This document shows, piece by piece, positions 1 to 64,000 of a stretch of DNA of 64,000 nt; position 1 is the first letter of the stretch, and every line of letters begins with the position of its first letter. Origin of the DNA: Roseivirga sp. UBA6061 (GTDB lineage: Bacteria; Bacteroidota; Bacteroidia; Cytophagales; Cyclobacteriaceae). Location: positions 18,598-82,597 of the forward strand of contig DIYF01000116.1 in NCBI GenBank assembly GCA_002427745.1, read 5' to 3'. Under the pieces are notes generated by a model. It saw only the letters and a program-made list of their open reading frames with translations. It searched no databases and was not told the DNA's origin. The translations under genes were made by a program, and so were the position numbers.

Positions 1-1934
1 AGACAGCGAGCCAAAATGAGTTTATTAACAAATGAGGTGGAAAAACCTTTACCACTACTCAGAATATGAGTGTTGAGACCCTGTGGCAGCATATTGACTT
101 TGTCTGCCAGGCCTACTTTGGTAATGGCTTCCACAGCATCACGGCTGGTGAGTTGCGGCTTGCCCACCACGATGTTGTCAAGAATACTCCCCTCAAATAT
201 GTCTTCATGAGACACGTTTCGGGCCATCTTATCCCTTAAATTGGTCAGGTCCAGATCGCGCAGACTATAGTCGTTAATGGTAATCGCTCCCTCATAATTC
301 TGATTGATCCCCGCAATTGTGTCTGTCAGGGTTGTTTTACCGGATTCGTTACTACCTGAGATGCATATCTTTTCTCCGCAGGCAAAGCCCGTGGTAATAC
401 CTGACAGGGCCGTTTTCTTGGCTCCCGGGTAAGTATAGCTAACGTCTTTGAGGCGAATAGAAAAACCTTTTTCCAGTTCCTTCTCTTTCAGATCAATCCC
501 TCCGACCTTTTCCAGTGGCAGATCAGTTACCTGGCTGATTTTATCTACGGCCGTAAGCATATCATAGACTACATCCATATAGGTAATGATCTTCTCTACA
601 GAATTGAGAATAAGAATGATGATCACCTCAGATGCTACAAACTGTCCCAGGGTAATCTCACGGTTGACTACCAGCGAGGTACCGATGATCAGCAGTCCAC
701 CTGTAATAGCCGCCTTGAACAGCACTATGTACAGATACTGATTTACGAGTATGCGAAAGTGTGCCTTCCTGTTAGTCAGGTAGCTGTTGACATTGTACTC
801 AGTCCTTTTGATCGGGAGGTTGGTATTACCGGTGAGTTTAAAGGAATTGAGCGTACGGGCTATTTCCTCCAGCCAGTATACCACCTTGTACTTGTATTTA
901 GACTCATTGATAGATGACTGCAAACCTCTGGGGCCGGTGAGTCTGAAGATTAAGACGAGCGTTACCACCAGCACCAATCCGAAAAACACGAAGAAGGGGT
1001 GATAAAAAGATAACAGAATCAGCCCGAACAGAATCTGGATCAGGCCTGACATCAGGTCTCCCAGAAGTTTGGGAAGGCCTTTTTGGATAGTGAGTACATC
1101 AAAAAAGCGATTGATCAGTTCCGGGGCATGTTGTCCACTCAACGACTCCATACGCATACGGGGAATCCTGAAGGTAAACTCCAGGGCTGCCTTGGTAAAC
1201 ACTCTCCTCTGCAGGTATTCCACCAGGGTGATCTGCATTACCTGCAGGCCTCCGGAAGCCAGTATACCCAGCAGCACCAAACCGATCAATAAATAAATAG
1301 AGCTAAACACCACGCCTCCTGACACAAGCTCTACCGTGGCCTGAATACCCAAAGGCAGGGTGAGGGAAACAATTCCGACAAAGGCGGCATATACAAAAAT
1401 GTATAAGATGTCTCGTTTCTCTTCGCTCAGTAGTCTGAAAAGACGCCTGACAGGTGAGAGTCTTTCGGCTCCTTCATTGTCATTATCTCCATGCTCAGAC
1501 ACCAGGCTCTTGTAGCTAAAGGCTCCCAGTAACATCAGTTCGCCCTCTTCATTTTTGAGCAGGCTGCCTTCGATGTCGCTTAGATTTACCTCTTCCAGGC
1601 TTCGCTCATGTACGATCTGAGCTCTTGTAACATTCCTTTTAGCTTTGGTAAGAATTACCGGAAAGAAGTCGCCATTCTTCTGGTAAAAGACCACCATAGG
1701 AATTTCCACTTCCCTGGCAAAAGTCGGCAGGTCTTTTAATTCCAGGCTCTTATCCAGTAGTACCAGACGTACTTTGTTGGCACTCTCTATCAGGTCTCGC
1801 TTAAACTCAAAAGCCTCATCTATACTATAAGACTTAGAGTTGATCTGCAGATCTTCAAAGAGCGCATCTTCCAGGGTTGCTTCAAGCAAAAGAGCAACCT
1901 CCTTTATTGTGTTAGCAATATGCTGATTTGTCAT
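1..1934 (-). CDS. ABC exporter with N-terminal peptidase-like domain (partial, 3' end off window)
   Basis: About 644 codons are visible; the rest lies beyond base 1. ATG start at 1934. Residues ~1-150 are soluble and look like a degenerate C39-peptidase-like domain, with no convincing catalytic Cys/His. A hydrophobic exporter domain follows (~170-440), then a nucleotide-binding domain with Walker A GSNESGKTT near residue 529. The signature region near residue 628 reads LSSGKGFS instead of LSGGQ. It lies 15 bp downstream of a tetR gene, so the two are probably one operon. Known for the family: export of peptides, proteins or toxins together with an HlyD-type adaptor; the adaptor would lie off the window. 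The substrate cannot be inferred. Confidence 0.85.
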   Translation of the reverse strand, partial: MTNQHIANTIKEVALLLEATLEDALFEDLQINSKSYSIDEAFEFKRDLIESANKVRLVLLDKSLELKDLPTFAREVEIPMVVFYQKNGDFFPVILTKAKRNVTRAQIVHERSLEEVNLSDIEGSLLKNEEGELMLLGAFSYKSLVSEHGDNDNEGAERLSPVRRLFRLLSEEKRDILYIFVYAAFVGIVSLTLPLGIQATVELVSGGVVFSSIYLLIGLVLLGILASGGLQVMQITLVEYLQRRVFTKAALEFTFRIPRMRMESLSGQHAPELINRFFDVLTIQKGLPKLLGDLMSGLIQILFGLILLSFYHPFFVFFGLVLVVTLVLIFRLTGPRGLQSSINESKYKYKVVYWLEEIARTLNSFKLTGNTNLPIKRTEYNVNSYLTNRKAHFRILVNQYLYIVLFKAAITGGLLIIGTSLVVNREITLGQFVASEVIIILILNSVEKIITYMDVVYDMLTAVDKISQVTDLPLEKVGGIDLKEKELEKGFSIRLKDVSYTYPGAKKTALSGITTGFACGEKICISGSNESGKTTLTDTIAGINQNYEGAITINDYSLRDLDLTNLRDKMARNVSHEDIFEGSILDNIVVGKPQLTSRDAVEAITKVGLADKVNMLPQGLNTHILSSGKGFSTSFVNKLILARC

Positions 1935-1949
1935 TGGTCGAGGTAGACT

Positions 1950-2624
1950 TTATGAGATGGTCTTTTCTATCAACTGCAGCAAAAACACATTGTTTTGTGC
2001 ATGAATTTTTCCTTCTGAAGCTTTGTGCTCCGTTAGTGATGGCAGGTGCTCGGCAAAAAAGACCTGTTGATGAGAGGCTTCAAGCATGGTACTTACCAGT
2101 GCATGGGCATAAGCATAGTCGGGGTTGATTTCCTTAATGATCACAGCAATGCGTTTACATAAAGATTTGAAGCCCCGAAACAAGCCTTCTTTGTTATCAT
2201 CATCCACCTGTTTGGTATGATAAGTTTTGTCTGACTCATTGATAACAATACGCTGAAGTGCCACCTCATCTACTGATGGGAACATCGGGTCCGCTCCTTT
2301 TTTTTCTGTCACCAGTTTTACGGCAATAGCAAGCTGCTCATGCGGGTCTTTTACATTATTGGTTTCATATTCGATTTTATACTCCAGCCAGTTCCAGTAC
2401 CAGGCGATGAGATAAACCAGAAGCCGGTGTTTATTTTCGAAATACCGGTAGATAGAAGCCTCAGTTGAATCGATCGCCACTGAGAGTTTTTTGAATGTAA
2501 ACTGCTCGAGTCCCATCTCTTCAATCATACAAATCGATTGTCTGATGATCCGTCTACCCAGTTCTGTGTCCTGAGGATCTCTTAAATAGAGATTCTCGTT
2601 CATTTCCAGACGTAAAAGCGCCAT
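1950..2624 (-). CDS. TetR-family transcriptional regulator
   Basis: A protein of 224 residues with an N-terminal helix-turn-helix at ~25-70 (the stretch FTFKKLSVA...STEASIYRYFENKHRLL is typical of TetR proteins) and a helical, ligand-binding-type C-terminal domain without recognisable family. The ATG at 2624 is used here; the ATG eight codons in (2603) is equally possible. Stop is 15 bp before the ABC exporter start, so it probably controls its own operon with the exporter. A strong intrinsic terminator of the upstream RNA sits about 180 bp before it, so the operon promoter should lie within 2625-2802. The ligand is unknown. Confidence 0.88.
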   Translation of the reverse strand: MALLRLEMNENLYLRDPQDTELGRRIIRQSICMIEEMGLEQFTFKKLSVAIDSTEASIYRYFENKHRLLVYLIAWYWNWLEYKIEYETNNVKDPHEQLAIAVKLVTEKKGADPMFPSVDEVALQRIVINESDKTYHTKQVDDDNKEGLFRGFKSLCKRIAVIIKEINPDYAYAHALVSTMLEASHQQVFFAEHLPSLTEHKASEGKIHAQNNVFLLQLIEKTIS

Positions 2625-2802
2625 GTTTAACTATTGAATTAAAATGTTCTCCAACTCTTTATAATAGTAATACTATCATAAAAGTCAGTAACATAACGCA
2701 CCAAGGCTGAAATAGTTCTGAAAATGTTTGATTTTTACACGAAAGGAGGCCTAAAGGTAATACTCTTGCTTTTTTGGATCAAAAAAAATGGGCCGAAGGG
2801 CA

Positions 2803-2828
2803 CAAAAAAAGCCACTCCCCAGTGGCTT
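2803..2828 (-). terminator. Intrinsic terminator of the structured RNA
   Basis: Read on the minus strand, an 8-bp stem (AAGCCACT-type arms at 2809-2816 and 2821-2828) with a GGGG loop is followed by seven T residues (2804-2810, partly paired). It lies about 180 bp upstream of tetR and so separates the upstream RNA from the tetR-exporter operon. Confidence 0.8.
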
Positions 2829-3455
2829 CTTTCTGTATTTTTTTAAAAATACCCCCAAATAACAAAAGCGGGGGACAATTGCTTGCCCCCACTCATCCTG
2901 CATCAACCGTGGTTGGTGCAGAATACCAAGTTACTGTTCAGAACTTCATCCTCCGTACAATGGCCCAAGCTATTGTCTGGCGGATTCTGTCTTTTTCCAG
3001 CTTCGCCCTATGCATGCACTCAGTGCGATGCAATTAAAATGAAGCATGCAGTTTGAGAGAGTTACCTGCTCGGCAAGTAATTCCCGGACTCTTGGCGCCA
3101 CTACACCCGAAGGTGTAGCTTTGCTGACCTCGCTTTTTGCCGCATTCCCGAAAGAACTATGACACTGCGCTGATCAATGGACTTTCCACCGTAGTTTCCT
3201 GTCCAAGTCCGCCAAAGTGATTACCCTGAAGCTTTCACTTTGGGTAGCTATCCCAACATCCACCCCGAAGAGCTGACATTGACTAGTTCTACCTTCCACA
3301 TGAATACCGGAGGCATCATGCTTCTGCTTTACTGTCTCAGAACGTCATCTTGCGATTCCGAACCTTTCACTACCATTTTCCGAGCTTCCCCCGGAGAGAG
3401 ACTGAAGTCTTACCTTCTGTTCTTTATCCCTCACTTGGTATACCTAAGGTAGTTT
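2803..3455 (-). ncRNA. Unidentified large structured RNA (candidate)
   Basis: Gene-free sequence with many intact stems read on the minus strand. Pairs in plus coordinates: 3212-3220/3235-3243 (9 bp), 3179-3184/3205-3210, 3101-3107/3112-3118 closed by a cUUCGg tetraloop, 3062-3069/3073-3080 (8 bp, one wobble), 3011-3017/3044-3050 (7 bp), 2899-2907/2912-2920 (9 bp, one wobble), 2870-2874/2886-2890, and a terminator at 2803-2828. Both the UUCG loop and the terminator T-tract occur only on the minus strand, which sets the direction. The 5' end is a guess. I do not recognise the family. Group II intron remnant or divergent RNase P were considered but the diagnostic elements are not found. Confidence 0.55.
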
Positions 3456-3488
3456 TAATAATTTTACGTGCAAACTTTATAACTACCT
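3447..3488. repeat. Inverted repeat flanking an AT-rich segment
   Basis: AGGTAGTT at 3447-3454 and its exact complement AACTACCT at 3481-3488 flank a 26-bp AT-rich core. A palindrome GGTATACC lies just left at 3437-3444. The segment abuts the DnaA-box-like array, where a DNA-unwinding element would be expected in an origin. Confidence 0.6.
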
Positions 3489-3490
3489 AG

Positions 3491-3558
3491 TTTTCAACAA
3501 GTTTCCCACGCATTTATACACAGGGTTATCAACAGGGTTATCCACCTAGTTATCCACA
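3491..3558 (+). other. Phased array of DnaA-box-like 9-mers, candidate oriC
   Basis: Four 9-mers start exactly 12 bp apart: TTATACACA (3514), TTATCAACA (3526), TTATCCACC (3538) and TTATCCACA (3550). Two fit the general bacterial DnaA box TTATNCACA exactly and two differ at one base. Weaker copies TTTCCCACG (3502, in phase) and TTTTCAACA (3491) precede them. All are in one orientation and lie beside the AT-rich segment 3447-3488. Protein genes immediately left run leftward and those right run rightward, as expected at an origin. No dnaA, dnaN or gidA gene is in the window, so the assignment rests on the array alone; a DnaA-titration or regulatory site is the alternative. Confidence 0.55.
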
Positions 3559-3730
3559 ATTCTCGCTAACTCCCTGATTTTCTGCCTCTCTTTTCTCAAC
3601 TCACTTTTAAAAAGGTTCAAATACCATTGTGCTCTTCACTCATCTCCGATCTGTTTTATCAGTGACAATCCCGGGAAATTGCCACTTCCCCCGGAAATCA
3701 TGATCTTGTTACCGTCAAAACTCAGCACTC

Positions 3731-4456
3731 TTGAAAACAATTACTGCCAAAGCGAGTATCGCCCCTGCTCTTTCTACACTCTCTCAATACGGCAGAGAAG
3801 GAAATACAGCAGCCTACTGGCAACTGCTGGATAAGGAAATATTACAGCACAAAGTAAAATTCCCGATACTGGAGTATGTGGCTTGCGAGATCAATGCGAC
3901 ACTAAGGCAAGACGAAGAAGACAAGCTGATTGAGAAAATGGCGGAAGCCAGACACATTTCCAGCTATCCGGTAATCGGCAAACTCATACAGCTACGTCTG
4001 GACACTGATCTTGAAGCAGCTTATCATCTGGCCATAAAGCACATCATCCGGGGTAATGAGTGGTATGCCTGCGACATCATCAGTGAGCGGGTATTTGGTG
4101 AGGGCACTCTGAGAAACTTCGAGCTGAGCCTGGAGCTTATGAATGCTATGGGAGATCATGGCAACCTGTGGATAGAACGCTCTATCGGTATCGCCAGCCA
4201 TTATGCGACTAAAAAGAAACTGCCTAAGGACCAGGTAGAGCAGTTATTACTGCTTATGATTCGGCATGCCTGGAAAACCCAGTACTTTACCAAAAAAGGA
4301 ATTGGTTGGGCCGGTAAGACCATCGCCAAATATCACCCCGACCTGATTCACAAGCATGCCGAGCTTATGAGAAACACCAAACTATCCCGCTGGTTTATTA
4401 CCAAAGTAAATACAGGCCTATCCATGGCCAAAGCAGCCCCCTTCCATTATGAATGA
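3731..4456 (+). CDS. AlkD-like helical-repeat protein (DNA alkylation repair-like)
   Basis: A 241-residue, all-helical protein whose C-terminal half (GWAGKTIAKYHPDL...) resembles the GW-containing repeats of AlkD-type DNA glycosylases, which bind alkylated DNA through stacked HEAT-like helices. I cannot confirm the catalytic residues, so a role in DNA repair is inferred. The only start in reach is TTG at 3731. Its last 8 bp overlap the radical SAM gene, so the two are translated together and may act on the same kind of damage. A general HEAT-repeat scaffold is the alternative. Confidence 0.6.
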   Translation: MKTITAKASIAPALSTLSQYGREGNTAAYWQLLDKEILQHKVKFPILEYVACEINATLRQDEEDKLIEKMAEARHISSYPVIGKLIQLRLDTDLEAAYHLAIKHIIRGNEWYACDIISERVFGEGTLRNFELSLELMNAMGDHGNLWIERSIGIASHYATKKKLPKDQVEQLLLLMIRHAWKTQYFTKKGIGWAGKTIAKYHPDLIHKHAELMRNTKLSRWFITKVNTGLSMAKAAPFHYE

Positions 4457-5333
4457 AATTGTGGCCAAGAGCATATTGAACAAGAGCAAAAGGCGGGACC
4501 CCTGGTTTCTGGATGACTATACGGTCAATCCCTACAGCGGCTGCTCGTTCAATTGTCTTTACTGCTACATCCGTGGCAGTAAGTATGGCATTCATATGGA
4601 ACGAAAGCTTGGGGTGAAATCAAATGCCCCCGAGCTGCTGGACAAAGCCCTGAGGCGCAGAGCCGATAAAGGAGAATATGGCGTTATTGTACTGGCCTCC
4701 GCCACCGACCCTTACCTACAGCTGGAAAAAGAAACTCACCTCACCCGCAAACTACTTGAGATCATACTGAAATACCGGTTTCCGGTTCACCTGATTACCA
4801 AGTCTGACCTGATACTCCGCGATCTCGACCTGATAGAACGCATTGATCAAAAGGCCATTCTGCCCAAAGACCTGCCCGGCCTCGACCGGGGTGCCGTCAT
4901 TACCTTTTCCTTTTCTACCATAGACGAAAAGGTAGCCGGCATATTTGAACCCGGGGCTACCTCTCCCACACTCAGGCTCAATACACTGAGCGCCATTTCA
5001 CTAAAAGGTTTTTTGACCGGGGTCAGTATGATGCCCTTGCTGCCCTGGATCTCAGATACAGCCGAAAGCATGGAAGCTATGTTCAGCTCCTTTAAAGAAC
5101 AGGGAGCTCACTATTGCTTTCCGGCAGACCTTACTCTTTTTGGCAGTGGCAATTCTGACAGCCGAACACTGATACTCAGAGCTGTGGAAAAACACTACCC
5201 CCAATTCATTGACAAATACGAAAAGTACTTTGCCAACAGCACGGAGCTACCGGGCTATTATCGCAAGGCCTTCTATAAAAAGGTGAAGGAACTCGGAGTA
5301 CTGCATGATTTGAGAGACAGGATCATTGCCTGA
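4449..5333 (+). CDS. Radical SAM protein, spore photoproduct lyase-like (Rv2578c-type)
   Basis: 294 residues. The radical SAM cluster motif CxxxCxxC is present as C32, C36, C39 (GCSFNCLYCY), preceded by NPYSGC, typical of the SPL-like/Rv2578c group. A further feature is the SATDPYLQLE segment that follows the first barrel strands. Such proteins bind a [4Fe-4S] cluster and cleave S-adenosylmethionine; the substrate of this subgroup is not established, although relatives repair UV-damaged DNA. The start overlaps the AlkD-like gene by 8 bp, which supports a DNA-damage context. Length is normal for the group and no residue looks missing. Confidence 0.85.
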   Translation: MNEIVAKSILNKSKRRDPWFLDDYTVNPYSGCSFNCLYCYIRGSKYGIHMERKLGVKSNAPELLDKALRRRADKGEYGVIVLASATDPYLQLEKETHLTRKLLEIILKYRFPVHLITKSDLILRDLDLIERIDQKAILPKDLPGLDRGAVITFSFSTIDEKVAGIFEPGATSPTLRLNTLSAISLKGFLTGVSMMPLLPWISDTAESMEAMFSSFKEQGAHYCFPADLTLFGSGNSDSRTLILRAVEKHYPQFIDKYEKYFANSTELPGYYRKAFYKKVKELGVLHDLRDRIIA

Positions 5334-5481
5334 GTGGGAGCCGTCTCCCCTGCTTCAGAGGCAAATTATTTGACTTGAGCAAAAAATGGCAGGCTTACCA
5401 TCTTCTTTGTCAGCTGAGTTACTTTAATTGATAACGAAAGACGGTTTCAAACGTCAGTTAGTTAGTCCAACTTACGAAGTC

Positions 5482-6030
5482 ATGAATAAGTATCTAAAGC
5501 GGGGCCTGATCATAGTCGCTGCCCTTGGTATTCTCCTATATGCGGCCTACCTCTTTATGGTGGCTCAGACCAAGAAACACAGCCCGGAAGAAACGGTGAC
5601 TTATAATACCCATGGATATAACCTTGAGGTATTCTACAACCGCCCTTATAAAAAGGATCGTGTGATTTTCGGCAGACTGGTACCCTACGGACAGGTATGG
5701 CGCACCGGGGCCAATGAGGCCACCACTTTTGAAACCTCCACTGATCTTACCATTGGAGGTAAATCACTGAAGGCTGGCAAGTATACCCTCTGGACCATTC
5801 CCGAAGCTGATAGCTGGACCGTCATCTTCAACAGCAAGCAATACAGTTGGGGCGTCAACAGAAATGGGGTCACCCGGGAAGCAGAGCATGATGCGCTGCA
5901 GGTGAAGGTACCTGTTGAAACTCTCAGCAACGTTGTTGAGCAGTTCACCATTACTTTGGAAGATCAAGGCAGTAAGCCCGTGCTTGCATTGATGTGGGAC
6001 GAGACCAGAGTAAGAGTGGCTTTGCAGTAA
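5482..6030 (+). CDS. DUF2911 protein with N-terminal membrane anchor
   Basis: The frame opens at a TTG at 5428, but the ATG at 5482 gives a better protein of 182 residues beginning MNKYLKRG followed by one membrane segment. The rest matches the DUF2911 pattern: PYGQVWRTGANEATTF, LKAGKYTLWTIP and a W-rich strand with FNSKQYSWG. The family is common in Bacteroidota, is predicted to be all-beta and exported, and has no assigned function. It stands alone, 94 bp or more after the radical SAM gene and convergent with the following regulator gene. Confidence 0.85.
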   Translation: MNKYLKRGLIIVAALGILLYAAYLFMVAQTKKHSPEETVTYNTHGYNLEVFYNRPYKKDRVIFGRLVPYGQVWRTGANEATTFETSTDLTIGGKSLKAGKYTLWTIPEADSWTVIFNSKQYSWGVNRNGVTREAEHDALQVKVPVETLSNVVEQFTITLEDQGSKPVLALMWDETRVRVALQ

Positions 6031-6202
6031 CTCATAATTCCCGGAAACTCAGGTTGGGTAACATAGCGTGTTGTTACTATCAGATGGACAATGTCCTTCA
6101 GAAAACCCAAATGATTAGGTCTGTAAAAGCCAAGTATTCTTCTAGTAAGAAAAGACGCAAAAGGACGCTGTCCTGCTTTTGATCCGTCCGTAAATTATTC
6201 AA

Positions 6203-6859
6203 TCAAAAATCTTCGAAAAGCTGATGGTCAATAGCGTATAGTACCAGGCCTGCTACATTTTTGCTACCAGTCTTTTCCAGAAGGTTACGCTTGTGGGCTT
6301 CGACTGTGCGCGCACTGATAAAGAGTTCTTCGGCTATTTCCTGATTGGTTTGCTGCTTTAAAATAAGGTGGAGTATTTCCATTTCTCTTTCTGTCAGGGC
6401 AGGACTGTTACTCACCACGGCTTTTTGCCCTGCTCCCCTCAGCTTGTTCATGATCACATGTGTTACTTCGGCTGAGTAATACTGCCCTCCTTGCATCACC
6501 ATATCAATGGCCTGCTGTATTTCTTTTTTACCTGCGTTTTTGAGTACATAGCCCATTACTCCCAACTGCAGCATTCGCTTAATCAGCTGGGGTTCGTTGA
6601 ACATGGTAAGCACAATGATTTTTTGCTGTGGGTTTCTTCGCAGTAGCTCTCTTACCAGCTCCAGACCGTCTATATGAGGCATCTGAATATCGGTGAGAAT
6701 GATGTCTGCTGTCACTTTCTCCAGCTGCTCCAAAGCCTTGATGCCTCCGGAAGCCGTCCCCACCACTTCATACAGAGAGGTATCTTCCAGATAACCCAAT
6801 AATCCGTCAATCACCATAGGGTGATCATCTACGATAAAGATGCGTATGGCTTTACTCAT
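6203..6859 (-). CDS. NarL/LuxR-type response regulator
   Basis: 218 residues from the ATG at 6859; an in-frame TTG at 6871 is less likely. The receiver domain has D11/D12 and phospho-acceptor D57 (ILTDIQMP), and K in VLKNAGKKE. A LuxR-type helix-turn-helix occupies ~150-212 (LTEREMEILHLILKQQTNQEIAEELFIS). The stop of the sensor kinase gene ends two bases before this start, so the two are co-translated and form a cognate pair. Targets are unknown; no conserved operator was seen. Confidence 0.93.
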   Translation of the reverse strand: MSKAIRIFIVDDHPMVIDGLLGYLEDTSLYEVVGTASGGIKALEQLEKVTADIILTDIQMPHIDGLELVRELLRRNPQQKIIVLTMFNEPQLIKRMLQLGVMGYVLKNAGKKEIQQAIDMVMQGGQYYSAEVTHVIMNKLRGAGQKAVVSNSPALTEREMEILHLILKQQTNQEIAEELFISARTVEAHKRNLLEKTGSKNVAGLVLYAIDHQLFEDF

Positions 6860-6860
6860 T

Positions 6861-9224
6861 TTAGGCCCCAAGGGGTATTCGTGCTACAATACTGGTTCCG
6901 TGACCGGGCTTTGAGTCTATCAACAGGTTGCCGGAAAGTGAATTAATCCGATTTTTCATTCCGGTAAGCCCAAAGCCTGTCTTATAAAGATCGAGCTTAT
7001 TTTTATCGAAACCAATGCCATTATCTTCTATAAGTAGCTGAATTTCATTGGCAAAGCCAATGAGCTGCACGGATACTTTTGTGGCCTTTGCGTACTTGAG
7101 AATGTTGTTAAGCGCTTCCTGAGTGGTACGGAAAAGGCCTACCTCTACTTTTTCAGCGAGTCGTTTTTTCAGATTGCAATAGTAATTGCAGTCGATGTCA
7201 CTGAGGCTTCTCATTTCATTTACCAGATCTTCGAGGGCCTTGTTCAGCCCCACGTCATGGATGGCCTTGGGCATCAGTCGGTGTGCTATCTGACGACTCT
7301 CGCGGATACCTTTTTCCAGATAGTCACGGCTCTTGGCATAACGCTGCCGGCATTCTTCAGATAGCTTATCAATTTCCGTATCGAGATACTGAAGGTTCAG
7401 GGCGCTTACACTCAGTGTCTGTTGCAAACCATCGTGAATTTCTCCGGCAATGCGTCTGCGCTCACTGTCTTCCGCATTATAGATCGCACTGTTGACCCTT
7501 TCCTGATTTCTGACCACCGGGGTAATGTCAAAGATGCAGCCCTCCAGAGCTTCCACTTCATCAGCATCCCCAAAAACGCCATTGCCCTGCTCCCAGAGCC
7601 ACTTCTCTCTCCCTCTTCGATCGATGATACGGTAGATCACCCTGTAAGAGCGTTTTTCTGTCACGGCCTGCTGTACCTGGTCCCACATATCCTGCCGATC
7701 ATCTTTATGGATAAGCTCCCCGAAGCTGATTGTGCTCGGAATGCCATAAAAATCATTGCATTCATAGCCTGTAATCTCCCGGCAGGCAGCACTGATATAT
7801 TCCATAGACCAATGCGTATCATTGAGACAGCGATAGGAAATACCCGGCAGGTTATTGATCAGGGCATTCATGCGTCTGTGGCTCTCCTGTAGTGCATCCT
7901 CAGCCTCTCGCCTTTTGGATATATCAGTAGCTACTGCCATCACAAACTGTTCACCGCGAATTTTGAGAGGACTCAGGCCTACCTCCACCCAAAACAACTC
8001 TCCATTCTTGCGCTGCCCCTGCAGATTTCTTCCCTGGCCCATGATTCTGGCATCCGGAGCCTTCATATACTGATTAAAATGGGCCTTGTGCTTTCGTTCT
8101 TTTCCACCGGGAATAAGGTCGTGGATTTTCATGCCGGCAAGCTCCTTATGGCTATACCCAAATACCTCTATAGTTCTGTCGCTATGCAGTTCTATATTGC
8201 CTGCTGCGTTTACCAGAAAAGTCGCATTCGGATCGTGCTGAATCACTGCCCTGAAACGTTCTTCAGATTTCCTCAGCAACTTCTCACTTACTTTCTTCTC
8301 GTGAATGTCTTCGTGGCTGCCTACCATCAGCACGGCCTGTCCCCGGGCATTCCATTGGGCCTGTCCGGTAGATTTGAACCAGCGGTACTCACCTGACTTG
8401 GTTCTGAGCCGGAATTCCATTTCATAAGGCGTTCCCTTTTTCAGGTGGCTAAAGAAGCGGTCTCTGGCCATGTCCCGCTCATCAGGATGAACCATCTCAA
8501 AAAACTCCTCTCCTATATGAGGCATATCGCCCGGAACATACCCCAACTGTTCATACATTCTAGGCGACCAGTAGTTCTCTTTAGTAACCGGGTTCCACTC
8601 CCAGATACCATCCTGAGAACCCTCTACGGCCAACTGAAAACGCCTCTTGCTTCGCTCCAGGGCTTCGGTGCGATCAGCTACCAGTTTTTCCAGGTTCTCC
8701 TCGAGTAGATTTCTCCTGACTGCACTACCAATGGAGTTGGCGAGAGACTGCAGCAGGGATTTTTCAGAGTCCGTCCAGAGCCTTTCTTCTATAAACTCTA
8801 CCAGGGCGACCGCTCCCCAGAACTTAGCTTCTACCATGATGGGAAAAAGCACAATGGATTTGGTACCGTCTGCTTTCATGTGGGCCTGCAGCCCGGCTGC
8901 GCTTTGGGAAAAGAGCACCTCGTAGGGCTTTCCCTGATTCAGGTTAGTGTAAAGATCACCAAGCATTTGCAGGGGTACCTGCTGGTTACGGGCTGTACGT
9001 TCGGCACTATGATGATCAGACCAGTAGTACCTGATGGAGCTCAAAGTCTGCCCGGCCTCATCTTCTTCGTTTACATAAACACAGCTTGCATTGACTCCCA
9101 AATGCTTACCGAGCAGTTCTATAGCCAGATTGATACCTTTATCCAGCTTTTCGGATATCATAGCATTAATGGCTTCTGCTATGCCCAACAAAAAATCATC
9201 GATATGAACCGGGGTCTTACTCAC
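6861..9224 (-). CDS. Sensor histidine kinase, GAF-PAS(x3)-HisKA_3-HATPase
   Basis: 787 residues, soluble throughout, so it is a cytoplasmic sensor. Order: GAF-like domain ~10-170, three PAS/PAC modules ~195-560 (each with WxxP or W-E-x-N and the DI(S/T/H) ending), HisKA_3 dimerisation domain with H597 in GEIHDGLQQTLS, then a HATPase domain with N-box TQEALNNILKYAKA and the G-box IEDNGIGFD. Known for this class: autophosphorylation on the HDxxQ histidine and transfer to a NarL-type regulator, which is the next gene. PAS domains suggest sensing of redox, oxygen or a small ligand, but no cofactor residues can be assigned. Confidence 0.92.
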   Translation of the reverse strand: MSKTPVHIDDFLLGIAEAINAMISEKLDKGINLAIELLGKHLGVNASCVYVNEEDEAGQTLSSIRYYWSDHHSAERTARNQQVPLQMLGDLYTNLNQGKPYEVLFSQSAAGLQAHMKADGTKSIVLFPIMVEAKFWGAVALVEFIEERLWTDSEKSLLQSLANSIGSAVRRNLLEENLEKLVADRTEALERSKRRFQLAVEGSQDGIWEWNPVTKENYWSPRMYEQLGYVPGDMPHIGEEFFEMVHPDERDMARDRFFSHLKKGTPYEMEFRLRTKSGEYRWFKSTGQAQWNARGQAVLMVGSHEDIHEKKVSEKLLRKSEERFRAVIQHDPNATFLVNAAGNIELHSDRTIEVFGYSHKELAGMKIHDLIPGGKERKHKAHFNQYMKAPDARIMGQGRNLQGQRKNGELFWVEVGLSPLKIRGEQFVMAVATDISKRREAEDALQESHRRMNALINNLPGISYRCLNDTHWSMEYISAACREITGYECNDFYGIPSTISFGELIHKDDRQDMWDQVQQAVTEKRSYRVIYRIIDRRGREKWLWEQGNGVFGDADEVEALEGCIFDITPVVRNQERVNSAIYNAEDSERRRIAGEIHDGLQQTLSVSALNLQYLDTEIDKLSEECRQRYAKSRDYLEKGIRESRQIAHRLMPKAIHDVGLNKALEDLVNEMRSLSDIDCNYYCNLKKRLAEKVEVGLFRTTQEALNNILKYAKATKVSVQLIGFANEIQLLIEDNGIGFDKNKLDLYKTGFGLTGMKNRINSLSGNLLIDSKPGHGTSIVARIPLGA

Positions 9225-9376
9225 AATCTCTGCCCGTAAAAGGTGAAACAGGGCTTACTAAAGTTATAAAATAACTCCACTATTCACGCGCCTTCTTTTC
9301 ACACAAATTAACAATCTTTAACAGGCGCCTTTCGTAAGACAATGACAAACGGTCTTTCGCGATAACTTTCCTTTTT

Positions 9377-9384
9377 TATCTTTG
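9377..9384 (+). promoter_or_regulatory. Candidate promoter -7 box of the bat operon
   Basis: TATCTTTG fits the Bacteroidota -7 consensus TAnnTTTG exactly and lies 22 bp before the ATG of the first bat gene. No clear TTG at the -33 position was identified. Confidence 0.5.
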
Positions 9385-9406
9385 GAGGCTGTAACAAAAG
9401 CAAGCA

Positions 9407-10378
9407 ATGATCTGGTTTAAAAGTGTAGGCATTACCGAGGGGATATTCATTGGGCTCTTTGTCATTTTCTACGTACTCTATGTCATCAGGCTGGTAGTCA
9501 TCTCCAAACGACTCGCGACCAGCTTCCGACCACTGATTTTCAAGATTTTCATCCGGTCCATTGCCTTCGCCTTGTTGATTATTGCGCTATTGGGCCCATC
9601 CTTTGGAGATACTACGAAAGAAGTGAAATCAGAAGGAAAGGACATTTACATTGCCGTGGACCTCTCTCAGTCAATGAATGCAGAGGATGTGGTACCTTCC
9701 CGGCTGGACAAAATCAAATATGAGCTGACCAACAACATTGTGGATGCTTTCAGCTCAGACCGCATAGGACTGATCATTTTCTCATCCGAAGCTTTTGTGC
9801 AGTGCCCGCTCACTTACGACCAGAGTGCCCTGGGGCTTTTCATCAGCACACTGAATACAAGGCTGGTGCCCAATGCGGGTACAGACTTCGGAGGGCCTTT
9901 GAACATTGCCCTGGATAAACTGGAAGATCCTAACGGACCGGTAACCCAACAGAAGTCTAAAATCATATTGCTGATCAGCGATGGTGAAGATTTTGGCGAA
10001 GACACTGACGAGGCGGCCAAAAAAGTAGTGAAGAGTGGCATCAAGCTCTTTACGCTGGGCATTGGTACAGAAAGAGGTGGCAAGATTCCACTGCGAAACG
10101 GATTTAAGAAAGACCGCAGTGGTACCGAAGTGGTTACACGACTGAATTCAAGCTCGCTGCAAAAACTGGCTGATGATACCGGAGGCAAGTACTTCGAGAT
10201 CAACAAGGACCGAAACGATGTCAAGCGACTAATCAGAGCCATCAATGAAGTAGAAGGCCAGCTGAGAGATGCCAGACAAATTGATGCTTCGGCCAACAAA
10301 TTTTACATCCCCCTGGCCATTGCCCTGGGGCTGTTGATGCTTGATGCATTTTTAAGAATGAAGACCCTTAGAATATGA
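9407..10378 (+). CDS. VWA-domain Bat protein (BatA/BatB type)
   Basis: 323 residues: membrane segments at ~10-30 and ~45-65, a von Willebrand A domain ~78-280, and a third membrane segment at ~298-318. The metal-binding MIDAS site is complete: D85, S87, S89 in DLSQSM, T159 in NAGTDFGG, and D in LLISDGEDFGE. This topology is that of BatA/BatB, described in Bacteroides as aerotolerance proteins; the large domain faces the periplasm. Its stop overlaps the next start in ATGA. Only one VWA gene is present, without moxR or a DUF58 gene upstream, so the cluster is shorter than the usual bat operon. Confidence 0.88.
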   Translation: MIWFKSVGITEGIFIGLFVIFYVLYVIRLVVISKRLATSFRPLIFKIFIRSIAFALLIIALLGPSFGDTTKEVKSEGKDIYIAVDLSQSMNAEDVVPSRLDKIKYELTNNIVDAFSSDRIGLIIFSSEAFVQCPLTYDQSALGLFISTLNTRLVPNAGTDFGGPLNIALDKLEDPNGPVTQQKSKIILLISDGEDFGEDTDEAAKKVVKSGIKLFTLGIGTERGGKIPLRNGFKKDRSGTEVVTRLNSSSLQKLADDTGGKYFEINKDRNDVKRLIRAINEVEGQLRDARQIDASANKFYIPLAIALGLLMLDAFLRMKTLRI

Positions 10379-11136
10379 GATATATACTATCAGTATTCCT
10401 CTTCTTCACGGCATTCACCGATCCGGTAACGCGGATTGCCAAGGTGAACGACCTGAAAAGAGATGCTAAAGAGGCTATGGAGGAGCAGCAATACGTTCAG
10501 GCTGTGCTCCACTATGTAGAACTGGTGGATTCGCTGCTGGTGGATAACGACAACCTGAAGATGAACATGGCCAATGCGGCTTATAACCTCTCTTACGGCA
10601 CACAGGACCAGCAGCTTCAGTCAGAGGCGGGTGATCCGGGAGATATCAGTGTAGATACTTCTGATGTATTCAACGCCAATACCGAACTGAAGTTTGCGGT
10701 AATCGCTGAAAGCAAGTACCTGGAACTGGTGGGCTCAGCAAATAAGGCCATTGCCTCCAATGCTTATAACCAGCGCGGCATCATCGCCTACATACAAAGC
10801 GAGCAGGAAAAGCAGGGCAGTTCTAAGGATCAGCTCTTTACAGGAGCCCTGGATCATTTCAAAAATGCCCTGCGCAATAACCCGATGAATGAGTCGGCCC
10901 GATACAATTACGAGCTTTTGAAGAAAATCAAAAGAGAGCGGGATCAGCAGGAGAATGAAGATGACCTGAAGCCATCGGAGTATGCCAAAATGATGAAAAA
11001 AATGGCGGATGAATTGCGCCAGAAAGGCAAGTTCAAAGAAGCGATGCAAACGATGATGGAGGCTCTGGAAAATGATGAGACCACCAAGGCTTATCAGCAG
11101 TATATGGCGAAACTTCAAACTGTAGCAGCGATATGA
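10375..11136 (+). CDS. Bat-operon TPR-like exported protein
   Basis: 253 residues with a short N-terminal signal (YILSVFLFFTAFT), then helical repeats including KAIASNAYNQRGIIAY and DHFKNALRNNPMNESARYNYELLKK, which resemble TPR units, and a charged C-terminus. It overlaps both neighbours by 4 bp (ATGA). In known bat operons a TPR protein accompanies the VWA proteins, so a scaffolding role in a periplasmic or membrane-attached complex is inferred. Which bat letter applies cannot be decided from sequence alone. Confidence 0.7.
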   Translation: MRYILSVFLFFTAFTDPVTRIAKVNDLKRDAKEAMEEQQYVQAVLHYVELVDSLLVDNDNLKMNMANAAYNLSYGTQDQQLQSEAGDPGDISVDTSDVFNANTELKFAVIAESKYLELVGSANKAIASNAYNQRGIIAYIQSEQEKQGSSKDQLFTGALDHFKNALRNNPMNESARYNYELLKKIKRERDQQENEDDLKPSEYAKMMKKMADELRQKGKFKEAMQTMMEALENDETTKAYQQYMAKLQTVAAI

Positions 11137-11744
11137 GGACTTTACTAACAGCATTTCTACTCGTATTAGGCTCGGTTTGTATGGCACAAAACGCGAGCGA
11201 CTTCTTTACTTCAGCGGGTAACCAGTTTATTGATGGCAATACAGAGACCGCTCTGAAGACGGTAAACCGTGGGCTGAACCGTTTTCCCGGTGATGAAAAG
11301 CTTCAAAAGCTGAAGGAGGAGCTGGAGAAACAGCAGGAACAGGAGCAACAGCAAAAAGAGCAGCAACAGCAGCAGGAACAACAACAGCAGGAGCAGGATC
11401 AAAAAGATCAGCAGCAGCAAGACAAGCAGGATCAGGAAAAGAAAGACCAGGAGCAACAGCAGCAAGATCAGGATCAGGAGCAAAAGGAAGAAAAAGACGA
11501 GGGCAAAGAGAACGAAGAGAAGAAAGATCAGGAAAAGAAAGACTCAGAGCCTACTGAAGAAGAGAAAGAGCAAAAGGAGAAAGACGATCTGCAGAAGTTT
11601 CTGGACAAGCTGAAGGAAATGAAGATCAGCCCGGAAAAGGCCCAGATGATTCTGGAAGCCATGCGCAACAACGAGATTCAATACGTACAGCAAAATAAAC
11701 GCAAAGCTACCAAGCGAAAAGACAGAAGTAAGCCGGATTGGTAG
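11133..11744 (+). CDS. BatC-like TPR protein with long Gln/Glu/Lys-rich segment
   Basis: 203 residues. A signal peptide (~1-18, ending MAQNAS) leads to a TPR-like unit (DFFTSAGNQFIDGNTETALKTVNRGLNRFPGDEKL) at ~22-60. Residues ~65-150 are almost only Q, E, K and D, a low-complexity charged helix or coil. The C-terminus (KMSPEKAQMILEAMRNNEIQYVQQ-like) matches the tail seen in BatC/BatE-type TPR proteins. It is the last gene of the overlapping bat set. The CAG/GAA-rich DNA gives a long leucine-rich shadow frame on the other strand, which is not a gene. Confidence 0.78.
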   Translation: MRTLLTAFLLVLGSVCMAQNASDFFTSAGNQFIDGNTETALKTVNRGLNRFPGDEKLQKLKEELEKQQEQEQQQKEQQQQQEQQQQEQDQKDQQQQDKQDQEKKDQEQQQQDQDQEQKEEKDEGKENEEKKDQEKKDSEPTEEEKEQKEKDDLQKFLDKLKEMKISPEKAQMILEAMRNNEIQYVQQNKRKATKRKDRSKPDW

Positions 11745-11750
11745 GAAGAT

Positions 11751-11827
11751 GAGTAGTGGGTATTGAGTATTGGGTAGAGAGTAGTAGGTAGTGGGTATTG
11801 GGTAGAGAGTAGTGGGTAATGCGTATT
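11751..11827 (+). repeat. Degenerate G/T/A-rich tandem repeat after the bat stop codon
   Basis: Starting 6 bp after the stop, copies of a GAGTAGTGGGTATTGGGTA-like unit recur about three times, with almost no C. Similar but not identical purine-rich sequence follows two other stop codons at 26077-26190. Confidence 0.75.
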
Positions 11828-11878
11828 TATGTGAGTGGGACTGACTGATTTTTTTGAGCTGAGTGAAAACCACATTTT

Positions 11879-12928
11879 ATGAGCTTAGCGGTACAAGGGC
11901 TTTTCTTCTTTAGTGCTGTAGGTGCGTTTAACGGACTGATAGCAGGCCTTTTTATTCTGCTGTTTTACAAAAAGGAAAATCTCTCCAGCTACTTTCTGGG
12001 CATACTGCTGACCATGGTCAGTATACGGATTGGTAAATCTGCCATTTACTTCTTTGCTCAGGATATTCCCAGGAGCTTTCTGCAGGTTGGTCTCACAGCC
12101 TGCTATTTCATTGGCCCTACCCTCTATTACTACATCAGAACGGCCCTGAACAAAACCAGCCAGCTCAAAAAGCAGGCATGGGTTCATATGGCAATCCTCC
12201 TGTTCCTTCCCCTGGTGCCCGGAGTCATTTTTCCATACGCAGAATACCCCCACATCTGGGGGCAGTATATCTGGCACTTGATCAACCTTCAGTTGACCGT
12301 CTACATACTGATCACAGCCTATGAGCTCAGGTCTGTTTTTAAAAAGTACTTCTCTTCGGCAAAGCTTGAGAAGAATGAGCGCTGGCCCCTGATTATTTTC
12401 ACGGGTAACCTCATTGTCTGCCTGGCCAACGTGATCTCCCTGTTCACTACTTATATACTGGGTTCACTTTCGTTTTCGCTGGTATTTTACAGTTCACTGT
12501 TCATACTGGTCTCAAAAGACAGAAAGCTTCTCTCCCGGAGAGGTACCGAAAAGAAACCCCATGGTAAAGAGCAGGAAGCAGCCGCAGGGCTGATTAAAAA
12601 GCTGGAAGCGGTGATGAACGAACGGCAGCTCTACAAACAGCAAAATCTGAAAATGGCCGAGGTAGCTTCAGCCATGAGGATCAGCCCTCATCAGTTATCC
12701 CGACTGGTTAACGAACATCTGAACAAGAGTTTTTCACAGCTGATCAGTGAGTACCGCGTAGCAGAAACATGCCGCCTGCTCAGAGCCGAGCCCAACTACA
12801 CCCTGGAAGCCATAGGCTATGATGCGGGGTTCAGTTCTAAGTCTACCTTTTTTACCACCTTTAAAAAGGTGATGGGCAAAACCCCGGCACAGTATAAAGA
12901 GGCGACCAGCTCCACAAAACGAGACTAG
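11879..12928 (+). CDS. Membrane-bound AraC-family regulator
   Basis: 349 residues. Residues ~1-215 hold about seven hydrophobic segments; the C-terminal ~100 residues form an AraC helix-turn-helix pair (MAEVASAMRISPHQLSRLVNEHLNKSFSQLISEYRVAEACRLL-like, then LEAIGYDAGFSSKSTFFTTFKKVMGKTPAQYK). This 'membrane sensor plus AraC' design is common in Bacteroidota, where it passes a membrane signal directly to DNA. It precedes a LytS/LytTR pair by 69 bp on the same strand and may regulate it. The signal is unknown. Confidence 0.88.
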   Translation: MSLAVQGLFFFSAVGAFNGLIAGLFILLFYKKENLSSYFLGILLTMVSIRIGKSAIYFFAQDIPRSFLQVGLTACYFIGPTLYYYIRTALNKTSQLKKQAWVHMAILLFLPLVPGVIFPYAEYPHIWGQYIWHLINLQLTVYILITAYELRSVFKKYFSSAKLEKNERWPLIIFTGNLIVCLANVISLFTTYILGSLSFSLVFYSSLFILVSKDRKLLSRRGTEKKPHGKEQEAAAGLIKKLEAVMNERQLYKQQNLKMAEVASAMRISPHQLSRLVNEHLNKSFSQLISEYRVAETCRLLRAEPNYTLEAIGYDAGFSSKSTFFTTFKKVMGKTPAQYKEATSSTKRD

Positions 12929-12997
12929 TTCCTATTCTGATTCCACCCCTATTCTGACTGAATTTAAGGCTACTCTTCCACCAGAAGTACCTATATT

Positions 12998-14869
12998 ATG
13001 CCGGTGTATATGTGTGTTCGGATGGTGAGAAAAGTCGTCATTCTTTCTATAGCTGTATTGGTATACAGCTCTTCTTGCTTTAGTCAAGATTTTTTTCAAT
13101 CTACCTGGAAAAGTCCAGAACTGAGCTTTGAAATATTCTCATCTGATCGGGACCTGTCGGCCGGAGAGATTATCGGGGCTGCCTTTGAAAAAACTGACCA
13201 GGCTGAGCTCAGGCTCAAATATCATTGGGTGAAAATCTCTTTTGACGCCTATAAAGCGCTACTCGAAAGAGAAAGTAAATGGTTTATACAAACCAGCCTC
13301 TATGCTCATCACTCATCTATGTACTTCAGGCAGGACAGCACCATCAGTTCTCGCCCCTTTGGTTTCATTGCCAACGACAGAGAGGACAAAATCAACTTCA
13401 CCGACTCATATGCTACTTTTTCTCCGGATGAGCTCATAGACCAGCGCTACCTCGTCCTAAAGTTTATTTCACCCAAAAACTATAGTGCTACCCGGTCCGT
13501 TCAGATGAGGCTCTACCCTGCCTCGCAAATCAGGTTCAACCAAAAGTTCAAAACTACGAAGGATGTAAACGAGCGGCTGCCCTTTTTTATATTTACAGGG
13601 TTCTGCCTTCTTCTGTTTATTTGCTCACTGGCTGTTTTTATTTACGAAAAACGCAGAGAGTTTCTTTACTACTCCCTTTACATCCTCACACTGGGCTATT
13701 ACCTGAATGCCAGACCTCTTGGCCTGGAATTCACCTTGTTTGGTAACTCGGCCATCGCCCCTCTGATCATCGACTCAGAAGTTCAGATTCTGTACAATCT
13801 TTTCTACCTCCTGTTTGCTATCCATTTTCTCAGAATCAGGAAAATGTACCCAAGACTCTATAAGCCCATCATCTTGACTGTTTATGTCTATGCCGCTGCT
13901 ATGGTCATTCACACGGTCTTCATGCTCCTTGAGGTAAATAATATACTCAGTCCGTTTTATGGCGATACCTTACTGGATTCGATAAGAGTGCTCATGTCAC
14001 TGGTTGGGATAGCCCTCATTGTTTATTTACTGAGGAATGCGAAAAACAAACTGGCTTACTTCATGGTGGCCGGTTCACTCTTCTTCTCTATTGGTGCTTA
14101 CCTTACCTGGTTTGGCCATCTCCGTATTTATATGGTTTATGGTTCATCTGCAGAGGTGCTCACCTTTGTGCTTGGTCTGGGGTACAAGTACAAAATGATT
14201 GTGGATAAAAAAATTGAAATTCAAAAAGAGGCAGCTACGCTGAGACTGAGTGCCTTAAAAGCACAAATGAACCCTCACTTTATATTTAACTCTCTTAATT
14301 CCATACAGCACTTTATTCTTAAGCAAGACTCTGATAATGCGCTGATTTACCTGAGCAAGTTTTCTAAACTGCTGAGGCGCGTGCTGGACGATGCCATAGA
14401 ACATAAAATATCGTTCGCAGATGAAATAGAACTGCTGAAAGCCTACCTCTCTCTGGAACAACTGAGGTTTGACAACCACTTTGAATACAGCATAATAGTC
14501 GATCCGGCATTGGATATACACAATGAGGAAGTACCTGTTTTGCTGATTCAACCCTATGTTGAAAATGCCATTGTTCACGGCTTATTACCCTCCGGAAACA
14601 GTGAAAAGAAACTCACAATAAGCTTTAAAGATCATACCGCTTGGATCTGTTGCACTATTGAAGACAACGGAGTTGGTTTCTATACCTCCCAATCAAACAA
14701 GAGCGGTCAATCTCATAAATCTCAGGGCACACATATTGTAAGAAGAAGACTGGAACACCTGAGCCATTCTTCCGTTTCTGATCTAATAAAAATTGAAGAA
14801 AAACGATCAGAAGACCAGACAACTACCGGTACGATCGTACGAATAAATATACCCAAGACACTGATTTAA
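12998..14869 (+). CDS. LytS-like sensor kinase with 7TMR-DISM sensor
   Basis: 623 residues. A signal segment (~12-30) is followed by a periplasmic beta domain (~35-185, 7TMR-DISMED2-like), a block of about seven membrane helices (~190-390), a short coiled coil and a His_kinase domain with H427 in QMNPHFIFNSLNS, plus an ATP-binding part with QPYVENAIVHG and EDNGVGF. The family phosphorylates LytTR regulators, and one follows 9 bp downstream. The start used is ATG at 12998; the second Met (MVRKVV) about eight codons on is an alternative. Confidence 0.92.
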   Translation: MPVYMCVRMVRKVVILSIAVLVYSSSCFSQDFFQSTWKSPELSFEIFSSDRDLSAGEIIGAAFEKTDQAELRLKYHWVKISFDAYKALLERESKWFIQTSLYAHHSSMYFRQDSTISSRPFGFIANDREDKINFTDSYATFSPDELIDQRYLVLKFISPKNYSATRSVQMRLYPASQIRFNQKFKTTKDVNERLPFFIFTGFCLLLFICSLAVFIYEKRREFLYYSLYILTLGYYLNARPLGLEFTLFGNSAIAPLIIDSEVQILYNLFYLLFAIHFLRIRKMYPRLYKPIILTVYVYAAAMVIHTVFMLLEVNNILSPFYGDTLLDSIRVLMSLVGIALIVYLLRNAKNKLAYFMVAGSLFFSIGAYLTWFGHLRIYMVYGSSAEVLTFVLGLGYKYKMIVDKKIEIQKEAATLRLSALKAQMNPHFIFNSLNSIQHFILKQDSDNALIYLSKFSKLLRRVLDDAIEHKISFADEIELLKAYLSLEQLRFDNHFEYSIIVDPALDIHNEEVPVLLIQPYVENAIVHGLLPSGNSEKKLTISFKDHTAWICCTIEDNGVGFYTSQSNKSGQSHKSQGTHIVRRRLEHLSHSSVSDLIKIEEKRSEDQTTTGTIVRINIPKTLI

Positions 14870-14878
14870 CCTAAACCT

Positions 14879-15631
14879 ATGCTGTCAGCAATAATTCTGG
14901 ATGATGAAAAACCAGGCCGTGAAAGCCTCAAGGCACTACTTCTAAGGTATTGTCCGGATATCACCCTGGTCAGAGAGGCATCGGGTGTAGATGAGGCCAA
15001 AGCCCTGATTGAAGCCTCGCAGCCTGATGTTTTGTTTCTGGACATTGAATTAAAGAATGAAAGCGGATTCAACCTGTTGGAACAATTAGACCAGGTCCAT
15101 TTTGAAACCATCTTTACCACGGCTCATCAGAGTTATGCATTCAAAGCTTTTAAGTTCAGCGGGTTGGATTACCTGTTGAAACCCATTGATGTAGAAGAGC
15201 TCGTTTCTGCAGTTAATAAGGCGCTGGTGAAGAAAGACAAGGAAAGCCAGAATAAACAGGTGGAGCTGCTACTCAATCACCTGAGCTCTGATAAACCATC
15301 GTCCAATACAATCTGCCTGCCCACCTCAGATGGTGTGGAGTTCATAAAAACCCGAAACATTCTTTACTGCCAGGCACAGGGAGCCTATACCCGGTTTGTG
15401 CTGTCTGAAGGAAAAGCCCTCCTGGTCAGCAGAAATTTAAAAGAGTATGAGACTTTACTCGACAACAAAGAGTTCATGAGGGTTCACAACAGTTATCTGA
15501 TCAACCTGATCAAGGTGAAGAAATATGTGAAATCAGACGGTGGTTATATTGTAATGACCAATGGTGACGAGGTCAATATTTCGCAGAAGAACAAGGAGCC
15601 TTTCCTTGAAGTTATGCGCTCACTTCGCTGA
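14879..15631 (+). CDS. LytTR response regulator
   Basis: 250 residues: receiver domain ~1-120 with acidic D8/D9 and phospho-acceptor D55 (VLFLDIEL), then a LytTR DNA-binding domain ~145-248 (ILYCQAQGAYTRFVLSEGK, FMRVHNSYLINLIKVKKYVK). It directly follows its probable kinase with a 9-bp gap. The stop is 4 bp from the stop of the convergent hybrid kinase gene. Confidence 0.94.
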   Translation: MLSAIILDDEKPGRESLKALLLRYCPDITLVREASGVDEAKALIEASQPDVLFLDIELKNESGFNLLEQLDQVHFETIFTTAHQSYAFKAFKFSGLDYLLKPIDVEELVSAVNKALVKKDKESQNKQVELLLNHLSSDKPSSNTICLPTSDGVEFIKTRNILYCQAQGAYTRFVLSEGKALLVSRNLKEYETLLDNKEFMRVHNSYLINLIKVKKYVKSDGGYIVMTNGDEVNISQKNKEPFLEVMRSLR

Positions 15632-15635
15632 TACA

Positions 15636-18326
15636 CTATATAACGAGACTCCCTTCCTCCAGCTGTCTGCCGGCATATTCGCTGGGACTCATGCCATAGA
15701 AGTCTTTAAAGGCTTTGGAGAAATAAGACAGACTGCTAAAACCTACAGCATAGGCTATTTGTGAGACGTTGTCGCATTCATTCTCCAGCATTTCAGAAGC
15801 TCTTTTGAGTCTCATGAGTCTCACAAATTCACTGGTGGAGGTGTTGGCAATGGCTCTTACTTTTCTGTGAATCTGCATTCTGCTGAGGCCTAAGGCTTCC
15901 TGAATGTCTGACACTGAAAACTCAGAGTTATCCATGTTCTCGTTAATCAACCCTGTAAGAGACTCGATGAATTTTTTATCGGTTGACTCAAACACAATGT
16001 CTGAGGGAGTCCTGGTCAGTACCTCTCTGTTTACAGCCTGCCTGGCTTCTTTATACCTTTTTATAATGTTTCTGACTTTGGTCTTCAGTTCGGATGTTCT
16101 GAAGGGTTTGGTTAAAAAGTCTTCGACTCCCAGGTCAAGGCTTTCTGATACAAGATCTGCCCCGGTGACTGCAGACATCATGATCACTGGAATTGAGGCC
16201 GTGTTAATATTGTTTTTAAGACGCCTCACCATGTCTATCCCATTCAGTCCGCTCAGTTTATTATCGCTGATAATTACATCGGGCAGATATTTGACGGCCA
16301 GCCTCTCTCCTTCCAAACCGTTGTCTGCAGAAATCACCTCATAATCCTTCAGTGCCGAGCCCAGATAACTCGAAAACTCCGGATCATCTTCTACCAGTAA
16401 AACAGTCTCCTTTTGACGGGAATCATGACTTTCCACAAGATGCCCCGGCAGTACTGAAGGTTCAGAAATCAGTGCAGGCTCTTCAGGTTCGGCAATGGGG
16501 ATGGTCACGACAAAGAGGGTACCACAGTCTTCCAGGCTTTGCACATTAATTTCTCCCTGATGCAGCTCTACCAGTTCTTTGGTTATGGACAGCCCTAATC
16601 CTGTGCTGGCTCCCGAAAAAATCCGGCCGTCTTCGTTAATCACGAAAAACCGATCGAATATCTGGCGCAAATCGCTTTGGCTCATCCCCATTCCACTATC
16701 ACCGACCGTCAGCATAAGCCCTTCCTTCTTTTTGATGGCCTTGACAAAAATTGTATTTCCTGTCTGGGTATATTTTATGGCATTGGAAAGTAGATTGGAG
16801 ATCACTTTTTGGAATATGTCTATATCAATATCCCCGATTACAGAAGGGGCTATGTTATAATTGAAATGGACTCCTTTCTTAATGGCACTGCTCTCAAAAC
16901 CTCTGCAAATGCTCTTGACCAGTTCAGAGATGTTTTCTGTTGACAGGTGTAGTTTAAACCTCCCCTTCTCTACTTTAGATACATCCAACAGCTGGTTGGT
17001 AAGCTTCAGGATAGTATCTGCATTTCTCTTAAGCGTTTCAAAGTCCTTCTTCATCTTACCCTGGGCACCATCTTCATAACCCGACAGAATATCGAGTATC
17101 AGGGTGAGTGGTGTTCTGAACTCATGCGCTACATCAGCATATAGTTTAGATCTGAATTCGTTTTGTGATTTTGTCTTCTCAGCCTGTAGCGTGAGCTGTT
17201 CATTGGCCTTTAACTTATCTTCTGCCATTTTGCTGGCAATCTTGTTGGCCACAATCGCTGCGATTGCCTCAAAGTACTTTATATGCTCTTTCCTGAAGTA
17301 CCCTTTTTGACTGTGTTCGCTGTCGATTACTCCTATCACTTTACCATCGCATATCAAAGGAACACTCAGTTCAGACAAGCCAAATTTTCCGTCTTCGACA
17401 TATCGGCTGTCAAGTGAGGTGTCGGGTACACAGATGGCCCGTTTTGACAAAGCGGCACTCCCCACAATTCCTTCTCCCAAAGCCAGTTCAGTCGTCAGGT
17501 TCACCTTAGCCTTGCTTTTGATATTGACCCGGAGATAAGCCGACTGGATTAGTTTTTCCTTTTTCTCATCATATATATAGACTACGCAGTCTTCCAGGTG
17601 CAACTTGGAAATGCAGTTTTCAAGCACATAGTCTATGATCTCATCGAGCTTTTCAAGCTTCATCAGGGCAATGGCCAGCTGGCTCAAGTCAATCTCATCA
17701 TTTTTACTCCGGCTCAGCTCAGAAAAACTTCTGAAGAAAGATCTGTTGTGAAGGCCTACGGCCAATACAACAATTGCCCAGGAGTACAACTCCATCAATC
17801 TGAAAAACAGCGCAGACCGATCAATCGCGAACCACTGTACAGCAACCGTACTGTTGGAGATCATCAGCAAGGCTACCAGCCAGGCCATTGCCGGCAAAAG
17901 CTGCCTTTTCCCGGCTTTGTTTATAAAAAGTGCAACTCCGATAACTATAGGGAGTATGATGGTGTTGGCCAGGCCAGTCCCAAAACCACAAGCCAAAATG
18001 ACAACAAGTAAGCTGACCAGTAATACCAGACAGGTTTTGGCTATTCGTGCATAAGCGTGATTAACCAGGGGAATGCAGCCGAGAGAAAACACACTGACGA
18101 AGGACAGGCTAAGGGCGGTCAGATACTGCGCTGACACCAGCGCATATATGATCAGGGGCACTGTATACAACACAAAGGCCAGGGCAAAGTACCTGATGAG
18201 CATGCTGCATCCGGGGAAATCATCCATTGATGATTCAAAAATCTGTCTTTTCTTTCTTACACCAAAAAACAGCAGGAATTCGTCCATCACTGCATTTCGG
18301 AAGTTTGCGGCCAATAAGTCTATCAT
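15636..18326 (-). CDS. Hybrid one-protein two-component system (kinase-receiver-AraC)
   Basis: 896 residues. About six membrane helices (~45-200), a GAF domain (~225-370), coiled coil, HisKA with H401 in VAHEFRTPLTL, HATPase (GDSGMGM, GLGLSITKELV), receiver with D688 (VIISDNKLSG) and an AraC-type HTH at ~785-885. So sensing, phosphorelay and DNA binding are in one chain, as in the Bacteroides hybrid regulators, but here the sensor is a membrane block plus GAF instead of a periplasmic propeller. It is convergent with the LytTR gene. Its long upstream region contains paired hairpins (18426-18503) that may regulate it. Confidence 0.92.
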   Translation of the reverse strand: MIDLLAANFRNAVMDEFLLFFGVRKKRQIFESSMDDFPGCSMLIRYFALAFVLYTVPLIIYALVSAQYLTALSLSFVSVFSLGCIPLVNHAYARIAKTCLVLLVSLLVVILACGFGTGLANTIILPIVIGVALFINKAGKRQLLPAMAWLVALLMISNSTVAVQWFAIDRSALFFRLMELYSWAIVVLAVGLHNRSFFRSFSELSRSKNDEIDLSQLAIALMKLEKLDEIIDYVLENCISKLHLEDCVVYIYDEKKEKLIQSAYLRVNIKSKAKVNLTTELALGEGIVGSAALSKRAICVPDTSLDSRYVEDGKFGLSELSVPLICDGKVIGVIDSEHSQKGYFRKEHIKYFEAIAAIVANKIASKMAEDKLKANEQLTLQAEKTKSQNEFRSKLYADVAHEFRTPLTLILDILSGYEDGAQGKMKKDFETLKRNADTILKLTNQLLDVSKVEKGRFKLHLSTENISELVKSICRGFESSAIKKGVHFNYNIAPSVIGDIDIDIFQKVISNLLSNAIKYTQTGNTIFVKAIKKKEGLMLTVGDSGMGMSQSDLRQIFDRFFVINEDGRIFSGASTGLGLSITKELVELHQGEINVQSLEDCGTLFVVTIPIAEPEEPALISEPSVLPGHLVESHDSRQKETVLLVEDDPEFSSYLGSALKDYEVISADNGLEGERLAVKYLPDVIISDNKLSGLNGIDMVRRLKNNINTASIPVIMMSAVTGADLVSESLDLGVEDFLTKPFRTSELKTKVRNIIKRYKEARQAVNREVLTRTPSDIVFESTDKKFIESLTGLINENMDNSEFSVSDIQEALGLSRMQIHRKVRAIANTSTSEFVRLMRLKRASEMLENECDNVSQIAYAVGFSSLSYFSKAFKDFYGMSPSEYAGRQLEEGSLVI

Positions 18327-18425
18327 ACAGATGTCGAGTCAGTAATACATTAAAATTAGTACTGCTTTGAACACCCGTCATGAGTGAATTTATCAATACG
18401 AAGGTTGAGTTTATGGATAGCCCTT

Positions 18426-18503
18426 ATCAATGTATCCTGAAATCTCTTCCATTGATATGAAGGCAGAAACGCACTGTACCCCACTTTTATGGTGATGGGT
18501 ACA
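18426..18503. promoter_or_regulatory. Two tandem hairpins upstream of the hybrid kinase gene
   Basis: ATCAATG at 18426-18432 pairs with CATTGAT at 18450-18456. TGTACCC plus CAC (18475-18484) pairs with GTG and GGGTACA (18492-18494, 18497-18503) with a 2-base bulge. They lie 100-180 bp upstream of the hybrid kinase start. Whether they act as DNA operators or RNA structure is unknown. Confidence 0.35.
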
Positions 18504-19222
18504 AGGCCCCGATGTTACAGGAATAACACGATTTGATACATATGTGGAATAGAGAGGCAGCTATTCAATGCAGGTTTGGATATATCAAAACTGTCATGGA
18601 AATCAAGCTTAACTCCTTGTTCTTGTCCTTTAATTCATGTGGAGCCATCATCTCATGCCGGCCTAACAAAATTGCTCATTTGCTCAGATTGAGGGGTGTG
18701 CTCGGTTGGTTTGAGATTCCCAATAACACCCTTGTGAATTACCGGATAGAAACTCACCTATGCATGTGCAGGCTCGTTTTAGTGTTTCACAGCCCAAGTA
18801 ATCACAGAAACCTGAGTGTATCCAGAAAAAGAACCATCAAGCAATGCATACCCTTTATGAGCTATACACAAAAAGTACGGCTGAAGGGGTTTATAGAGAG
18901 GACCATTGCCTTAAACAAAAGTAATTCAGCCTGTTTTTATACCTCTGCTCTGGAGGTAAACACCATACCCTCTACGCAATTTGCCAATCAGTCCTCTTCT
19001 CAATCATACCCGCATATCTCATCAGAGGCAGGTTATGCCAGGACTTTTGCCTGAGGCAATCCATTATGGCCTGAAGCCCTCAACCTCCCGGTGCCTAACA
19101 GGCGTACCAGAAGGCGGCTTTACAATTTGACAAACATAGGTTACACAGGTTAAAGCCATCCGTTCGGGAGTCCTTCATATTTGGGTCACTCCTCTTGATG
19201 CAGACGGCACTTTGAGCAGTAG

Positions 19223-19450
19223 ATGTCGAATAGTGAATGGAGCATCGTTCAAGCTATACTTTTCCCTTTCACCTTTGCTCCATCCGCAATTGTTCCACCA
19301 TCCTCCCTTAGTCAGGAGCTACTGCAGGAACTTTTGTGGAGAGAGCTACCCAAAACGATCGGGTACTACTGGCGATGTCTCTATTCACGCATCTACTTTT
19401 CTCATAACCGCGCTGTGTTACAACAGCTAAAGCATAGGATACTTCTCTGA
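19223..19450 (+). CDS. Doubtful small protein
   Basis: A frame of 75 codons starting at ATG or nearby, ending 60 bp before the PorG-like gene. The middle (SQELLQELLWRELPKTIGYYWRCLYSRI) could form an amphipathic helix, but there is no recognisable domain, no ribosome-binding signal and a competing frame overlaps it. It is listed only because it is the best candidate in a long gene-poor stretch. Confidence 0.15.
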   Translation: MSNSEWSIVQAILFPFTFAPSAIVPPSSLSQELLQELLWRELPKTIGYYWRCLYSRIYFSHNRAVLQQLKHRILL

Positions 19451-19510
19451 AAGACAAAGCCTGAAAACAAAAGGAGTTTAGCCGCAACATTTCAACAAAC
19501 TCCCGGACCT

Positions 19511-20308
19511 ATGAAAACGAAAAAACTGCTCACGCTGCTTCTGGCTCTTCTTCTTAAAAACACACTTTCAGCACAAAACTTTTACGCTCCTTCGCATGAG
19601 GAACAATTCTTCTTTTCATTCGGCATGGGCTCCGCGGGTTACTATGGCGATTTGCAGGATGAGTTCATTCTCCCCTCCTTTTCATTTACCACCGATATTT
19701 CTTACCGTACTTCTCCGTATATGCGGCTCAGAGGCAGCCTTTCCTGGTTTCTTTTAAATGCCTCAGATAAAAACTCCCCCGAAGAAGATTTTCAAATACG
19801 AAATCTTTCCTTCCAGTCGAGCAACTTCGAGCTGTCGGCTAATATTGAATTTCAACTGGTTCCTCAATACAGTTATCGACACAGAGAGAGGGTACAGCCC
19901 TTTATTTCGCTTGGTATTGGTTTGGTCAATGTGAACCCCACCACCCGATACAAGGGGAAGAAGTACAGGCTACGAGAACTGAAAACCGAGGGGATACGGT
20001 ATGGGGCTGTTGCGATAGCCATCCCTTTGGGCCTGGGAGTCAGGCTGAAAATGAACCGCCATATATCCATTGTGGCCGATTTCGGATACAGAATCACCAA
20101 TTCAGACTACCTGGATGATGTCAGTACAGATTACCCCGACCTCTTGTCGCTACCAACTATTACCAGTGCTCTTTCTGACCGAAGACAGGAAATGGGGCTT
20201 CCTCCTGCCAAAAAGGGCGGCCAACGAGGAAATCCGGAAAGAAATGACGGGTACTTTCTGTTAAGTTTCAGAATAGAAGGCAAGCTCTCCTACTTACTTC
20301 GGAGGTAA
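19511..20308 (+). CDS. PorG-like outer membrane beta-barrel (DUF6089-like)
   Basis: 265 residues with a signal peptide (~1-21, ending TLSAQN). The pattern FGMGSAGYYGDLQDEF near the start, alternating hydrophobic strands, ISLGIGLVNVNPTTRY, and the C-terminal GYFLLSFRIEGKLSY strand fit the DUF6089/PorG-type barrels associated with the type IX secretion system. Known for the family: an outer membrane barrel that joins the PorK/N ring to the membrane in T9SS. As several paralogues usually exist, this copy need not be the true PorG. It is followed by bactofilin with a 2-bp gap. Confidence 0.72.
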   Translation: MKTKKLLTLLLALLLKNTLSAQNFYAPSHEEQFFFSFGMGSAGYYGDLQDEFILPSFSFTTDISYRTSPYMRLRGSLSWFLLNASDKNSPEEDFQIRNLSFQSSNFELSANIEFQLVPQYSYRHRERVQPFISLGIGLVNVNPTTRYKGKKYRLRELKTEGIRYGAVAIAIPLGLGVRLKMNRHISIVADFGYRITNSDYLDDVSTDYPDLLSLPTITSALSDRRQEMGLPPAKKGGQRGNPERNDGYFLLSFRIEGKLSYLLRR

Positions 20309-20310
20309 GC

Positions 20311-20682
20311 ATGATTCTGAGAAAAACCGACCTGGATCATATGTGTTCAAGCATTAATGAACACACCTCTTTTCAAGGCAATATCAACTGTAAAACGCCA
20401 CTTTATATCAATGGTGAGTTCACTGGTGATATTCGCTCTACAGAAAGGGTGAGCATCGGCCCTAAGGCCTTTGTTCTGGGCAATATTTATGCAAGGAGCC
20501 TGATCATCGAAGGAGTTGTTCGGGGCTGTTTATACGTCAAAGAAAGTCTGATTCTCAGACAGTCATCCCAAATAGGATCGGGAAGAATCGAGTCTACCAG
20601 GCTGGAGGTGGCTGCCGGGGCAAAACTGTGTGTGGATCAGATCAAGATATCCTCCGGGGAAAGCATCGCCCGCAAAGCGTGA
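20311..20682 (+). CDS. Bactofilin
   Basis: 123 residues, nearly all one beta-helical bactofilin domain: glycine/valine-spaced turns such as LYINGEFTGDI, VSIGPKAFVLGNIYA and LIIEGVVRGCLYV. Bactofilins polymerise into cytoskeletal filaments without nucleotide and often position cell-envelope machinery. The gene starts 2 bp after the PorG-like barrel stop, so the two are one operon. Three cysteines (in CSSINEH, INCKTP and GCLYV) and one more near the end are unusual for the family. Confidence 0.88.
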   Translation: MILRKTDLDHMCSSINEHTSFQGNINCKTPLYINGEFTGDIRSTERVSIGPKAFVLGNIYARSLIIEGVVRGCLYVKESLILRQSSQIGSGRIESTRLEVAAGAKLCVDQIKISSGESIARKA

Positions 20683-20833
20683 GTTCCCGGCCGTAAAAGG
20701 GCATGTTACATGCCGAACAACAATTGTTACAAGGCTTAAAATCAATCATCCCCGGTATTTCAACATTTGCCTGACACACTCAGGCAGGTGTTATGACGCA
20801 GCTTCAGAGTGTGGTTAACCGATGATCACTACT

Positions 20834-23467
20834 ATGAAAAAGCCCTTCAACAAAAGCGTTGTTAACCGTCTGCTTCCCGTATTACTGTCACTGCTTTTTA
20901 CAGCCAATAAAGTCACCGGATCACTGCCGGTAAAGCCTGAAGCCGATGCGGGTAGTAAGGTAGAAAGACCAGCTACTTCTTCTTCCGGTAGCCCTGAGTC
21001 AGCTGATCTAGACAGAAAAAGAGCTTTGTTTACCTCGGTACAAAATGGTGCCTGGAGCGATCCAAGCACCTGGGGAGGTGTATCAACACCTGGTATTAGT
21101 GACAATGTGGTGATCAATCATACAGTTACTGCCTCAGGTAGTACATTTAATGCTGCTTCGGTCACCGTAGAAAGTATTTCTGTTACCACAGAACTCAAAG
21201 TGTCTAACGGTACACTTAACATCAGCGGAGACCTGACCCTAACCAGCTCTACTGCCAACCGCAACGCCCAGGTACGGGTAACGGGACTAACACTGCCCGG
21301 GCACCTCAATGTAGGCGGAAATTTCAATATCACCCGATCGGACGGCACCGCAGCCGGCCGGTGCCGTTTTGAATTACAGGGCACCTCTACGGCCACCATC
21401 ACGGGAAACCTGTCATTCACCTATGATGACGAAACCTCAACCGAATCATCCAGTGATATTTATATACAAGACAACACCGTATTGCAAATTGACGGAGCCT
21501 TAAACATCAACATGCAGCGGGGCGGCACATTTTCTTTTCAGGTGCTGGAAAATGCCTCGGCTACCCTGGGGTCTTTACAGGCAGATCTGGACGGAGGCAT
21601 ATCCAATCACGATGGGGTCATTTCCATAAAATCAAGCAACAATGCCACGGTCACGATCAACAATGATATGACCCTGAATTCAAACTATTCAGATGATGTG
21701 ATGCCCACCTACGGAAACGACATATCCGTTGATGTAGAAAGCGACAGTCAGTTTACCGTGAACGGGAACCTGAGCATCACCAATGCGGGCGCAGCTCCTA
21801 TATCCAAGGTTGTTTCAGTAGATATTTTCAATAGTGGCATACTGGAAGTAAGCGGCAATCTTACTGCTGTAAATTCCTCTACTCTGGGAGGGGTCGGTTT
21901 TCCTGATGTTGATTTCAATCTCTTCCAAACCAGTCAGATGATTGTAGGGGGCGTTTTTAGGATACAGCAAGACGATGTTGCTGCGAACATACTGGAAATC
22001 ACACTCAATAACAGTTCTCAGCTTTTGACCCAGGGTAACATAGAAATATCTGCTGCTTCAGCCAGTGGAGGCAGAATTACCGGGCTGGATGATTCCAACT
22101 TTGAGATCGGGGGCGCCATCAGCTATCAAAATGCTTCTGACAACTCTTCTATATCCCAAACCGGAAACGCTACCATTGAGTACAATGGCACTGCCGCCCA
22201 GGAGATCAACATAAGCGAATTTGTGAACCTGATACTGAATAATACCGCTCCTTCCAACCAGCTCACTTTAGCCAATGCCATATATATCAGCTCGAATGTC
22301 AACTTTGTAAGCGGAAAGGTGACAGCCAACGAATTTGTTATGTCTCTGCTGGAAGGAGGCACCCTTTCCGGCACTATCACCGATGCCAGACATGTCGATG
22401 GTCAGTTCAGAAAATTCGGAACCACTGATTTTACCTTTCCTGTCGGGGATGCAGATATGTACAGGCCTTATACAGCCAAAAACATCACGGCCTCGGGGCT
22501 GGAAACACCCGAGATTACTGTTCAGTACTTTGCACAAAGTCCGTCAGAGATCTGCACCTGCGATGAGTCTCAGAAGGAGCTGTCAATTGATGTAGTAAGC
22601 CATAAAGAAGTATGGTCGCTGAGGATTCTGAACACGGCCAGCTACCAGCCTGAGATCAGCTGGGGTGTAAACAGTGATGTAGGGGAAGAAGCCAACGACC
22701 GACTCGATTTGCTGGTAAGTGTTTGGGATGATGATGCTACTAACTGGAGAAACGGAGGACAGTCTGCCATCACCGACAATGGCCAGTTTGATGGTCTGCT
22801 GACCGGAGGCACCTTTAACCTCACCGGAGACCTTACCACCTATATGACCTTCGGCTCTACCAGTTTTAACAATCCTTTGCCGGTGGAAATGCTTTACTTC
22901 CGGTCAGAGCAGCAAGATGATCAGGCAGTACTGCTCACATGGGCTACCAGCTCAGAGGACAGAAATGACTATTTTGTTATTCAGAGAACCACTACCGGTA
23001 TTGATAACTTCAAGGACATCGGGTTTCAGAAAGGCACAGGCAACAGTACGGACCTGGTGGAATACAGCTTCCGGGATATTCCTTCCAATGATTCATTTTT
23101 GGGAAAACCGGCCGTTTATTACAGACTGAAGCAGGTAGACTTTAACGGAACATATGATTATTCAGAAGTAATAAGACAGGAGCTGAAAACTGAGTACCCG
23201 GCCGGCCGGCTTTTCCATGTTACGCCTTCTCCTGTTGACCGTGATCAGGCCATTTATATCAGACCACATTCCTCTCTATTGAGAGAAGAGAATATGTCCA
23301 TTAGCATCTCTGATCAGCATGGGAAAGTCCGGCATCAGGACTCAGGGCATTTTCAACATTTGAAAGAAGGGCTGATCAGCACCATACGTCATCTGGAAAG
23401 TGGCTTGTACTTCCTCAGTGTTAAAACGGCAAATCATCATGAGCGGACCAAATTGCTTGTGCGGTAG
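20834..23467 (+). CDS. Large secreted protein with type A T9SS sorting domain
   Basis: 877 residues from the ATG at 20834 (an upstream in-frame ATG at 20822 adds four residues). A signal peptide (~1-30) is followed by GAWSDPSTWGG, a motif that opens many Bacteroidota repeat proteins, and a long beta-helix-like region of Asn/Ser/Thr-rich strands (~70-500). Then come a domain with PVEMLYFRSEQQDDQAVLLTWATSSEDRNDYFVIQR and a C-terminal ~80-residue type A sorting domain (ESGLYFLSVKT...RTKLLVR-like end). It would be exported by T9SS and anchored at the surface. Adhesin-like function is inferred. Confidence 0.85.
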   Translation: MKKPFNKSVVNRLLPVLLSLLFTANKVTGSLPVKPEADAGSKVERPATSSSGSPESADLDRKRALFTSVQNGAWSDPSTWGGVSTPGISDNVVINHTVTASGSTFNAASVTVESISVTTELKVSNGTLNISGDLTLTSSTANRNAQVRVTGLTLPGHLNVGGNFNITRSDGTAAGRCRFELQGTSTATITGNLSFTYDDETSTESSSDIYIQDNTVLQIDGALNINMQRGGTFSFQVLENASATLGSLQADLDGGISNHDGVISIKSSNNATVTINNDMTLNSNYSDDVMPTYGNDISVDVESDSQFTVNGNLSITNAGAAPISKVVSVDIFNSGILEVSGNLTAVNSSTLGGVGFPDVDFNLFQTSQMIVGGVFRIQQDDVAANILEITLNNSSQLLTQGNIEISAASASGGRITGLDDSNFEIGGAISYQNASDNSSISQTGNATIEYNGTAAQEINISEFVNLILNNTAPSNQLTLANAIYISSNVNFVSGKVTANEFVMSLLEGGTLSGTITDARHVDGQFRKFGTTDFTFPVGDADMYRPYTAKNITASGLETPEITVQYFAQSPSEICTCDESQKELSIDVVSHKEVWSLRILNTASYQPEISWGVNSDVGEEANDRLDLLVSVWDDDATNWRNGGQSAITDNGQFDGLLTGGTFNLTGDLTTYMTFGSTSFNNPLPVEMLYFRSEQQDDQAVLLTWATSSEDRNDYFVIQRTTTGIDNFKDIGFQKGTGNSTDLVEYSFRDIPSNDSFLGKPAVYYRLKQVDFNGTYDYSEVIRQELKTEYPAGRLFHVTPSPVDRDQAIYIRPHSSLLREENMSISISDQHGKVRHQDSGHFQHLKEGLISTIRHLESGLYFLSVKTANHHERTKLLVR

Positions 23468-23480
23468 AATACTACCACCA

Positions 23481-23518
23481 TGATGAAGGCCTGTCTGGCC
23501 TTCATCAGAACATTTTTT
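23481..23518 (+). terminator. Intrinsic terminator after the T9SS protein
   Basis: A perfect 11-bp stem (TGATGAAGGCC at 23481-23491 with GGCCTTCATCA at 23497-23507) and a run of six T at 23513-23518, 13 bp after the stop codon. Confidence 0.7.
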
Positions 23519-23600
23519 CTAAAAACACCGGTTCGGAATTATAATCAGGAACCTCAAACCGGGCTTCACTGCCTAGACTTGCCACAAACAAGTCTCAAAA

Positions 23601-24455
23601 ATGAAAACAACTCTTCGACTCGCTCTCAGACTGACAGGCGTCTGCCTGCTCCTGAACGTTTCTATAAACCACTCCCTGGCTCAAAAACTCAGCTTACTCT
23701 GGGAAACCCCCACGGTACTTCCCGGTGTGGAGTCTGTGATTTACGATGCTGAAACAGACCTCATCTATGCTGCTAACATCAATGGCCACTTTATGGAAAA
23801 AGACGGCAATGGTACTATCGCCCGCATAGACACAGATGGCAAGGTGATTGACACTCAATGGATCACCGGACTGGATGCGCCTACAGGGCTGGGCATTTAT
23901 GAGCGAAAACTCTATGTCACCGATATCGACAGGCTGGTAGAAATAGATATCAAAGAAGGCAAAATCAGCAATACCTGGGCCGTATCCGGAGCCACAGCTT
24001 TTAACGATATAGCCATTGGTGCTGATGGCACCGTCTATGCCAGCGATACAGGAGGCGATGCAGTATATGCGCTGAAAGATGATACGGTGAACAAAGTACT
24101 GGATAATGTCAGAGGCCCCAACGGTCTGTTGTCCACCCCTGATCGCTTTCTCACGGTGCTATGGTATGCTCAGGCTTTGTATTCCGTTGATTTGAAAACA
24201 CAGCAACTCACTGAGCTGGCCGGGGGAATTGTGAACCCGGATGGCATTGAAGAAGTGGGTAATGGCGCTTTACTGCTGACGGGGCTCAACGGCCTCATCT
24301 ATTACGTGGACAAAAATGGCAGGAAGACGCTGCTGGCAGATACCTCCCCTGATCAGATTCAGGCCGCTGATATAGATTATGTTGCTTCCAGGAATCTTTT
24401 ACTCGTACCCACACTCAACAGTAATAAGGTGATGGCTTATCGCTTAGAGCTGTAA
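23601..24455 (+). CDS. Exported beta-propeller protein, SMP-30/gluconolactonase-like
   Basis: 284 residues with a signal peptide (~1-28, ending SLAQK). Repeated strands such as ARIDTDGKVIDTQWITGLDAPTGLGIYERKLYV-type and NDIAIGADGTVYASDTGGDAVYAL indicate a six-bladed NHL/SMP-30 propeller. Family members hydrolyse lactones or bind sugars, but I could not assign the metal-binding residues, so the activity is open. It stands alone between a terminator and a small secreted protein gene. Confidence 0.75.
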   Translation: MKTTLRLALRLTGVCLLLNVSINHSLAQKLSLLWETPTVLPGVESVIYDAETDLIYAANINGHFMEKDGNGTIARIDTDGKVIDTQWITGLDAPTGLGIYERKLYVTDIDRLVEIDIKEGKISNTWAVSGATAFNDIAIGADGTVYASDTGGDAVYALKDDTVNKVLDNVRGPNGLLSTPDRFLTVLWYAQALYSVDLKTQQLTELAGGIVNPDGIEEVGNGALLLTGLNGLIYYVDKNGRKTLLADTSPDQIQAADIDYVASRNLLLVPTLNSNKVMAYRLEL

Positions 24456-24563
24456 TTTTCTCTTTTAAATAAATTCATGATTTAATATTTTTAATCTGAG
24501 GAAAAATTCAACACCGTTCTCTCCTCCCTTTCGCCATTTTTAAAACCTTAAAGCAAGTACATC

Positions 24564-25013
24564 ATGTCGAAAGTCAGAGTTCTCACCATTACCCTTATGC
24601 TTTGTTGCTCTTTTTTCACTTATGGTCAAACCAAGGTTGATCTTAATGGAAAATGGATTGTAACCGTAAAACAGCCTACAGATGACAAGCCAGTTGAATA
24701 TAGCATAGAGGCCGAAATCAAGCAGATCGGCACCAACATCATCGGTGTATTCAATTTTGATCTCAACCGTATTCCCGTAGATTTTCAGCAGGAGAACATG
24801 AAGAACAATCAGTCTCAGCTTATCAACTTTACCGGAACGATAGCTAACGGTCTTTTGAGGCTGGATTATCAAAACGAGGACCCTGAAATACCTCAGTTTG
24901 GTTCGGGACTTTTAAGTATCAAATCGGCCCGGCATCTAAGCGGAAGGTTTCTGGGCTTTGGTCCGGAAACGAGGGAGATCGTCAGCGGTGACATGACCTT
25001 CGACAGGAAATAG
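24564..25013 (+). CDS. Small secreted protein, lipocalin-like (unrecognised)
   Basis: 149 residues: signal peptide (~1-21, ending TYGQTK), then GKWIVTVKQP and an all-beta C-terminal part with GSGLLSIKSARHLSGRFLGFG. The GKW opening and strand pattern resemble lipocalin-like domains (compare the genes at 25083 and 27987), but no family is recognised. Likely periplasmic or secreted. Confidence 0.65.
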   Translation: MSKVRVLTITLMLCCSFFTYGQTKVDLNGKWIVTVKQPTDDKPVEYSIEAEIKQIGTNIIGVFNFDLNRIPVDFQQENMKNNQSQLINFTGTIANGLLRLDYQNEDPEIPQFGSGLLSIKSARHLSGRFLGFGPETREIVSGDMTFDRK

Positions 25014-25082
25014 CAGACAGAAAGCCTTTTGAGGTCTACGGAAAAACTGACCTTTTTCAGTAAAGGGACTTAACTTAATTCC

Positions 25083-25496
25083 ATGAATATATCATGGATA
25101 AATCGCCTGCTTTGCCTGCTGTTTGTATTGCTCTTTACCTCAGTACAGACCACAACAAACACCACGATTACCCGGAGTTACTGCACTGAGATAGGTAAGT
25201 TCCAGATGCTGTTTGATGAAGATGAGGTAAGCGGCAGTTATTCACTTACTCCCAAACGGAGCCTTGGTGCTATCTGGGGTAAACTGGAAGGTACCCGTAT
25301 GACTGGTCGCTGGCTGGATGCCGATGGACAGGGAGACATCATCATCAGCTTTAATGAAGATTTTTCATGGTTTACCACCCGATACCGCAACGATAAGGAA
25401 CCCGATCACTGGTACACAGATCAATGGCATGGTGCTTTGAGGCCGAATGGTAAAACCACTTTTGAAAAGGACGGAAAAACCTACCGCTGCGAGTAA
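25083..25496 (+). CDS. Small secreted protein, unrecognised
   Basis: 137 residues with a signal peptide (~1-22) and a short Thr-rich linker. The mature part has SGSYSLTPKRSLGAIWGKLEGTRMTGRW, W-rich strands typical of small barrels, and two cysteines (in SYCTEI and near the end YRCE) that could form a disulfide. It follows the previous small secreted gene by 69 bp on the same strand, and both may be variants of one fold. No function is proposed. Confidence 0.6.
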   Translation: MNISWINRLLCLLFVLLFTSVQTTTNTTITRSYCTEIGKFQMLFDEDEVSGSYSLTPKRSLGAIWGKLEGTRMTGRWLDADGQGDIIISFNEDFSWFTTRYRNDKEPDHWYTDQWHGALRPNGKTTFEKDGKTYRCE

Positions 25497-25521
25497 GGGA
25501 GAGGTCGTGCTCTGACTGTTT

Positions 25522-26076
25522 ATGAGTGCCATGACCTATAATTTACAGCAACTCAAAAAGGATTACGATTCCGGAAAGAAACTTAAATTTCTATTCTTCT
25601 GGGGGCATCAGCCCCACCCCGGAGGAGAAGTGACCAACTCTTGCTTCAGCCAGTGGTGGGTAGCTCCCTTTACTGCAGATGGTCATTCATACCCAACCGC
25701 AGAGCACTGGATGATGGCAGAGAAAGCCCGGCTGTTTCAGGATGACGAGATGCTTGAGAAAATACTGCTGGCTCAGTCACCCGCTCAGGCCAAGAAGTTC
25801 GGAAGGCAGGTACGGGGTTTTGACCAGGCTACCTGGGAAGGCAGACGCTCAGAAATTGTTGTACAGGGAAACCTTCATAAGTTCAATCAACACCCCGACC
25901 TGAAAAACTTCTTGCTCAACACAAAGCAAAGGGTGCTGGTAGAGGCCAGCCCGAGAGATATTATCTGGGGTATAGGCCTGTCTGCTAAAAATGAAAGGGC
26001 CTCCGTACCAGCTCAGTGGCGTGGTAAAAATCTGCTTGGATTTGCTCTGATGGAAGTGCGGGATCTGTTGGGGTGA
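25522..26076 (+). CDS. NADAR-domain protein (YbiA-like)
   Basis: 184 residues, soluble. Characteristic motifs: FFWGHQP near the start, CFSQWW, YPTAEHWMMAEKARLF and a C-terminal WRGKNLLGFALMEVRD, which together define the NADAR/YbiA (COG3236) family. Known members act on ADP-ribosylated molecules or on early riboflavin intermediates, as an N-glycosidase; the Glu in TAEHWM is a candidate catalytic residue. No riboflavin gene or toxin is next to it here, so the substrate is open. Its stop codon is followed by a purine-rich repeat. Confidence 0.85.
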   Translation: MSAMTYNLQQLKKDYDSGKKLKFLFFWGHQPHPGGEVTNSCFSQWWVAPFTADGHSYPTAEHWMMAEKARLFQDDEMLEKILLAQSPAQAKKFGRQVRGFDQATWEGRRSEIVVQGNLHKFNQHPDLKNFLLNTKQRVLVEASPRDIIWGIGLSAKNERASVPAQWRGKNLLGFALMEVRDLLG

Positions 26077-26189
26077 GAGGCAGGGAGTCAGAAGTGGGAA
26101 GACGGAAGTTGGAAGTCGGACGTTCTTACCTCCTACTTCTTACATCTTGCCTCCTACCTCTTACATCTTACCTCCTGCCTCTTACCCCC
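26077..26189. repeat. Mirrored purine/pyrimidine repeats between convergent genes
   Basis: A purine-rich arm (26077-26120, GGAAG-type units) and a pyrimidine-rich arm (26123-26189, repeated CTTACCTCCTAC/CTTACATCTTAC units) lie between the stops of the NADAR and cytochrome genes. Each transcript therefore ends in purine-rich sequence; the arms are imperfectly complementary and could pair as a long weak hairpin. Confidence 0.7.
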
Positions 26190-26633
26190 TCAACGCAAAT
26201 CATACCACTCTTCTACTTCCAGGTTGGCTCGTCTGCCCTGCTCTGTTGGCGCGTAATTTTCCGTCAGATAGTCCAGAATTTTTTGCTCATCTTCTCCCAG
26301 GTCTTTCAGATTTTGAGTGCGCTGCATCCAGCGAATCATATTGGTCCAGCCCTCGCGGGTAGCGCGGTTTTGGGTAACAAGCTTACCGGAATGACATCCT
26401 GTGCAGTTGGCTATTACCAACAGCTTATGCTCCCCTTCTGCAAATTCACCTTCCGCCATAATAGTGGGCTCTGTAACCAGCTCAGCTTCAACCTTTTTTG
26501 GTGGGGTCTTAAAGAGATCGGGGTTTTCATAAGCCAGCCAGCCAAGGCCCAGCACCAAGACGAGTAAAGCGAATATGCCTATGACTGCCCTGAACAGTCC
26601 GTAAAAGCCTTTTAAAAAATCATCCTCTTTCAT
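26190..26633 (-). CDS. sorB: Membrane-anchored cytochrome c subunit, SorB-like
   Basis: 147 residues with an N-terminal membrane anchor (~14-34) and one c-type heme motif, C77-T-G-C80-H81, with candidate distal ligand Met in MIRWMQR. It overlaps the sulfite-oxidase-like gene by 4 bp. Known for SorAB: the molybdenum subunit oxidises sulfite and passes electrons to the small cytochrome c. Here the anchor would hold the cytochrome at the periplasmic face. The symbol rests on context and heme motif only. Confidence 0.75.
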   Translation of the reverse strand: MKEDDFLKGFYGLFRAVIGIFALLVLVLGLGWLAYENPDLFKTPPKKVEAELVTEPTIMAEGEFAEGEHKLLVIANCTGCHSGKLVTQNRATREGWTNMIRWMQRTQNLKDLGEDEQKILDYLTENYAPTEQGRRANLEVEEWYDLR

Positions 26634-27850
26634 ACCACTTTCACTGCAATTCTATGACAGGCATTATTCAGGTAGCCCTTGGGGTTCCAGCCGGGCACTA
26701 CCATTGGCTGCGATTTACCGTTGCTATCAGTGGCCTTTGCCCAGATTTCATAGTAACCTTTGGCCGGTAAGTTCACCCTGGCGGACCAATGCTGCCAGGC
26801 CAGCCTGTTTTTGGGTCTTTCGAGCTTTGCCTGCTGCCAGGTGCTGCCAAAATCAGTGGAATAATGTACGGCCCTCACTTCCAACTGGCCGGCCCAGGCA
26901 TGACCACGGATATCAAGGCTTTGTCCCTGCTGAATCAAGGCTCCGGATTTCGGATAGGTAACCAGTGATTTCACTGGCATAGACTCGATAATCCCCATAT
27001 CTTCTTCAGGTACTTCAGTACCCGGAGCTACCGGTTTCACCGGTACCCGATAAGCCGTACCGGTCATTTTGGGTCCGTCATGAACGATATTGCGAATGCT
27101 CAGACGATTGACCCATTTGCCGGAAGCAGAAGCAGGAAAACCTCCTGCCACCAGTCTGAGAGGAAAGCCATGAGCAATCGGAATGTCCTCTCCATTCATC
27201 TGATAAGCCAGCAAGGTTTCGTCCTCCAGCGCCTTTTCAATAGGTACTCCCCGTGAGATGACGACCTTCTCAGGGTCACCGCTTAAATGTGTATCGGCTC
27301 CGTAGTAGGCCAGATACACTGCATCACTCTTCATTCCCACATCAGCCAGCAGGTCTTTCACGCGCAGGCCTGTCCAGTTTGCACAGCTGACTGCTCCTAT
27401 CGTCCACTGGTTTCCTTTGGCAGGTGGATTAAACTCACTGCGGCCATTGCCCCCGCACTCCAGTGTAAGCTGATAAGTGTAGGCTTTGAACTTCGATTTT
27501 AAATCATTGAGGGTGTAAGTCTTGCGACTTCCTGCTGATTCGCCTTCAACGGTGAGTACCCAATTGTCTTTATCAGGCTTTGGAATGATGCCATTGTTAC
27601 GGATAAACATCTTGTCTGCCGGAGTGATTTTATCGTCCAGAAGATGGGCCTGAGCTTCAATATTCCACGGCCGGTCATTCAGGGTCCGCATCTCTTTGTG
27701 CTTACCGAAAAGTGCCTGAGGGGTGTTCTGTTCAATTAAAACCGGAGTGTATCCCGCCATGAGCCGATCTCCAAAAACGATATCTGCTCCTAATACGGTA
27801 GAGAAAGCAGCCAGTGTGCTCTTTTTAATGAAATCGCGTCTTTTAGCCAT
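26630..27850 (-). CDS. sorA: Sulfite oxidase-like molybdopterin oxidoreductase, SorA-like
   Basis: 406 residues from ATG at 27850; an upstream in-frame start at 27871 is less likely because it precedes the Tat signal. The signal KRRDFIKKS near the N-terminus is a twin-arginine motif, fitting export of a folded molybdenum protein. The Moco-domain has the ligand C132 in LECGGNGR, and GLRVKDLL and LAYQMNGEDIPIAHGFPLRLV typical of the sulfite oxidase family; a dimerisation domain (~270-400) follows. It oxidises sulfite to sulfate in the family. It is transcribed ahead of the cytochrome. Confidence 0.88.
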   Translation of the reverse strand: MAKRRDFIKKSTLAAFSTVLGADIVFGDRLMAGYTPVLIEQNTPQALFGKHKEMRTLNDRPWNIEAQAHLLDDKITPADKMFIRNNGIIPKPDKDNWVLTVEGESAGSRKTYTLNDLKSKFKAYTYQLTLECGGNGRSEFNPPAKGNQWTIGAVSCANWTGLRVKDLLADVGMKSDAVYLAYYGADTHLSGDPEKVVISRGVPIEKALEDETLLAYQMNGEDIPIAHGFPLRLVAGGFPASASGKWVNRLSIRNIVHDGPKMTGTAYRVPVKPVAPGTEVPEEDMGIIESMPVKSLVTYPKSGALIQQGQSLDIRGHAWAGQLEVRAVHYSTDFGSTWQQAKLERPKNRLAWQHWSARVNLPAKGYYEIWAKATDSNGKSQPMVVPGWNPKGYLNNACHRIAVKVV

Positions 27851-27986
27851 ATCAGGCGATAATATACCCAATTGCCCCGATAAAAAAACGTGCCTTTACA
27901 CCGGTAGCTTTATGAGTGAAATAACCCCGCAAATCCGTCACTGGCATGACAATTGTTTCACTGAGGCCATCTAACCGAATTTACAC

Positions 27987-28481
27987 ATGATGCACTCTTC
28001 AACTACATTCAGGTGGCTCTTTGCCATTTCACTGGCCTTATTATTCAGCTGTTCAGAAGACGAACCGGCTCCTGATTTGATCGGGCTATGGAAAATCAAC
28101 GAACACGAAGCCTCACAGAGAACAGAATACCAAAACTCTCCGCCACTAGAATTCAATCTTTTTTTCAGTCCGGGTTCACCGGGAGGTATATTATCAACTT
28201 CCAGACTGAACTTTGAGCCGGACAACACAGGCCTGTATTCCCGTGATAACCTGGGTTTTGAAGATAATGGTACCTATCAGATCACATGGCAAAAAGACAC
28301 GGATAAGCTGACGATAAAACTTGACGATGAACCGGAAGAAGTATGGACCATACTGAGCCTTACCCATCAGGAGCTTGTGCTTTACTATGAAAGAGAGACC
28401 ACCACGTTTCCGGACAATGAGGGTGTTGCCAATCCTAAAACCTACAGAAAGACGACACATAAGCACACCTTTATCCGGTAG
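27987..28481 (+). CDS. Small lipoprotein, lipocalin-like
   Basis: 164 residues. The lipobox ALLFSC places a lipidated Cys at ~22 (start chosen at ATG 27987). The mature part opens GLWKINEHEASQR and continues in strands with NGTYQITWQKDTDKLTI, matching lipocalin-like (DUF4923-type) small barrel proteins common in Bacteroidota. It is divergent from the SorA gene with 136 bp between starts. Function unknown. Confidence 0.75.
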   Translation: MMHSSTTFRWLFAISLALLFSCSEDEPAPDLIGLWKINEHEASQRTEYQNSPPLEFNLFFSPGSPGGILSTSRLNFEPDNTGLYSRDNLGFEDNGTYQITWQKDTDKLTIKLDDEPEEVWTILSLTHQELVLYYERETTTFPDNEGVANPKTYRKTTHKHTFIR

Positions 28482-28625
28482 TGGCTGATCAGTCTTCTTT
28501 ATGCCCGGCCCGGTGGGAAGTACCTCTTAGGGTAAGATGATCCCGGCTCGAATTACTGAGCACCATACCCTCTCAACAGAGATAGTGACTGCTGAAGTAT
28601 GTGAGACAGCATGAGCGGAGGACGT

Positions 28626-28654
28626 AAAAAAACCCTGACGGGGAACCGTCAGGG
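28626..28654 (-). terminator. Intrinsic terminator (CCCTGACG type)
   Basis: On the minus strand the arms CCCTGACG and CGTCAGGG (28633-28654) with a 6-base loop are followed by seven T (28626-28632). It ends the transcript of the small gene at 28706. The same arm sequence occurs in the terminator at 39082. Confidence 0.8.
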
Positions 28655-28705
28655 CTGGATAGAAAACACCTGTATTTAATTAATCACCTCAAACCAAAAA
28701 CTAAA

Positions 28706-28963
28706 TCAGGTTCTCTTATATGTCGTTGATGTCCTTTCTATTAAGTGATTCACTTCATCACATGTGATCACTTCACCACCTGCTCTTAATTCATCAAGCA
28801 GGATTTCCGCAACTTTCTCTTCAGCAGAACCATAGGCAGCTCCTGTATTGTCGGCTGTACTATTTCTATGGATCCACTTTAAATGATTCATCAGTAGATT
28901 TCTGCAGTTCTCTTCCACATAAAATACAACGCCACTGATGCTGATTTTGTGGTGGCCGTTCAT
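28706..28963 (-). CDS. Stand-alone PspC-associated N-terminal-like domain
   Basis: 85 residues from the ATG at 28963; an upstream ATG at 28996 is also open. The sequence ISISGVVFYVEENCRNLLMNHLKWI, then EKVAEILLDELRAGGEVITCDEVNHLIE, resembles the small domain that precedes PspC domains in Bacteroidota membrane proteins (ISGxxFxIEExAxxxLxxYL ... EIxxDIExRIAEL). Here the PspC part and membrane helix are absent. It is a single gene with its own terminator; its function is unknown. A PspC protein without this domain lies at 44224. Confidence 0.65.
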   Translation of the reverse strand: MNGHHKISISGVVFYVEENCRNLLMNHLKWIHRNSTADNTGAAYGSAEEKVAEILLDELRAGGEVITCDEVNHLIERTSTTYKRT

Positions 28964-29236
28964 TGATCCAAAGTATAGGGTTGGTTGAGTAAACATTGCT
29001 AAAAATTTATTCCTGCTTTGTAAGACTTCCGAAAAGCGGAATGGTTACCTGCAGTTCCATTGTCCTTTGTATTATAGATGCCCTGAGTCCGAAAAATGTT
29101 GCATAGCCCTATGGATTTAACAGAAATTAACCGGAAACAGAGCCTCTGTTAACACCTTATTAACAGTAAGACGGTCTCAGGAGAAAAACATAACAGCACA
29201 AAAGACAAATAGCAGGAATCAACAACCCCATGGAGT

Positions 29237-30223
29237 CTAGTGTTGCTGCTTCAACTCCTCAACGAGTTGCCTGATTACTTCCACTACCAGTTCAGGTTCA
29301 TCAATATGAATCTGGTGGCCACTCTCTTTGGCAATAACATGCCGGCTTTGGGTTGAAAGTGTGAGTAACTCCCGCTGTAGTCTCTCTGATTCGGCTTTGA
29401 GCGTCTCATTGCTCCATGCTTCATCTCCCTCCTTTTTGGTCCAGATGTCCTTAGAGATGACCACCAGAGGTTTGTCTCCGAAAGCATATTCTTCTGATTT
29501 TTCATAGATGAGCTGCATGGTCTCAGCTTCGTAACTGCTGCGTCCCTTTACATAGCTGAAAGGCCGCTCATTGTATATCCACTGAAAACGCTTTTGGTCT
29601 GATTGTGAAAACTTGTCAAGGAAATCTCCGAAATCTCTCCTGGCCTGAAAAGTTTCCAGCTTTGGTTGCGCGGTCAGTCGTGACCTTATCACAGCCGGGA
29701 TATCACGGCCTTTAGAGGTCTCCCGCATTCGCTTCCATGCCGGTTTTCCCTGCTGATAAATGCGCAGGACCACATCAGGGTGAGTCGCATCCACCAACAC
29801 TACGCCAGCTACCTCATCCGGAAACATATGCGCGTAGACCCGGGTCAGCAAGCCTCCAAGCGAATGACCTACAAGAATATAAGGTCCCTTGATACCCGCA
29901 TTTTGCAAGGCCGTATGTGTATCGTAGGCCTGCTGCCACATATGGATAGCATGACCGTGTTCACTCCAGCCTTCACCTGCCTGATCAACCGCAATGGCCT
30001 GAGCGAATTTCCCGACTTCTGGTAGCACAAGATTCCAGATAAGTCCGATATCACCTGCACCATGAAACATAACAATGGGTGGTCCGCTTTCACCTTTTGT
30101 TAATAAATGAAGCTTATAGCCATTTACCTCAACCAGCTTGCCCGGTGCTGCCTGCGGGGTCTGTGCACAGAGATTCTGACTTATCAGGTATATAAATATG
30201 TAAGCACTTACTATTTTATTCAT
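29237..30223 (-). CDS. Exported alpha/beta hydrolase
   Basis: 328 residues with a signal peptide (~1-20, ending LCAQT). The fold is marked by FHGAGDIGLIW (oxyanion region), the nucleophile elbow VGHSLGG with S121, VVLVDATHPDV, and the catalytic His in KESGHQIHIDEPE near residue 305. The enzyme class is an esterase/lipase-like hydrolase; the substrate is unknown. It is transcribed in the same direction as the DUF4097 genes upstream with a 49-bp gap and may be the end of that operon. Confidence 0.88.
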   Translation of the reverse strand: MNKIVSAYIFIYLISQNLCAQTPQAAPGKLVEVNGYKLHLLTKGESGPPIVMFHGAGDIGLIWNLVLPEVGKFAQAIAVDQAGEGWSEHGHAIHMWQQAYDTHTALQNAGIKGPYILVGHSLGGLLTRVYAHMFPDEVAGVVLVDATHPDVVLRIYQQGKPAWKRMRETSKGRDIPAVIRSRLTAQPKLETFQARRDFGDFLDKFSQSDQKRFQWIYNERPFSYVKGRSSYEAETMQLIYEKSEEYAFGDKPLVVISKDIWTKKEGDEAWSNETLKAESERLQRELLTLSTQSRHVIAKESGHQIHIDEPELVVEVIRQLVEELKQQH

Positions 30224-30272
30224 AAATAAAGGATGACATCCGCCATCCTTTTGTTTGAAATATTCTGAGTTT

Positions 30273-30962
30273 TTAATCTGATTTTCTGAAATAGATCGCT
30301 CCTGAAATGGTTTCGAGGTTTACTTCCTTTTCTCCACCCTTATAGGTACCCTTGAGCTTTCGTCCGCCCAGGCTTGGCAAGCCTCTGTCCTTTCTGGTCT
30401 TAAAGTCCATATTGGTGTACAAATCGCCTGTAATACTTTTGAGGCCAATTTCTGCACCGGTGTTTCCTTCCCAGGTAAGATCTATTACACCTGATATGGT
30501 TTCAACTTCTATATCCGACTTGATGCCACTGATCGTTACGTTTGAGCCGATTGTTTCTACCGTCATACTGGCTGAGCTGGGCACCATCATTTCTACTTTC
30601 ACTTCCAGACAGGCATTTTTACCATTATTTCTCCAGTGTATTCCCTCCCGGGACTGACAACAGCAGTCATCAGATTCACTGAGCTTATGTGGCCTCAGAT
30701 CGATATCGAGTGCCAGGCGATCATCGTAATTGTCCAGGTCTATACGCAGTGCTTCATTGTCTTTCCCTCCGTTTACCTCATAGGTAATCTTCACATAAAT
30801 CTCATTCTTTGACCAGGATTTGACCACAAAGTCAGTTCCCATATCAATATCCACATCGAGGTGCTGATTTGTGAAGGCATAGGTTTTCTCCAGTACATCT
30901 GCCTGTGCCATTACCCACTGGCTCGCCAGCAGGCACACTAAAAGCATAGTAAGTCTTTTCAT
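30273..30962 (-). CDS. DUF4097-type adhesin-like protein (third copy)
   Basis: 229 residues: signal peptide (~1-19, ending MAQAD) then repeating short beta strands with a Cys-rich stretch (SDDCCCQSRE) at ~97-106, and a C-terminal VNLETISGAIYFRKSD. The strand pattern (VETISG...DLTWEG...LKSITGDL) is that of the DUF4097 beta-helix family. It lies 19 bp downstream of the second copy. Proteins of this family are exported and accompany ECF sigma loci in Bacteroidota; their role is unknown. Confidence 0.8.
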   Translation of the reverse strand: MKRLTMLLVCLLASQWVMAQADVLEKTYAFTNQHLDVDIDMGTDFVVKSWSKNEIYVKITYEVNGGKDNEALRIDLDNYDDRLALDIDLRPHKLSESDDCCCQSREGIHWRNNGKNACLEVKVEMMVPSSASMTVETIGSNVTISGIKSDIEVETISGVIDLTWEGNTGAEIGLKSITGDLYTNMDFKTRKDRGLPSLGGRKLKGTYKGGEKEVNLETISGAIYFRKSD

Positions 30963-30981
30963 AGTGATTCTGTTTTATGCC

Positions 30982-31734
30982 TTAGTTCTTCCGGAGGTAT
31001 ACATTGCCATATTGTGACTCAACAGACAATCGCTTATCTCCCTTTTTGATAGATGCCCTGGCCTTCATCCACTTGCCGATTCCGTCATCTCCTCCCATTT
31101 TGATGGGTACGTCCAGGTTTGTAAAAATTTGCCCCCACTGCGTGCTGGCGTCAAACTCCAGTGATTGTGATTCATCAATCTTTACATCCACGCCACCATA
31201 GCGGGCGTCTACCTCAAGCATTTCCGGGTTTTCGAGTACTTCTACCAGGCCATAGCGGGCATCCAGCATCACTTTGATATCGCGCGGCACAGTAACCACC
31301 AGTTCGATGGAGATACAGATACCATTGCTGTAAGTACCATTGCGCTTTGAACCCACATTGATGGTTGTGCCTTTGCGGGAAACGGTTACGGAAGTTTTGT
31401 CATCATCGTCATCATCGCTGTGTGTATACACCGAGAAATTGCCCTTTCTGTTTCTGAGCCCCCTGATGGTCGATTCAATGGTAAACACCCCATTTCTGGC
31501 ACTGCTTTCAATTTTGAAATCTTCATCGAACTTTCCTCCCTGGATATCAACCGTACCTTCTACCTTCACTTCTTTTCCGTCCCAGACCTTGACCTGTACC
31601 AGTTCAGGGTATTCAAAAACGAGGTTGAGTTCGTCAAACGACTTAACATCGAAGGTCTCGCTGATCTTCGTTTGCGCCATAGCACCGGCAGTGACCGCCA
31701 GCATCACAGCTATTGTGTAAATAATCCTTTTCAT
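30982..31734 (-). CDS. DUF4097-type adhesin-like protein (second copy)
   Basis: 250 residues with signal peptide (~1-20, ending AMAQTK), strands KEVKVEGTVDIQGG, VMLDARYGLVEVLENPEMLEVDARYGGVDVKID, and the C-terminal SVESQYGNVYLRKN. A run of six Asp occurs near residue 110. The closing YGNVYLRK motif is shared with the first copy (YSNVYLRKK), so the three genes arose by duplication. An intrinsic terminator lies between this gene and the first copy, so it may be expressed at a lower level. Confidence 0.82.
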   Translation of the reverse strand: MKRIIYTIAVMLAVTAGAMAQTKISETFDVKSFDELNLVFEYPELVQVKVWDGKEVKVEGTVDIQGGKFDEDFKIESSARNGVFTIESTIRGLRNRKGNFSVYTHSDDDDDDKTSVTVSRKGTTINVGSKRNGTYSNGICISIELVVTVPRDIKVMLDARYGLVEVLENPEMLEVDARYGGVDVKIDESQSLEFDASTQWGQIFTNLDVPIKMGGDDGIGKWMKARASIKKGDKRLSVESQYGNVYLRKN

Positions 31735-31758
31735 TGTCTGAGTTTTTGAGTTGATAAG

Positions 31759-31791
31759 AAAAAGGCCGCTTCAATTATCTCTGAAGCGGCC
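31759..31791 (-). terminator. Intrinsic terminator inside the DUF4097 cluster
   Basis: A perfect 10-bp stem (GGCCGCTTCA at 31764-31773 with TGAAGCGGCC at 31782-31791) is followed on the minus strand by a T-run (31759-31763). It lies 9 bp after the stop of the first DUF4097 gene and upstream of the second. Confidence 0.82.
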
Positions 31792-31799
31792 CGTTCTAT

Positions 31800-32579
31800 T
31801 TACTTTTTGCGGAGATATACATTGCTGTAGGAAGCCTTCAGATCCAGGTCTACTCCACCACCATTGAGTTTTCCTTTAATGGTTGAACTCACCTTTCTCA
31901 TGCCATCTTCATCGCCACCAAATGCAATATTCATATCAGAAAATGCCTCACCATAGGGGGTTTTGATCGTTACATCAGCCTTGGTTCCGGCAGGCAAAGT
32001 CACATCCACAATGCTATACACTGATACGAGTGAGGTGGGGCTTTCCTGGTTGAGCTGAGAGAAAATTGCCTCAACCTTGCCGTAAACTGTATTTACCAGC
32101 GCAGGACCACTGATGTCCTCCATATATACGCTGTTATATCTGCCGGATATCTCGAGTTCTCCGGCCAGGCCATAGACCTCAATTTTACCGCCTTCCCAGT
32201 TACCGGTGTGTTCGATTTGAACGTTCACACTTCTGGGTACCTTGATGGTATATTTTCCCTGGCCTCTTCTGGCCGCCTGAAAAACCACTACTTCATTTCC
32301 CTCCTGCTGTACATTGAGACCGATACCGGTATTGTCTTTACCACGGGCACTCAAAGCTGTGAGCCCTTCAGCTCTCTCAGGGTTATCGCGCTTTGAATCA
32401 GCATCGATCTGAATCTCACTGCCATCATAAGCCTCTACTGACACTCTGTTTACTTCTTTTATAATCAATGTAGTCTGGCTCGGGTTTGAGACCTGGACCT
32501 TATGGCCCTGGGCACTCAGCTGTACGGCAGCTATCATCGCCAAAGACATCATTATCAATTTTATGCTAACCTTTTTCAT
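31800..32579 (-). CDS. DUF4097-type adhesin-like protein (first copy)
   Basis: 259 residues with signal peptide (~1-23, ending QLSAQG), strands TLIIKEVNRVSVEAYDGSEIQI and a C-terminal VDLDLKASYSNVYLRKK. The repeating short strands suggest a beta-helix. It is separated by 93 bp from the HEAT-repeat anti-sigma gene and is followed by a strong terminator. It is likely exported and may be the most strongly expressed of the three copies. Confidence 0.82.
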   Translation of the reverse strand: MKKVSIKLIMMSLAMIAAVQLSAQGHKVQVSNPSQTTLIIKEVNRVSVEAYDGSEIQIDADSKRDNPERAEGLTALSARGKDNTGIGLNVQQEGNEVVVFQAARRGQGKYTIKVPRSVNVQIEHTGNWEGGKIEVYGLAGELEISGRYNSVYMEDISGPALVNTVYGKVEAIFSQLNQESPTSLVSVYSIVDVTLPAGTKADVTIKTPYGEAFSDMNIAFGGDEDGMRKVSSTIKGKLNGGGVDLDLKASYSNVYLRKK

Positions 32580-32672
32580 TTCTTCAATCGTTTTTAATTC
32601 AGATATTTTGAGTTTTTGTTACCCGTCAGGTGGGTAATCCCTGATCTATTCAAATCGATTTGTTTAATCATT

Positions 32673-33437
32673 TTAAAGCTCGCGGAGCTTGAACATACCC
32701 AGGTGGGCCTCATCGCGTACCTCCCTGAGGTTGTCATCATCTTCCACTATTTTCTGCAGGTTTTCAATAGCACCCACTTCCTTCAGGCTTACCAGTGCTT
32801 CTATCAGCACTATTTTCACCGCTGGTTCTTTTTCGGTACCCAATGCTGTTATCAATGTTTTGCGTACACTTTCATTGTTTCCAAACCGGGCCAGTGCCTC
32901 CACCCCCTTCATCCTCACGTTCATGTTAGACTCTTCGAGCACCACTTTCTGCAAAGCCTCCAGTGTTTCTTCGTCCACCACTTCCATTTCAAAGGAATAG
33001 TTTACCGCTTTCAGTCTGCCACTGGCTGAAGAGCCCGTCATTTCTGTAAGCATCATCTGCTTCAGGCTATCCACTTCAGTACCTACAGAATCTTTACCGG
33101 CAAAGTAGCCTACCAATACCAGGGCTACCGCTGCAGCCACTCTGTAGAACCAGATTTCTCGTGATGTATGCTTCATCACAATCACCTTCGCCTCTTTTTC
33201 TTCCTCCACAGGCTGAAGTGATTCTTCCAGTTTGCCAAATAGCTTATCGTCAGACAGACCTTCGGGTAACACATCACGCATCATTCCGATTTGTCTGAAC
33301 TGATCCTGATAAGTCTTCAGATGGTCGGGTACCACTTCTCTGAGAAAGAAGTTGTGGAGTTGCGTTTCCTCCTCAAGAGAAGTTTCCCCGTTGTAATACT
33401 TATCGATCAGTAATTCTATTTCTTTATCTGACTTCAT
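32673..33437 (-). CDS. Membrane anti-sigma-like protein with HEAT repeats
   Basis: 254 residues from ATG at 33437 (33446 is also open). Order: an N-terminal helical domain with YYNGETSLEEETQLHNFFL (zinc-less anti-sigma-like), a single membrane helix (~100-117), and a periplasmic part made of HEAT-like repeats (LEALQKVVLEESNMNVRMKGVEALARFGN, then VRKTLITALGTEKEPAVKIVLIEALVSL). It overlaps the sigma gene by 14 bp, so translation is coupled. Inferred role: holds the ECF sigma factor at the membrane, with HEAT repeats as a periplasmic sensor or protein-binding part. Confidence 0.72.
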   Translation of the reverse strand: MKSDKEIELLIDKYYNGETSLEEETQLHNFFLREVVPDHLKTYQDQFRQIGMMRDVLPEGLSDDKLFGKLEESLQPVEEEKEAKVIVMKHTSREIWFYRVAAAVALVLVGYFAGKDSVGTEVDSLKQMMLTEMTGSSASGRLKAVNYSFEMEVVDEETLEALQKVVLEESNMNVRMKGVEALARFGNNESVRKTLITALGTEKEPAVKIVLIEALVSLKEVGAIENLQKIVEDDDNLREVRDEAHLGMFKLREL

Positions 33438-33936
33438 AATTCTCAATTTTTAAGTAGAGCTCCCTGGCTTTTTTTCTTGCCCTGGAAAGTCCCACACGAA
33501 TGTTGTTTACTTCAAGCCCCGTCTGCTCAGCAATCTCCTCATAGCTATACCCCTCAACATCTCTGAGTGTAATCAGCAATCTCTGCTGATCAGGCAGGGA
33601 CTGAAAAGCCCTTTCCATCACCTTCATACTATCGCTCAGTTCTACTTTCCTGTAAGGAGTTGTAAAGCCTGAATCCAGTTCCATTTCCTGTACATCCAGC
33701 TGATTTTTATGCTTCTTAGATTTCAGCTTATCCAGGCAATGGTTTTTGGTGATAGTTACCGCCAGTGCTTCCACACTTCGGTAAGCATCCAGTTGCTGTC
33801 GTTTATCCCAAAGTTTTACCATCACATCCTGCAGCGTATCTTCCGCTTCATGCACCGATCGCAGCATATTCAGGGCAATTCGGTACAGGCGGTCCTTTAC
33901 AGGTAAGACCTTGATTTTAAACTCTTGCAACTCCAT
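33424..33936 (-). CDS. ECF RNA polymerase sigma factor
   Basis: 170 residues. Region 2 at ~20-85 (NMLRSVHEAEDTLQDVMVKLWDKRQQLDAY) and region 4 at ~115-165 (LPDQQRLLITLRDVEGYSYEEIAEQTGLEVNNIRVGLSRARKKARE). It is the first gene of a leftward set: sigma, membrane anti-sigma-like protein, and DUF4097 proteins. It probably drives its own operon; no promoter was identified. Confidence 0.93.
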   Translation of the reverse strand: MELQEFKIKVLPVKDRLYRIALNMLRSVHEAEDTLQDVMVKLWDKRQQLDAYRSVEALAVTITKNHCLDKLKSKKHKNQLDVQEMELDSGFTTPYRKVELSDSMKVMERAFQSLPDQQRLLITLRDVEGYSYEEIAEQTGLEVNNIRVGLSRARKKARELYLKIENYEVR

Positions 33937-34087
33937 TCAATATCAGAGACGAGGGTGGGTATAAGTCATTACAGGAATGTAGAAAAATATATTCAGAGCT
34001 GTACAACTTTCATCGTACTCTTCTGATAATCAGACGATAAGGATATTCAATTTCTTAAACCTATTTTCGTAAATAAATAGCTGAAGC

Positions 34088-34852
34088 ATGTTTTTCGTCC
34101 TTTCCAAAATACTGGCATTTTTCGTCAGGCCTCTGGTCTGGATCATTTTCTGCTTTTTGGGATCATACTTCTTCAGAAGACCTAAATTAAAAAAGGGTCT
34201 TTTCTGGACAGGCATGTTGCTACTCATAGTTTTTTCCAATCAGTACATCAGTAACCGGGTGATGCTCTGGTGGGAACCTGAGCCGGTACTTATTGAAACT
34301 CTGGGGCAGTACGATGTAGGGATAGTATTCAGTGGTGTCACCAAGGGGAGCAAGACACCTGATGACCGGGTATATTTTAATCAGGATGCCGACAGAATTA
34401 CCCACACGCTGCAGCTTTACAACGAAGGAAAGATTAAACGCATTCTGGTTACTGGCGGGCTGGGCTTTCAGCAAAGAAAAGTGAGTGCGGCAGCCGAAAG
34501 GCTTCGCGACTTTTTGCTGATGGCGGGAGTTCCTGAGGAAGACATCATTGTAGAACCCGATGCGGTGAACACCTATGAAAACGCGGTCAATGCGGCCAGG
34601 ATACTTAACAAGCAGTTTCCCGGACAGAAATACCTGCTTATTACATCAGCTTTTCATATGAAGCGTTCGTCACTTTGCCTGAAAGCCCAGGGTATATCCT
34701 TCGATACTTTTCCTGCAGGCTACCGCACCGACAGGCCCACACCTAAGTTTGATGATCTGTTTATCCCGAGAGCAACAGCTATAGACAGATGGGAGCTTAT
34801 TTTCAAGGAAATTGCCGGCCTGGCTACTTACCGGGTTATGGGGTATCTCTAA
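34088..34852 (+). CDS. DUF218/YdcF-SanA-like membrane protein
   Basis: 254 residues with two N-terminal membrane helices (~5-30, ~38-54) and a soluble DUF218 domain: DVGIVFSGVTKG, RILVTGGLG, NTYENAVNAARIL, and YLLITSAFHMKRS. The family (SanA, YdcF, ElyC) is linked to envelope integrity and lipid carrier metabolism; the precise activity is unknown. The gene is divergent from the ECF sigma factor with 151 bp between starts and its last 4 bp overlap the convergent ArsR gene. Confidence 0.85.
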   Translation: MFFVLSKILAFFVRPLVWIIFCFLGSYFFRRPKLKKGLFWTGMLLLIVFSNQYISNRVMLWWEPEPVLIETLGQYDVGIVFSGVTKGSKTPDDRVYFNQDADRITHTLQLYNEGKIKRILVTGGLGFQQRKVSAAAERLRDFLLMAGVPEEDIIVEPDAVNTYENAVNAARILNKQFPGQKYLLITSAFHMKRSSLCLKAQGISFDTFPAGYRTDRPTPKFDDLFIPRATAIDRWELIFKEIAGLATYRVMGYL

Positions 34853-35151
34853 AAGTAATTTATATCCACCTTTTCGAGCGTGGCGATAAGATCTACAACC
34901 TCTTTTAATTTGAGAAAGTAAAAAATCTGTTTGCCTTCGCGCTTACTGCCCAGCACGCCTTTCATCTTCAGGTTGGCCAGGTGATGGGATGTCAGGGACT
35001 GCTCCAGCCCCAGGTAAGCGGTTATCTCATTCACCGACATCTTCTCATGCTGGCTCAACAAATCAATGATACCCACACGCATAGGATGGGCCACCGTTTT
35101 CAGCACAAACGCAATTTTTTCAACCCTTTCTCTGTCGAGTTCCTCCGCCAT
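34849..35151 (-). CDS. ArsR-family regulator
   Basis: 100 residues forming one winged helix: VAHPMRVGIIDLLSQHEKMSVNEITAYLGLEQSLTSHHLANLKMKGVLGSKREGKQIFYFLK. The metal-sensing ELCV(C/G)D motif of ArsR/SmtB is absent, so it probably responds to something other than heavy metals, or to redox state. No obvious target gene is adjacent; the gene overlaps the DUF218 gene at the 3' ends. Confidence 0.9.
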   Translation of the reverse strand: MAEELDRERVEKIAFVLKTVAHPMRVGIIDLLSQHEKMSVNEITAYLGLEQSLTSHHLANLKMKGVLGSKREGKQIFYFLKLKEVVDLIATLEKVDINYF

Positions 35152-35203
35152 ATATCGGTAAATTTATGGTCATATGTTCATATAAAAAAGAAAGGCTCAT
35201 AAA

Positions 35204-35235
35204 TAAAAAAGGAGTCGCTTTTAAGAGCAACTCCT
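35204..35235 (-). terminator. Intrinsic terminator after the first OmpA/TSP3 gene
   Basis: On the minus strand an AGGAGTTGCT/AGCGACTCCT stem (35226-35235 with 35210-35219, one wobble) is followed by a T-rich tract (35204-35209). It lies 25 bp downstream of the OmpA-family gene stop. Confidence 0.75.
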
Positions 35236-35259
35236 TCCTGTACATATCATTCAAAGCGC

Positions 35260-36696
35260 CTACTTCAGGACTACTTTAATCTCTACACGTCTGTTTTTAG
35301 CACGACCTACCCTGCTGGCGTTATCACCCACAGGCTCATCAATACCAAAGCCTTCCGAGGTCATACGAGACCTGGAAATGCCTTTCTCAACCAGGTACTC
35401 CAATACAGCTGACCCACGCAATCTGGAAAGATGCAGGTTATAAGCTTCATTACCCGTATTGTCAGAGTGACCTCTGAGCTCAAGTCTGAAATCGTATTCC
35501 TTCATGAGTAGTGCAATCTCATCCAGTGCTTTCTGGTAAACAGGTAGCAACTCTGTACTATTGAACCTGAAGGTTATCACCTCTACAGGTAGTTCAGGTG
35601 TATAGACAGGACATCCTTTAGTATCTGCTGAACCCTTATCGGCCGGACAGTCATCTTCTGAATCAGGAATTCCATCTCCATCTGTATCAATCACTCTCGG
35701 AGCATCAGGGTCTGTAGCGCAGCCATCGAATTGCCCTGCCTCATTAGGACACTTATCATTTACATCAGGCACTCCATCACCATCGCTATCTACAGGACAA
35801 CCACTACCGTCTTTTCCTGCCTGCTGTGGACATTTATCATCAACATCTGCCACACCATCTCCGTCTGTATCTTCAGGGCAGCCTTTTCCGTTTTCACCGG
35901 CTACATCCGGACATTTATCTTCGGCATCTGCTATACCATCTCCGTCCGTATCAGGACAACCATTGGCCAGTTTACCCGGCAGGTCAGGACACTGATCTTC
36001 TGCATCGATCACACCATCACCATCACGGTCAGGGTATGGACAACCATTGTTATCTTCGGGTCCGAATTCATCAGGACATCCATCTTTAGCATCTACGATA
36101 CCATCGTTGTCGGAATCTTTTCTCTTTTTAATGGAGAACCCGATACCTACAGAATACTCACGATAATTATTCTTACCATTCACCTTGTAGCCTGTAGATA
36201 CAAAGGCTTTGAATTTTTCAGCAATTCTCCAGTCCACTCCCAATGTGGGTGTTACATTCACAGCAAACCCTTCCTCAACGGTAGAATTACCAGCATTGTC
36301 AAAGTTCAGGAAGCCAACTCCCAGGGCCGCAAAAGGCGCGAGCTTGGCATTTTCTTTCAGAATTTTACCATTATTGAACTTGAACTTAGGCACAAAATGC
36401 AAACCGAACAGGTCCGTTCTGTCTGTGCCGTTTTCATTAAGAATTGTTCCAAAAGATGCCAGGTAGCTAAAGTTGAAGCTTTTATTGAAATACCTCTCTA
36501 ATCCAAAAGTAAAAGAAGCAGCATCCGTACTGGTAATGTTATCAAACGGAATACGGATGATGGATCCGTACTGATTGTTATTGTATGAAAGTGTAGGCCA
36601 GTTCTTATCATCCTCAGTCTGCGCAGAGGCTCCAATGCTCAATAGCATTAGTCCAAGGCAAGAAACAACCAGTTGCTTTATAAAAAAATTCATCAC
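35260..36696 (-). CDS. OmpA-family protein with thrombospondin type-3 repeats
   Basis: 478 residues: signal peptide (~1-25, ending GASAQTE), a beta-barrel-like domain ~26-190, about six calcium-binding TSP3 repeats (DxDGDGxxDxxDxCP) at ~193-345, and an OmpA peptidoglycan-binding domain ~375-478 with VITFRFNSTELLP, LELRGHSDNTGN and NRRVEIKVV. The barrel sits in the outer membrane, the OmpA domain holds peptidoglycan, and TSP3 repeats act as a calcium-stiffened linker. A candidate promoter, TTG-N20-TACCTTCA, lies upstream (about 36717-36750). Paralogous to the gene at 36975. Confidence 0.9.
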   Translation of the reverse strand: MMNFFIKQLVVSCLGLMLLSIGASAQTEDDKNWPTLSYNNNQYGSIIRIPFDNITSTDAASFTFGLERYFNKSFNFSYLASFGTILNENGTDRTDLFGLHFVPKFKFNNGKILKENAKLAPFAALGVGFLNFDNAGNSTVEEGFAVNVTPTLGVDWRIAEKFKAFVSTGYKVNGKNNYREYSVGIGFSIKKRKDSDNDGIVDAKDGCPDEFGPEDNNGCPYPDRDGDGVIDAEDQCPDLPGKLANGCPDTDGDGIADAEDKCPDVAGENGKGCPEDTDGDGVADVDDKCPQQAGKDGSGCPVDSDGDGVPDVNDKCPNEAGQFDGCATDPDAPRVIDTDGDGIPDSEDDCPADKGSADTKGCPVYTPELPVEVITFRFNSTELLPVYQKALDEIALLMKEYDFRLELRGHSDNTGNEAYNLHLSRLRGSAVLEYLVEKGISRSRMTSEGFGIDEPVGDNASRVGRAKNRRVEIKVVLK

Positions 36697-36892
36697 TCGA
36701 TTTTTTGAAATATGAAGGTAGTCACTAATTCCAGCTATATCAACGAATTTTCGTTATTAAGTTCTGACTTTAAGAACTTTAAAAAACGTCAAAAGCTCTT
36801 TCTACTTCTCATTGAAGGCCGATTACCGACTATATAAAGCTCACCTGTTCACAATTTGTACACAAGTGGTAATCAGACTTTTCTAAACAGGA

Positions 36893-36919
36893 AGAGCAGG
36901 TTTTTTCCGAACCTGCTCT
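36893..36919 (-). terminator. Strong hairpin between the two OmpA/TSP3 genes
   Basis: Perfect 10-bp stem (AGAGCAGGTT at 36893-36902, AACCTGCTCT at 36910-36919) 56 bp after the stop of the upstream gene on the minus strand. The T-tract after it is poor (TCCTGTTT), so termination may be partial. Confidence 0.5.
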
Positions 36920-36974
36920 TCTTTAAGTAGTATTTATTCAAGCCATATGACTATGGCCTGATTCATAAAATAAA

Positions 36975-38390
36975 TTATTTAAAAACAATCTCCAGCTCTA
37001 CCCTTCTGTTCTGTGCTCTGCCTGCTCTGGTATTGTTGTCTGCAATCGGATTGGCGATACCATAGCCCTCAGCCGCCAGTCTGGAGGCATCAATACCTTT
37101 GTCAATCAGATACTGCTTCACAGCATTGGCTCTTCTTTTAGATAACTCCAGGTTTGAATCTTCTCTGCCTGTGTTATCAGTATAGCCGCTCAGACTCAGG
37201 TTAAAGTCATTTTCGGCCATCAAATCCGCCACCTGGTTTAATGATGCGTAAGAAGATTGCTTCAGCACATCGCTACCAGAGTTGAACTGAATACTCTTCA
37301 CAGCCAGATCCAACACTTTTTTCACTTCTTCTTTCACCTCAGGACAACCATTGTTGGTAGTAAGGCCTGCTGTCTGTGGACACTGATCATCACTGTCTTT
37401 CACACCATCACCATCAGTATCAGGACAACCGTTGAGTGTACCTGCCTGGTTAGGACACTGATCCTCGCTATCCTTGATTCCATCTCCATCGCTGTCAGGA
37501 CAACCGTTCAGGGTACCCGCCTGATTAGGACACTGGTCTTCACTATCTTTCACACCATCGCCATCAGTATCAGGGCAACCATTGTGAGCAGCAACACCTG
37601 CTACATCAGGACAGGTATCTTCTGAATCCTTGATACCATCTCTGTCTTTATCGGGGCAACCATTCAGTGTACCTGCCTCTGTAGGGCACTCATCATCCTT
37701 ATCCAAAACACCATCGCCATCGGTATCAGGCCATGGACAGCCCTGATTCTCAACAGGTCCTGCTACTTCAGGACAGGCATCTTCTTTATTGGTTACACCA
37801 TCACCATCTGAATCTTTTTCTCCTCCCAGAGAGAAAGAAACGCCTATGGCATACTGCATATAGTTAGGAGACTGAGAAATACTGCTTTTATAAGCAGCTC
37901 TTGCATTGATTTCAGCATCTTCAGCAACCTTGAACTTTAGTCCGCCACCGATGGGCAACATGGAGTAGCTGCCATCCTCAAACTCCTGATATTGGAGTCT
38001 GCCGGAGATATTGCCATGCCATGCCATACCGTAACCGGCAAAAAGATAGGGGGCTACTTTAGAGTCTTCTTTAAAGATGTACCCGTTGTCAAACTTGTAA
38101 ACCAGTCTCAGATCAAAATCTGTCAGGTTGCCATTGTATACATCCTCATAGATCAGCTTACCATATGATAAACCTGCTTCGATATCAAAGCTTGAGTTAA
38201 TGTACCTCTCTATACCTACTCTCAGTCCCGAATTATCGAGTTGACCAAAGTCAAAAATACCTTCCCAGAATCTATAGTCGAATTTATTGTTAGTCAGCTC
38301 TATGGTGAGCCACCAGGGAGTATCTTCTGTCTGCGCCTGGGCAGACGTGATCCCCATAAAAAGTGCAAGTGCGATTAAAAATCTCTTCAT
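36975..38390 (-). CDS. OmpA-family protein with thrombospondin type-3 repeats (paralogue)
   Basis: 471 residues: signal peptide (~1-20, ending SAQAQTE), barrel-like domain ~21-190, six to seven TSP3 repeats at ~195-350, and an OmpA domain ~370-471 (VKSIQFNSGSDVLKQ, LSLSGYTDNTGRE, NRRVELEIV). Its repeats are close copies at DNA level: about 75 bp encoding CPDTDGDGVKDSEDQCPNQAG-type units, more uniform than in the paralogue, which suggests recent expansion by slippage or recombination. It is transcribed before its paralogue, with a hairpin between them. Confidence 0.9.
   Translation of the reverse strand: MKRFLIALALFMGITSAQAQTEDTPWWLTIELTNNKFDYRFWEGIFDFGQLDNSGLRVGIERYINSSFDIEAGLSYGKLIYEDVYNGNLTDFDLRLVYKFDNGYIFKEDSKVAPYLFAGYGMAWHGNISGRLQYQEFEDGSYSMLPIGGGLKFKVAEDAEINARAAYKSSISQSPNYMQYAIGVSFSLGGEKDSDGDGVTNKEDACPEVAGPVENQGCPWPDTDGDGVLDKDDECPTEAGTLNGCPDKDRDGIKDSEDTCPDVAGVAAHNGCPDTDGDGVKDSEDQCPNQAGTLNGCPDSDGDGIKDSEDQCPNQAGTLNGCPDTDGDGVKDSDDQCPQTAGLTTNNGCPEVKEEVKKVLDLAVKSIQFNSGSDVLKQSSYASLNQVADLMAENDFNLSLSGYTDNTGREDSNLELSKRRANAVKQYLIDKGIDASRLAAEGYGIANPIADNNTRAGRAQNRRVELEIVFK
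37370..37740 (-). repeat. 75-bp tandem repeats encoding TSP3 units
   Basis: Coding repeats of 25 codons, the three at about 37390-37600 nearly identical in DNA. They are part of the OmpA-family gene and could change copy number. Confidence 0.7.
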
Positions 38391-38582
38391 GTCAATTAGT
38401 TTTCAGTTGTAGTACAAAATCCTAACCAACCCAGCTATTTAAGATAATTAATCTTTTTGTTTTATCGAAACATGGTATATAACAATTTACAAGACCATTT
38501 TCCATAAGTACAGCCTAATAACCCAAACCCCAATTCTGAGAATTTTCCCAAATTGGGAAAATTTTTCCTGTTTTATTTGTGC

Positions 38583-39083
38583 ATGAAAATCGGACTGATC
38601 TCAGATACCCATAGCTTTCTGGACCCTAAAGTGTTTAATCACTTTCAATCATGTGACGAAATATGGCATGCGGGGGATGTGGGCGACATTGCCGTGATAG
38701 AGCAACTGAAAGCTTTTAAACCTGTGAGAGGAGTGTTTGGCAACATCGATGACCAGTCTGTGCGACAGAAGTATCCGGAGAAACTCGTTTTTGAGGTTGA
38801 AGGAGTTAAGGTATATATGATCCACATCGGGGGAACTCCTCCCAGGTATGCCAAAGGGGTAAAAGCCGACCTGAAAAAAGAAAAACCCAGGCTCTTTATC
38901 TGCGGTCATTCACATATACTGAAAGTAATGCCCGATAAGGAACTGGATAATATGCTCTATATGAATCCGGGAGCTGCCGGAAGGCAGGGCTTTCACCGAA
39001 TGCGCACCTTACTCCGCTTTGACCTGGAAGCGGGCAGTATCAAAAACCTGGAAGTAATAGAGCTCGGAAAACGAGGGCAATAA
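38583..39083 (+). CDS. YfcE/MJ0936-type metallophosphodiesterase
   Basis: 166 residues from ATG at 38583; an in-frame TTG at 38553 would add ten residues of non-conserved sequence. The motifs of the calcineurin-like fold are present: GLISDTHS, WHAGDVGD, GNIDDQ (in place of the usual GNCD/GNHD), FICGHSHI and NPGAAG. The family hydrolyses phosphodiesters with two metal ions. The Asp in place of the Cys/His in GNIDD is a common variation. It is followed by a convergent gene with a shared terminator region. Confidence 0.9.
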   Translation: MKIGLISDTHSFLDPKVFNHFQSCDEIWHAGDVGDIAVIEQLKAFKPVRGVFGNIDDQSVRQKYPEKLVFEVEGVKVYMIHIGGTPPRYAKGVKADLKKEKPRLFICGHSHILKVMPDKELDNMLYMNPGAAGRQGFHRMRTLLRFDLEAGSIKNLEVIELGKRGQ

Positions 39084-39109
39084 AAAAGCCCTGACGGTAT
39101 CGTCAGAGC
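39082..39109 (-). terminator. Intrinsic terminator (CCCTGACG type)
   Basis: Stem GCTCTGACG/CGTCAGGGC (one mismatch, 39088-39096 with 39101-39109) and a run of six T on the minus strand (39082-39087). It overlaps the end of the phosphodiesterase gene and stops the convergent acidic-tail gene. Confidence 0.78.
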
Positions 39110-39137
39110 TTTATGCTGTATCTTATGTGAAGCAGAA

Positions 39138-39482
39138 TTAAGCTTCTTCTTTAGTCTCTTCTTCGTCTGCAGCAGGCTCTTCGCTTTCTTCTGCTGCTTC
39201 AGTAGCCTCAGCAGCTTCTTCTGCCTCAGCGACAACCTCTTCTACTTTTTCAGCCTCAGCTACAGGAGTTTCTTCAACTACTGCCTCAACTTTGGTTTCT
39301 TCTACTGCCGGAGCAGGTGCTTCTGCTTCTTTAACCGGAGCAGTTCCAAAAGAAGCTTTAATAGCTTCTGCGTCAATCTTTTTGATTACAGGCTTTCTGT
39401 TCAACTGCTGCATGCTCACCTGTCTTTTGGCGGCTGTCTGCTTGTTTCTTCTTGCCTTTCTTTTAAGTCGCGTTACGCCCAT
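39138..39482 (-). CDS. Small protein with basic head and Ala/Glu acidic tail
   Basis: 114 residues from ATG at 39482; the reading frame stays open further upstream but the upstream part is not conserved. The N-terminus GVTRLKRKARRNKQTAAKRQVSMQQLNRKPVIKK is a strongly basic segment seen in a conserved Bacteroidota small protein. The second half is almost only Ala, Glu, Val and Asp. The split charge suggests binding to a nucleic acid through the head, with the tail as a flexible polyanion. No function is established. It is divergent from hisS. Confidence 0.65.
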   Translation of the reverse strand: MGVTRLKRKARRNKQTAAKRQVSMQQLNRKPVIKKIDAEAIKASFGTAPVKEAEAPAPAVEETKVEAVVEETPVAEAEKVEEVVAEAEEAAEATEAAEESEEPAADEEETKEEA

Positions 39483-39616
39483 GTCACTATGCTTATTCTC
39501 GAAATGAGGTGCAAAGATAAGAGTTAATAGAAAAACTACGCATCTTTTACCAAATAAAAATTCAAAAACCTTCCACTTTGACCGTATTTGTACCACATTG
39601 TTTTCTGACCTTTTAG

Positions 39617-39624
39617 TAGCTTTG
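39617..39624 (+). promoter_or_regulatory. Candidate promoter of hisS
   Basis: TAGCTTTG fits TAnnTTTG exactly, 18 bp before the hisS ATG; a TTG at 39598-39600 lies 16 bp upstream of it. Confidence 0.55.
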
Positions 39625-39641
39625 GCGAAATATCAGGAGTA

Positions 39642-41015
39642 ATGGCACAAAAACCCTCTTTACCTAAAGGAACACGCGACTTTGGTCCGGCCCAAATGTT
39701 GAAAAGAAACTACATTCTGAACGCCATTCGGTCTGTGTTCAAAAAATATGGCTTTTTGCCTCTGGAAACTCCTGCCATGGAAAACCTCTCCACCTTAACA
39801 GGTAAGTATGGAGATGAAGGAGACCAGTTGCTCTTCAGAATACTCAATACCGGTGATTACCTGTCTAAAACCCAACCGGCTGATTATGAAGCCGGAAGTA
39901 AGGCACTTACTTCAAAGATTGCCGAAAAAGGCCTGAAGTATGACCTGACAGTACCCTTTGCCCGCTATGTGGTCATGAATCAGCACGACATCGCCTTTCC
40001 TTTCAGACGATACCAGATACAGCCTGTATGGCGTGCCGACAGACCTCAGAAAGGGAGGTATCGAGAATTTTATCAGTGTGATGCTGATATCATCGGTACC
40101 AACTCGCTCATTTCTGAAGCCGAACTGATGTGTATGGTGCACGAGGTTTTCGAGCGTCTCAATTTTAATGACTTCAGTGTTTCTATAAGCAATCGCAAGG
40201 TACTTGAAGGCATGGCTGAGGTGCTGAATGCCAGCGAGCAATTCAGTACGTTCTGTGTGATTCTTGACAAACTGGACAAGATTGGGCAGGAGCGTGTATT
40301 TGAGGAACTCAGCAAAATCGGTATCACACCAAATGCCCTGACACAGCTGGACAATATGCTCAGTCTGAGCGGTGCTAACAGTGAGAAACTGGAAGCTCTG
40401 AAGGTTCTTCTTGCCGATTCTGAAGCTGGTATCACAGGAATAAATGAACTGGCAGACACTTTCAGCTATATTGAAAAGCTGGGATTAACATCTCACAAAC
40501 TGGTTTTCGACCCTACGCTGGCACGTGGCCTCTCCTATTATACAGGTACCATTTATGAGGTGAAACCCACATCTGTTAAAATGGGAACTATTACTGCCGG
40601 TGGACGCTATGACAACCTGACCGGTATATTCGGTTTAAAAGACGTATCCGGTGTGGGTATCAGCTTTGGTATCGACCGTATTTATGATACACTCGAAGAA
40701 ATGAACCTTTACCCTGAAGACAACCAGGATACCACCCGACTACTGATAACAAACTTCGATCAGGAGTCGGCTGACTACGCTCTGGGCCTGCTGGCAAAAT
40801 TCAGAGCTGCCGGCATTAATAGCGAACTCTATCCTGACAGTGCCAAGCTCAAAAAGCAAATGTCTTATGCAAATAAGAAAGGAATTCCTTTTTGCCTGAT
40901 GGTCGGTTCGCGGGAGATCGAAACAGGAGAGTTCGTTTTGAAAAATATGAGTACCGGTGAGCAAAGCACACTGGATACAGACAGCCTGATCAAAGAACTA
41001 AGCAGTTCACAATAA
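39642..41015 (+). CDS. hisS: Histidyl-tRNA synthetase
   Basis: 457 residues. Class II synthetase: GTRDFGP at the start, LETPAMENLSTLTGKYG (motif 1 region), RRYQIQPVWRADRPQKGRYREFYQCDADIIG (motif 2), the histidine-binding LARGLSYYTGTIYE, motif 3 GGRYDNLTGIFG...GVGISFGIDRI, and a C-terminal anticodon-binding domain (~355-455). It charges tRNA-His with histidine. Length is normal for the Bacteroidota form. It stands alone with its own promoter and divergent from the acidic-tail gene. Confidence 0.97.
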   Translation: MAQKPSLPKGTRDFGPAQMLKRNYILNAIRSVFKKYGFLPLETPAMENLSTLTGKYGDEGDQLLFRILNTGDYLSKTQPADYEAGSKALTSKIAEKGLKYDLTVPFARYVVMNQHDIAFPFRRYQIQPVWRADRPQKGRYREFYQCDADIIGTNSLISEAELMCMVHEVFERLNFNDFSVSISNRKVLEGMAEVLNASEQFSTFCVILDKLDKIGQERVFEELSKIGITPNALTQLDNMLSLSGANSEKLEALKVLLADSEAGITGINELADTFSYIEKLGLTSHKLVFDPTLARGLSYYTGTIYEVKPTSVKMGTITAGGRYDNLTGIFGLKDVSGVGISFGIDRIYDTLEEMNLYPEDNQDTTRLLITNFDQESADYALGLLAKFRAAGINSELYPDSAKLKKQMSYANKKGIPFCLMVGSREIETGEFVLKNMSTGEQSTLDTDSLIKELSSSQ

Positions 41016-41116
41016 GTCCATCAGAGGGTAAGCCCTCTGCCATTTCGGGGGATTTATTAGTTTTTTGAATAAGTTTCGATCTGAAAGGCCGTTTATTGTT
41101 CAACCATAATTAATGC

Positions 41117-42865
41117 ATGCAGCGGGCAAGGCACCCTATAACATTTCTACTCAAACATAAGCTGGCAGTCTTTGTATCCATTTGGATAAGCTTAACCGCT
41201 GTACCCGGGCTGCAGGCCCAGATAAGCAGTCAGAAAGGTTGGTTTACCGTTGATTTTGATGCAGGCTGTTCCCCGCTGGATGTCAGGCTCACCAATACGG
41301 GTGTACGCTCCGGCTCGCTTTTCGTAGACTTTATGGGAGATGCCAACGATCGCTTTTCCAATGTGGGCTTTACCGATACCTTTGACCCCACTGAGACCTT
41401 AACCACTACTTATACCTCGCCCGGTACTTTCCTGATCAGAGTTGTGGACCAATCCGGAGCAGGAGCGATAGCCGATCGCTTTGACTTTATAGAAATTACG
41501 GTCCTGGAACCCGTGGCTCCCGTTTATACCGTAGCTCTCTGCAATAACAACCGCGTAGTGTTGACCTTTGATTTGGGGCAAGACAACTATGATTTTTATG
41601 AAATAGACTATGGTGACGGTAGTGCCATATCGACCCTGGACAAAACAGGAAGCAGTGAGACCAGCTACACCTATACAGCTCAGGGCAGCTACACCATTCA
41701 GGTGAGTGGAAAACTGAATGCCGGCTCCGATATTAACTGTGGCACCTCTCCTGCTCAGGTGATTAATACTATCGAGTCCATACCCACACCGGAGATTACA
41801 GCATTGACCGTAACAGATGAGCAAACTGTTGAAATAAGCTATACGGCACTTACTGATAACATCAACTATAACCTGCTGCTTAAAATCGAAAGCAACCCAT
41901 TTAATATAGTAGCCAATATTGACCCCACGCTCAATCCCACTTCGTTCTCTTATACGCTGGACAATCCGGTAGCCAACACCCTGGATTTACAGTTTCAGAT
42001 CAGTGCAGTAGAAGCTTGCGGGGTCGTCCAGACCTTCTCTGAAATCATCCGTAACGTGAGAACCTCATATTCAGCCAACTATCTGAACGGTAACGAGCCC
42101 ACCATCACGACTACCTGGAATACCGGCCATGCTGCAACAGAGCTCAACGCAGTGAATTTTATCTTCGATGGTATCCCTGAAACAGTAGCGACTGCCCCTT
42201 CAGGAGAATTCAGAAAAGTTCTTGCTAACTGTTCAGATGTACGCCCCTACTCTTATGAGATTTCACTCAATGGTGCTGTTTCGCGTAGCATCACCACACT
42301 ACCCGATTACAGTATCAATGGCCTCAACCCTCCTTCCACTACCGGCCTGCAAGGCAGACTGGCAGGATCGGCTGTTATTCTGAGTTATGATGAAGCTCCG
42401 GTACCCACCTCTGAATACCGTATCTATACATCCACACCTGCGGGCCGTCAATTAGTCGGCACCACCGCTAACCGCAACTTCACCGTCAATGATTTTGATG
42501 TAACCGATTCGGAAGTGTGTTTTGTCGTGTCTTATGTAGATGATTGCGGCTTTGAATCACGCTTTACGAATGAAGTCTGCTTTGAATTCTCACCAGTGCT
42601 TCGTCTCCCCAATGCTTTCAGCCCCAATGGCGACACTGAAAACGATACTTTCGGGGTCCCCACCGGTGTCTATCCGGACTTTCAGATGCTGATATTTGAC
42701 CGCTGGGGCAAGCTCGTTTTTTCTTCCAATGACCCCGATCGTCCATGGGATGGTTTTATCAACGGACAGCAGGCTCCTTTAGGAAGTTACATTTATCGTA
42801 TCAATTATAACTTCACTCCAAATAGTCCCGTTTCTTTGACTGGAAGTATTACATTAATTCGATAG
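41117..42865 (+). CDS. Surface protein with type B T9SS sorting domain
   Basis: 582 residues. A signal segment (~12-35, ending GLQAQISS) leads to PKD/Ig-like beta domains (DYGDGSAI near residue 175 is a PKD motif) and fibronectin-III-like strands. The last ~85 residues form a type B (CHU-type) sorting domain: PNAFSPNGDTENDTFGV, DRWGKLVFSSNDP, PWDGFING and GSYIYRINY. Such proteins are exported by T9SS and can be attached to the surface, where they act as adhesins. The gene ends 22 bp before ybaB. Confidence 0.87.
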   Translation: MQRARHPITFLLKHKLAVFVSIWISLTAVPGLQAQISSQKGWFTVDFDAGCSPLDVRLTNTGVRSGSLFVDFMGDANDRFSNVGFTDTFDPTETLTTTYTSPGTFLIRVVDQSGAGAIADRFDFIEITVLEPVAPVYTVALCNNNRVVLTFDLGQDNYDFYEIDYGDGSAISTLDKTGSSETSYTYTAQGSYTIQVSGKLNAGSDINCGTSPAQVINTIESIPTPEITALTVTDEQTVEISYTALTDNINYNLLLKIESNPFNIVANIDPTLNPTSFSYTLDNPVANTLDLQFQISAVEACGVVQTFSEIIRNVRTSYSANYLNGNEPTITTTWNTGHAATELNAVNFIFDGIPETVATAPSGEFRKVLANCSDVRPYSYEISLNGAVSRSITTLPDYSINGLNPPSTTGLQGRLAGSAVILSYDEAPVPTSEYRIYTSTPAGRQLVGTTANRNFTVNDFDVTDSEVCFVVSYVDDCGFESRFTNEVCFEFSPVLRLPNAFSPNGDTENDTFGVPTGVYPDFQMLIFDRWGKLVFSSNDPDRPWDGFINGQQAPLGSYIYRINYNFTPNSPVSLTGSITLIR

Positions 42866-42870
42866 TTTTG
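42863..42870 (+). promoter_or_regulatory. Candidate promoter of ybaB
   Basis: TAGTTTTG fits TAnnTTTG exactly and overlaps the stop codon of the upstream T9SS gene. It lies 17 bp before the ybaB ATG; a TTG at 42836-42838 is 24 bp upstream of it. Confidence 0.5.
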
Positions 42871-42887
42871 GGCAAAACAGTAGAGAC

Positions 42888-43220
42888 ATGTTCGATATGA
42901 TGAAGATGATGGGCAAGGTAAAAGAGGTCCAGGCAAAGATGAAGGAAGCACAGGAGCGTTTGGAATTCATAGAAGAAACAGGTGAAGCAGGTGCCGGTAT
43001 GGTGAAAGCAACCGTTAACGGCAAAAAGAAGGTAATTTCTATCGACATAGACGAGAGTCTGATCACAAAAGATGATAAGGAAATGATCCAGGACCTGACC
43101 GTAGCAGCGATCAACAATGCGATGGACAAAGCTGACGTCAGAGCAAAAGAAGAGATCAAAAACGGCACAGACGGCATTATCCCCAACATTCCGGGCATGG
43201 ACCTGGGCGGCATGTTCTGA
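42888..43220 (+). CDS. ybaB: YbaB/EbfC nucleoid-associated protein
   Basis: 110 residues: MFDMMKMMGKVKEVQAKMKEAQERLEFIEETGEAGAGMVKATVNGKKKVISIDI is typical of the YbaB/EbfC fold, a small dimer that binds DNA. In many bacteria ybaB is linked to dnaX and recR; neither is present here. Its stop codon TGA shares one base with the next ATG, so it is translationally coupled to a glycosyltransferase, an uncommon pairing. Confidence 0.93.
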   Translation: MFDMMKMMGKVKEVQAKMKEAQERLEFIEETGEAGAGMVKATVNGKKKVISIDIDESLITKDDKEMIQDLTVAAINNAMDKADVRAKEEIKNGTDGIIPNIPGMDLGGMF

Positions 43221-44227
43221 TGAACAAACTCTCAGTAGTAATACTCAACTACAACGGTCGGGACTTCCTGAAGCAATTTCTCCCGGGTGTTGTCAAACAT
43301 TCATTGCCCCATGAGGTAATCGTGGTGGACAATGCGTCTACAGACGATTCTGTTGATTTTTTGACATCGCATCACCCTGAGGTCAAACTGATGTGCTTTG
43401 ATCAGAATTTCGGGTTCTCCGGTGGTTATAACGAAGCGATCAGGCTTATCGAATCAGAGTATATCGTATTGCTAAACTCTGATGTGGAAGTAACCGCAGG
43501 CTGGATACCTCCTATTCTGGACATACTGGAAAGTGACACCAATCTGGCTGCAGCGCAGCCTAAAATCATGGACTTTAAGAAAAAGACCCATTTTGAGTAT
43601 GCTGGTGGCGCGGGCGGCTACCTGGACACCCTGGCCTTTCCTTTTTGTCGTGGCAGGGTGTTTCATACCATAGAAGAAGATAAGGGCCAATACGATGACT
43701 CGCGGGATGTTTTCTGGGCATCAGGGAGTTGCCTCTTTGTGCGCAGAGATGCCTACCTGGAAGCCGGTGGACTGGATGAAGACTTTTTTGCCCACATGGA
43801 GGAGATTGACCTTTGCTGGCGATTATGGAACCTGGGCTATCGGGTAGCCATGAGTCACAAAAGCACCATTTACCATGTAGGCGGTGGTACACTAGACAAA
43901 TCTCATCCTCGTAAAACCTACCTCAACTTCAGGAACGGTCTGAGTCTGATGCTGAAGAACGAGCGCAGTTCACAACTGCTATGGAAGCTGCCCGTGCGCA
44001 TGCTGCTTGACTGGCTTGCGGCTGTACACTTTTCTTCTCATAGTGGTTTAAAACATGGAGCAGCCATCATCAGGGCTCACTGGCATTTCACGCTTTCGTT
44101 TGCCACCAACTATAAAAAGCGAAAGGACATAGTCCGTAAAAACACGAAAAGTCCCCGACATCAGGGACTCATTATCTGGCAATACTTTGCACTTGGTAAG
44201 AAACGCTATAACGAAATTATCCGTTAG
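43220..44227 (+). CDS. Glycosyltransferase family 2
   Basis: 335 residues. A GT-A fold with VVILNYNGRDFLKQFLP, the nucleotide-binding EVIVVDNASTDDSVDFL, LLNSDVEV as the DxD-like site, a WASGSCLFVRRDAYLEAGGLDEDFFAHMEEIDLCWRLW acceptor segment, and a C-terminal basic part. It resembles rhamnosyl- or other polysaccharide transferases (WbbL-like), so it likely adds sugars to surface glycan. Its 3' end overlaps the convergent pspC gene by 4 bp. Confidence 0.9.
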   Translation: MNKLSVVILNYNGRDFLKQFLPGVVKHSLPHEVIVVDNASTDDSVDFLTSHHPEVKLMCFDQNFGFSGGYNEAIRLIESEYIVLLNSDVEVTAGWIPPILDILESDTNLAAAQPKIMDFKKKTHFEYAGGAGGYLDTLAFPFCRGRVFHTIEEDKGQYDDSRDVFWASGSCLFVRRDAYLEAGGLDEDFFAHMEEIDLCWRLWNLGYRVAMSHKSTIYHVGGGTLDKSHPRKTYLNFRNGLSLMLKNERSSQLLWKLPVRMLLDWLAAVHFSSHSGLKHGAAIIRAHWHFTLSFATNYKKRKDIVRKNTKSPRHQGLIIWQYFALGKKRYNEIIR

Positions 44228-44442
44228 TTGTACCAGACCGGATTTTGTCTGCGTCTCAGATGTTGACGAATGTTAATCACCCAGGCCAGGGCCAGGTAAA
44301 TGATTACAGGAGATCCAAACGTCAGGAAAGACGCGTATATAAAAAACAACCGGATGCTGGAAGTAGAAAAACTAAGCTTCTCTCCAAGCTTAGTACAGAC
44401 ACCGAAGGCCTGACTTTCAAAAAACCGCTGTATTCTCTCCAT
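44224..44442 (-). CDS. PspC-domain membrane protein
   Basis: 72 residues. A short N-terminal helix leads to GVCTKLGEKLSFSTSSIRLFFIYASFLTFGSPVIIYLALAWVI, the PspC domain with one long membrane helix. PspC proteins sense or buffer membrane stress in phage-shock systems. A hairpin with a T-run lies inside the coding sequence (44367-44394). Confidence 0.88.
   Translation of the reverse strand: MERIQRFFESQAFGVCTKLGEKLSFSTSSIRLFFIYASFLTFGSPVIIYLALAWVINIRQHLRRRQNPVWYN
44367..44394 (-). terminator. Terminator-like hairpin inside pspC
   Basis: ACTAAGCTT (44371-44379) and AAGCTTAGT (44386-44394) form a perfect 9-bp stem with a six-base loop, followed on the minus strand by five T (44367-44371). It falls about 50 bases into the pspC gene, encoding TKLGEKLSF, and may reduce transcription of the rest. 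Confidence 0.4.
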
Positions 44443-44570
44443 TGGGCAATTATTGAGACAAAATTACGAAAGAATTTATTAATCGTTACAGTCGGAATAT
44501 ACTAAAATTTTCTTAAACTTGCACTCTGTTTGAATTAGGCAAAACGGTATAAAAAACAATCAAAATCCCT

Positions 44571-46376
44571 ATGAAAACCCAAACCTCGAAATTACTCTTC
44601 CCCTTATTGATACTTGGCGTGTTGTCAATGACCGGATGTGCTTTAGGCCAGATGGTCAAAGCGGCTAAAGAAAATAAACTCACGGTGGAGCCTTCACCGC
44701 TTGAGGTACATGCCGACAAAGTGACTTTTACCATGTCAGCCACACTTCCTCCAAAATTGTTGAAGCCTAAGAAAGTGTTTACTATCAGCACTTACTACCG
44801 TTACGGTACAAATGAGCAACAACTGGCGGATGTAGAGTTCAGAGCTGATGACTATCCAAACTCCAACACTGAAGCCACTGAGGTGTCTCAGGAGTATTCT
44901 TTTCCTTTCAAGCCAGGTATGGAAAGAGGAAATATTGAGATTCAGGGTAAAGCATCTAATCCTAAGAACGGTGCCTACAGAGAAACTGAAAGACTTGGCA
45001 TTGCTGAAGGTCTGATCACAACTTCTACACTGGTTCAGCCTTCTTATGCTGCTGCTTATGCAGACCACGGCTACAATGATCAGGAAGAACTGATCCCTAC
45101 CAATGTTTCTTTCAAATTCGATCAGGGAAAATCAGTATTCAAAAAATCTGAGATCGAAGGTACTGAAGGAACGCGTTTTGCTGCTTTCATCGCAGAAAAG
45201 AACGTAACCAGAACTGTAACTATCATTGGTTCTCACTCTCCTGAAGGTAAAGACAGAATTAACTCTGAACTGGCTCAGGAAAGAGCTGCGGCTATCGAAA
45301 CCTGGTACAGAGAGCAGATGGATAAATATGATTACCAGGACATGGCTGGTCAGATCAGATTCATTCAGAAGCCTGTAATTGATGACTGGACTGAGTTCAA
45401 GTCTATGCTTGCCAGCTCTGACCTTACTTCAGCTCAGAAGTCTGAGTACAATAACATCATCAACGGAACAGGTTCTTTTGAGCAAAAAGAAAAGCAGCTC
45501 CAGAAGCTGAGCACTTACAAAAAAGTGTTTGATGAAATCTACCCTGAGTTAAGAACTGCTAAAACAGAAGTATTAACTGTTAAGCCTAAGAAAACTCCTG
45601 AGCAAATCGCCAACCTGGCACTGCAAATTGCTAACGGCAGAACTTCTGCTGACCAGCTTTCTGTTGAAGAGATGGCTTACGCTGCTGCTAAAAACCCTTC
45701 TTTGGAAGAAAAGAAAAAGATTTACGAAGCTGCGGCTAAGAAAAACGATACCTGGGTTATCCACAACAACCTGGGTGCTGTAAACCTGGAAATGGCTATG
45801 CAGGCCAATGCACGTGGTCAGAGAAACCTGATCTCTACTGCCCTGAATCACTTCCAGATTTCTAACCAGAAAAAAGCTAATGTAGAAGCACAGGCCAACA
45901 TCGGTATGGCACTGGCTATGCAGGCTCAGTCTTCTCCTGACTTGTTGCCGGAAGCACTTGCTGCTCTTGACAAAGCGCTGGGTATGAACCCGGGTAACGA
46001 TGTACGTCAGGGAGTAAGCGGAGCTAAAGGTTATATCCAAATCAGACAAGCTGATTACAGTGGTGCTGTTTCTACCCTGGGTAGAGCGGGTGACGCTTCT
46101 GTAGATCAGTACAACAAAGGTCTTGCTCAGCTGTTGAACAAAGATTTCAGAAATGCACAAACTACACTGGAGTCAGTAATTGGTGCTGACAGAGGTTATG
46201 TTTGGGCTCACTATGTAGCTGCTGTAGCTGCTGCCAGACAAGAAAACGAGAACAAGGTAATTGAGCACCTCAGAAACGCTGTGAATGCTGATTCAAGCCT
46301 GAAGCAAAAAGCTTTGAACGATCTTGAATTCAGAACTTTCTCTGGTTCTCAGGCCTTCATTGACCTGCTGAAATAA
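44571..46376 (+). CDS. Lipoprotein with OmpA-like domain and TPR repeats
   Basis: 601 residues. Lipobox MTGC gives a lipidated Cys at ~24. An immunoglobulin-like beta part (~35-165), an OmpA-like segment (NVSFKFDQGKSVFKKSEIEG...IIGSHSPEGKDRINSELAQERAAAIETWY, ~178-265), and TPR-like helices (~390-595) follow. Codon use is strongly biased (GCT, TCT, AGA, CTG, AAC) compared with neighbours, which suggests high expression. Likely a major outer-membrane-linked protein; OmpA domain suggests peptidoglycan binding, TPRs suggest protein assembly. Confidence 0.8.
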   Translation: MKTQTSKLLFPLLILGVLSMTGCALGQMVKAAKENKLTVEPSPLEVHADKVTFTMSATLPPKLLKPKKVFTISTYYRYGTNEQQLADVEFRADDYPNSNTEATEVSQEYSFPFKPGMERGNIEIQGKASNPKNGAYRETERLGIAEGLITTSTLVQPSYAAAYADHGYNDQEELIPTNVSFKFDQGKSVFKKSEIEGTEGTRFAAFIAEKNVTRTVTIIGSHSPEGKDRINSELAQERAAAIETWYREQMDKYDYQDMAGQIRFIQKPVIDDWTEFKSMLASSDLTSAQKSEYNNIINGTGSFEQKEKQLQKLSTYKKVFDEIYPELRTAKTEVLTVKPKKTPEQIANLALQIANGRTSADQLSVEEMAYAAAKNPSLEEKKKIYEAAAKKNDTWVIHNNLGAVNLEMAMQANARGQRNLISTALNHFQISNQKKANVEAQANIGMALAMQAQSSPDLLPEALAALDKALGMNPGNDVRQGVSGAKGYIQIRQADYSGAVSTLGRAGDASVDQYNKGLAQLLNKDFRNAQTTLESVIGADRGYVWAHYVAAVAAARQENENKVIEHLRNAVNADSSLKQKALNDLEFRTFSGSQAFIDLLK

Positions 46377-46396
46377 GCATTAAAAGAATTGACCAG

Positions 46397-46430
46397 AAAA
46401 GGCTTTCATCTGCGGATGAAAGCCTTTTTT
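46397..46430 (+). terminator. Intrinsic terminator of the OmpA/TPR lipoprotein gene
   Basis: A 14-bp stem (AAAAGGCTTTCATC at 46397-46410 with GATGAAAGCCTTTT from 46415) and a T-run to 46430, 20 bp after the stop. It is the strongest terminator in the window. Confidence 0.92.
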
Positions 46431-46482
46431 ATTTAGTCCCTATTTCGCATAAAAGTTGTTTTGCGAATGCCTTGCTAATGAT

Positions 46483-46490
46483 TATTTTTA
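46483..46490 (+). promoter_or_regulatory. Candidate promoter of pdhB
   Basis: TATTTTTA matches seven of the positions of TAnnTTTG, with a TTG at 46461-46463, 19 bp upstream. It lies 22 bp before the pdhB ATG. Confidence 0.4.
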
Positions 46491-46512
46491 CGGCCTTTAA
46501 ACGGAACGCGCA

Positions 46513-47490
46513 ATGAGAGTAATTCAATTCAGAGAAGCCCTGAGAGAAGCCATGTCAGAAGAAATGAGAAGAGATGATAAGATCTTTCTCATGGGCGAAG
46601 AAGTAGCAGAGTACAATGGTGCCTATAAGGTAAGCCAGGGTATGCTGGATGAGTTCGGAGCAGAAAGGGTTATTGATACTCCTATCGCTGAGTTAGGCTT
46701 TGCCGGTATCGGTGTGGGTGCCGCCATGAACGGCCTTCGCCCTATCATCGAATTCATGACCTTCAACTTCTCATTGGTTGCGATTGACCAGGTGATCAAC
46801 TCTGCAGCCAAAATGATGTCTATGTCTGGCGGACAGTTCCCTATGCCTATCGTATTCCGGGGTCCTACCGGTAACGCGGGTATGTTGAGCTCCCAGCATT
46901 CGCAGAACTTTGAAAACTGGTATGCCAATACTCCCGGATTAAAAGTGGTAGTTCCTTCTAACCCTTACGATGCCAAAGGCCTGCTGAAATCTGCTATCCG
47001 CGATCACGATCCGGTTATTTTCATGGAGTCAGAACTGATGTACGGAGATAAAGGTGAGGTACCTGAAGGCGAATACCTGCTCCCGATCGGTCAGGCGCAT
47101 GTGGTTAAAGAAGGTACCGATGTTACCCTCGTGTCTTTCGGTAAAATGATGAAGATCGTCAATGAGGCAGCAGACGAGCTCGCGAAAAACGGGGTAAGTG
47201 CTGAGGTGATTGACCTGCGCTCTGTAAGACCTATTGACTACCCTACTATCATTGAATCTGTAAAGAAAACGAACAGACTGGTGATTGTGGAAGAAGCATG
47301 GCCACTCTCATCCCTGGCTACGGATATCAGCTTCAATGTGCAGAGAGATGCCTTTGATTACCTGGATGCCCCAATCAGAAGAGTAAACAGCATGGATTTA
47401 CCATTGCCATATGCTCCTACCCTGATAGAGGCGATTCTGCCAAATGTAAAAAGAACACTGGCTGCCGTTGATTCGGTGATGTACAGATAA
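46513..47490 (+). CDS. pdhB: Pyruvate dehydrogenase E1 component, beta subunit
   Basis: 325 residues. Transketolase-like pyrimidine-binding domain ~1-190 (FREALREAMSEEMRRDDKIFLMGEEVAEYNGAYKVSQGM, IAELGFAGIGVGAAMNGLRPI) and C-terminal transketolase domain ~200-325 (VTLVSFGKMMKIV, IDLRSVRPIDYPTIIESVKKTNRLVIVEEAWP). With PdhA it decarboxylates pyruvate and acetylates the lipoyl group of E2. As in many Bacteroidota, pdhA is not adjacent. Confidence 0.95.
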   Translation: MRVIQFREALREAMSEEMRRDDKIFLMGEEVAEYNGAYKVSQGMLDEFGAERVIDTPIAELGFAGIGVGAAMNGLRPIIEFMTFNFSLVAIDQVINSAAKMMSMSGGQFPMPIVFRGPTGNAGMLSSQHSQNFENWYANTPGLKVVVPSNPYDAKGLLKSAIRDHDPVIFMESELMYGDKGEVPEGEYLLPIGQAHVVKEGTDVTLVSFGKMMKIVNEAADELAKNGVSAEVIDLRSVRPIDYPTIIESVKKTNRLVIVEEAWPLSSLATDISFNVQRDAFDYLDAPIRRVNSMDLPLPYAPTLIEAILPNVKRTLAAVDSVMYR

Positions 47491-47549
47491 AAATATCAGC
47501 CCATGGCTAAAAATCCGGATCAGTTGATTAGGATTTTTCTTTTCCAGCT

Positions 47550-48047
47550 ATGTCCAGAATTATTGTCATCGGAGGAGTAAGCAGATCGGGAAAAACCAGT
47601 CTGGCACTGTGGCTTCATCAAAAGCTCCCCAAAAGTATGGTTCTGAGCCAGGACGACTTCGTGCTGCCCGAGGAACACATCCCCCAAATAAAAGATCGAA
47701 CTGACTGGGAACACCCCGATTCCATCAACTGGCCTGCCTGGCAAAAAGCGATAGACAGTAATCAGGAAGATTGTGACTACCTGATCCTGGAAGGTCTCTT
47801 TGCCTTTCAGCCAATGGCCAAAACCACTAAGGCTAGCCATCAATACTACCTTAGCATGGAAAAAGACGCCTTTATCGCGGAACGTAAGCGAGAACAAAGA
47901 TGGGGTTTCGAGCCACTTTGGTTTATCGAGCATGTATGGGAAAGCCACTTCACTCATGGTCTGCCGGATGAACCGGAGAAGACCCGGAAATACCACAATA
48001 TCCGCCAACAGGACTACCCTGCCATTCTTGATCAGATAACAAGTTAA
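47550..48047 (+). CDS. P-loop nucleoside/NRK-like kinase
   Basis: 165 residues. Walker A GGVSRSGKTSLA at ~8-19, VLSQDDFVLPEEHIP as the nucleoside/acceptor segment with a DD pair, and a lid with KREQRW. The layout resembles uridine kinase and nicotinamide riboside kinase (NRK1), but the length is short and the exact substrate cannot be told. It lies 59 bp after pdhB on the same strand. Confidence 0.72.
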   Translation: MSRIIVIGGVSRSGKTSLALWLHQKLPKSMVLSQDDFVLPEEHIPQIKDRTDWEHPDSINWPAWQKAIDSNQEDCDYLILEGLFAFQPMAKTTKASHQYYLSMEKDAFIAERKREQRWGFEPLWFIEHVWESHFTHGLPDEPEKTRKYHNIRQQDYPAILDQITS

Positions 48048-48104
48048 ACTAAAGTCTTGGGAGTTTAGTTTTTAAGCACTAGATTAACGAAGAAATTAGT
48101 TCAT

Positions 48105-48836
48105 ATGAAGTCGCTCACCTCTCTCCTGCTGATAGCTCTACTGATCGTATCCGGTTGCAAACCACCCGAAAAAGAAGAAGTTCAGGAGCCTGTGGCTGTC
48201 GCAGAGCCTGAAGAGCCTCAAACCTATGTGAATTCACGCATACCCGATTACCAATTCTCCATTGGCGACTTTCAGATCAATGAGAAGCTCGAGAATCTGG
48301 ACCTGAAGGCCTTCTCTCACTTTGGCGAGTTCTATACAGAGGATTTCAGCATCTACCGGCTCAATCGCATCGATTACCTTGCAGAGGCTCACTTTATAGA
48401 CGACATCAATCTTTTCTTCATTGATTCAGTTCTGGTCAAGGTACAGGCCTTTCTGAGGGTTGACCGTACCAATGACTTTCTGGGTAAGTACGGCCGCGCA
48501 AAAATCTACGTAAGTGACTACAGCAATAAGAAGCTACTGGAAACCGAGAGCGTGCTTACCAAGGTCAATGGGAAAACACGCATCAATGAAAAGCTGAATC
48601 AGTACACCCTCAAGTGGGTGCGTGAGGAGCTTGATATCTCTTACCAGGTAAATAAAAAGGCCGATACGGCCGCCTTTAAGGGCAAGGAGTACTCAAACAT
48701 GAAGCTGGCTTCAGGTGATCAGTACAGATACAAGCTCACCTTCCAGAGTCGTGATTTTGAAAACCAGATGGCCTGGGTTAAATGGGAATCTTATAAGGAA
48801 TCCAGAGGTCTGAAGGCTACTCCTCCCTCAGATTAA
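48105..48836 (+). CDS. Lipoprotein of unknown function
   Basis: 243 residues. A lipoprotein signal with IVSGC (Cys ~18), then a Glu/Pro-rich linker (KPPEKEEVQEPVAVAEPEEPQ) and an alpha/beta globular domain of ~190 residues without recognised family. It has alternating strands and helices (AHFIDDINLFFIDSVLVKVQAFL). Its last 4 bp overlap the convergent ffh gene. Confidence 0.72.
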   Translation: MKSLTSLLLIALLIVSGCKPPEKEEVQEPVAVAEPEEPQTYVNSRIPDYQFSIGDFQINEKLENLDLKAFSHFGEFYTEDFSIYRLNRIDYLAEAHFIDDINLFFIDSVLVKVQAFLRVDRTNDFLGKYGRAKIYVSDYSNKKLLETESVLTKVNGKTRINEKLNQYTLKWVREELDISYQVNKKADTAAFKGKEYSNMKLASGDQYRYKLTFQSRDFENQMAWVKWESYKESRGLKATPPSD

Positions 48837-50167
48837 CGTCTGCGCATATTGCCGAGTCCGGCCAGAGCACGCTTACCGCCTCCCATCTTATTCATAGCCT
48901 TCATCATTTTGCGCATGTCGGCAAACTGCTTCATCAGGTTGTTTACCTGCTGAATGGATGTACCACTACCATCCGCTATACGCTTTCTACGGCTTCCGTT
49001 AATGAGTTCGGGGTTGGCTCTTTCCTGTAGGGTCATAGAGCGAATAATGGCCTCAATCGGCTTGAAGGAATCATCATCAATATCCATCCCCTTCATGGCC
49101 TTGCCCATTCCCGGGATCATGCCGATCAGATCTTTGATATTACCCATCTTTTTGATCTGTTCAAGCTGAGAGAGGAAGTCGTCAAAATCGAACTTGTTCT
49201 GACGGATCTTTTTATTCAGCTTCTTGGCCTCTTCTTCATCGAAGCTCTGCTGTGCTTTTTCTACCAGAGACACCACATCGCCCATACCGAGAATCCGGTT
49301 GGCCATCCGGTCAGGATGGAAAACGTCAATCGCTTCCATTTTCTCACCGGTCGAGATAAACTTGATAGGCTTCTCTACTACAGTTCGGATAGAAAGTGCC
49401 GCACCACCCCGCGTATCACCATCGAGCTTGGTAAGCACCACTCCGTCAAAATCGAGGCGCTCGTTGAAGGTCTTGGCTGTATTTACTGCATCCTGACCTG
49501 TCATAGAATCTACCACAAACAGGGTCTCGGTAGGATTAAGGGCATTTTTCAGGCTCTCAATCTCCTGCATCATGGTTTCGTCTACCGCCAGGCGACCGGC
49601 TGTATCCACGATGACTATTTTCTTACCAATCGCCTTGGCATGCTTGATGGCATTGCTGGCAATTTCAAGGGCATTCTTGTTCTCAGGCTCAGCATACACT
49701 TCCACACCTACCTGCTCTCCCAGTACTTTCAACTGGTCAATCGCGGCAGGTCTGTAGATATCACAGGCAGTCAGCAATACCTGACGCCCCTGAGACTTGA
49801 GCATTTTTGCCAGCTTACCGGAGAAAGTCGTCTTACCAGAACCCTGCAAACCAGAGATCAGCACAACCGCGGGATCACCCTGAACGGAAAAGTCTGCCTT
49901 TCGCTCGCCCATCATACGGGTAAGCTCTTCACTGACAATTTTAATCAGCAACTGTCCGGGAGAAACAGAAATCAATACATCGCGTCCCAGGGCTTCCTGC
50001 TTGATGCGATCCGTCACATCCTTGGCCACCTTGTAGTTCACATCCGCATCAATCAGGGCTCTTCTGATCTCTTTGACCGTGGAGGCCACGTTGATTTCAG
50101 TAATTTTCCCTTGTCCCTTGAGCGTCTTGAACGCTCTGTCCAGCTTCCCGCTTAAATTCTCGAACAT
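48833..50167 (-). CDS. ffh: Signal recognition particle protein Ffh
   Basis: 444 residues from ATG at 50167; the frame extends upstream to 50191 but MFENLSGKLDRAFKTLKG is the standard start. The N domain (~1-85), the G domain with GLQGSGKTTFSGKLAK (~105), DTAGRL and TKLDGDTRGGAALS, and the Met-rich M domain (IPGMGKAMKGMDIDDD onward) are complete. It binds signal sequences of membrane proteins with 4.5S RNA and delivers ribosomes to FtsY. It ends with the flexible GGGKRALAGLGNMRRR tail. Confidence 0.97.
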   Translation of the reverse strand: MFENLSGKLDRAFKTLKGQGKITEINVASTVKEIRRALIDADVNYKVAKDVTDRIKQEALGRDVLISVSPGQLLIKIVSEELTRMMGERKADFSVQGDPAVVLISGLQGSGKTTFSGKLAKMLKSQGRQVLLTACDIYRPAAIDQLKVLGEQVGVEVYAEPENKNALEIASNAIKHAKAIGKKIVIVDTAGRLAVDETMMQEIESLKNALNPTETLFVVDSMTGQDAVNTAKTFNERLDFDGVVLTKLDGDTRGGAALSIRTVVEKPIKFISTGEKMEAIDVFHPDRMANRILGMGDVVSLVEKAQQSFDEEEAKKLNKKIRQNKFDFDDFLSQLEQIKKMGNIKDLIGMIPGMGKAMKGMDIDDDSFKPIEAIIRSMTLQERANPELINGSRRKRIADGSGTSIQQVNNLMKQFADMRKMMKAMNKMGGGKRALAGLGNMRRR

Positions 50168-50316
50168 ATTCGCCTTATTTTGAGCTTGCAAAAATAGCCA
50201 AAAATCTCTTCTTTGAAAGATACATCCCCCTCTATTCCGCTGGCAAAAAAAGAATGTAAGCCTTTCTTAATCCATGCCTAATCAACATATTGGCAGTTCT
50301 TTTGATTTGACCCGTT

Positions 50317-52776
50317 ATGAGGAAATTCGACTTCAAAAAAGACATCCTTCCACACCTGATTGCCATTGCTGTTTTCCTGGTGCTTACCGTCTTCTTTTTC
50401 CAACCAGTTTTCTTCGAGGGAAAGACCCTTTCTCAGAGCGACATTCTGCAATGGGAAGGTAGTGCCAAAGAGCTGATCGACTACCGGGCAGAGACCGGAG
50501 AAGAAGGCCTGTGGACGAACTCCATTTTCGGAGGAATGCCCGCCTATCTGGTAGATGTTAAATGGGGAAATCAACTTATCAAGGGACTTCATGCCGTGGT
50601 TACCCTTGGTCTGCCTCACCCGGTGCGTATCATCTTTTTGTGCATGCTGAGCTTTTATATCATGCTCCTGTGCTTCAAAGTCAGGCCGTATGTGGCCATT
50701 ATGGGCGCCATTGCTTTTGCCTTCTCTTCCTATCAGATCATAGGGCTTGATGCAGGGCATAATGCCAGGATCTCAGCCATATCCTTTATGCCCATGGTAC
50801 TGGGAGCGATTCATCTGTGCTTTACAGGAAACAGATGGCTTGGGGCCAGTCTGACCACACTGGCACTGGCTATGCATATGCGGGTCAATCACTTGCAGAT
50901 CACCTACTACCTGGCCTTTGTGGTGGCCCTTTACGGACTCGTACAACTGATATATGCTTATAAAGAGGGAAACCTCAAAGATTTCGGGCAACGACTGGCT
51001 CTGTTAGTAGCTGCAGCCCTGCTGGCTGTGGGTACCTTTTTCGGTCAGTTTTATACCACTTATGAGTTTGGTAAATACTCCAACCGGGGACAGTCAGAAC
51101 TGACCCAACAAACAGATGAAGAACTGAATAAGGACGGGCTCGGCAAAACCTACGCCTTTCAATACAGTAATGGCATCTGGGACCCCATGTCTCTTTTTAT
51201 ACCCAATGTACTGGGGGGGAATGCTACACTCGATATAGATTCAAATGTAGCGGACGAGCTTCAGAAAATAGGTGCCACTCAGGCTCAGATAATGCAGCAA
51301 TTAGGCAGCATGGGAGGTCTGGCCTATTGGGGTCAGGAAACTGCCACCACCTATTATGCAGGGGCGATTATGGTATTCCTTTTTGTGGTGGGCATACTCT
51401 TTGCCGAACGTAAGTATGTTATCTGGATTGTGGCTGTAGTGATACTCGGTATACTATTGAGCTATGGTCGTAACCTGAGCAGCCTTAACTATTTCCTTTT
51501 CGACTATTTTCCTGGTTATAACAAATTCCGATCTGTCACTTTTACCATAGTCCTTCCCGTTTTCGGTATTGGGCTGCTGGGCATGCTGGGGCTGGAGAAA
51601 TTACTACAAACCAAACCTGGTAAGGCAGAGAGAAAGAAACTGTTGATCGCGCTGGGCTCCACAGCCGGGCTGGCCTTACTTCTTATCGTGTTTGCAGGAG
51701 TCTTTGGCTTCAAAGGAAGAGCCTTTGATCCAAACTGGCCTGACTGGCTGAAGGACGGCCTTATCGCAGACAGAAAAGCCTTCCTGAGAGCTGATGCTTT
51801 CAGAACCTTTCTCTTTATCGTGCTATTCGCGGTAGTTTATTATCTGCACTCCATAGAAAAGCTATCTAAAACCATTGTATACACCCTGTTTATTCTGCTT
51901 GTGACGATTGATGTGGTGGGTGTGGCTCAGCGTTTTATGGACGACAGACGCTTTCAACGTGCTCCTGCCACTCAGTATTTCACAGAATACCCGGGAGATC
52001 AGTATATCAAACAGAACAAAATACCAGGCGACAGAGTGATAGACCTGTCAACTTCAATTTTCTACGATGCCAGGGCCTCCTATCATCATTCTTCTATCAA
52101 CGGCTACAATGGTGCCCGGATCAGAAGGTTCCAGGAACTGCTCGATCAGTACCTGATGATGGAGTACAGCCTGATGAAGCAGACAGCCCAGAGCGGCAGC
52201 AATGCCTTTGGCAATATTCCTTTGATGAATATGCTGAATGCCAAATTTGCGATAGCCAACCCGACAGACCCCAGAGGTATACTGACAAACAATCAGGCCA
52301 ATGGAGCTGCCTGGTTTGTGGATGATATCATTCAGGTAAACTCTCCGGATGAGGAGTTCGGGCAAATTGCCACCCTCAACACCAAGACCTCAGCGCTGGT
52401 AGACGTATCGCAAAACACACTTTCCGGTACTGAATCAGGAGCCAACGGGGTTGTGACATTAACGGAGTACCATCCCGGCTACTGGAAATACGAATCGAGC
52501 AATGCAGAAAACGGTCTGGCGGTCTTCTCCGAGATTTACTACCCTAAGGGCTTTAAGGTAACGATAGATGGAGAACCTGCCGATATGCTTCGGGCCAATT
52601 ATATACTCCGGGCATTGGAGATTCCTGCTGGTCAGCATACCATTGAGTTCACATTTGCTCCGGCCATTTATAAAACCGGCACAGTTATCATGCAGATTTG
52701 CTCAATTCTGGCCTTGCTCTTATTCCTGGCAGCTGTGTATTTTGCGGTAAGAAAGCAACCGGAAACAGTGGCCTGA
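50317..52776 (+). CDS. YfhO-family multi-spanning membrane protein
   Basis: 819 residues with about twelve membrane segments spread over ~1-480, a large periplasmic part (~530-780) and a final helix (~785-810). The starts KFDFKKDILPHLIAI...LSQSDILQWEGSAKELIDYR and later motifs (FGGMPAYLVDVKWGN; KYSNRGQSELTQQ) match the YfhO family, GT-C-like proteins thought to decorate envelope glycans with sugars from a lipid carrier. It heads a rightward run with a GT4 transferase and a methyltransferase, which supports this role. Confidence 0.85.
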   Translation: MRKFDFKKDILPHLIAIAVFLVLTVFFFQPVFFEGKTLSQSDILQWEGSAKELIDYRAETGEEGLWTNSIFGGMPAYLVDVKWGNQLIKGLHAVVTLGLPHPVRIIFLCMLSFYIMLLCFKVRPYVAIMGAIAFAFSSYQIIGLDAGHNARISAISFMPMVLGAIHLCFTGNRWLGASLTTLALAMHMRVNHLQITYYLAFVVALYGLVQLIYAYKEGNLKDFGQRLALLVAAALLAVGTFFGQFYTTYEFGKYSNRGQSELTQQTDEELNKDGLGKTYAFQYSNGIWDPMSLFIPNVLGGNATLDIDSNVADELQKIGATQAQIMQQLGSMGGLAYWGQETATTYYAGAIMVFLFVVGILFAERKYVIWIVAVVILGILLSYGRNLSSLNYFLFDYFPGYNKFRSVTFTIVLPVFGIGLLGMLGLEKLLQTKPGKAERKKLLIALGSTAGLALLLIVFAGVFGFKGRAFDPNWPDWLKDGLIADRKAFLRADAFRTFLFIVLFAVVYYLHSIEKLSKTIVYTLFILLVTIDVVGVAQRFMDDRRFQRAPATQYFTEYPGDQYIKQNKIPGDRVIDLSTSIFYDARASYHHSSINGYNGARIRRFQELLDQYLMMEYSLMKQTAQSGSNAFGNIPLMNMLNAKFAIANPTDPRGILTNNQANGAAWFVDDIIQVNSPDEEFGQIATLNTKTSALVDVSQNTLSGTESGANGVVTLTEYHPGYWKYESSNAENGLAVFSEIYYPKGFKVTIDGEPADMLRANYILRALEIPAGQHTIEFTFAPAIYKTGTVIMQICSILALLLFLAAVYFAVRKQPETVA

Positions 52777-52782
52777 TAAGAA

Positions 52783-53916
52783 ATGCAGAAAGTTCTGGTG
52801 CTGGTCTTTGCCGACCTGACATATGATGCCCGAGTGACCCGCCAAATCAACTGGCTTAGTGCTTCTCATGAGGTGACGGTTCTTTGTTTCAAAGGTCTCC
52901 CTCAGTCAGAGAATGTCACTTATGTGGAAATTGAGATGCAGGCATTGCCCATGCTACGAAAACTCAGACTCGCCATGGCCCTGGGACTACGGCTTTATAA
53001 TGTTGCCTACAACATACAGCATGGCTACTTTTCTAAGCTGGGAACCCTGAGAGAGCAGCAGTTCGACTTTATTGTAGCCAATGATGTAGAAACACTCCCC
53101 CTTGCTTTTAAACTTCAGAAGCAAGCAAAAATCATCTTTGACGCTCACGAGTATGCCCCTCGGCATTTCGAAGATAAGCTATGGTGGAAATTACTTTTCG
53201 GCCCCTGGTATACGCATTTGTGCAAAACACTGATCCCCCGTGTCAATGCGATGACCACCGTCTGTGACGGACTGGCTAACGAATACGAAAAGCATTTTGG
53301 GAAAAGACCTCATATTACCACCAATGCCACCAAGTATCATGATCTGACCCCTACCGAAGTAAAGAAACCGGTTCGCCTGGTACATCATGGTATCATCAAT
53401 AAGTCCCGTAAGGTAGAGGTAATGATTGATGTGATGAAGCACCTGGGGGATGGCTATGTTCTTGATTTTATTCTTATGCTGCCGGAATACGCCTCTCCTT
53501 CAACCGTAGAGTATTTTGAGAGTTTTAAGCAAGAGGTCAGTCAGCTACCCAATGTCAATCTGCTTCCCTCCCTCCCAAATGAACAAATCGTGCCTGCTAT
53601 CAATGCATATGACATTGGGATATTCTTACTGGAGCCTGTCAACTTTAACTATACCAACGCTTTACCCAACAAGCTTTTTGACTTTATTCAGGCAAGGCTG
53701 GCCATAGCGATCGGCCCATCTCCTGAAATGCAGAAGATTGTGGAAAAACATCAACTCGGTGTGGTAAGCCATACTTTTGAAGCTGCCGATCTGGCCGACT
53801 CCATCAAGGCCCTTTCTGCAGACGATATCATGCAGGCCAAACGCAATGCTCATAAAGCAGCAAGAGGCCTCTCAGAAGAAGAAAATAAGCGTACTTTTGA
53901 AAAACTTATACAGTAG
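52783..53916 (+). CDS. Glycosyltransferase family 4-like
   Basis: 377 residues: N-terminal Rossmann domain (VLVLVFADLTYDARVTRQINWLS, FIVANDVETLPLAFKLQK, IFDAHEYAPRHFED) and C-terminal GT-B domain (VRLVHHGIINKSRKVEVMIDVMKHL, LPNEQIVPAINAYDIGIFLLEPVNFNYTNALPNKLFDFIQARLAIAIGPS, the E/N-rich nucleotide-sugar site). It starts 6 bp after the YfhO gene. It probably adds a sugar to a surface polysaccharide; donor and acceptor are unknown. Confidence 0.87.
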   Translation: MQKVLVLVFADLTYDARVTRQINWLSASHEVTVLCFKGLPQSENVTYVEIEMQALPMLRKLRLAMALGLRLYNVAYNIQHGYFSKLGTLREQQFDFIVANDVETLPLAFKLQKQAKIIFDAHEYAPRHFEDKLWWKLLFGPWYTHLCKTLIPRVNAMTTVCDGLANEYEKHFGKRPHITTNATKYHDLTPTEVKKPVRLVHHGIINKSRKVEVMIDVMKHLGDGYVLDFILMLPEYASPSTVEYFESFKQEVSQLPNVNLLPSLPNEQIVPAINAYDIGIFLLEPVNFNYTNALPNKLFDFIQARLAIAIGPSPEMQKIVEKHQLGVVSHTFEAADLADSIKALSADDIMQAKRNAHKAARGLSEEENKRTFEKLIQ

Positions 53917-53919
53917 AAA

Positions 53920-54471
53920 ATGCTGAAAAGCCTAAAGCAAAAAGAAGCCGCTCTGTCCAAAAAAAGAAGGTTCAGAAAAACCCTCGAATTTGTATCGCAA
54001 ACTCTGCCGGCAGGCAGCGATATTCTGGATATTGGTACCCCCAACGAACTAAGTAAGTTCATGGCCACGAATGGCTATAAGGTCCGTAATACTCCTGAAA
54101 AAGACCTTGATTTTCATCCTGAAATTGTCAGAATGGATGAATCTTTTGATGCCGCAACTGCTTTTGAAATTTTCGAACATCTGATCAATCCCATGGGGGT
54201 TCTTCAGCAGATACCCTGCAAAAGGCTATACGCCTCTATACCTATGCGACTCTGGTTCAGCAAGGCCTATCGGAACAAGCACAACGAATGGGACCAGCAT
54301 TATCATGAGTTTGAAGACTGGCAGTTTGACTGGCTATTGAAGAAATCAGGGTGGAACGTGGTCAGAAGAGAAAAGTGGACCAATCCGGCCCTCATACCTG
54401 GCTTCAGGCCTGTTCTGCGAACCATTACTCCGAGGTATTACATCATTGAGGCGGTAAGAACTCAGGACTAG
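53920..54471 (+). CDS. SAM-dependent methyltransferase-like protein
   Basis: 183 residues. It starts 3 bp after the GT4 gene. A short Rossmann core: DILDIGTPNELSKFMATNG (glycine-rich SAM site), VRMDESFDAATAFEIFEHLINPMGVLQQI, and a C-terminal strand ending RYYIIEAVR. It resembles the small methyltransferases in O-antigen or capsule clusters. The SAM motif is weaker than usual (GTPN in place of GxGxG). Its last 4 bp overlap the convergent adhesin gene. Confidence 0.78.
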   Translation: MLKSLKQKEAALSKKRRFRKTLEFVSQTLPAGSDILDIGTPNELSKFMATNGYKVRNTPEKDLDFHPEIVRMDESFDAATAFEIFEHLINPMGVLQQIPCKRLYASIPMRLWFSKAYRNKHNEWDQHYHEFEDWQFDWLLKKSGWNVVRREKWTNPALIPGFRPVLRTITPRYYIIEAVRTQD

Positions 54472-56129
54472 CGCATGATCTTCACCCAGCCTTTCAGCGA
54501 TTGTCCTGAGCAGGGGTGATAAATGATGTAGTAATAGACACCGTCAACAATATCCTTTCCATCCCACTCATTCTGATAATCGGTGCTGGTATAAACTGGC
54601 TTTCCCCAGCGATCTACCACCTTCAGGATGCTTCCGGTTAGTCTGTTATCAACCTGAAATGTCTCATTTTTACCATCTCCATTCGGGGTGAAGGTATTCG
54701 GTATAAAATAATCGCTTAGTTCTTCTTCCAGGATTATCAGGGTTTCCGAAACCTGTTCACCACATCCATTGGTAGCCGTCACAAAGTACTCACCTGGCAG
54801 AGATACCTCGATCTCTCTTCCGCGTTCGCCATTAGACCACAGGTACTCATCGAAGCCTTCATTTGCCGTGATCGTCACCGGATCGGCATGGCAAGAGACT
54901 ACATTTCCTGAGGAGCTTATGTCAATCATATCTTCCTCCTGATCTAAAACGGTGATGGTTTCAGAAGTACGTTCACCACAGAGTCCTACTCCTCTCACAG
55001 AGTAGTCTCCGGGAGCATTTACGGTAATCTGCCTGCCTCGGGCCCCGTTAGACCAGAAATACTCATCAAAACCCTGTGAAGCTGTCAGGTCAATAGTCAG
55101 GTCAGAGCAGCCTACAGCATCTCCATCTGCCCTGATAGAAAGGTCCGGCAGCTCTGAAAAAGCAACTGTAATCTCCTTGATAAAGACACATCCGTTAAAA
55201 GAAGCCTCCACCTGATACACTCCCGGTGTATTTACCTCTATGGATTGTGTGGTTTCTCCGGTATTCCATAAATAACTGTCAAAGCCGGGACCTGCATCCA
55301 GTTCAGCCATATCATTACAGACATTCACCTCATCAGCTACCCGCAGCTCGGGGTAGTCAACGGTCTCATCAATCTCAAACAAAGCCGTCACCTCTTCTTC
55401 GGTAATAACCCGGTCAAAAAACCAAACATCATCAATTACACCCCTTATTTGCTGATTAGCATCCCAACAGCCTCCCAGACAATCCTGATCAGCTCCGATA
55501 TGCAATCCGGTAGGGTCTACCTCTAATCTGTCTCTTGGCAACTCATTTCCAGCCTTTACCCGGTTTGTCTCCACCTCCTTCACCCCATCCACATACAGAC
55601 TCATCACGCCTGACTCCATATCACGGGTAGTTACAATGTGATGCCATAGATCATCTGTTACCGGTGTAGTCCCATCAATACGCTGACCTGATCGGGCCGG
55701 GTTGGCACGAACTGTCATACCAATATTAGCTGTAGGGAGCAGTTGAATAAAATACTCATTATGCCTCCTCACATTGGCCGCTGTAATGACAACTCCGGGC
55801 AGGTCAGTCTTTACCCAAACAGATACCGAAAATGAGCCTTTTCGGTCCAGAATAGCATTAGGTATGCTGATCACATTGGGGTTAGGGGAAGCCGAGAACT
55901 TATAGGCATGTCGGCAATTACCAAAACGATCTTCGGTCAGTTCTGCCCCCAGTACAGTTCCATGGTATCCGTTGCCACTTCGGTCACCCGGTCCTCCGTT
56001 AAAATCAAGATGAGCAATGAGTCCATCATTCAGATCTACCTGGGCCAATACCGTTACAGGCCACAGACATAAACAAAAAAACAGCGCCCTGTAACCCCTC
56101 CTGATAATTCCTTTTTTAATCTTCTTCAA
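54468..56129 (-). CDS. LamG-domain surface protein with type B T9SS domain
   Basis: 553 residues: signal segment (~10-30), a LamG/concanavalin-like domain (~33-248; LNDGLIAHLDFNGGPGDRSGNGYHG, then WHHIVTTRDMESGVMSLYVDGV), three Ig-like repeats with similar GFDEYLWSNG motifs (residues ~285, ~355, ~420), and a type B sorting domain (~465-553: FIPNTFTPNGDGKNETF, DRWGKPVYTSTD, GVYYYIIYH). Cysteines at regular intervals may pair. Probably a carbohydrate-binding surface adhesin. The three repeats are similar to each other. Confidence 0.88.
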   Translation of the reverse strand: MKKIKKGIIRRGYRALFFCLCLWPVTVLAQVDLNDGLIAHLDFNGGPGDRSGNGYHGTVLGAELTEDRFGNCRHAYKFSASPNPNVISIPNAILDRKGSFSVSVWVKTDLPGVVITAANVRRHNEYFIQLLPTANIGMTVRANPARSGQRIDGTTPVTDDLWHHIVTTRDMESGVMSLYVDGVKEVETNRVKAGNELPRDRLEVDPTGLHIGADQDCLGGCWDANQQIRGVIDDVWFFDRVITEEEVTALFEIDETVDYPELRVADEVNVCNDMAELDAGPGFDSYLWNTGETTQSIEVNTPGVYQVEASFNGCVFIKEITVAFSELPDLSIRADGDAVGCSDLTIDLTASQGFDEYFWSNGARGRQITVNAPGDYSVRGVGLCGERTSETITVLDQEEDMIDISSSGNVVSCHADPVTITANEGFDEYLWSNGERGREIEVSLPGEYFVTATNGCGEQVSETLIILEEELSDYFIPNTFTPNGDGKNETFQVDNRLTGSILKVVDRWGKPVYTSTDYQNEWDGKDIVDGVYYYIIYHPCSGQSLKGWVKIMR

Positions 56130-56163
56130 AGCAAGAGATTCTGGTTAGTTTCGTGACTTTAAC

Positions 56164-57642
56164 ATGGGTATCGTCATTCGTCAAAGTATTCGTTCTTCTA
56201 TCATTGCCTACCTGGGCGTGATTATCGGATATGTTAACCTCTTATGGCTATACCCCTACTACCTCAGTTCCGGACAGATTGGTCTTCTCAGACTTATCCA
56301 GTCCAGTGCATTTATTCTGGCCACCTTTGGTCAGTTTGGCCTTCCCCAGGTCACTATCAAATACTTTCCCGAGTTAAAACAGCAGAAAGGTTTTCTTTCC
56401 TTTGTTCTTGCCGCAGGGACGGCCGGCTTTATGATATTCTCAATAGTGGCACTGCTGTTCAGGCAACCACTGGTAGCCTACTTTTCCAAAGAATCAGCGC
56501 TATTTGTAGAATACTTTCAGGTAACGCTTCTGATAACACTCTTTTTGATTCAGTTTCAAATACTTGAATCGTACTGCCGTAGCAACCTAAAGATAGTAAT
56601 TCCTACGGCTATAAGAGATATACAACTCAGGTTAATCACTACCCTATTAGTGCTCCTTTATGGCATGGAGGTAATCAGTTTTGACTGGATGATTCAGGGA
56701 TTGGTCTTCCTCTACATCAGTCTGGTTATTTCTCTCGGGATTTATCTCATCTCCATAAAGCGCTTCAGGCTTAGCTTTTCATTCGACTTCCTGCAAAACG
56801 GAGTCTTTCGCAAACTCATGCGCTATGGTCTTTATTCACTTCTGGGAGCCGGAGGAACACAGATTGTACTGCAGATAGACAGTGTTATGGTCAGTGCCGC
56901 ACTGGGCCTTGAGGCCACCGGGGTCTACACCATCGCTTTTTTTATCGGGGTGGTGATTGAGATGCCCAAACGATCAATCACGCAAATCACAGCCCCGCTT
57001 ATTTCTCAGGCCTTTCAGAAAAATGATATGGCCCATGTATTGACCCTTTACAGACAAACCTCCATTAATCAGCTTATTATCGGCAGTCTGCTACTGATTG
57101 GCATCTGGGCAAATCTGGCCAACATTTATCAGTTCATCCCCAATAATGAAGTATACATAGCCGGTATGAACGTAGTGCTGTTCATAGGCCTGGGTAAACT
57201 CACGGATATGTTCTTTGGCGTAAACGGAGAGATTATAGTCATGTCGAAGTACTACCGTTTCAATGTGGTGGCCGTGAGTATTCTGGCTGTGCTCACCATA
57301 GGCCTCAATCAGCTGCTGATTCCCACTTATGGCATCGAAGGAGCGGCTATTGCTTCCTTTCTGGCCATGGCCATTTTCAACCTTTCCAAGTTCACATTCG
57401 TACTCGTGAAATTCGGCATCCAGCCTTTTACCCTTTCCTCTTTGAAATTCGGACTGATAGCAGGCCTGAGCCTTCTGATAAACTATCTCTTACCTGCCAT
57501 GGAGAACGTGTTTATTGATATGGCGCTGCGCTCATCCATCATCACACTGACTATAATGCTCCCGACATACTTCTTCAAAATATCTCCTGAGGTAAACGGA
57601 CTCGTGGATAGTTCACTCAAACGGCTTCTTCCAAAGCGCTAG
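56164..57642 (+). CDS. Polysaccharide flippase (Wzx/MATE-like)
   Basis: 492 residues with about 13-14 membrane helices, beginning RQSIRSSIIAYLGVIIGYVNLLWLYPYYLSSGQIGL, a typical start of the polysaccharide biosynthesis (RfbX/Wzx) family. It flips lipid-linked glycan units across the inner membrane. It is divergent from the LamG adhesin (starts 34 bp apart) and convergent with a glycosyltransferase. It fits a surface glycan region with the neighbouring transferases. Confidence 0.88.
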   Translation: MGIVIRQSIRSSIIAYLGVIIGYVNLLWLYPYYLSSGQIGLLRLIQSSAFILATFGQFGLPQVTIKYFPELKQQKGFLSFVLAAGTAGFMIFSIVALLFRQPLVAYFSKESALFVEYFQVTLLITLFLIQFQILESYCRSNLKIVIPTAIRDIQLRLITTLLVLLYGMEVISFDWMIQGLVFLYISLVISLGIYLISIKRFRLSFSFDFLQNGVFRKLMRYGLYSLLGAGGTQIVLQIDSVMVSAALGLEATGVYTIAFFIGVVIEMPKRSITQITAPLISQAFQKNDMAHVLTLYRQTSINQLIIGSLLLIGIWANLANIYQFIPNNEVYIAGMNVVLFIGLGKLTDMFFGVNGEIIVMSKYYRFNVVAVSILAVLTIGLNQLLIPTYGIEGAAIASFLAMAIFNLSKFTFVLVKFGIQPFTLSSLKFGLIAGLSLLINYLLPAMENVFIDMALRSSIITLTIMLPTYFFKISPEVNGLVDSSLKRLLPKR

Positions 57643-57646
57643 AGAC

Positions 57647-58939
57647 TCAAAGTTCGTTCAGCAACTCTGCTAACTGACCCGTCAGAGCCCTGCGACTGTA
57701 TTGGTCAATATTCATTAAACCGTAGTCTGTTTCTCCCGACTTCCACTGCTGATAGAGTAACAGGAGATGGTCTTTCAATGCACGATCATCCCCCCAATCG
57801 ATGGTGCTCCCCATACCTGACTCCTTCAGGATATTAGCCGCATCACTGGATGGCAGCCCCAGGGCCAGCACTGGTCTTCGGGCACTGAGATACTCGAACA
57901 GCTTTCCTGGCAGATGCCCCTGTGCATTTTCAGACTGGTTCAGTATCAGTAGCAAAACCGCACTCTCCTGATATACCCGGAAGACCTCTTCATGGGGAAT
58001 AGAAGCTTGAGTTTGTAAACAGTCGCTGAGTCCCGGAAAGGAAGCAATCGTATCCAATACTTCTGTACTGAGTATGCCCGTCAGGTGCAGACTGAAATCT
58101 CTCCTGAAGTCAGCGTTTTCTGAAATCAGCTCTTCAAGTGCCTGCCACAAAGCGGTCGGGTTTCTCAGTTTGTTCATCATACCCAGATGACTCAGAATAA
58201 ATTTATCAGACCGCTGTGGTGCAGGGTCCTGACCTTCAGGCGTATCAAAACCATTGGTGATCACAGACACTCTTCTGGCACCGAGTCTTTTAAAGTCATC
58301 CTGCCAGGAATTACTCACGGTAATGATTCTGTCTGCTACCTTAAACACCTGCTGCTCCAGCTTTCTGTGCTTTGCCCAGGTAAAAGGCAGCATCTTAAAC
58401 TGCCTGAGTATATCCCATTGCGTCCAGGGATCACGGAAGTCTGCCACCCAGGACAGGCCGGGGTTCTGCATTTTCAGCTTCATACCTATCAGGTGAACAC
58501 TATGAGGAGGCCCCGTGGTGATGATGGTGCTGATCTCATTGCTGCGAAGAATAGAGCTCAGGTATTCCACCGAGGGTTTTACCCAAAACACCCGGGGGTC
58601 CGGCACAAAGAGATTCCCCCTCAACCAGACGGCCAGTCCGGAGAGTACTCCCTTTTTTCCTTCTTCGAGCACCTGTCCCTGCTTAAGCTCCTTTTTACCA
58701 CTCAGCTTCTTGAAAATGCCATAAGGCTCCCAGATGGGAAAGTGCAATACCTCTACCTGAGAAGAAACCTCTTTGAGAAGTGATTCATCTTTCTGATCGA
58801 AGGCCGGGTTTTCCGGGGTAAAAACCACAGGGTCCCAACCAAACTCAGGCAGGTACTTTGTAAACTTCAGCCATCGCTGCACGCCCCCTCCTCCACTCGG
58901 GGGCCAGTAATAGGTGATGACCAGTACTTTTTTTGACAT
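57647..58939 (-). CDS. Glycosyltransferase family 4
   Basis: 430 residues: N-terminal KKVLVITYYWPPSGGGGVQRWLKFTKYLPEFGWDPVVFTP (glycine-rich loop), ISTIITTGPPHSVHLIGMKLK, then the C-terminal GT-B domain with ILSHLGMMNKLRNPTALWQALEEL and GHLPGKLFEYLSARRPVLALGLP, where the E in FEYLSA is the conserved nucleotide-sugar residue. It likely acts with the flippase in glycan assembly. The stop is 4 bp from the convergent flippase stop. Confidence 0.9.
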   Translation of the reverse strand: MSKKVLVITYYWPPSGGGGVQRWLKFTKYLPEFGWDPVVFTPENPAFDQKDESLLKEVSSQVEVLHFPIWEPYGIFKKLSGKKELKQGQVLEEGKKGVLSGLAVWLRGNLFVPDPRVFWVKPSVEYLSSILRSNEISTIITTGPPHSVHLIGMKLKMQNPGLSWVADFRDPWTQWDILRQFKMLPFTWAKHRKLEQQVFKVADRIITVSNSWQDDFKRLGARRVSVITNGFDTPEGQDPAPQRSDKFILSHLGMMNKLRNPTALWQALEELISENADFRRDFSLHLTGILSTEVLDTIASFPGLSDCLQTQASIPHEEVFRVYQESAVLLLILNQSENAQGHLPGKLFEYLSARRPVLALGLPSSDAANILKESGMGSTIDWGDDRALKDHLLLLYQQWKSGETDYGLMNIDQYSRRALTGQLAELLNEL

Positions 58940-59096
58940 AGAAAGATATGAAGCCCAAATATGAAAAGTTTTTCGCTAACCATCCATCCTGCAACGATCT
59001 GTCTTTTCCTTCAACTCAGTAAGCAGTTGCAATTCTTGATAAAAAAAATTTATTTCGGTCAGATTTAGACAGGTCACACTCAAAAACTTAAATCCC

Positions 59097-59543
59097 ATGG
59101 GTTATCTACCAATAGCTGTAGCACTCCTAGCACTGATTGTGCTTTACTCTCTTTTCACTTATAATAAGATCAAACCTCTCAAAGCTGCGGTTACCCGTGT
59201 AATCGATCAGATGTCTGAGGTGAGCCGAAAAAGAAAAATGCTCATCATCAACTATGATCAGGAAAACGCAGGATCATCTCTGGCCGAAGCTGCGGCTGAG
59301 TTAAAAAAGACTTCGACAGACCGCTTTCAGAGCTATAAGAAAGAAGAGAGTTTGCTGGCCATTACTACCGAAGGTGCCAATGGCTTAGGTGACGACAGTC
59401 CCAAATCAGAAATTCTGTCGCTCAACGATCAGCAAAAAGAATTGATCAAGAAGCTGCAGAGTACTTCCAACACTTACAATCGCTTTATCAAAAAAGCACC
59501 GGCCAGTACAGTTGCTTCAGTCTTCGGGTTCAGACCTTTCTAA
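59097..59543 (+). CDS. LemA-family membrane protein (short)
   Basis: 148 residues: one N-terminal membrane helix (~5-22), a helical middle, and the ending LQSTSNTYNRFIKKAPASTVASVFGFRPF, which matches the typical LemA end (xYNxxIxxFPxxxxAxxFGFxP). The conserved N in the early part (YNKIKPLKAAVTRVIDQM) also fits. LemA proteins are short membrane helix bundles with unclear role. The last 27 bp overlap the convergent miaA gene. Confidence 0.72.
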   Translation: MGYLPIAVALLALIVLYSLFTYNKIKPLKAAVTRVIDQMSEVSRKRKMLIINYDQENAGSSLAEAAAELKKTSTDRFQSYKKEESLLAITTEGANGLGDDSPKSEILSLNDQQKELIKKLQSTSNTYNRFIKKAPASTVASVFGFRPF

Positions 59544-60440
59544 ACCCATTCGGTTCTCAATGTGCTGAATGGCTCCGGTGATATCGCCAGGGCTTAGCCA
59601 GTGGGTTTGCTCATCGCGCTTAAACCAGGTGAGTTGTCTTTTGGCGTAGCGTCTGGAATTACGCTTGAGCAGTCTCACGGCTTCTTCCCGGTCATATTCG
59701 CCATCAAGAAAGCCGAAAATCTCCCGGTAGCCCACTGTCTGAAGAGCATTGAGGTCTTTATAGGGAGCCAGCCGTCTGGCCTCTTCAAAAAGTCCCGCCT
59801 CTATCATCAGGTCCATCCGATGATCTATTCTTTGGTAGAGTATTTCACGTTCCGTATTAAGACCGACTTTGATTACCCGAAAAGGTCGTTCTTTAACCCG
59901 GCCCTTTCTCAGGTCTGAAAACTTAAGCCCGGTAAATCTGCAAACCTCCAGGGCACGCATAAGCCGTTGCGGATTCTGCAGATCAACCTGCGCGTAATAT
60001 TCCGGGTCCACAGCTCTGAGCTCCTCCTGCAGCGCTTCAATCCCCTGCTCCCGGTAGAGTGCAGCCACTGCCTCACGTACTTCAGGTCCCGGCTTGGGCA
60101 GCTCGTCAAAGCCACGACATACCGCATCTACAAACAGCCCGGAACCACCAGCCATGATCGCCACTTCGTGCTGCTGATAAAGTGCTTCAAGACATGCCAG
60201 CGCCTCCTGCTCAAACTGCCCCACATCGTAAGGTTCATGAACGGAGAGGGAATCGACAAAATGGTGTGGCACGCCATCCATTTCTTCCGGAGTGGGCTTG
60301 GCTGTACCTATCTCCATCTCCTTATAGAATTGCCGCGAATCTGCCGAAAGCACCTCCGTACGAAAATGCTTTGCCAGGGCTATGGCCAGGGCAGTCTTCC
60401 CAACAGCAGTGGGCCCTACGACAACAACTAAATATTTCAA
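59517..60440 (-). CDS. miaA: tRNA dimethylallyltransferase
   Basis: 307 residues. P-loop GPTAVGKTALAIALA, then DSRQFYKEMEIGTAKPTPEEMDGVPHHFVD (substrate site), AGGSGLFVDAV, DLQNPQRLMRALEV and RRYAKRQLTWFKRD near the end. It adds an isopentenyl group to A37 of tRNAs reading UNN codons. It is a single gene, with the 3' end overlapping the LemA-like gene by 27 bp. Confidence 0.96.
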   Translation of the reverse strand: MKYLVVVVGPTAVGKTALAIALAKHFRTEVLSADSRQFYKEMEIGTAKPTPEEMDGVPHHFVDSLSVHEPYDVGQFEQEALACLEALYQQHEVAIMAGGSGLFVDAVCRGFDELPKPGPEVREAVAALYREQGIEALQEELRAVDPEYYAQVDLQNPQRLMRALEVCRFTGLKFSDLRKGRVKERPFRVIKVGLNTEREILYQRIDHRMDLMIEAGLFEEARRLAPYKDLNALQTVGYREIFGFLDGEYDREEAVRLLKRNSRRYAKRQLTWFKRDEQTHWLSPGDITGAIQHIENRMGLERSEPED

Positions 60441-60484
60441 GTATGAGAATTATTTATTCTGAGAGATTGGATTAATAAGTATCA

Positions 60485-61267
60485 TTGCGAATCGAGTATC
60501 GCAAAACTAATTACAAATTGGTCAAAAGAATACTTATAGTAGACGATAATGCCATCAACCGTAAGTATGCCCTTTCGGTTCTCAAAAGCAGCGACTGGCA
60601 GATTGAAGAAGTGGAAGACGGAGAATCAGCTCTGGTCCTACTGGAGAAGGAGGCATTTGACCTGATTCTGATGGACATACAGATGCCGGGTATGGATGGA
60701 TTTGAATGTCTGAGGAGAATCCGGACTGACTTCCCTGGACTCAATTGCCCCATACTGGCAGTGACAGCCTTCTCTAATGAACAGGACCGTGAAGCTTTTG
60801 CCGAAGCCGGATTTCAGGCCCTGATCACCAAGCCCATCAAACCTTCAGAGTTGCGCAATGCCGTTACTCAATGGCTGGCCGAACAAGCGGGCAGTCCCTC
60901 AATAATTATACATAAAGAAGAAAAGACAGACCAAATCATAGACATCTCAGTTTATGAAGATTTGAAAAAATTCACCCGATCAGATGACATTATTGACATC
61001 TATGAAGAGTTTGAAAACGAGACTTCGGACTTCCTGGAACAACTGAATTTTTTAGTACCCGCCAAAAATTATCCTGAAATTTTGAGTATCTTGCACACTA
61101 TTAAGGGAAATGCTGGATCTTTGGGACTTTTAGTTTTGGCAGACCATAGCCGGCAGATGGAAGGAAAACTTAAGGAAGCTCGGTACGAAAACCTGATTGA
61201 AGACTTCGATCTACTCCAAAAGCATTACGGCACTTTCGTTGATAATTACAAGCGGATTTTAAAATAA
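60485..61267 (+). CDS. Response regulator with Hpt domain (receiver-Hpt)
   Basis: 260 residues. Receiver ~14-135 with phospho-acceptor D64 (LILMDIQMPGMDGF), then a linker and a Hpt domain ~155-255 with H204 in LHTIKGNAGSLGL. The start at 60485 is TTG; a second TTG at 60518 (MVKRILIVDD) would remove the first 11 residues and is equally likely. The design lets phosphate move from a kinase through receiver to Hpt to a further receiver; the next gene is a receiver, so these may be consecutive steps. Confidence 0.85.
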   Translation: MRIEYRKTNYKLVKRILIVDDNAINRKYALSVLKSSDWQIEEVEDGESALVLLEKEAFDLILMDIQMPGMDGFECLRRIRTDFPGLNCPILAVTAFSNEQDREAFAEAGFQALITKPIKPSELRNAVTQWLAEQAGSPSIIIHKEEKTDQIIDISVYEDLKKFTRSDDIIDIYEEFENETSDFLEQLNFLVPAKNYPEILSILHTIKGNAGSLGLLVLADHSRQMEGKLKEARYENLIEDFDLLQKHYGTFVDNYKRILK

Positions 61268-61273
61268 CACAAG

Positions 61274-61660
61274 ATGACCGAAGTGGATTATAAAAAGGTA
61301 TTAGTGGCTGAGGATAGCTCGGTAATCCAGAATCTTCTCAAGAAGATTCTAATGTTTGAAAATTGTAAAATCACATCTGCCAAAGACGGGCAGGTCGCTT
61401 TCGATAAATTCGAAGAAGACGATTTTGACCTTGTGATCATGGATATTAACCTGCCTTCTCTGGATGGCATTGAGGTTACCAAAAGGATCAGGGCAATTCG
61501 CAAGAAAAAAGGTGAGGTACCCATTATTGGTATTTCGGGTAACGCCAAGAATCTGCCTGTGGATTCATTCTTCGAAGCAGGAATGAACGAGTACCTGCAG
61601 AAACCACTGGACTACGATCAACTTATCGAACTCGTAAAAAAATACGTAGAGACTAATTAA
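61274..61660 (+). CDS. Single-domain response regulator
   Basis: 128 residues, one receiver domain with D14, phospho-acceptor D57 (LVIMDINLPSLDG), S/T in IGISGNAK and K in QKPL. It has no output domain. It starts 6 bp after the receiver-Hpt gene and its last base overlaps the next start, so the whole set is one operon. It could be the receiver that accepts phosphate from H204 of the preceding protein. Confidence 0.92.
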   Translation: MTEVDYKKVLVAEDSSVIQNLLKKILMFENCKITSAKDGQVAFDKFEEDDFDLVIMDINLPSLDGIEVTKRIRAIRKKKGEVPIIGISGNAKNLPVDSFFEAGMNEYLQKPLDYDQLIELVKKYVETN

Positions 61661-61935
61661 TGGCAGTCAGATACACGAAACAATTCTTAGGAAAACTAGA
61701 GGATATATTCGCAGAGTCTGACTACATACTCCGTTACGAAAAAGGCAACTTTAAATCCGGCTATTGTGTACTCAAAGACACCAAAATAGCCATCGTCAAT
61801 AAGTACTACACGGTAGAGGGCAAAATCAGCTGTCTGATTGATATTCTCAAATCCGTGAATATTGACCAATCCGGCCTGACAGAGAAAAACCAAAAACTTC
61901 TTTCTGAACTACATCAAACTGAGCTTAACCTGTGA
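61660..61935 (+). CDS. Small conserved-looking protein of unknown function
   Basis: 91 residues, no signal or membrane helix. A basic start (AVRYTKQFLGKLEDIFAESDYILRYEKGNFKSGYCVLKDTKIAIVNKYYTVEGKISCLIDIL) has alternating helices and strands. Its stop TGA is overlapped by the start of the MBL gene (GTGA), so it is translated with it. I do not recognise it, though such small genes commonly precede the MBL gene in this phylum. Confidence 0.75.
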   Translation: MAVRYTKQFLGKLEDIFAESDYILRYEKGNFKSGYCVLKDTKIAIVNKYYTVEGKISCLIDILKSVNIDQSGLTEKNQKLLSELHQTELNL

Positions 61936-62693
61936 AAGTTACCTTTCTTGGTACCGGAACTTCTCAGGGTGTGCCGGTCATCGGCTGTCAATGCGAGGTT
62001 TGTCGTTCTATAGACTTCAGAGATAAACGACTCAGGTCTTCAGTGCATATAGAAACTGACGACCTGAGCTTAGTGATAGACACCGGCCCCGATTTCAGAC
62101 AACAAATGCTGAGAGAAGGAGTCAGAAAGCTTGATGCTGTCGTCTTTACACACGAGCACAAAGACCATACGGCCGGCCTGGATGACATTCGCTCTTTTAA
62201 CTTTCTGCAAAAGAAAGACATGCCGGTGTATGGACGCACCCAGGTAATAGAGCAGCTAAAGAGAGAGTTTGCCTATGTCTTCGCGGAGCACAAATACCCG
62301 GGTGTCCCCCAGGTAAATACGTTCACTATAGATAAAGCTCCCTTTCGTATCAACGACACGGAGATCATACCGGTTGAGGTTATGCACTATAAACTCCCTG
62401 TGCTGGGCTTTCGCATAGGTGACTTCACCTACATTACAGACGCCAAAACTGTAGCCGAAGAGGAAAGAGCCAAGATCAGAGGCTCCAAAGCACTGGTGGT
62501 GAATGCACTGCAGCAGGGTGATCATATCAGTCATATGACGCTCGAAGAAGCCCTGGCATTTGCCGAAGACATCGGGGCAGATCATACGTACTTCACCCAC
62601 ATCAGCCATAAGCTTGGCAGACACAGGGTGATCTCTGAAAGCTTACCGGAATCTGTGAGTCTGGCTTATGACGGATTGAAAATATCTTTATAG
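61932..62693 (+). CDS. MBL-fold metal-dependent hydrolase (PhnP-like)
   Basis: 253 residues; start GTG at 61932 overlaps the previous stop. Motifs: FLGTGTSQGVPVIGCQCEVC at the start, the metal-binding HEHKDH (H74, H76, D78, H79), VMHYKLPVLGFRIGDFTYITDA, and HISHKLGRH near the end. This resembles PhnP-type phosphodiesterases with a Cys-rich zinc site at C19, C21 and C24. Probable hydrolysis of a phosphodiester or related bond. The next gene starts right after its stop. Confidence 0.88.
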   Translation: MKVTFLGTGTSQGVPVIGCQCEVCRSIDFRDKRLRSSVHIETDDLSLVIDTGPDFRQQMLREGVRKLDAVVFTHEHKDHTAGLDDIRSFNFLQKKDMPVYGRTQVIEQLKREFAYVFAEHKYPGVPQVNTFTIDKAPFRINDTEIIPVEVMHYKLPVLGFRIGDFTYITDAKTVAEEERAKIRGSKALVVNALQQGDHISHMTLEEALAFAEDIGADHTYFTHISHKLGRHRVISESLPESVSLAYDGLKISL

Positions 62694-64000
62694 GTGCACC
62701 TCAATTACTATGCATTAAAGCGGCTGGTTCCTGCACTTAACAGCAGGCTGACAGGAGGCACCTTTACAGAGTCCTTTAGCCAGGAAAAAGATGAACTCAT
62801 TTTGTGCTTCCTTACCACAGAGGATGCACCTTTCTATATCAGGGCCACCCTTACCAGTACCTTTACCTGTCTCTCTTTTCCTGATGATTTCAGACGCAGC
62901 AGACGCAACTCTGTCAATCAGTTCAGCACACTGGAAGGCAAAAAAGTATCTGGTCTCCGTATGTTCTTAAACGAAAGGGCCTTTGCCATTGAATTCGGGG
63001 ATGCTTCCCTCCTCTTCAAAATGCACGGCAATCGGTCTAACATGATACTCTTCGAAAATGAGCAGTTGCCCGTGCTATTTAAAAACAGTCTGAGAGGTGA
63101 TCAGTCCCTGTTGCCAGATCAGTCTGATCGCCCTATTGAGCGAACCGAGGAACTGTTTTTGGCAAACCCGGATGCTTACGCCTTCTACCCTACTTTTGGA
63201 GCCATACCCAGGGCTTATCTGGCATCACAGCATTTCGATCAATTACTGCCTTCAGAGCAATGGCAGGTGCTTCAAAAACTGGAAGAGCAGTTGAACGCCA
63301 ATCCTTTCTACCTGATTGAGTTCAAAGGAAAACCGGCCCTCTCCTTGCTCCCTCTGGATAAGGCAGAACCCTTATCAGAAAACCCGATAGAGGCCTACAA
63401 CACCTTTTTCAGGGCGTATACACGCACCTATTACTTTACCCGGGAAAAGCAGCGCATTCATGCTGAACTGGCAAAACGCATAACACGCACCAACAACTAC
63501 ATTAAAAAATCAGAAACACGCCTACAAGCACTCACGGAGGAAATACAACCTGAGCAGCTTGCAGATATACTGATGGCCAACCTGCACCAGATTCCGCCCA
63601 AGGTTAAATCCGCGAGGCTGTTTAACTTTTACAATAATGAAGACATTGATATAAAACTAAATGCGCAACTCAGCCCTCAGAAGAATGCGGAGAACTATTA
63701 CCGCAAAAGCAAGAACCGTAAGATTGAGGTAGAAAAAACAGAAACCCATGTATTTGAGAAATACGAAGCACTCGAGCATCTCGGCCAGCTTCAAACAGAA
63801 CTGGACAAGCTACAGCATTTCAAAGAGCTGAAGCAATTCATAAAAGCCAATGGACTGGAACAGACCAGCTCTGAAAAGCAAAAAGACACGGTTCCTTATA
63901 AGTCATTTGAATTTCAGAATTACAAAATATGGGTAGGCAAGAATGCCAAGGCCAATGATGAGCTTACGTTGAAGTATGCTTACAAAGAAGACCTATGGTT
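62694..64000 (+). CDS. NFACT/RqcH-like protein (partial, 3' end off window)
   Basis: About 435 codons are visible, starting at GTG (62694), directly after the MBL stop. The N-terminal NFACT-N domain (~1-200; ALKRLVPALNSRLTGGTFTESFSQ, LLFKMHGNRSNMILF), a coiled-coil middle (~270-400), and the start of the NFACT-R part (NYKIWVGKNAKANDELTLKYAYKEDLW) are present. RqcH homologues recognise stalled large ribosome subunits and add alanine tails. The gene is complete on the left and continues beyond the window. Confidence 0.88.
   Translation, partial: MHLNYYALKRLVPALNSRLTGGTFTESFSQEKDELILCFLTTEDAPFYIRATLTSTFTCLSFPDDFRRSRRNSVNQFSTLEGKKVSGLRMFLNERAFAIEFGDASLLFKMHGNRSNMILFENEQLPVLFKNSLRGDQSLLPDQSDRPIERTEELFLANPDAYAFYPTFGAIPRAYLASQHFDQLLPSEQWQVLQKLEEQLNANPFYLIEFKGKPALSLLPLDKAEPLSENPIEAYNTFFRAYTRTYYFTREKQRIHAELAKRITRTNNYIKKSETRLQALTEEIQPEQLADILMANLHQIPPKVKSARLFNFYNNEDIDIKLNAQLSPQKNAENYYRKSKNRKIEVEKTETHVFEKYEALEHLGQLQTELDKLQHFKELKQFIKANGLEQTSSEKQKDTVPYKSFEFQNYKIWVGKNAKANDELTLKYAYKEDLW

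Follow-up and report, generated by a model that had tools for sequence, protein, structure and literature searches.

The stretch of Roseivirga sp. UBA6061 DNA analysed here (64,000 nt, hereafter the window, to whose full length all positions refer) contains a structured non-coding RNA gene on the minus strand, read leftward from ~3464 to 2803 and supported by homologues, covariation and a match by a model built without Roseivirga sequences. As judged from sequence comparison, it is almost certainly a conserved structured RNA gene that makes no protein. Taken as one statement, it is fairly probable that the RNA belongs to a new family whose modular members act in trans and that the copy in the window is under DnaA-linked control. 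What is new here is the RNA family itself, which has no catalogued relative and comes from a phylum with little-known regulatory RNAs; the size and strong conservation of the RNA fit an important job.

Extent, strand and fold of the RNA

The 3′ end was set by the terminator and the 5′ end by promoter-like hexamers. The corresponding minus-strand elements, ACTTGTTG (3502–3495) and AAAGTTTG (3478–3471), which we take to resemble the Bacteroidota -33/-7 promoter consensus, probably place the start at ~3464, seven bases past AAAGTTTG, for a predicted length of ~660 nt. A sigma-70 scan returned no minus-strand promoter at 3471–3502.

The initial annotation had proposed that a strongly structured RNA of about 650 nt is read leftward here, and folding, covariation and wobble pairing all bear this out. 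The minus strand of 2803–3455 folded at -231.1 kcal/mol, compared with -193.8 (sd 6.8) for 20 dinucleotide shuffles (z -5.5). The plus strand of the same stretch also fell below its shuffles (z -4.6), so that folding energy alone gives no strand. The strand was instead assigned from the wobble pairs predicted at the outset: at the named pairs, G-U cells far exceeded A-C cells (77:3, 62:3 and 115:11; in total 254:17), which identifies the leftward strand as the RNA. Comparison with the nearest relative (89% identical) retained 22 of 29 changed pairs in the minus-strand fold and 9 of 23 in the plus-strand fold. The stretch had also been described as free of genes, which agrees with its open reading frames, all of them short. 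Across 17 aligned homologues, none of the six frames stayed open throughout and each held at least four stops; the longest stop-free run, 136 codons, occurred in a single homologue, on its opposite strand.

A covariation check among homologues, suggested at the outset, was run and gave a clear signal in both halves of the RNA and in a family-wide alignment, with the proviso that the loci share descent and counts across them are not independent. In the 5′ half (Roseivirga plus two outliers, 19 sequences), 94.7% of cells were paired and 10 of 23 pairs covaried; in the 3′ half (18 sequences), 97.4% of cells were paired and 22 of 35 pairs had changed on both sides. For neither half was the paired percentage or the covariation score reached by any of 500 shuffles; 38 of 500 shuffles equalled the 5′ half in the number of further pair types. 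These two alignments (A1 and A2) omit L020, and the second also omits L018. The family-wide alignment of the 5′ half (A3; 32 loci, excluding L095, L101, near-duplicates and all Roseivirga) had 88.7% of cells paired, against 71.5 when shuffled, with 135 cells changed on both sides, against 43.9, and 19 of 22 pairs covarying. Its closing helix (columns 79–83 with 141–145), picked from one sequence ahead of counting, covaried at 5/5 pairs with 78.4% of cells paired.

Both ends of the RNA, all on the minus strand, are joined by helix P1, found in a joint fold of Roseivirga homologues (L010, L018 and L020 left out), whose 5′ strand (UACCAAGU, 3433–3440) pairs with its 3′ strand (AACUUGGUA, 2924–2932). 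Among 17 Roseivirga sequences, its outer pair is C-G in 12 and U-A in the other 5, and the equivalent pair takes four pair types among 19 sequences of other genera. The 5′ domain continues with hairpin P2 (3396–3432; GAGGGAU/GUCUCUC plus an inner stem, helices 1 and 2 of the 5′ half), in which the outer seven pairs do not covary and two of the four inner pairs do, and with hairpin P3 (3379–3395; UCCGGG/CUCGGA), with 98.2% of cells paired and 4/6 pairs covarying. It ends at the conserved CUGAGACAG (3332–3340), the counterpart of a UGARACGGGNAACCGCAGAA unit in other genera.

The ends of the RNA are conserved, and its middle (~3330–3060) is conserved in sequence in the nearest relative only. The middle stems predicted by the joint Roseivirga fold were set aside, since as many as 8 of the 17 sequences fail to keep them. 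The cUUCGg hairpin pointed out earlier lies in this variable middle part (3116–3103); in the nearest relative, one of its pairs changes from C-G to U-A and one is broken. Towards the 3′ end, hairpin A (2894–2925) covaries at 13/13 pairs and hairpin B (GUGGGGGC/GUCCCCCGC, 2868–2892) at 2/8, while hairpin C (GUAUUU/AAAUAC, 2835–2852) is invariant in 18 sequences and thus speaks neither for nor against pairing. The RNA was rightly credited with a terminator of its own: the hairpin and T-run at 2828–2804 have 100% of cells paired and 7/8 pairs covarying.

Relatives, modules and paralogues

BLAST found homologues in 20 of 59 genomes, comprising 18 of the 19 of genus Roseivirga and two in other genera; the single Roseivirga genome without a match is 80% complete. 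Three models were then used, built from 5′ ends (R1, 19 sequences), from 3′ ends of Roseivirga only (R2), and from 32 sequences none of which is from Roseivirga (R3). The family of the genome set that joins Roseivirga and Algoriphagus is termed GTDB-style here; NCBI taxonomy places the former in Roseivirgaceae and the latter in Cyclobacteriaceae, both in Cytophagales. R1 matched 43 of 295 genomes of the GTDB-style family (16 of 84 genera) and 13 of 291 in an order sample, all within this family. R3 recovered the window RNA with an E-value of 1.5e-7 and matched 75 of the 295 genomes (23 of 84 genera), as well as 5 of 395 in a phylum sample, again all of the same family. Of the 17 other Roseivirga copies that BLAST or R1 had detected, R3 missed five at an E-value of 0.001, so that these genome shares are lower bounds; with laxer filters and E-values up to 0.05, R3 reached 17 of 19 Roseivirga genomes. 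A second copy was not found in the window's own genome in strict or lax R3 searches.

Among 58 loci fetched from named genomes by a 5′ pattern, 42 were matched by R2 at E < 0.001 (12 in Roseivirga and 30 in other genera), always downstream and on the same strand. Four further loci (L110, L127, L144 and L156) have a 5′ match to R1 and no 3′ match below 0.001, in two cases because the locus ends. The remaining 12, none with a 3′ match at E < 0.001, look like chance matches to the pattern: five are from SAR86 and seven from single taxa (Prosthecobacter, KLAP123 Bacteroidota, Desulfobacteraceae, Sediminibacterium, Nostoc, Gastranaerophilales and Chitinophagaceae). The SAR86 contigs (L120, L140, L150, L152 and L162) carry the 5′ pattern at similar spacing and lack a 3′ match, and they probably reflect conserved SAR86 sequence that fits by chance. 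Separately, a divergent member matched at its 5′ as well as its 3′ end lies in a marine metagenome-assembled genome, Bacteroidetes bacterium MED-G21 (L161), and tandem pairs of the RNA, 0.8–1.4 kb apart, were seen in G124 (C1, 84.5–86.0 kb), in G112 (C54) and at L139.

The RNA varies in length by module. Short forms (~305 nt) contain one three-way-junction unit and long forms (~630 nt) three or four; some copies measure only ~230–305 nt. The unit in other genera consists of a closing helix, AAGG, a variable stem, UGARAC, a short hairpin CGG-GNAA-CCG, whose loop can differ from GNAA, and CAGAA. Of 34 loci, 12 contained three or four instances of a strict pattern for the 3′ half of the unit, 15 contained one and seven contained none; in these seven, a variant ends in CAGAC or CAGAU or the divergence is larger. 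The loci with three or four units are ~630 nt long, mostly from Algoriphagus, with a unit spacing of ~100–110 nt. No clear instance of the repeated unit could be made out in the middle of the window copy.

Sixteen loci with weak R3 matches were inspected one by one, and paralogue classes were drawn after this inspection, among them a short class of six loci (L230, L231, L232, L237, L239 and L249, from G001, G014, G008, G243, G163 and G186), three of which belong to Roseivirga. P1 of L232 reads CAGGU with GCCUG, compared with CAAGU and GCUUG in others. TGA-N6-TCA lies upstream of all six short loci, at -42/-43 in five and at -64 in the sixth, and none of the six has a DnaA-box-like site upstream. 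The ten other weak loci had TGA-N6-TCA in 0/10 and a DnaA-box-like site in 7/10, and the main-type loci had TGA-N6-TCA anywhere within 160 nt in 4/34. By their sequence, the sites upstream of the short paralogues appear Crp/Fnr-like. Another subtype, marked by a GCGGCCAUCUGAUGGACCGC-like hairpin, was observed at L233 (G153:C1:561140–561260), L234, L235 and L242. Two genomes, G153 and G093, have it ~7–8 kb away from a main-type copy, L233 being an extra copy in G153 close to its first one; box-like sites precede L233 and L234, and at one mismatch none precedes L235 or L242.

DnaA-box-like sites, origin and neighbouring genes

Directly upstream of the RNA, a sequence scan revealed a DnaA-box-like array (3491–3558, minus strand) that reads TGTGGATAA in the direction of the RNA. 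The box at 3550–3558 matches TGTGGATAA exactly, those at 3538–3546, 3526–3534 and 3514–3522 have one mismatch each, and weaker ones lie at 3502–3510 (three mismatches) and 3491–3499 (two). The four better boxes (3514, 3526, 3538 and 3550) follow a 12-bp period. Across 54 loci, 97 forward boxes with at most one mismatch were counted against 4.0 (sd 1.8) expected, compared with two reverse boxes against 0.6, and exact boxes numbered 33 against 0.2 expected. At least two forward boxes were present in 19 of the 20 BLAST loci (18 Roseivirga, two others), for which conservation of the array is favoured because they were fetched with a query that included it. The other 34 loci were free of this effect; there, 12 had at least two forward boxes, 27 at least one and seven none, so that the array is not universal. 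The background in 793 kb of G001 was 0.021 boxes per 160 nt and orientation, with two boxes in the densest stretches (three such places) and three at the RNA locus. As a row of such sites usually precedes the RNA, the gene may couple an RNA regulator to the cell cycle.

The initial annotation had placed the RNA beside a candidate origin. The DnaA-box-like sites at 3491–3558 uphold the part of this claim that concerns the boxes, but the origin itself probably does not hold, because skew switches lie far away in three relatives. The cluster is probably a promoter-side array of the RNA gene rather than the chromosome origin. As the window's own genome is split into 188 contigs, GC skew was taken from G001, G153 and G124. 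In G001, the GC3 skew of genes (40 samples of 13–20 kb, a few contrary to the trend) switches near 3.35 and 1.0 Mb, with the RNA at 0.50 Mb and dnaA at 2.76 Mb. In the two single-contig genomes, whose skew samples are noisy around the switch, it falls at 1.05–1.85 Mb in G153, with RNAs at 0.55 and 4.87 Mb, and at 0.9–1.8 Mb in G124, with an RNA at 0.085 Mb. A tight TTATCCACA cluster lies inside the skew-switch range of both (at 1,211,374 in G153 and 1,266,202 in G124); the G001 genome has no strict box pair near its skew switch.

The genes around the RNA differ from locus to locus. The nearest gene on the left in the window is TetR-like, with a score (22.6 bits) that falls short of the Pfam cut-off of 24; on the right are DNA-alkylation-repair-like and radical-SAM genes. 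Neighbour genes were grouped into clusters and named by eye. In Roseivirga, one side carries a glutaminyl-tRNA-synthetase-like gene or the repair pair, and the other TetR plus an exporter or a carbonic-anhydrase-like gene; in Algoriphagus, the neighbours are sulfatase- or oxidoreductase-like. The clustered flanking genes included none conserved across genera. The RNA had also been said to end before an exporter operon, which is true of the window, but other genes follow in some relatives. Because the RNA is retained where its neighbours differ from genus to genus, it very likely acts in trans, as far as comparative sequence can tell. Within the repair pair (3731–5333), which adjoins the RNA in the window and in a few Roseivirga loci, the DNA-alkylation-repair-like gene overlaps the radical-SAM gene. 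A TGATAGTAATACTATTA-like palindrome (2655–2690) precedes the TetR-like gene, of which it is probably the operator, and a similar one lies downstream of the RNA at L005–L008, L011, L013, L014 and L019.

Two readings would bind the RNA to its location. If the region were the chromosome origin, the RNA could be a transcript embedded in it like CcnA, a real origin-borne RNA (PMC8959179), and possibly feed initiation. A cluster of DnaA-box-like sites, as an oriC would have, is indeed found at the RNA promoter, and the only strict box pair genome-wide in G001 is that of the RNA locus; yet the skew switches lie away from the RNAs in G001, G153 and G124, and two genomes hold several copies, those in G153 not close to one another. 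An oriC transcript was rejected on account of the position of the RNA locus off the skew switch in the three relatives sampled, and we regard this reading as improbable. Still less can be said for reading the RNA as a riboswitch or 5′ leader that belongs to the TetR-like and exporter genes downstream. A TetR-like gene in the same direction follows in the window and in eight loci, but a strong terminator closes the RNA, and elsewhere the genes downstream are unrelated or on the opposite strand (carbonic anhydrase, sulfatase and others). This variation among loci led to rejection of the candidate, which is extremely improbable.

Working model and comparison with known systems

Comparison shows a leftward RNA of ~660 nt with its ends paired by P1, conserved end hairpins and an intrinsic terminator and, in other genera, one to four three-way-junction units. 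In the proposed mechanism, DnaA would bind the array and set transcription of the window copy, which would tie the RNA to replication or to the DnaA level; the boxes give this step a little better than an even chance. A Crp/Fnr-type regulator would set transcription of the short paralogues, a step for which the upstream sites argue with slightly more weight. The RNA might then bind a protein, with each repeated unit adding to the number of binding sites, in the manner of titrating or scaffold RNAs; this is the weakest step and doubtful. In its broadest form, the proposal is a new global regulatory RNA class in one Bacteroidota family, with one to four three-way units round a common P1 core, one copy read out by DnaA and hence replication-linked, sister copies by Crp/Fnr-type regulators, and all feeding one RNA-binding partner. 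We put this forward only tentatively. The array would be a possible direct connection from the initiator of replication to a regulatory RNA that lies apart from oriC, and paralogues under a different type of site would make a shared family function addressable by comparing targets. Should the function be protein titration, its working principle would already be known.

The initial annotation had not recognised the RNA, and Rfam 15 (4227 families) agrees, with no match at the gathering threshold in the whole window and none that is credible below it: at E-values up to 10, eight weak matches fell on the RNA, the best at 0.34 and most on the terminator. Across the loci of nine named relatives, only three tRNAs passed the threshold, and eight paralogue loci gave one chance match, outside the RNA; known Rfam families were rejected on these grounds. 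Length and an ornate fold could still suggest a divergent RNase P RNA, tmRNA, 6S RNA, SRP RNA or group II intron, but besides the lack of a match at threshold, the standard RNase P RNA (RF00010) was located elsewhere in all four genomes searched and ARAGORN found no tRNA or tmRNA in the window. RNase P RNA and tmRNA were each rejected for these reasons, and any such identity is very improbable. Plasmid and phage records gave no match to the RNA, and viral contigs gave 0 stretches with the 5′-domain pattern; a mobile-element RNA was thus rejected. An assembly of RNA alone, homo-oligomeric in the manner of GOLLD, ROOL or OLE and not protein-binding, would accord with a large, modular molecule whose GNAA-type hairpins could dock, as judged from their sequence, and such complexes exist (PMC12286853). 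However, the GOLLD, ROOL and OLE models did not match, the phage records and viral contigs speak against it as above, and some copies measure only ~230–305 nt, which leaves this reading unlikely.

CsrB/RsmZ-type RNAs are trans-acting and protein-titrating, with repeated GGA hairpin loops and paralogues under different regulators. The RNA described here resembles them in its presumed action in trans, its several paralogues, putatively under different regulators, and its repeated units, but the repeats are three-way junctions instead of GGA loops. CsrA (PF02599) was absent from 8/8 genomes searched, in a search whose control found it in 3 of 14 known genomes; CsrA titration was rejected accordingly, and the bound protein would be another one.

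Openly licensed literature yielded no description of this RNA, and PMC8632094 lacks the five taxon terms sought. Structured Bacteroidetes RNAs have been found by comparison before, among them 6S-flavo and other motifs of a 104-candidate set (PMC2864571); those with Rfam entries were among the models searched, and none matched. The FopS and GibS RNAs of Bacteroides are likewise paralogous and trans-acting in the same phylum, with the RNA-binding protein RbpB; as PMC11697453 describes them, however, they comprise 14 paralogues, which are short RNAs pairing with susC-like mRNAs, and Rfam gives no sequence relation to the window RNA. OLE, ROOL and GOLLD share with it that they are large, ornate, heavily structured bacterial RNAs of unclear role (PMC12286853), whereas the window RNA has no Rfam match, is built from one three-way unit in varying copy number and, among the genomes sampled, occurs in a single Bacteroidota family. 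For CcnA of Caulobacter crescentus, a CtrA-linked non-coding RNA (PMC8959179), the comparison is one of gene setting alone: CcnA lies inside the origin, whereas the window RNA probably does not, but both are non-coding RNA genes next to DnaA boxes, and CcnA is tied to a cell-cycle regulator.
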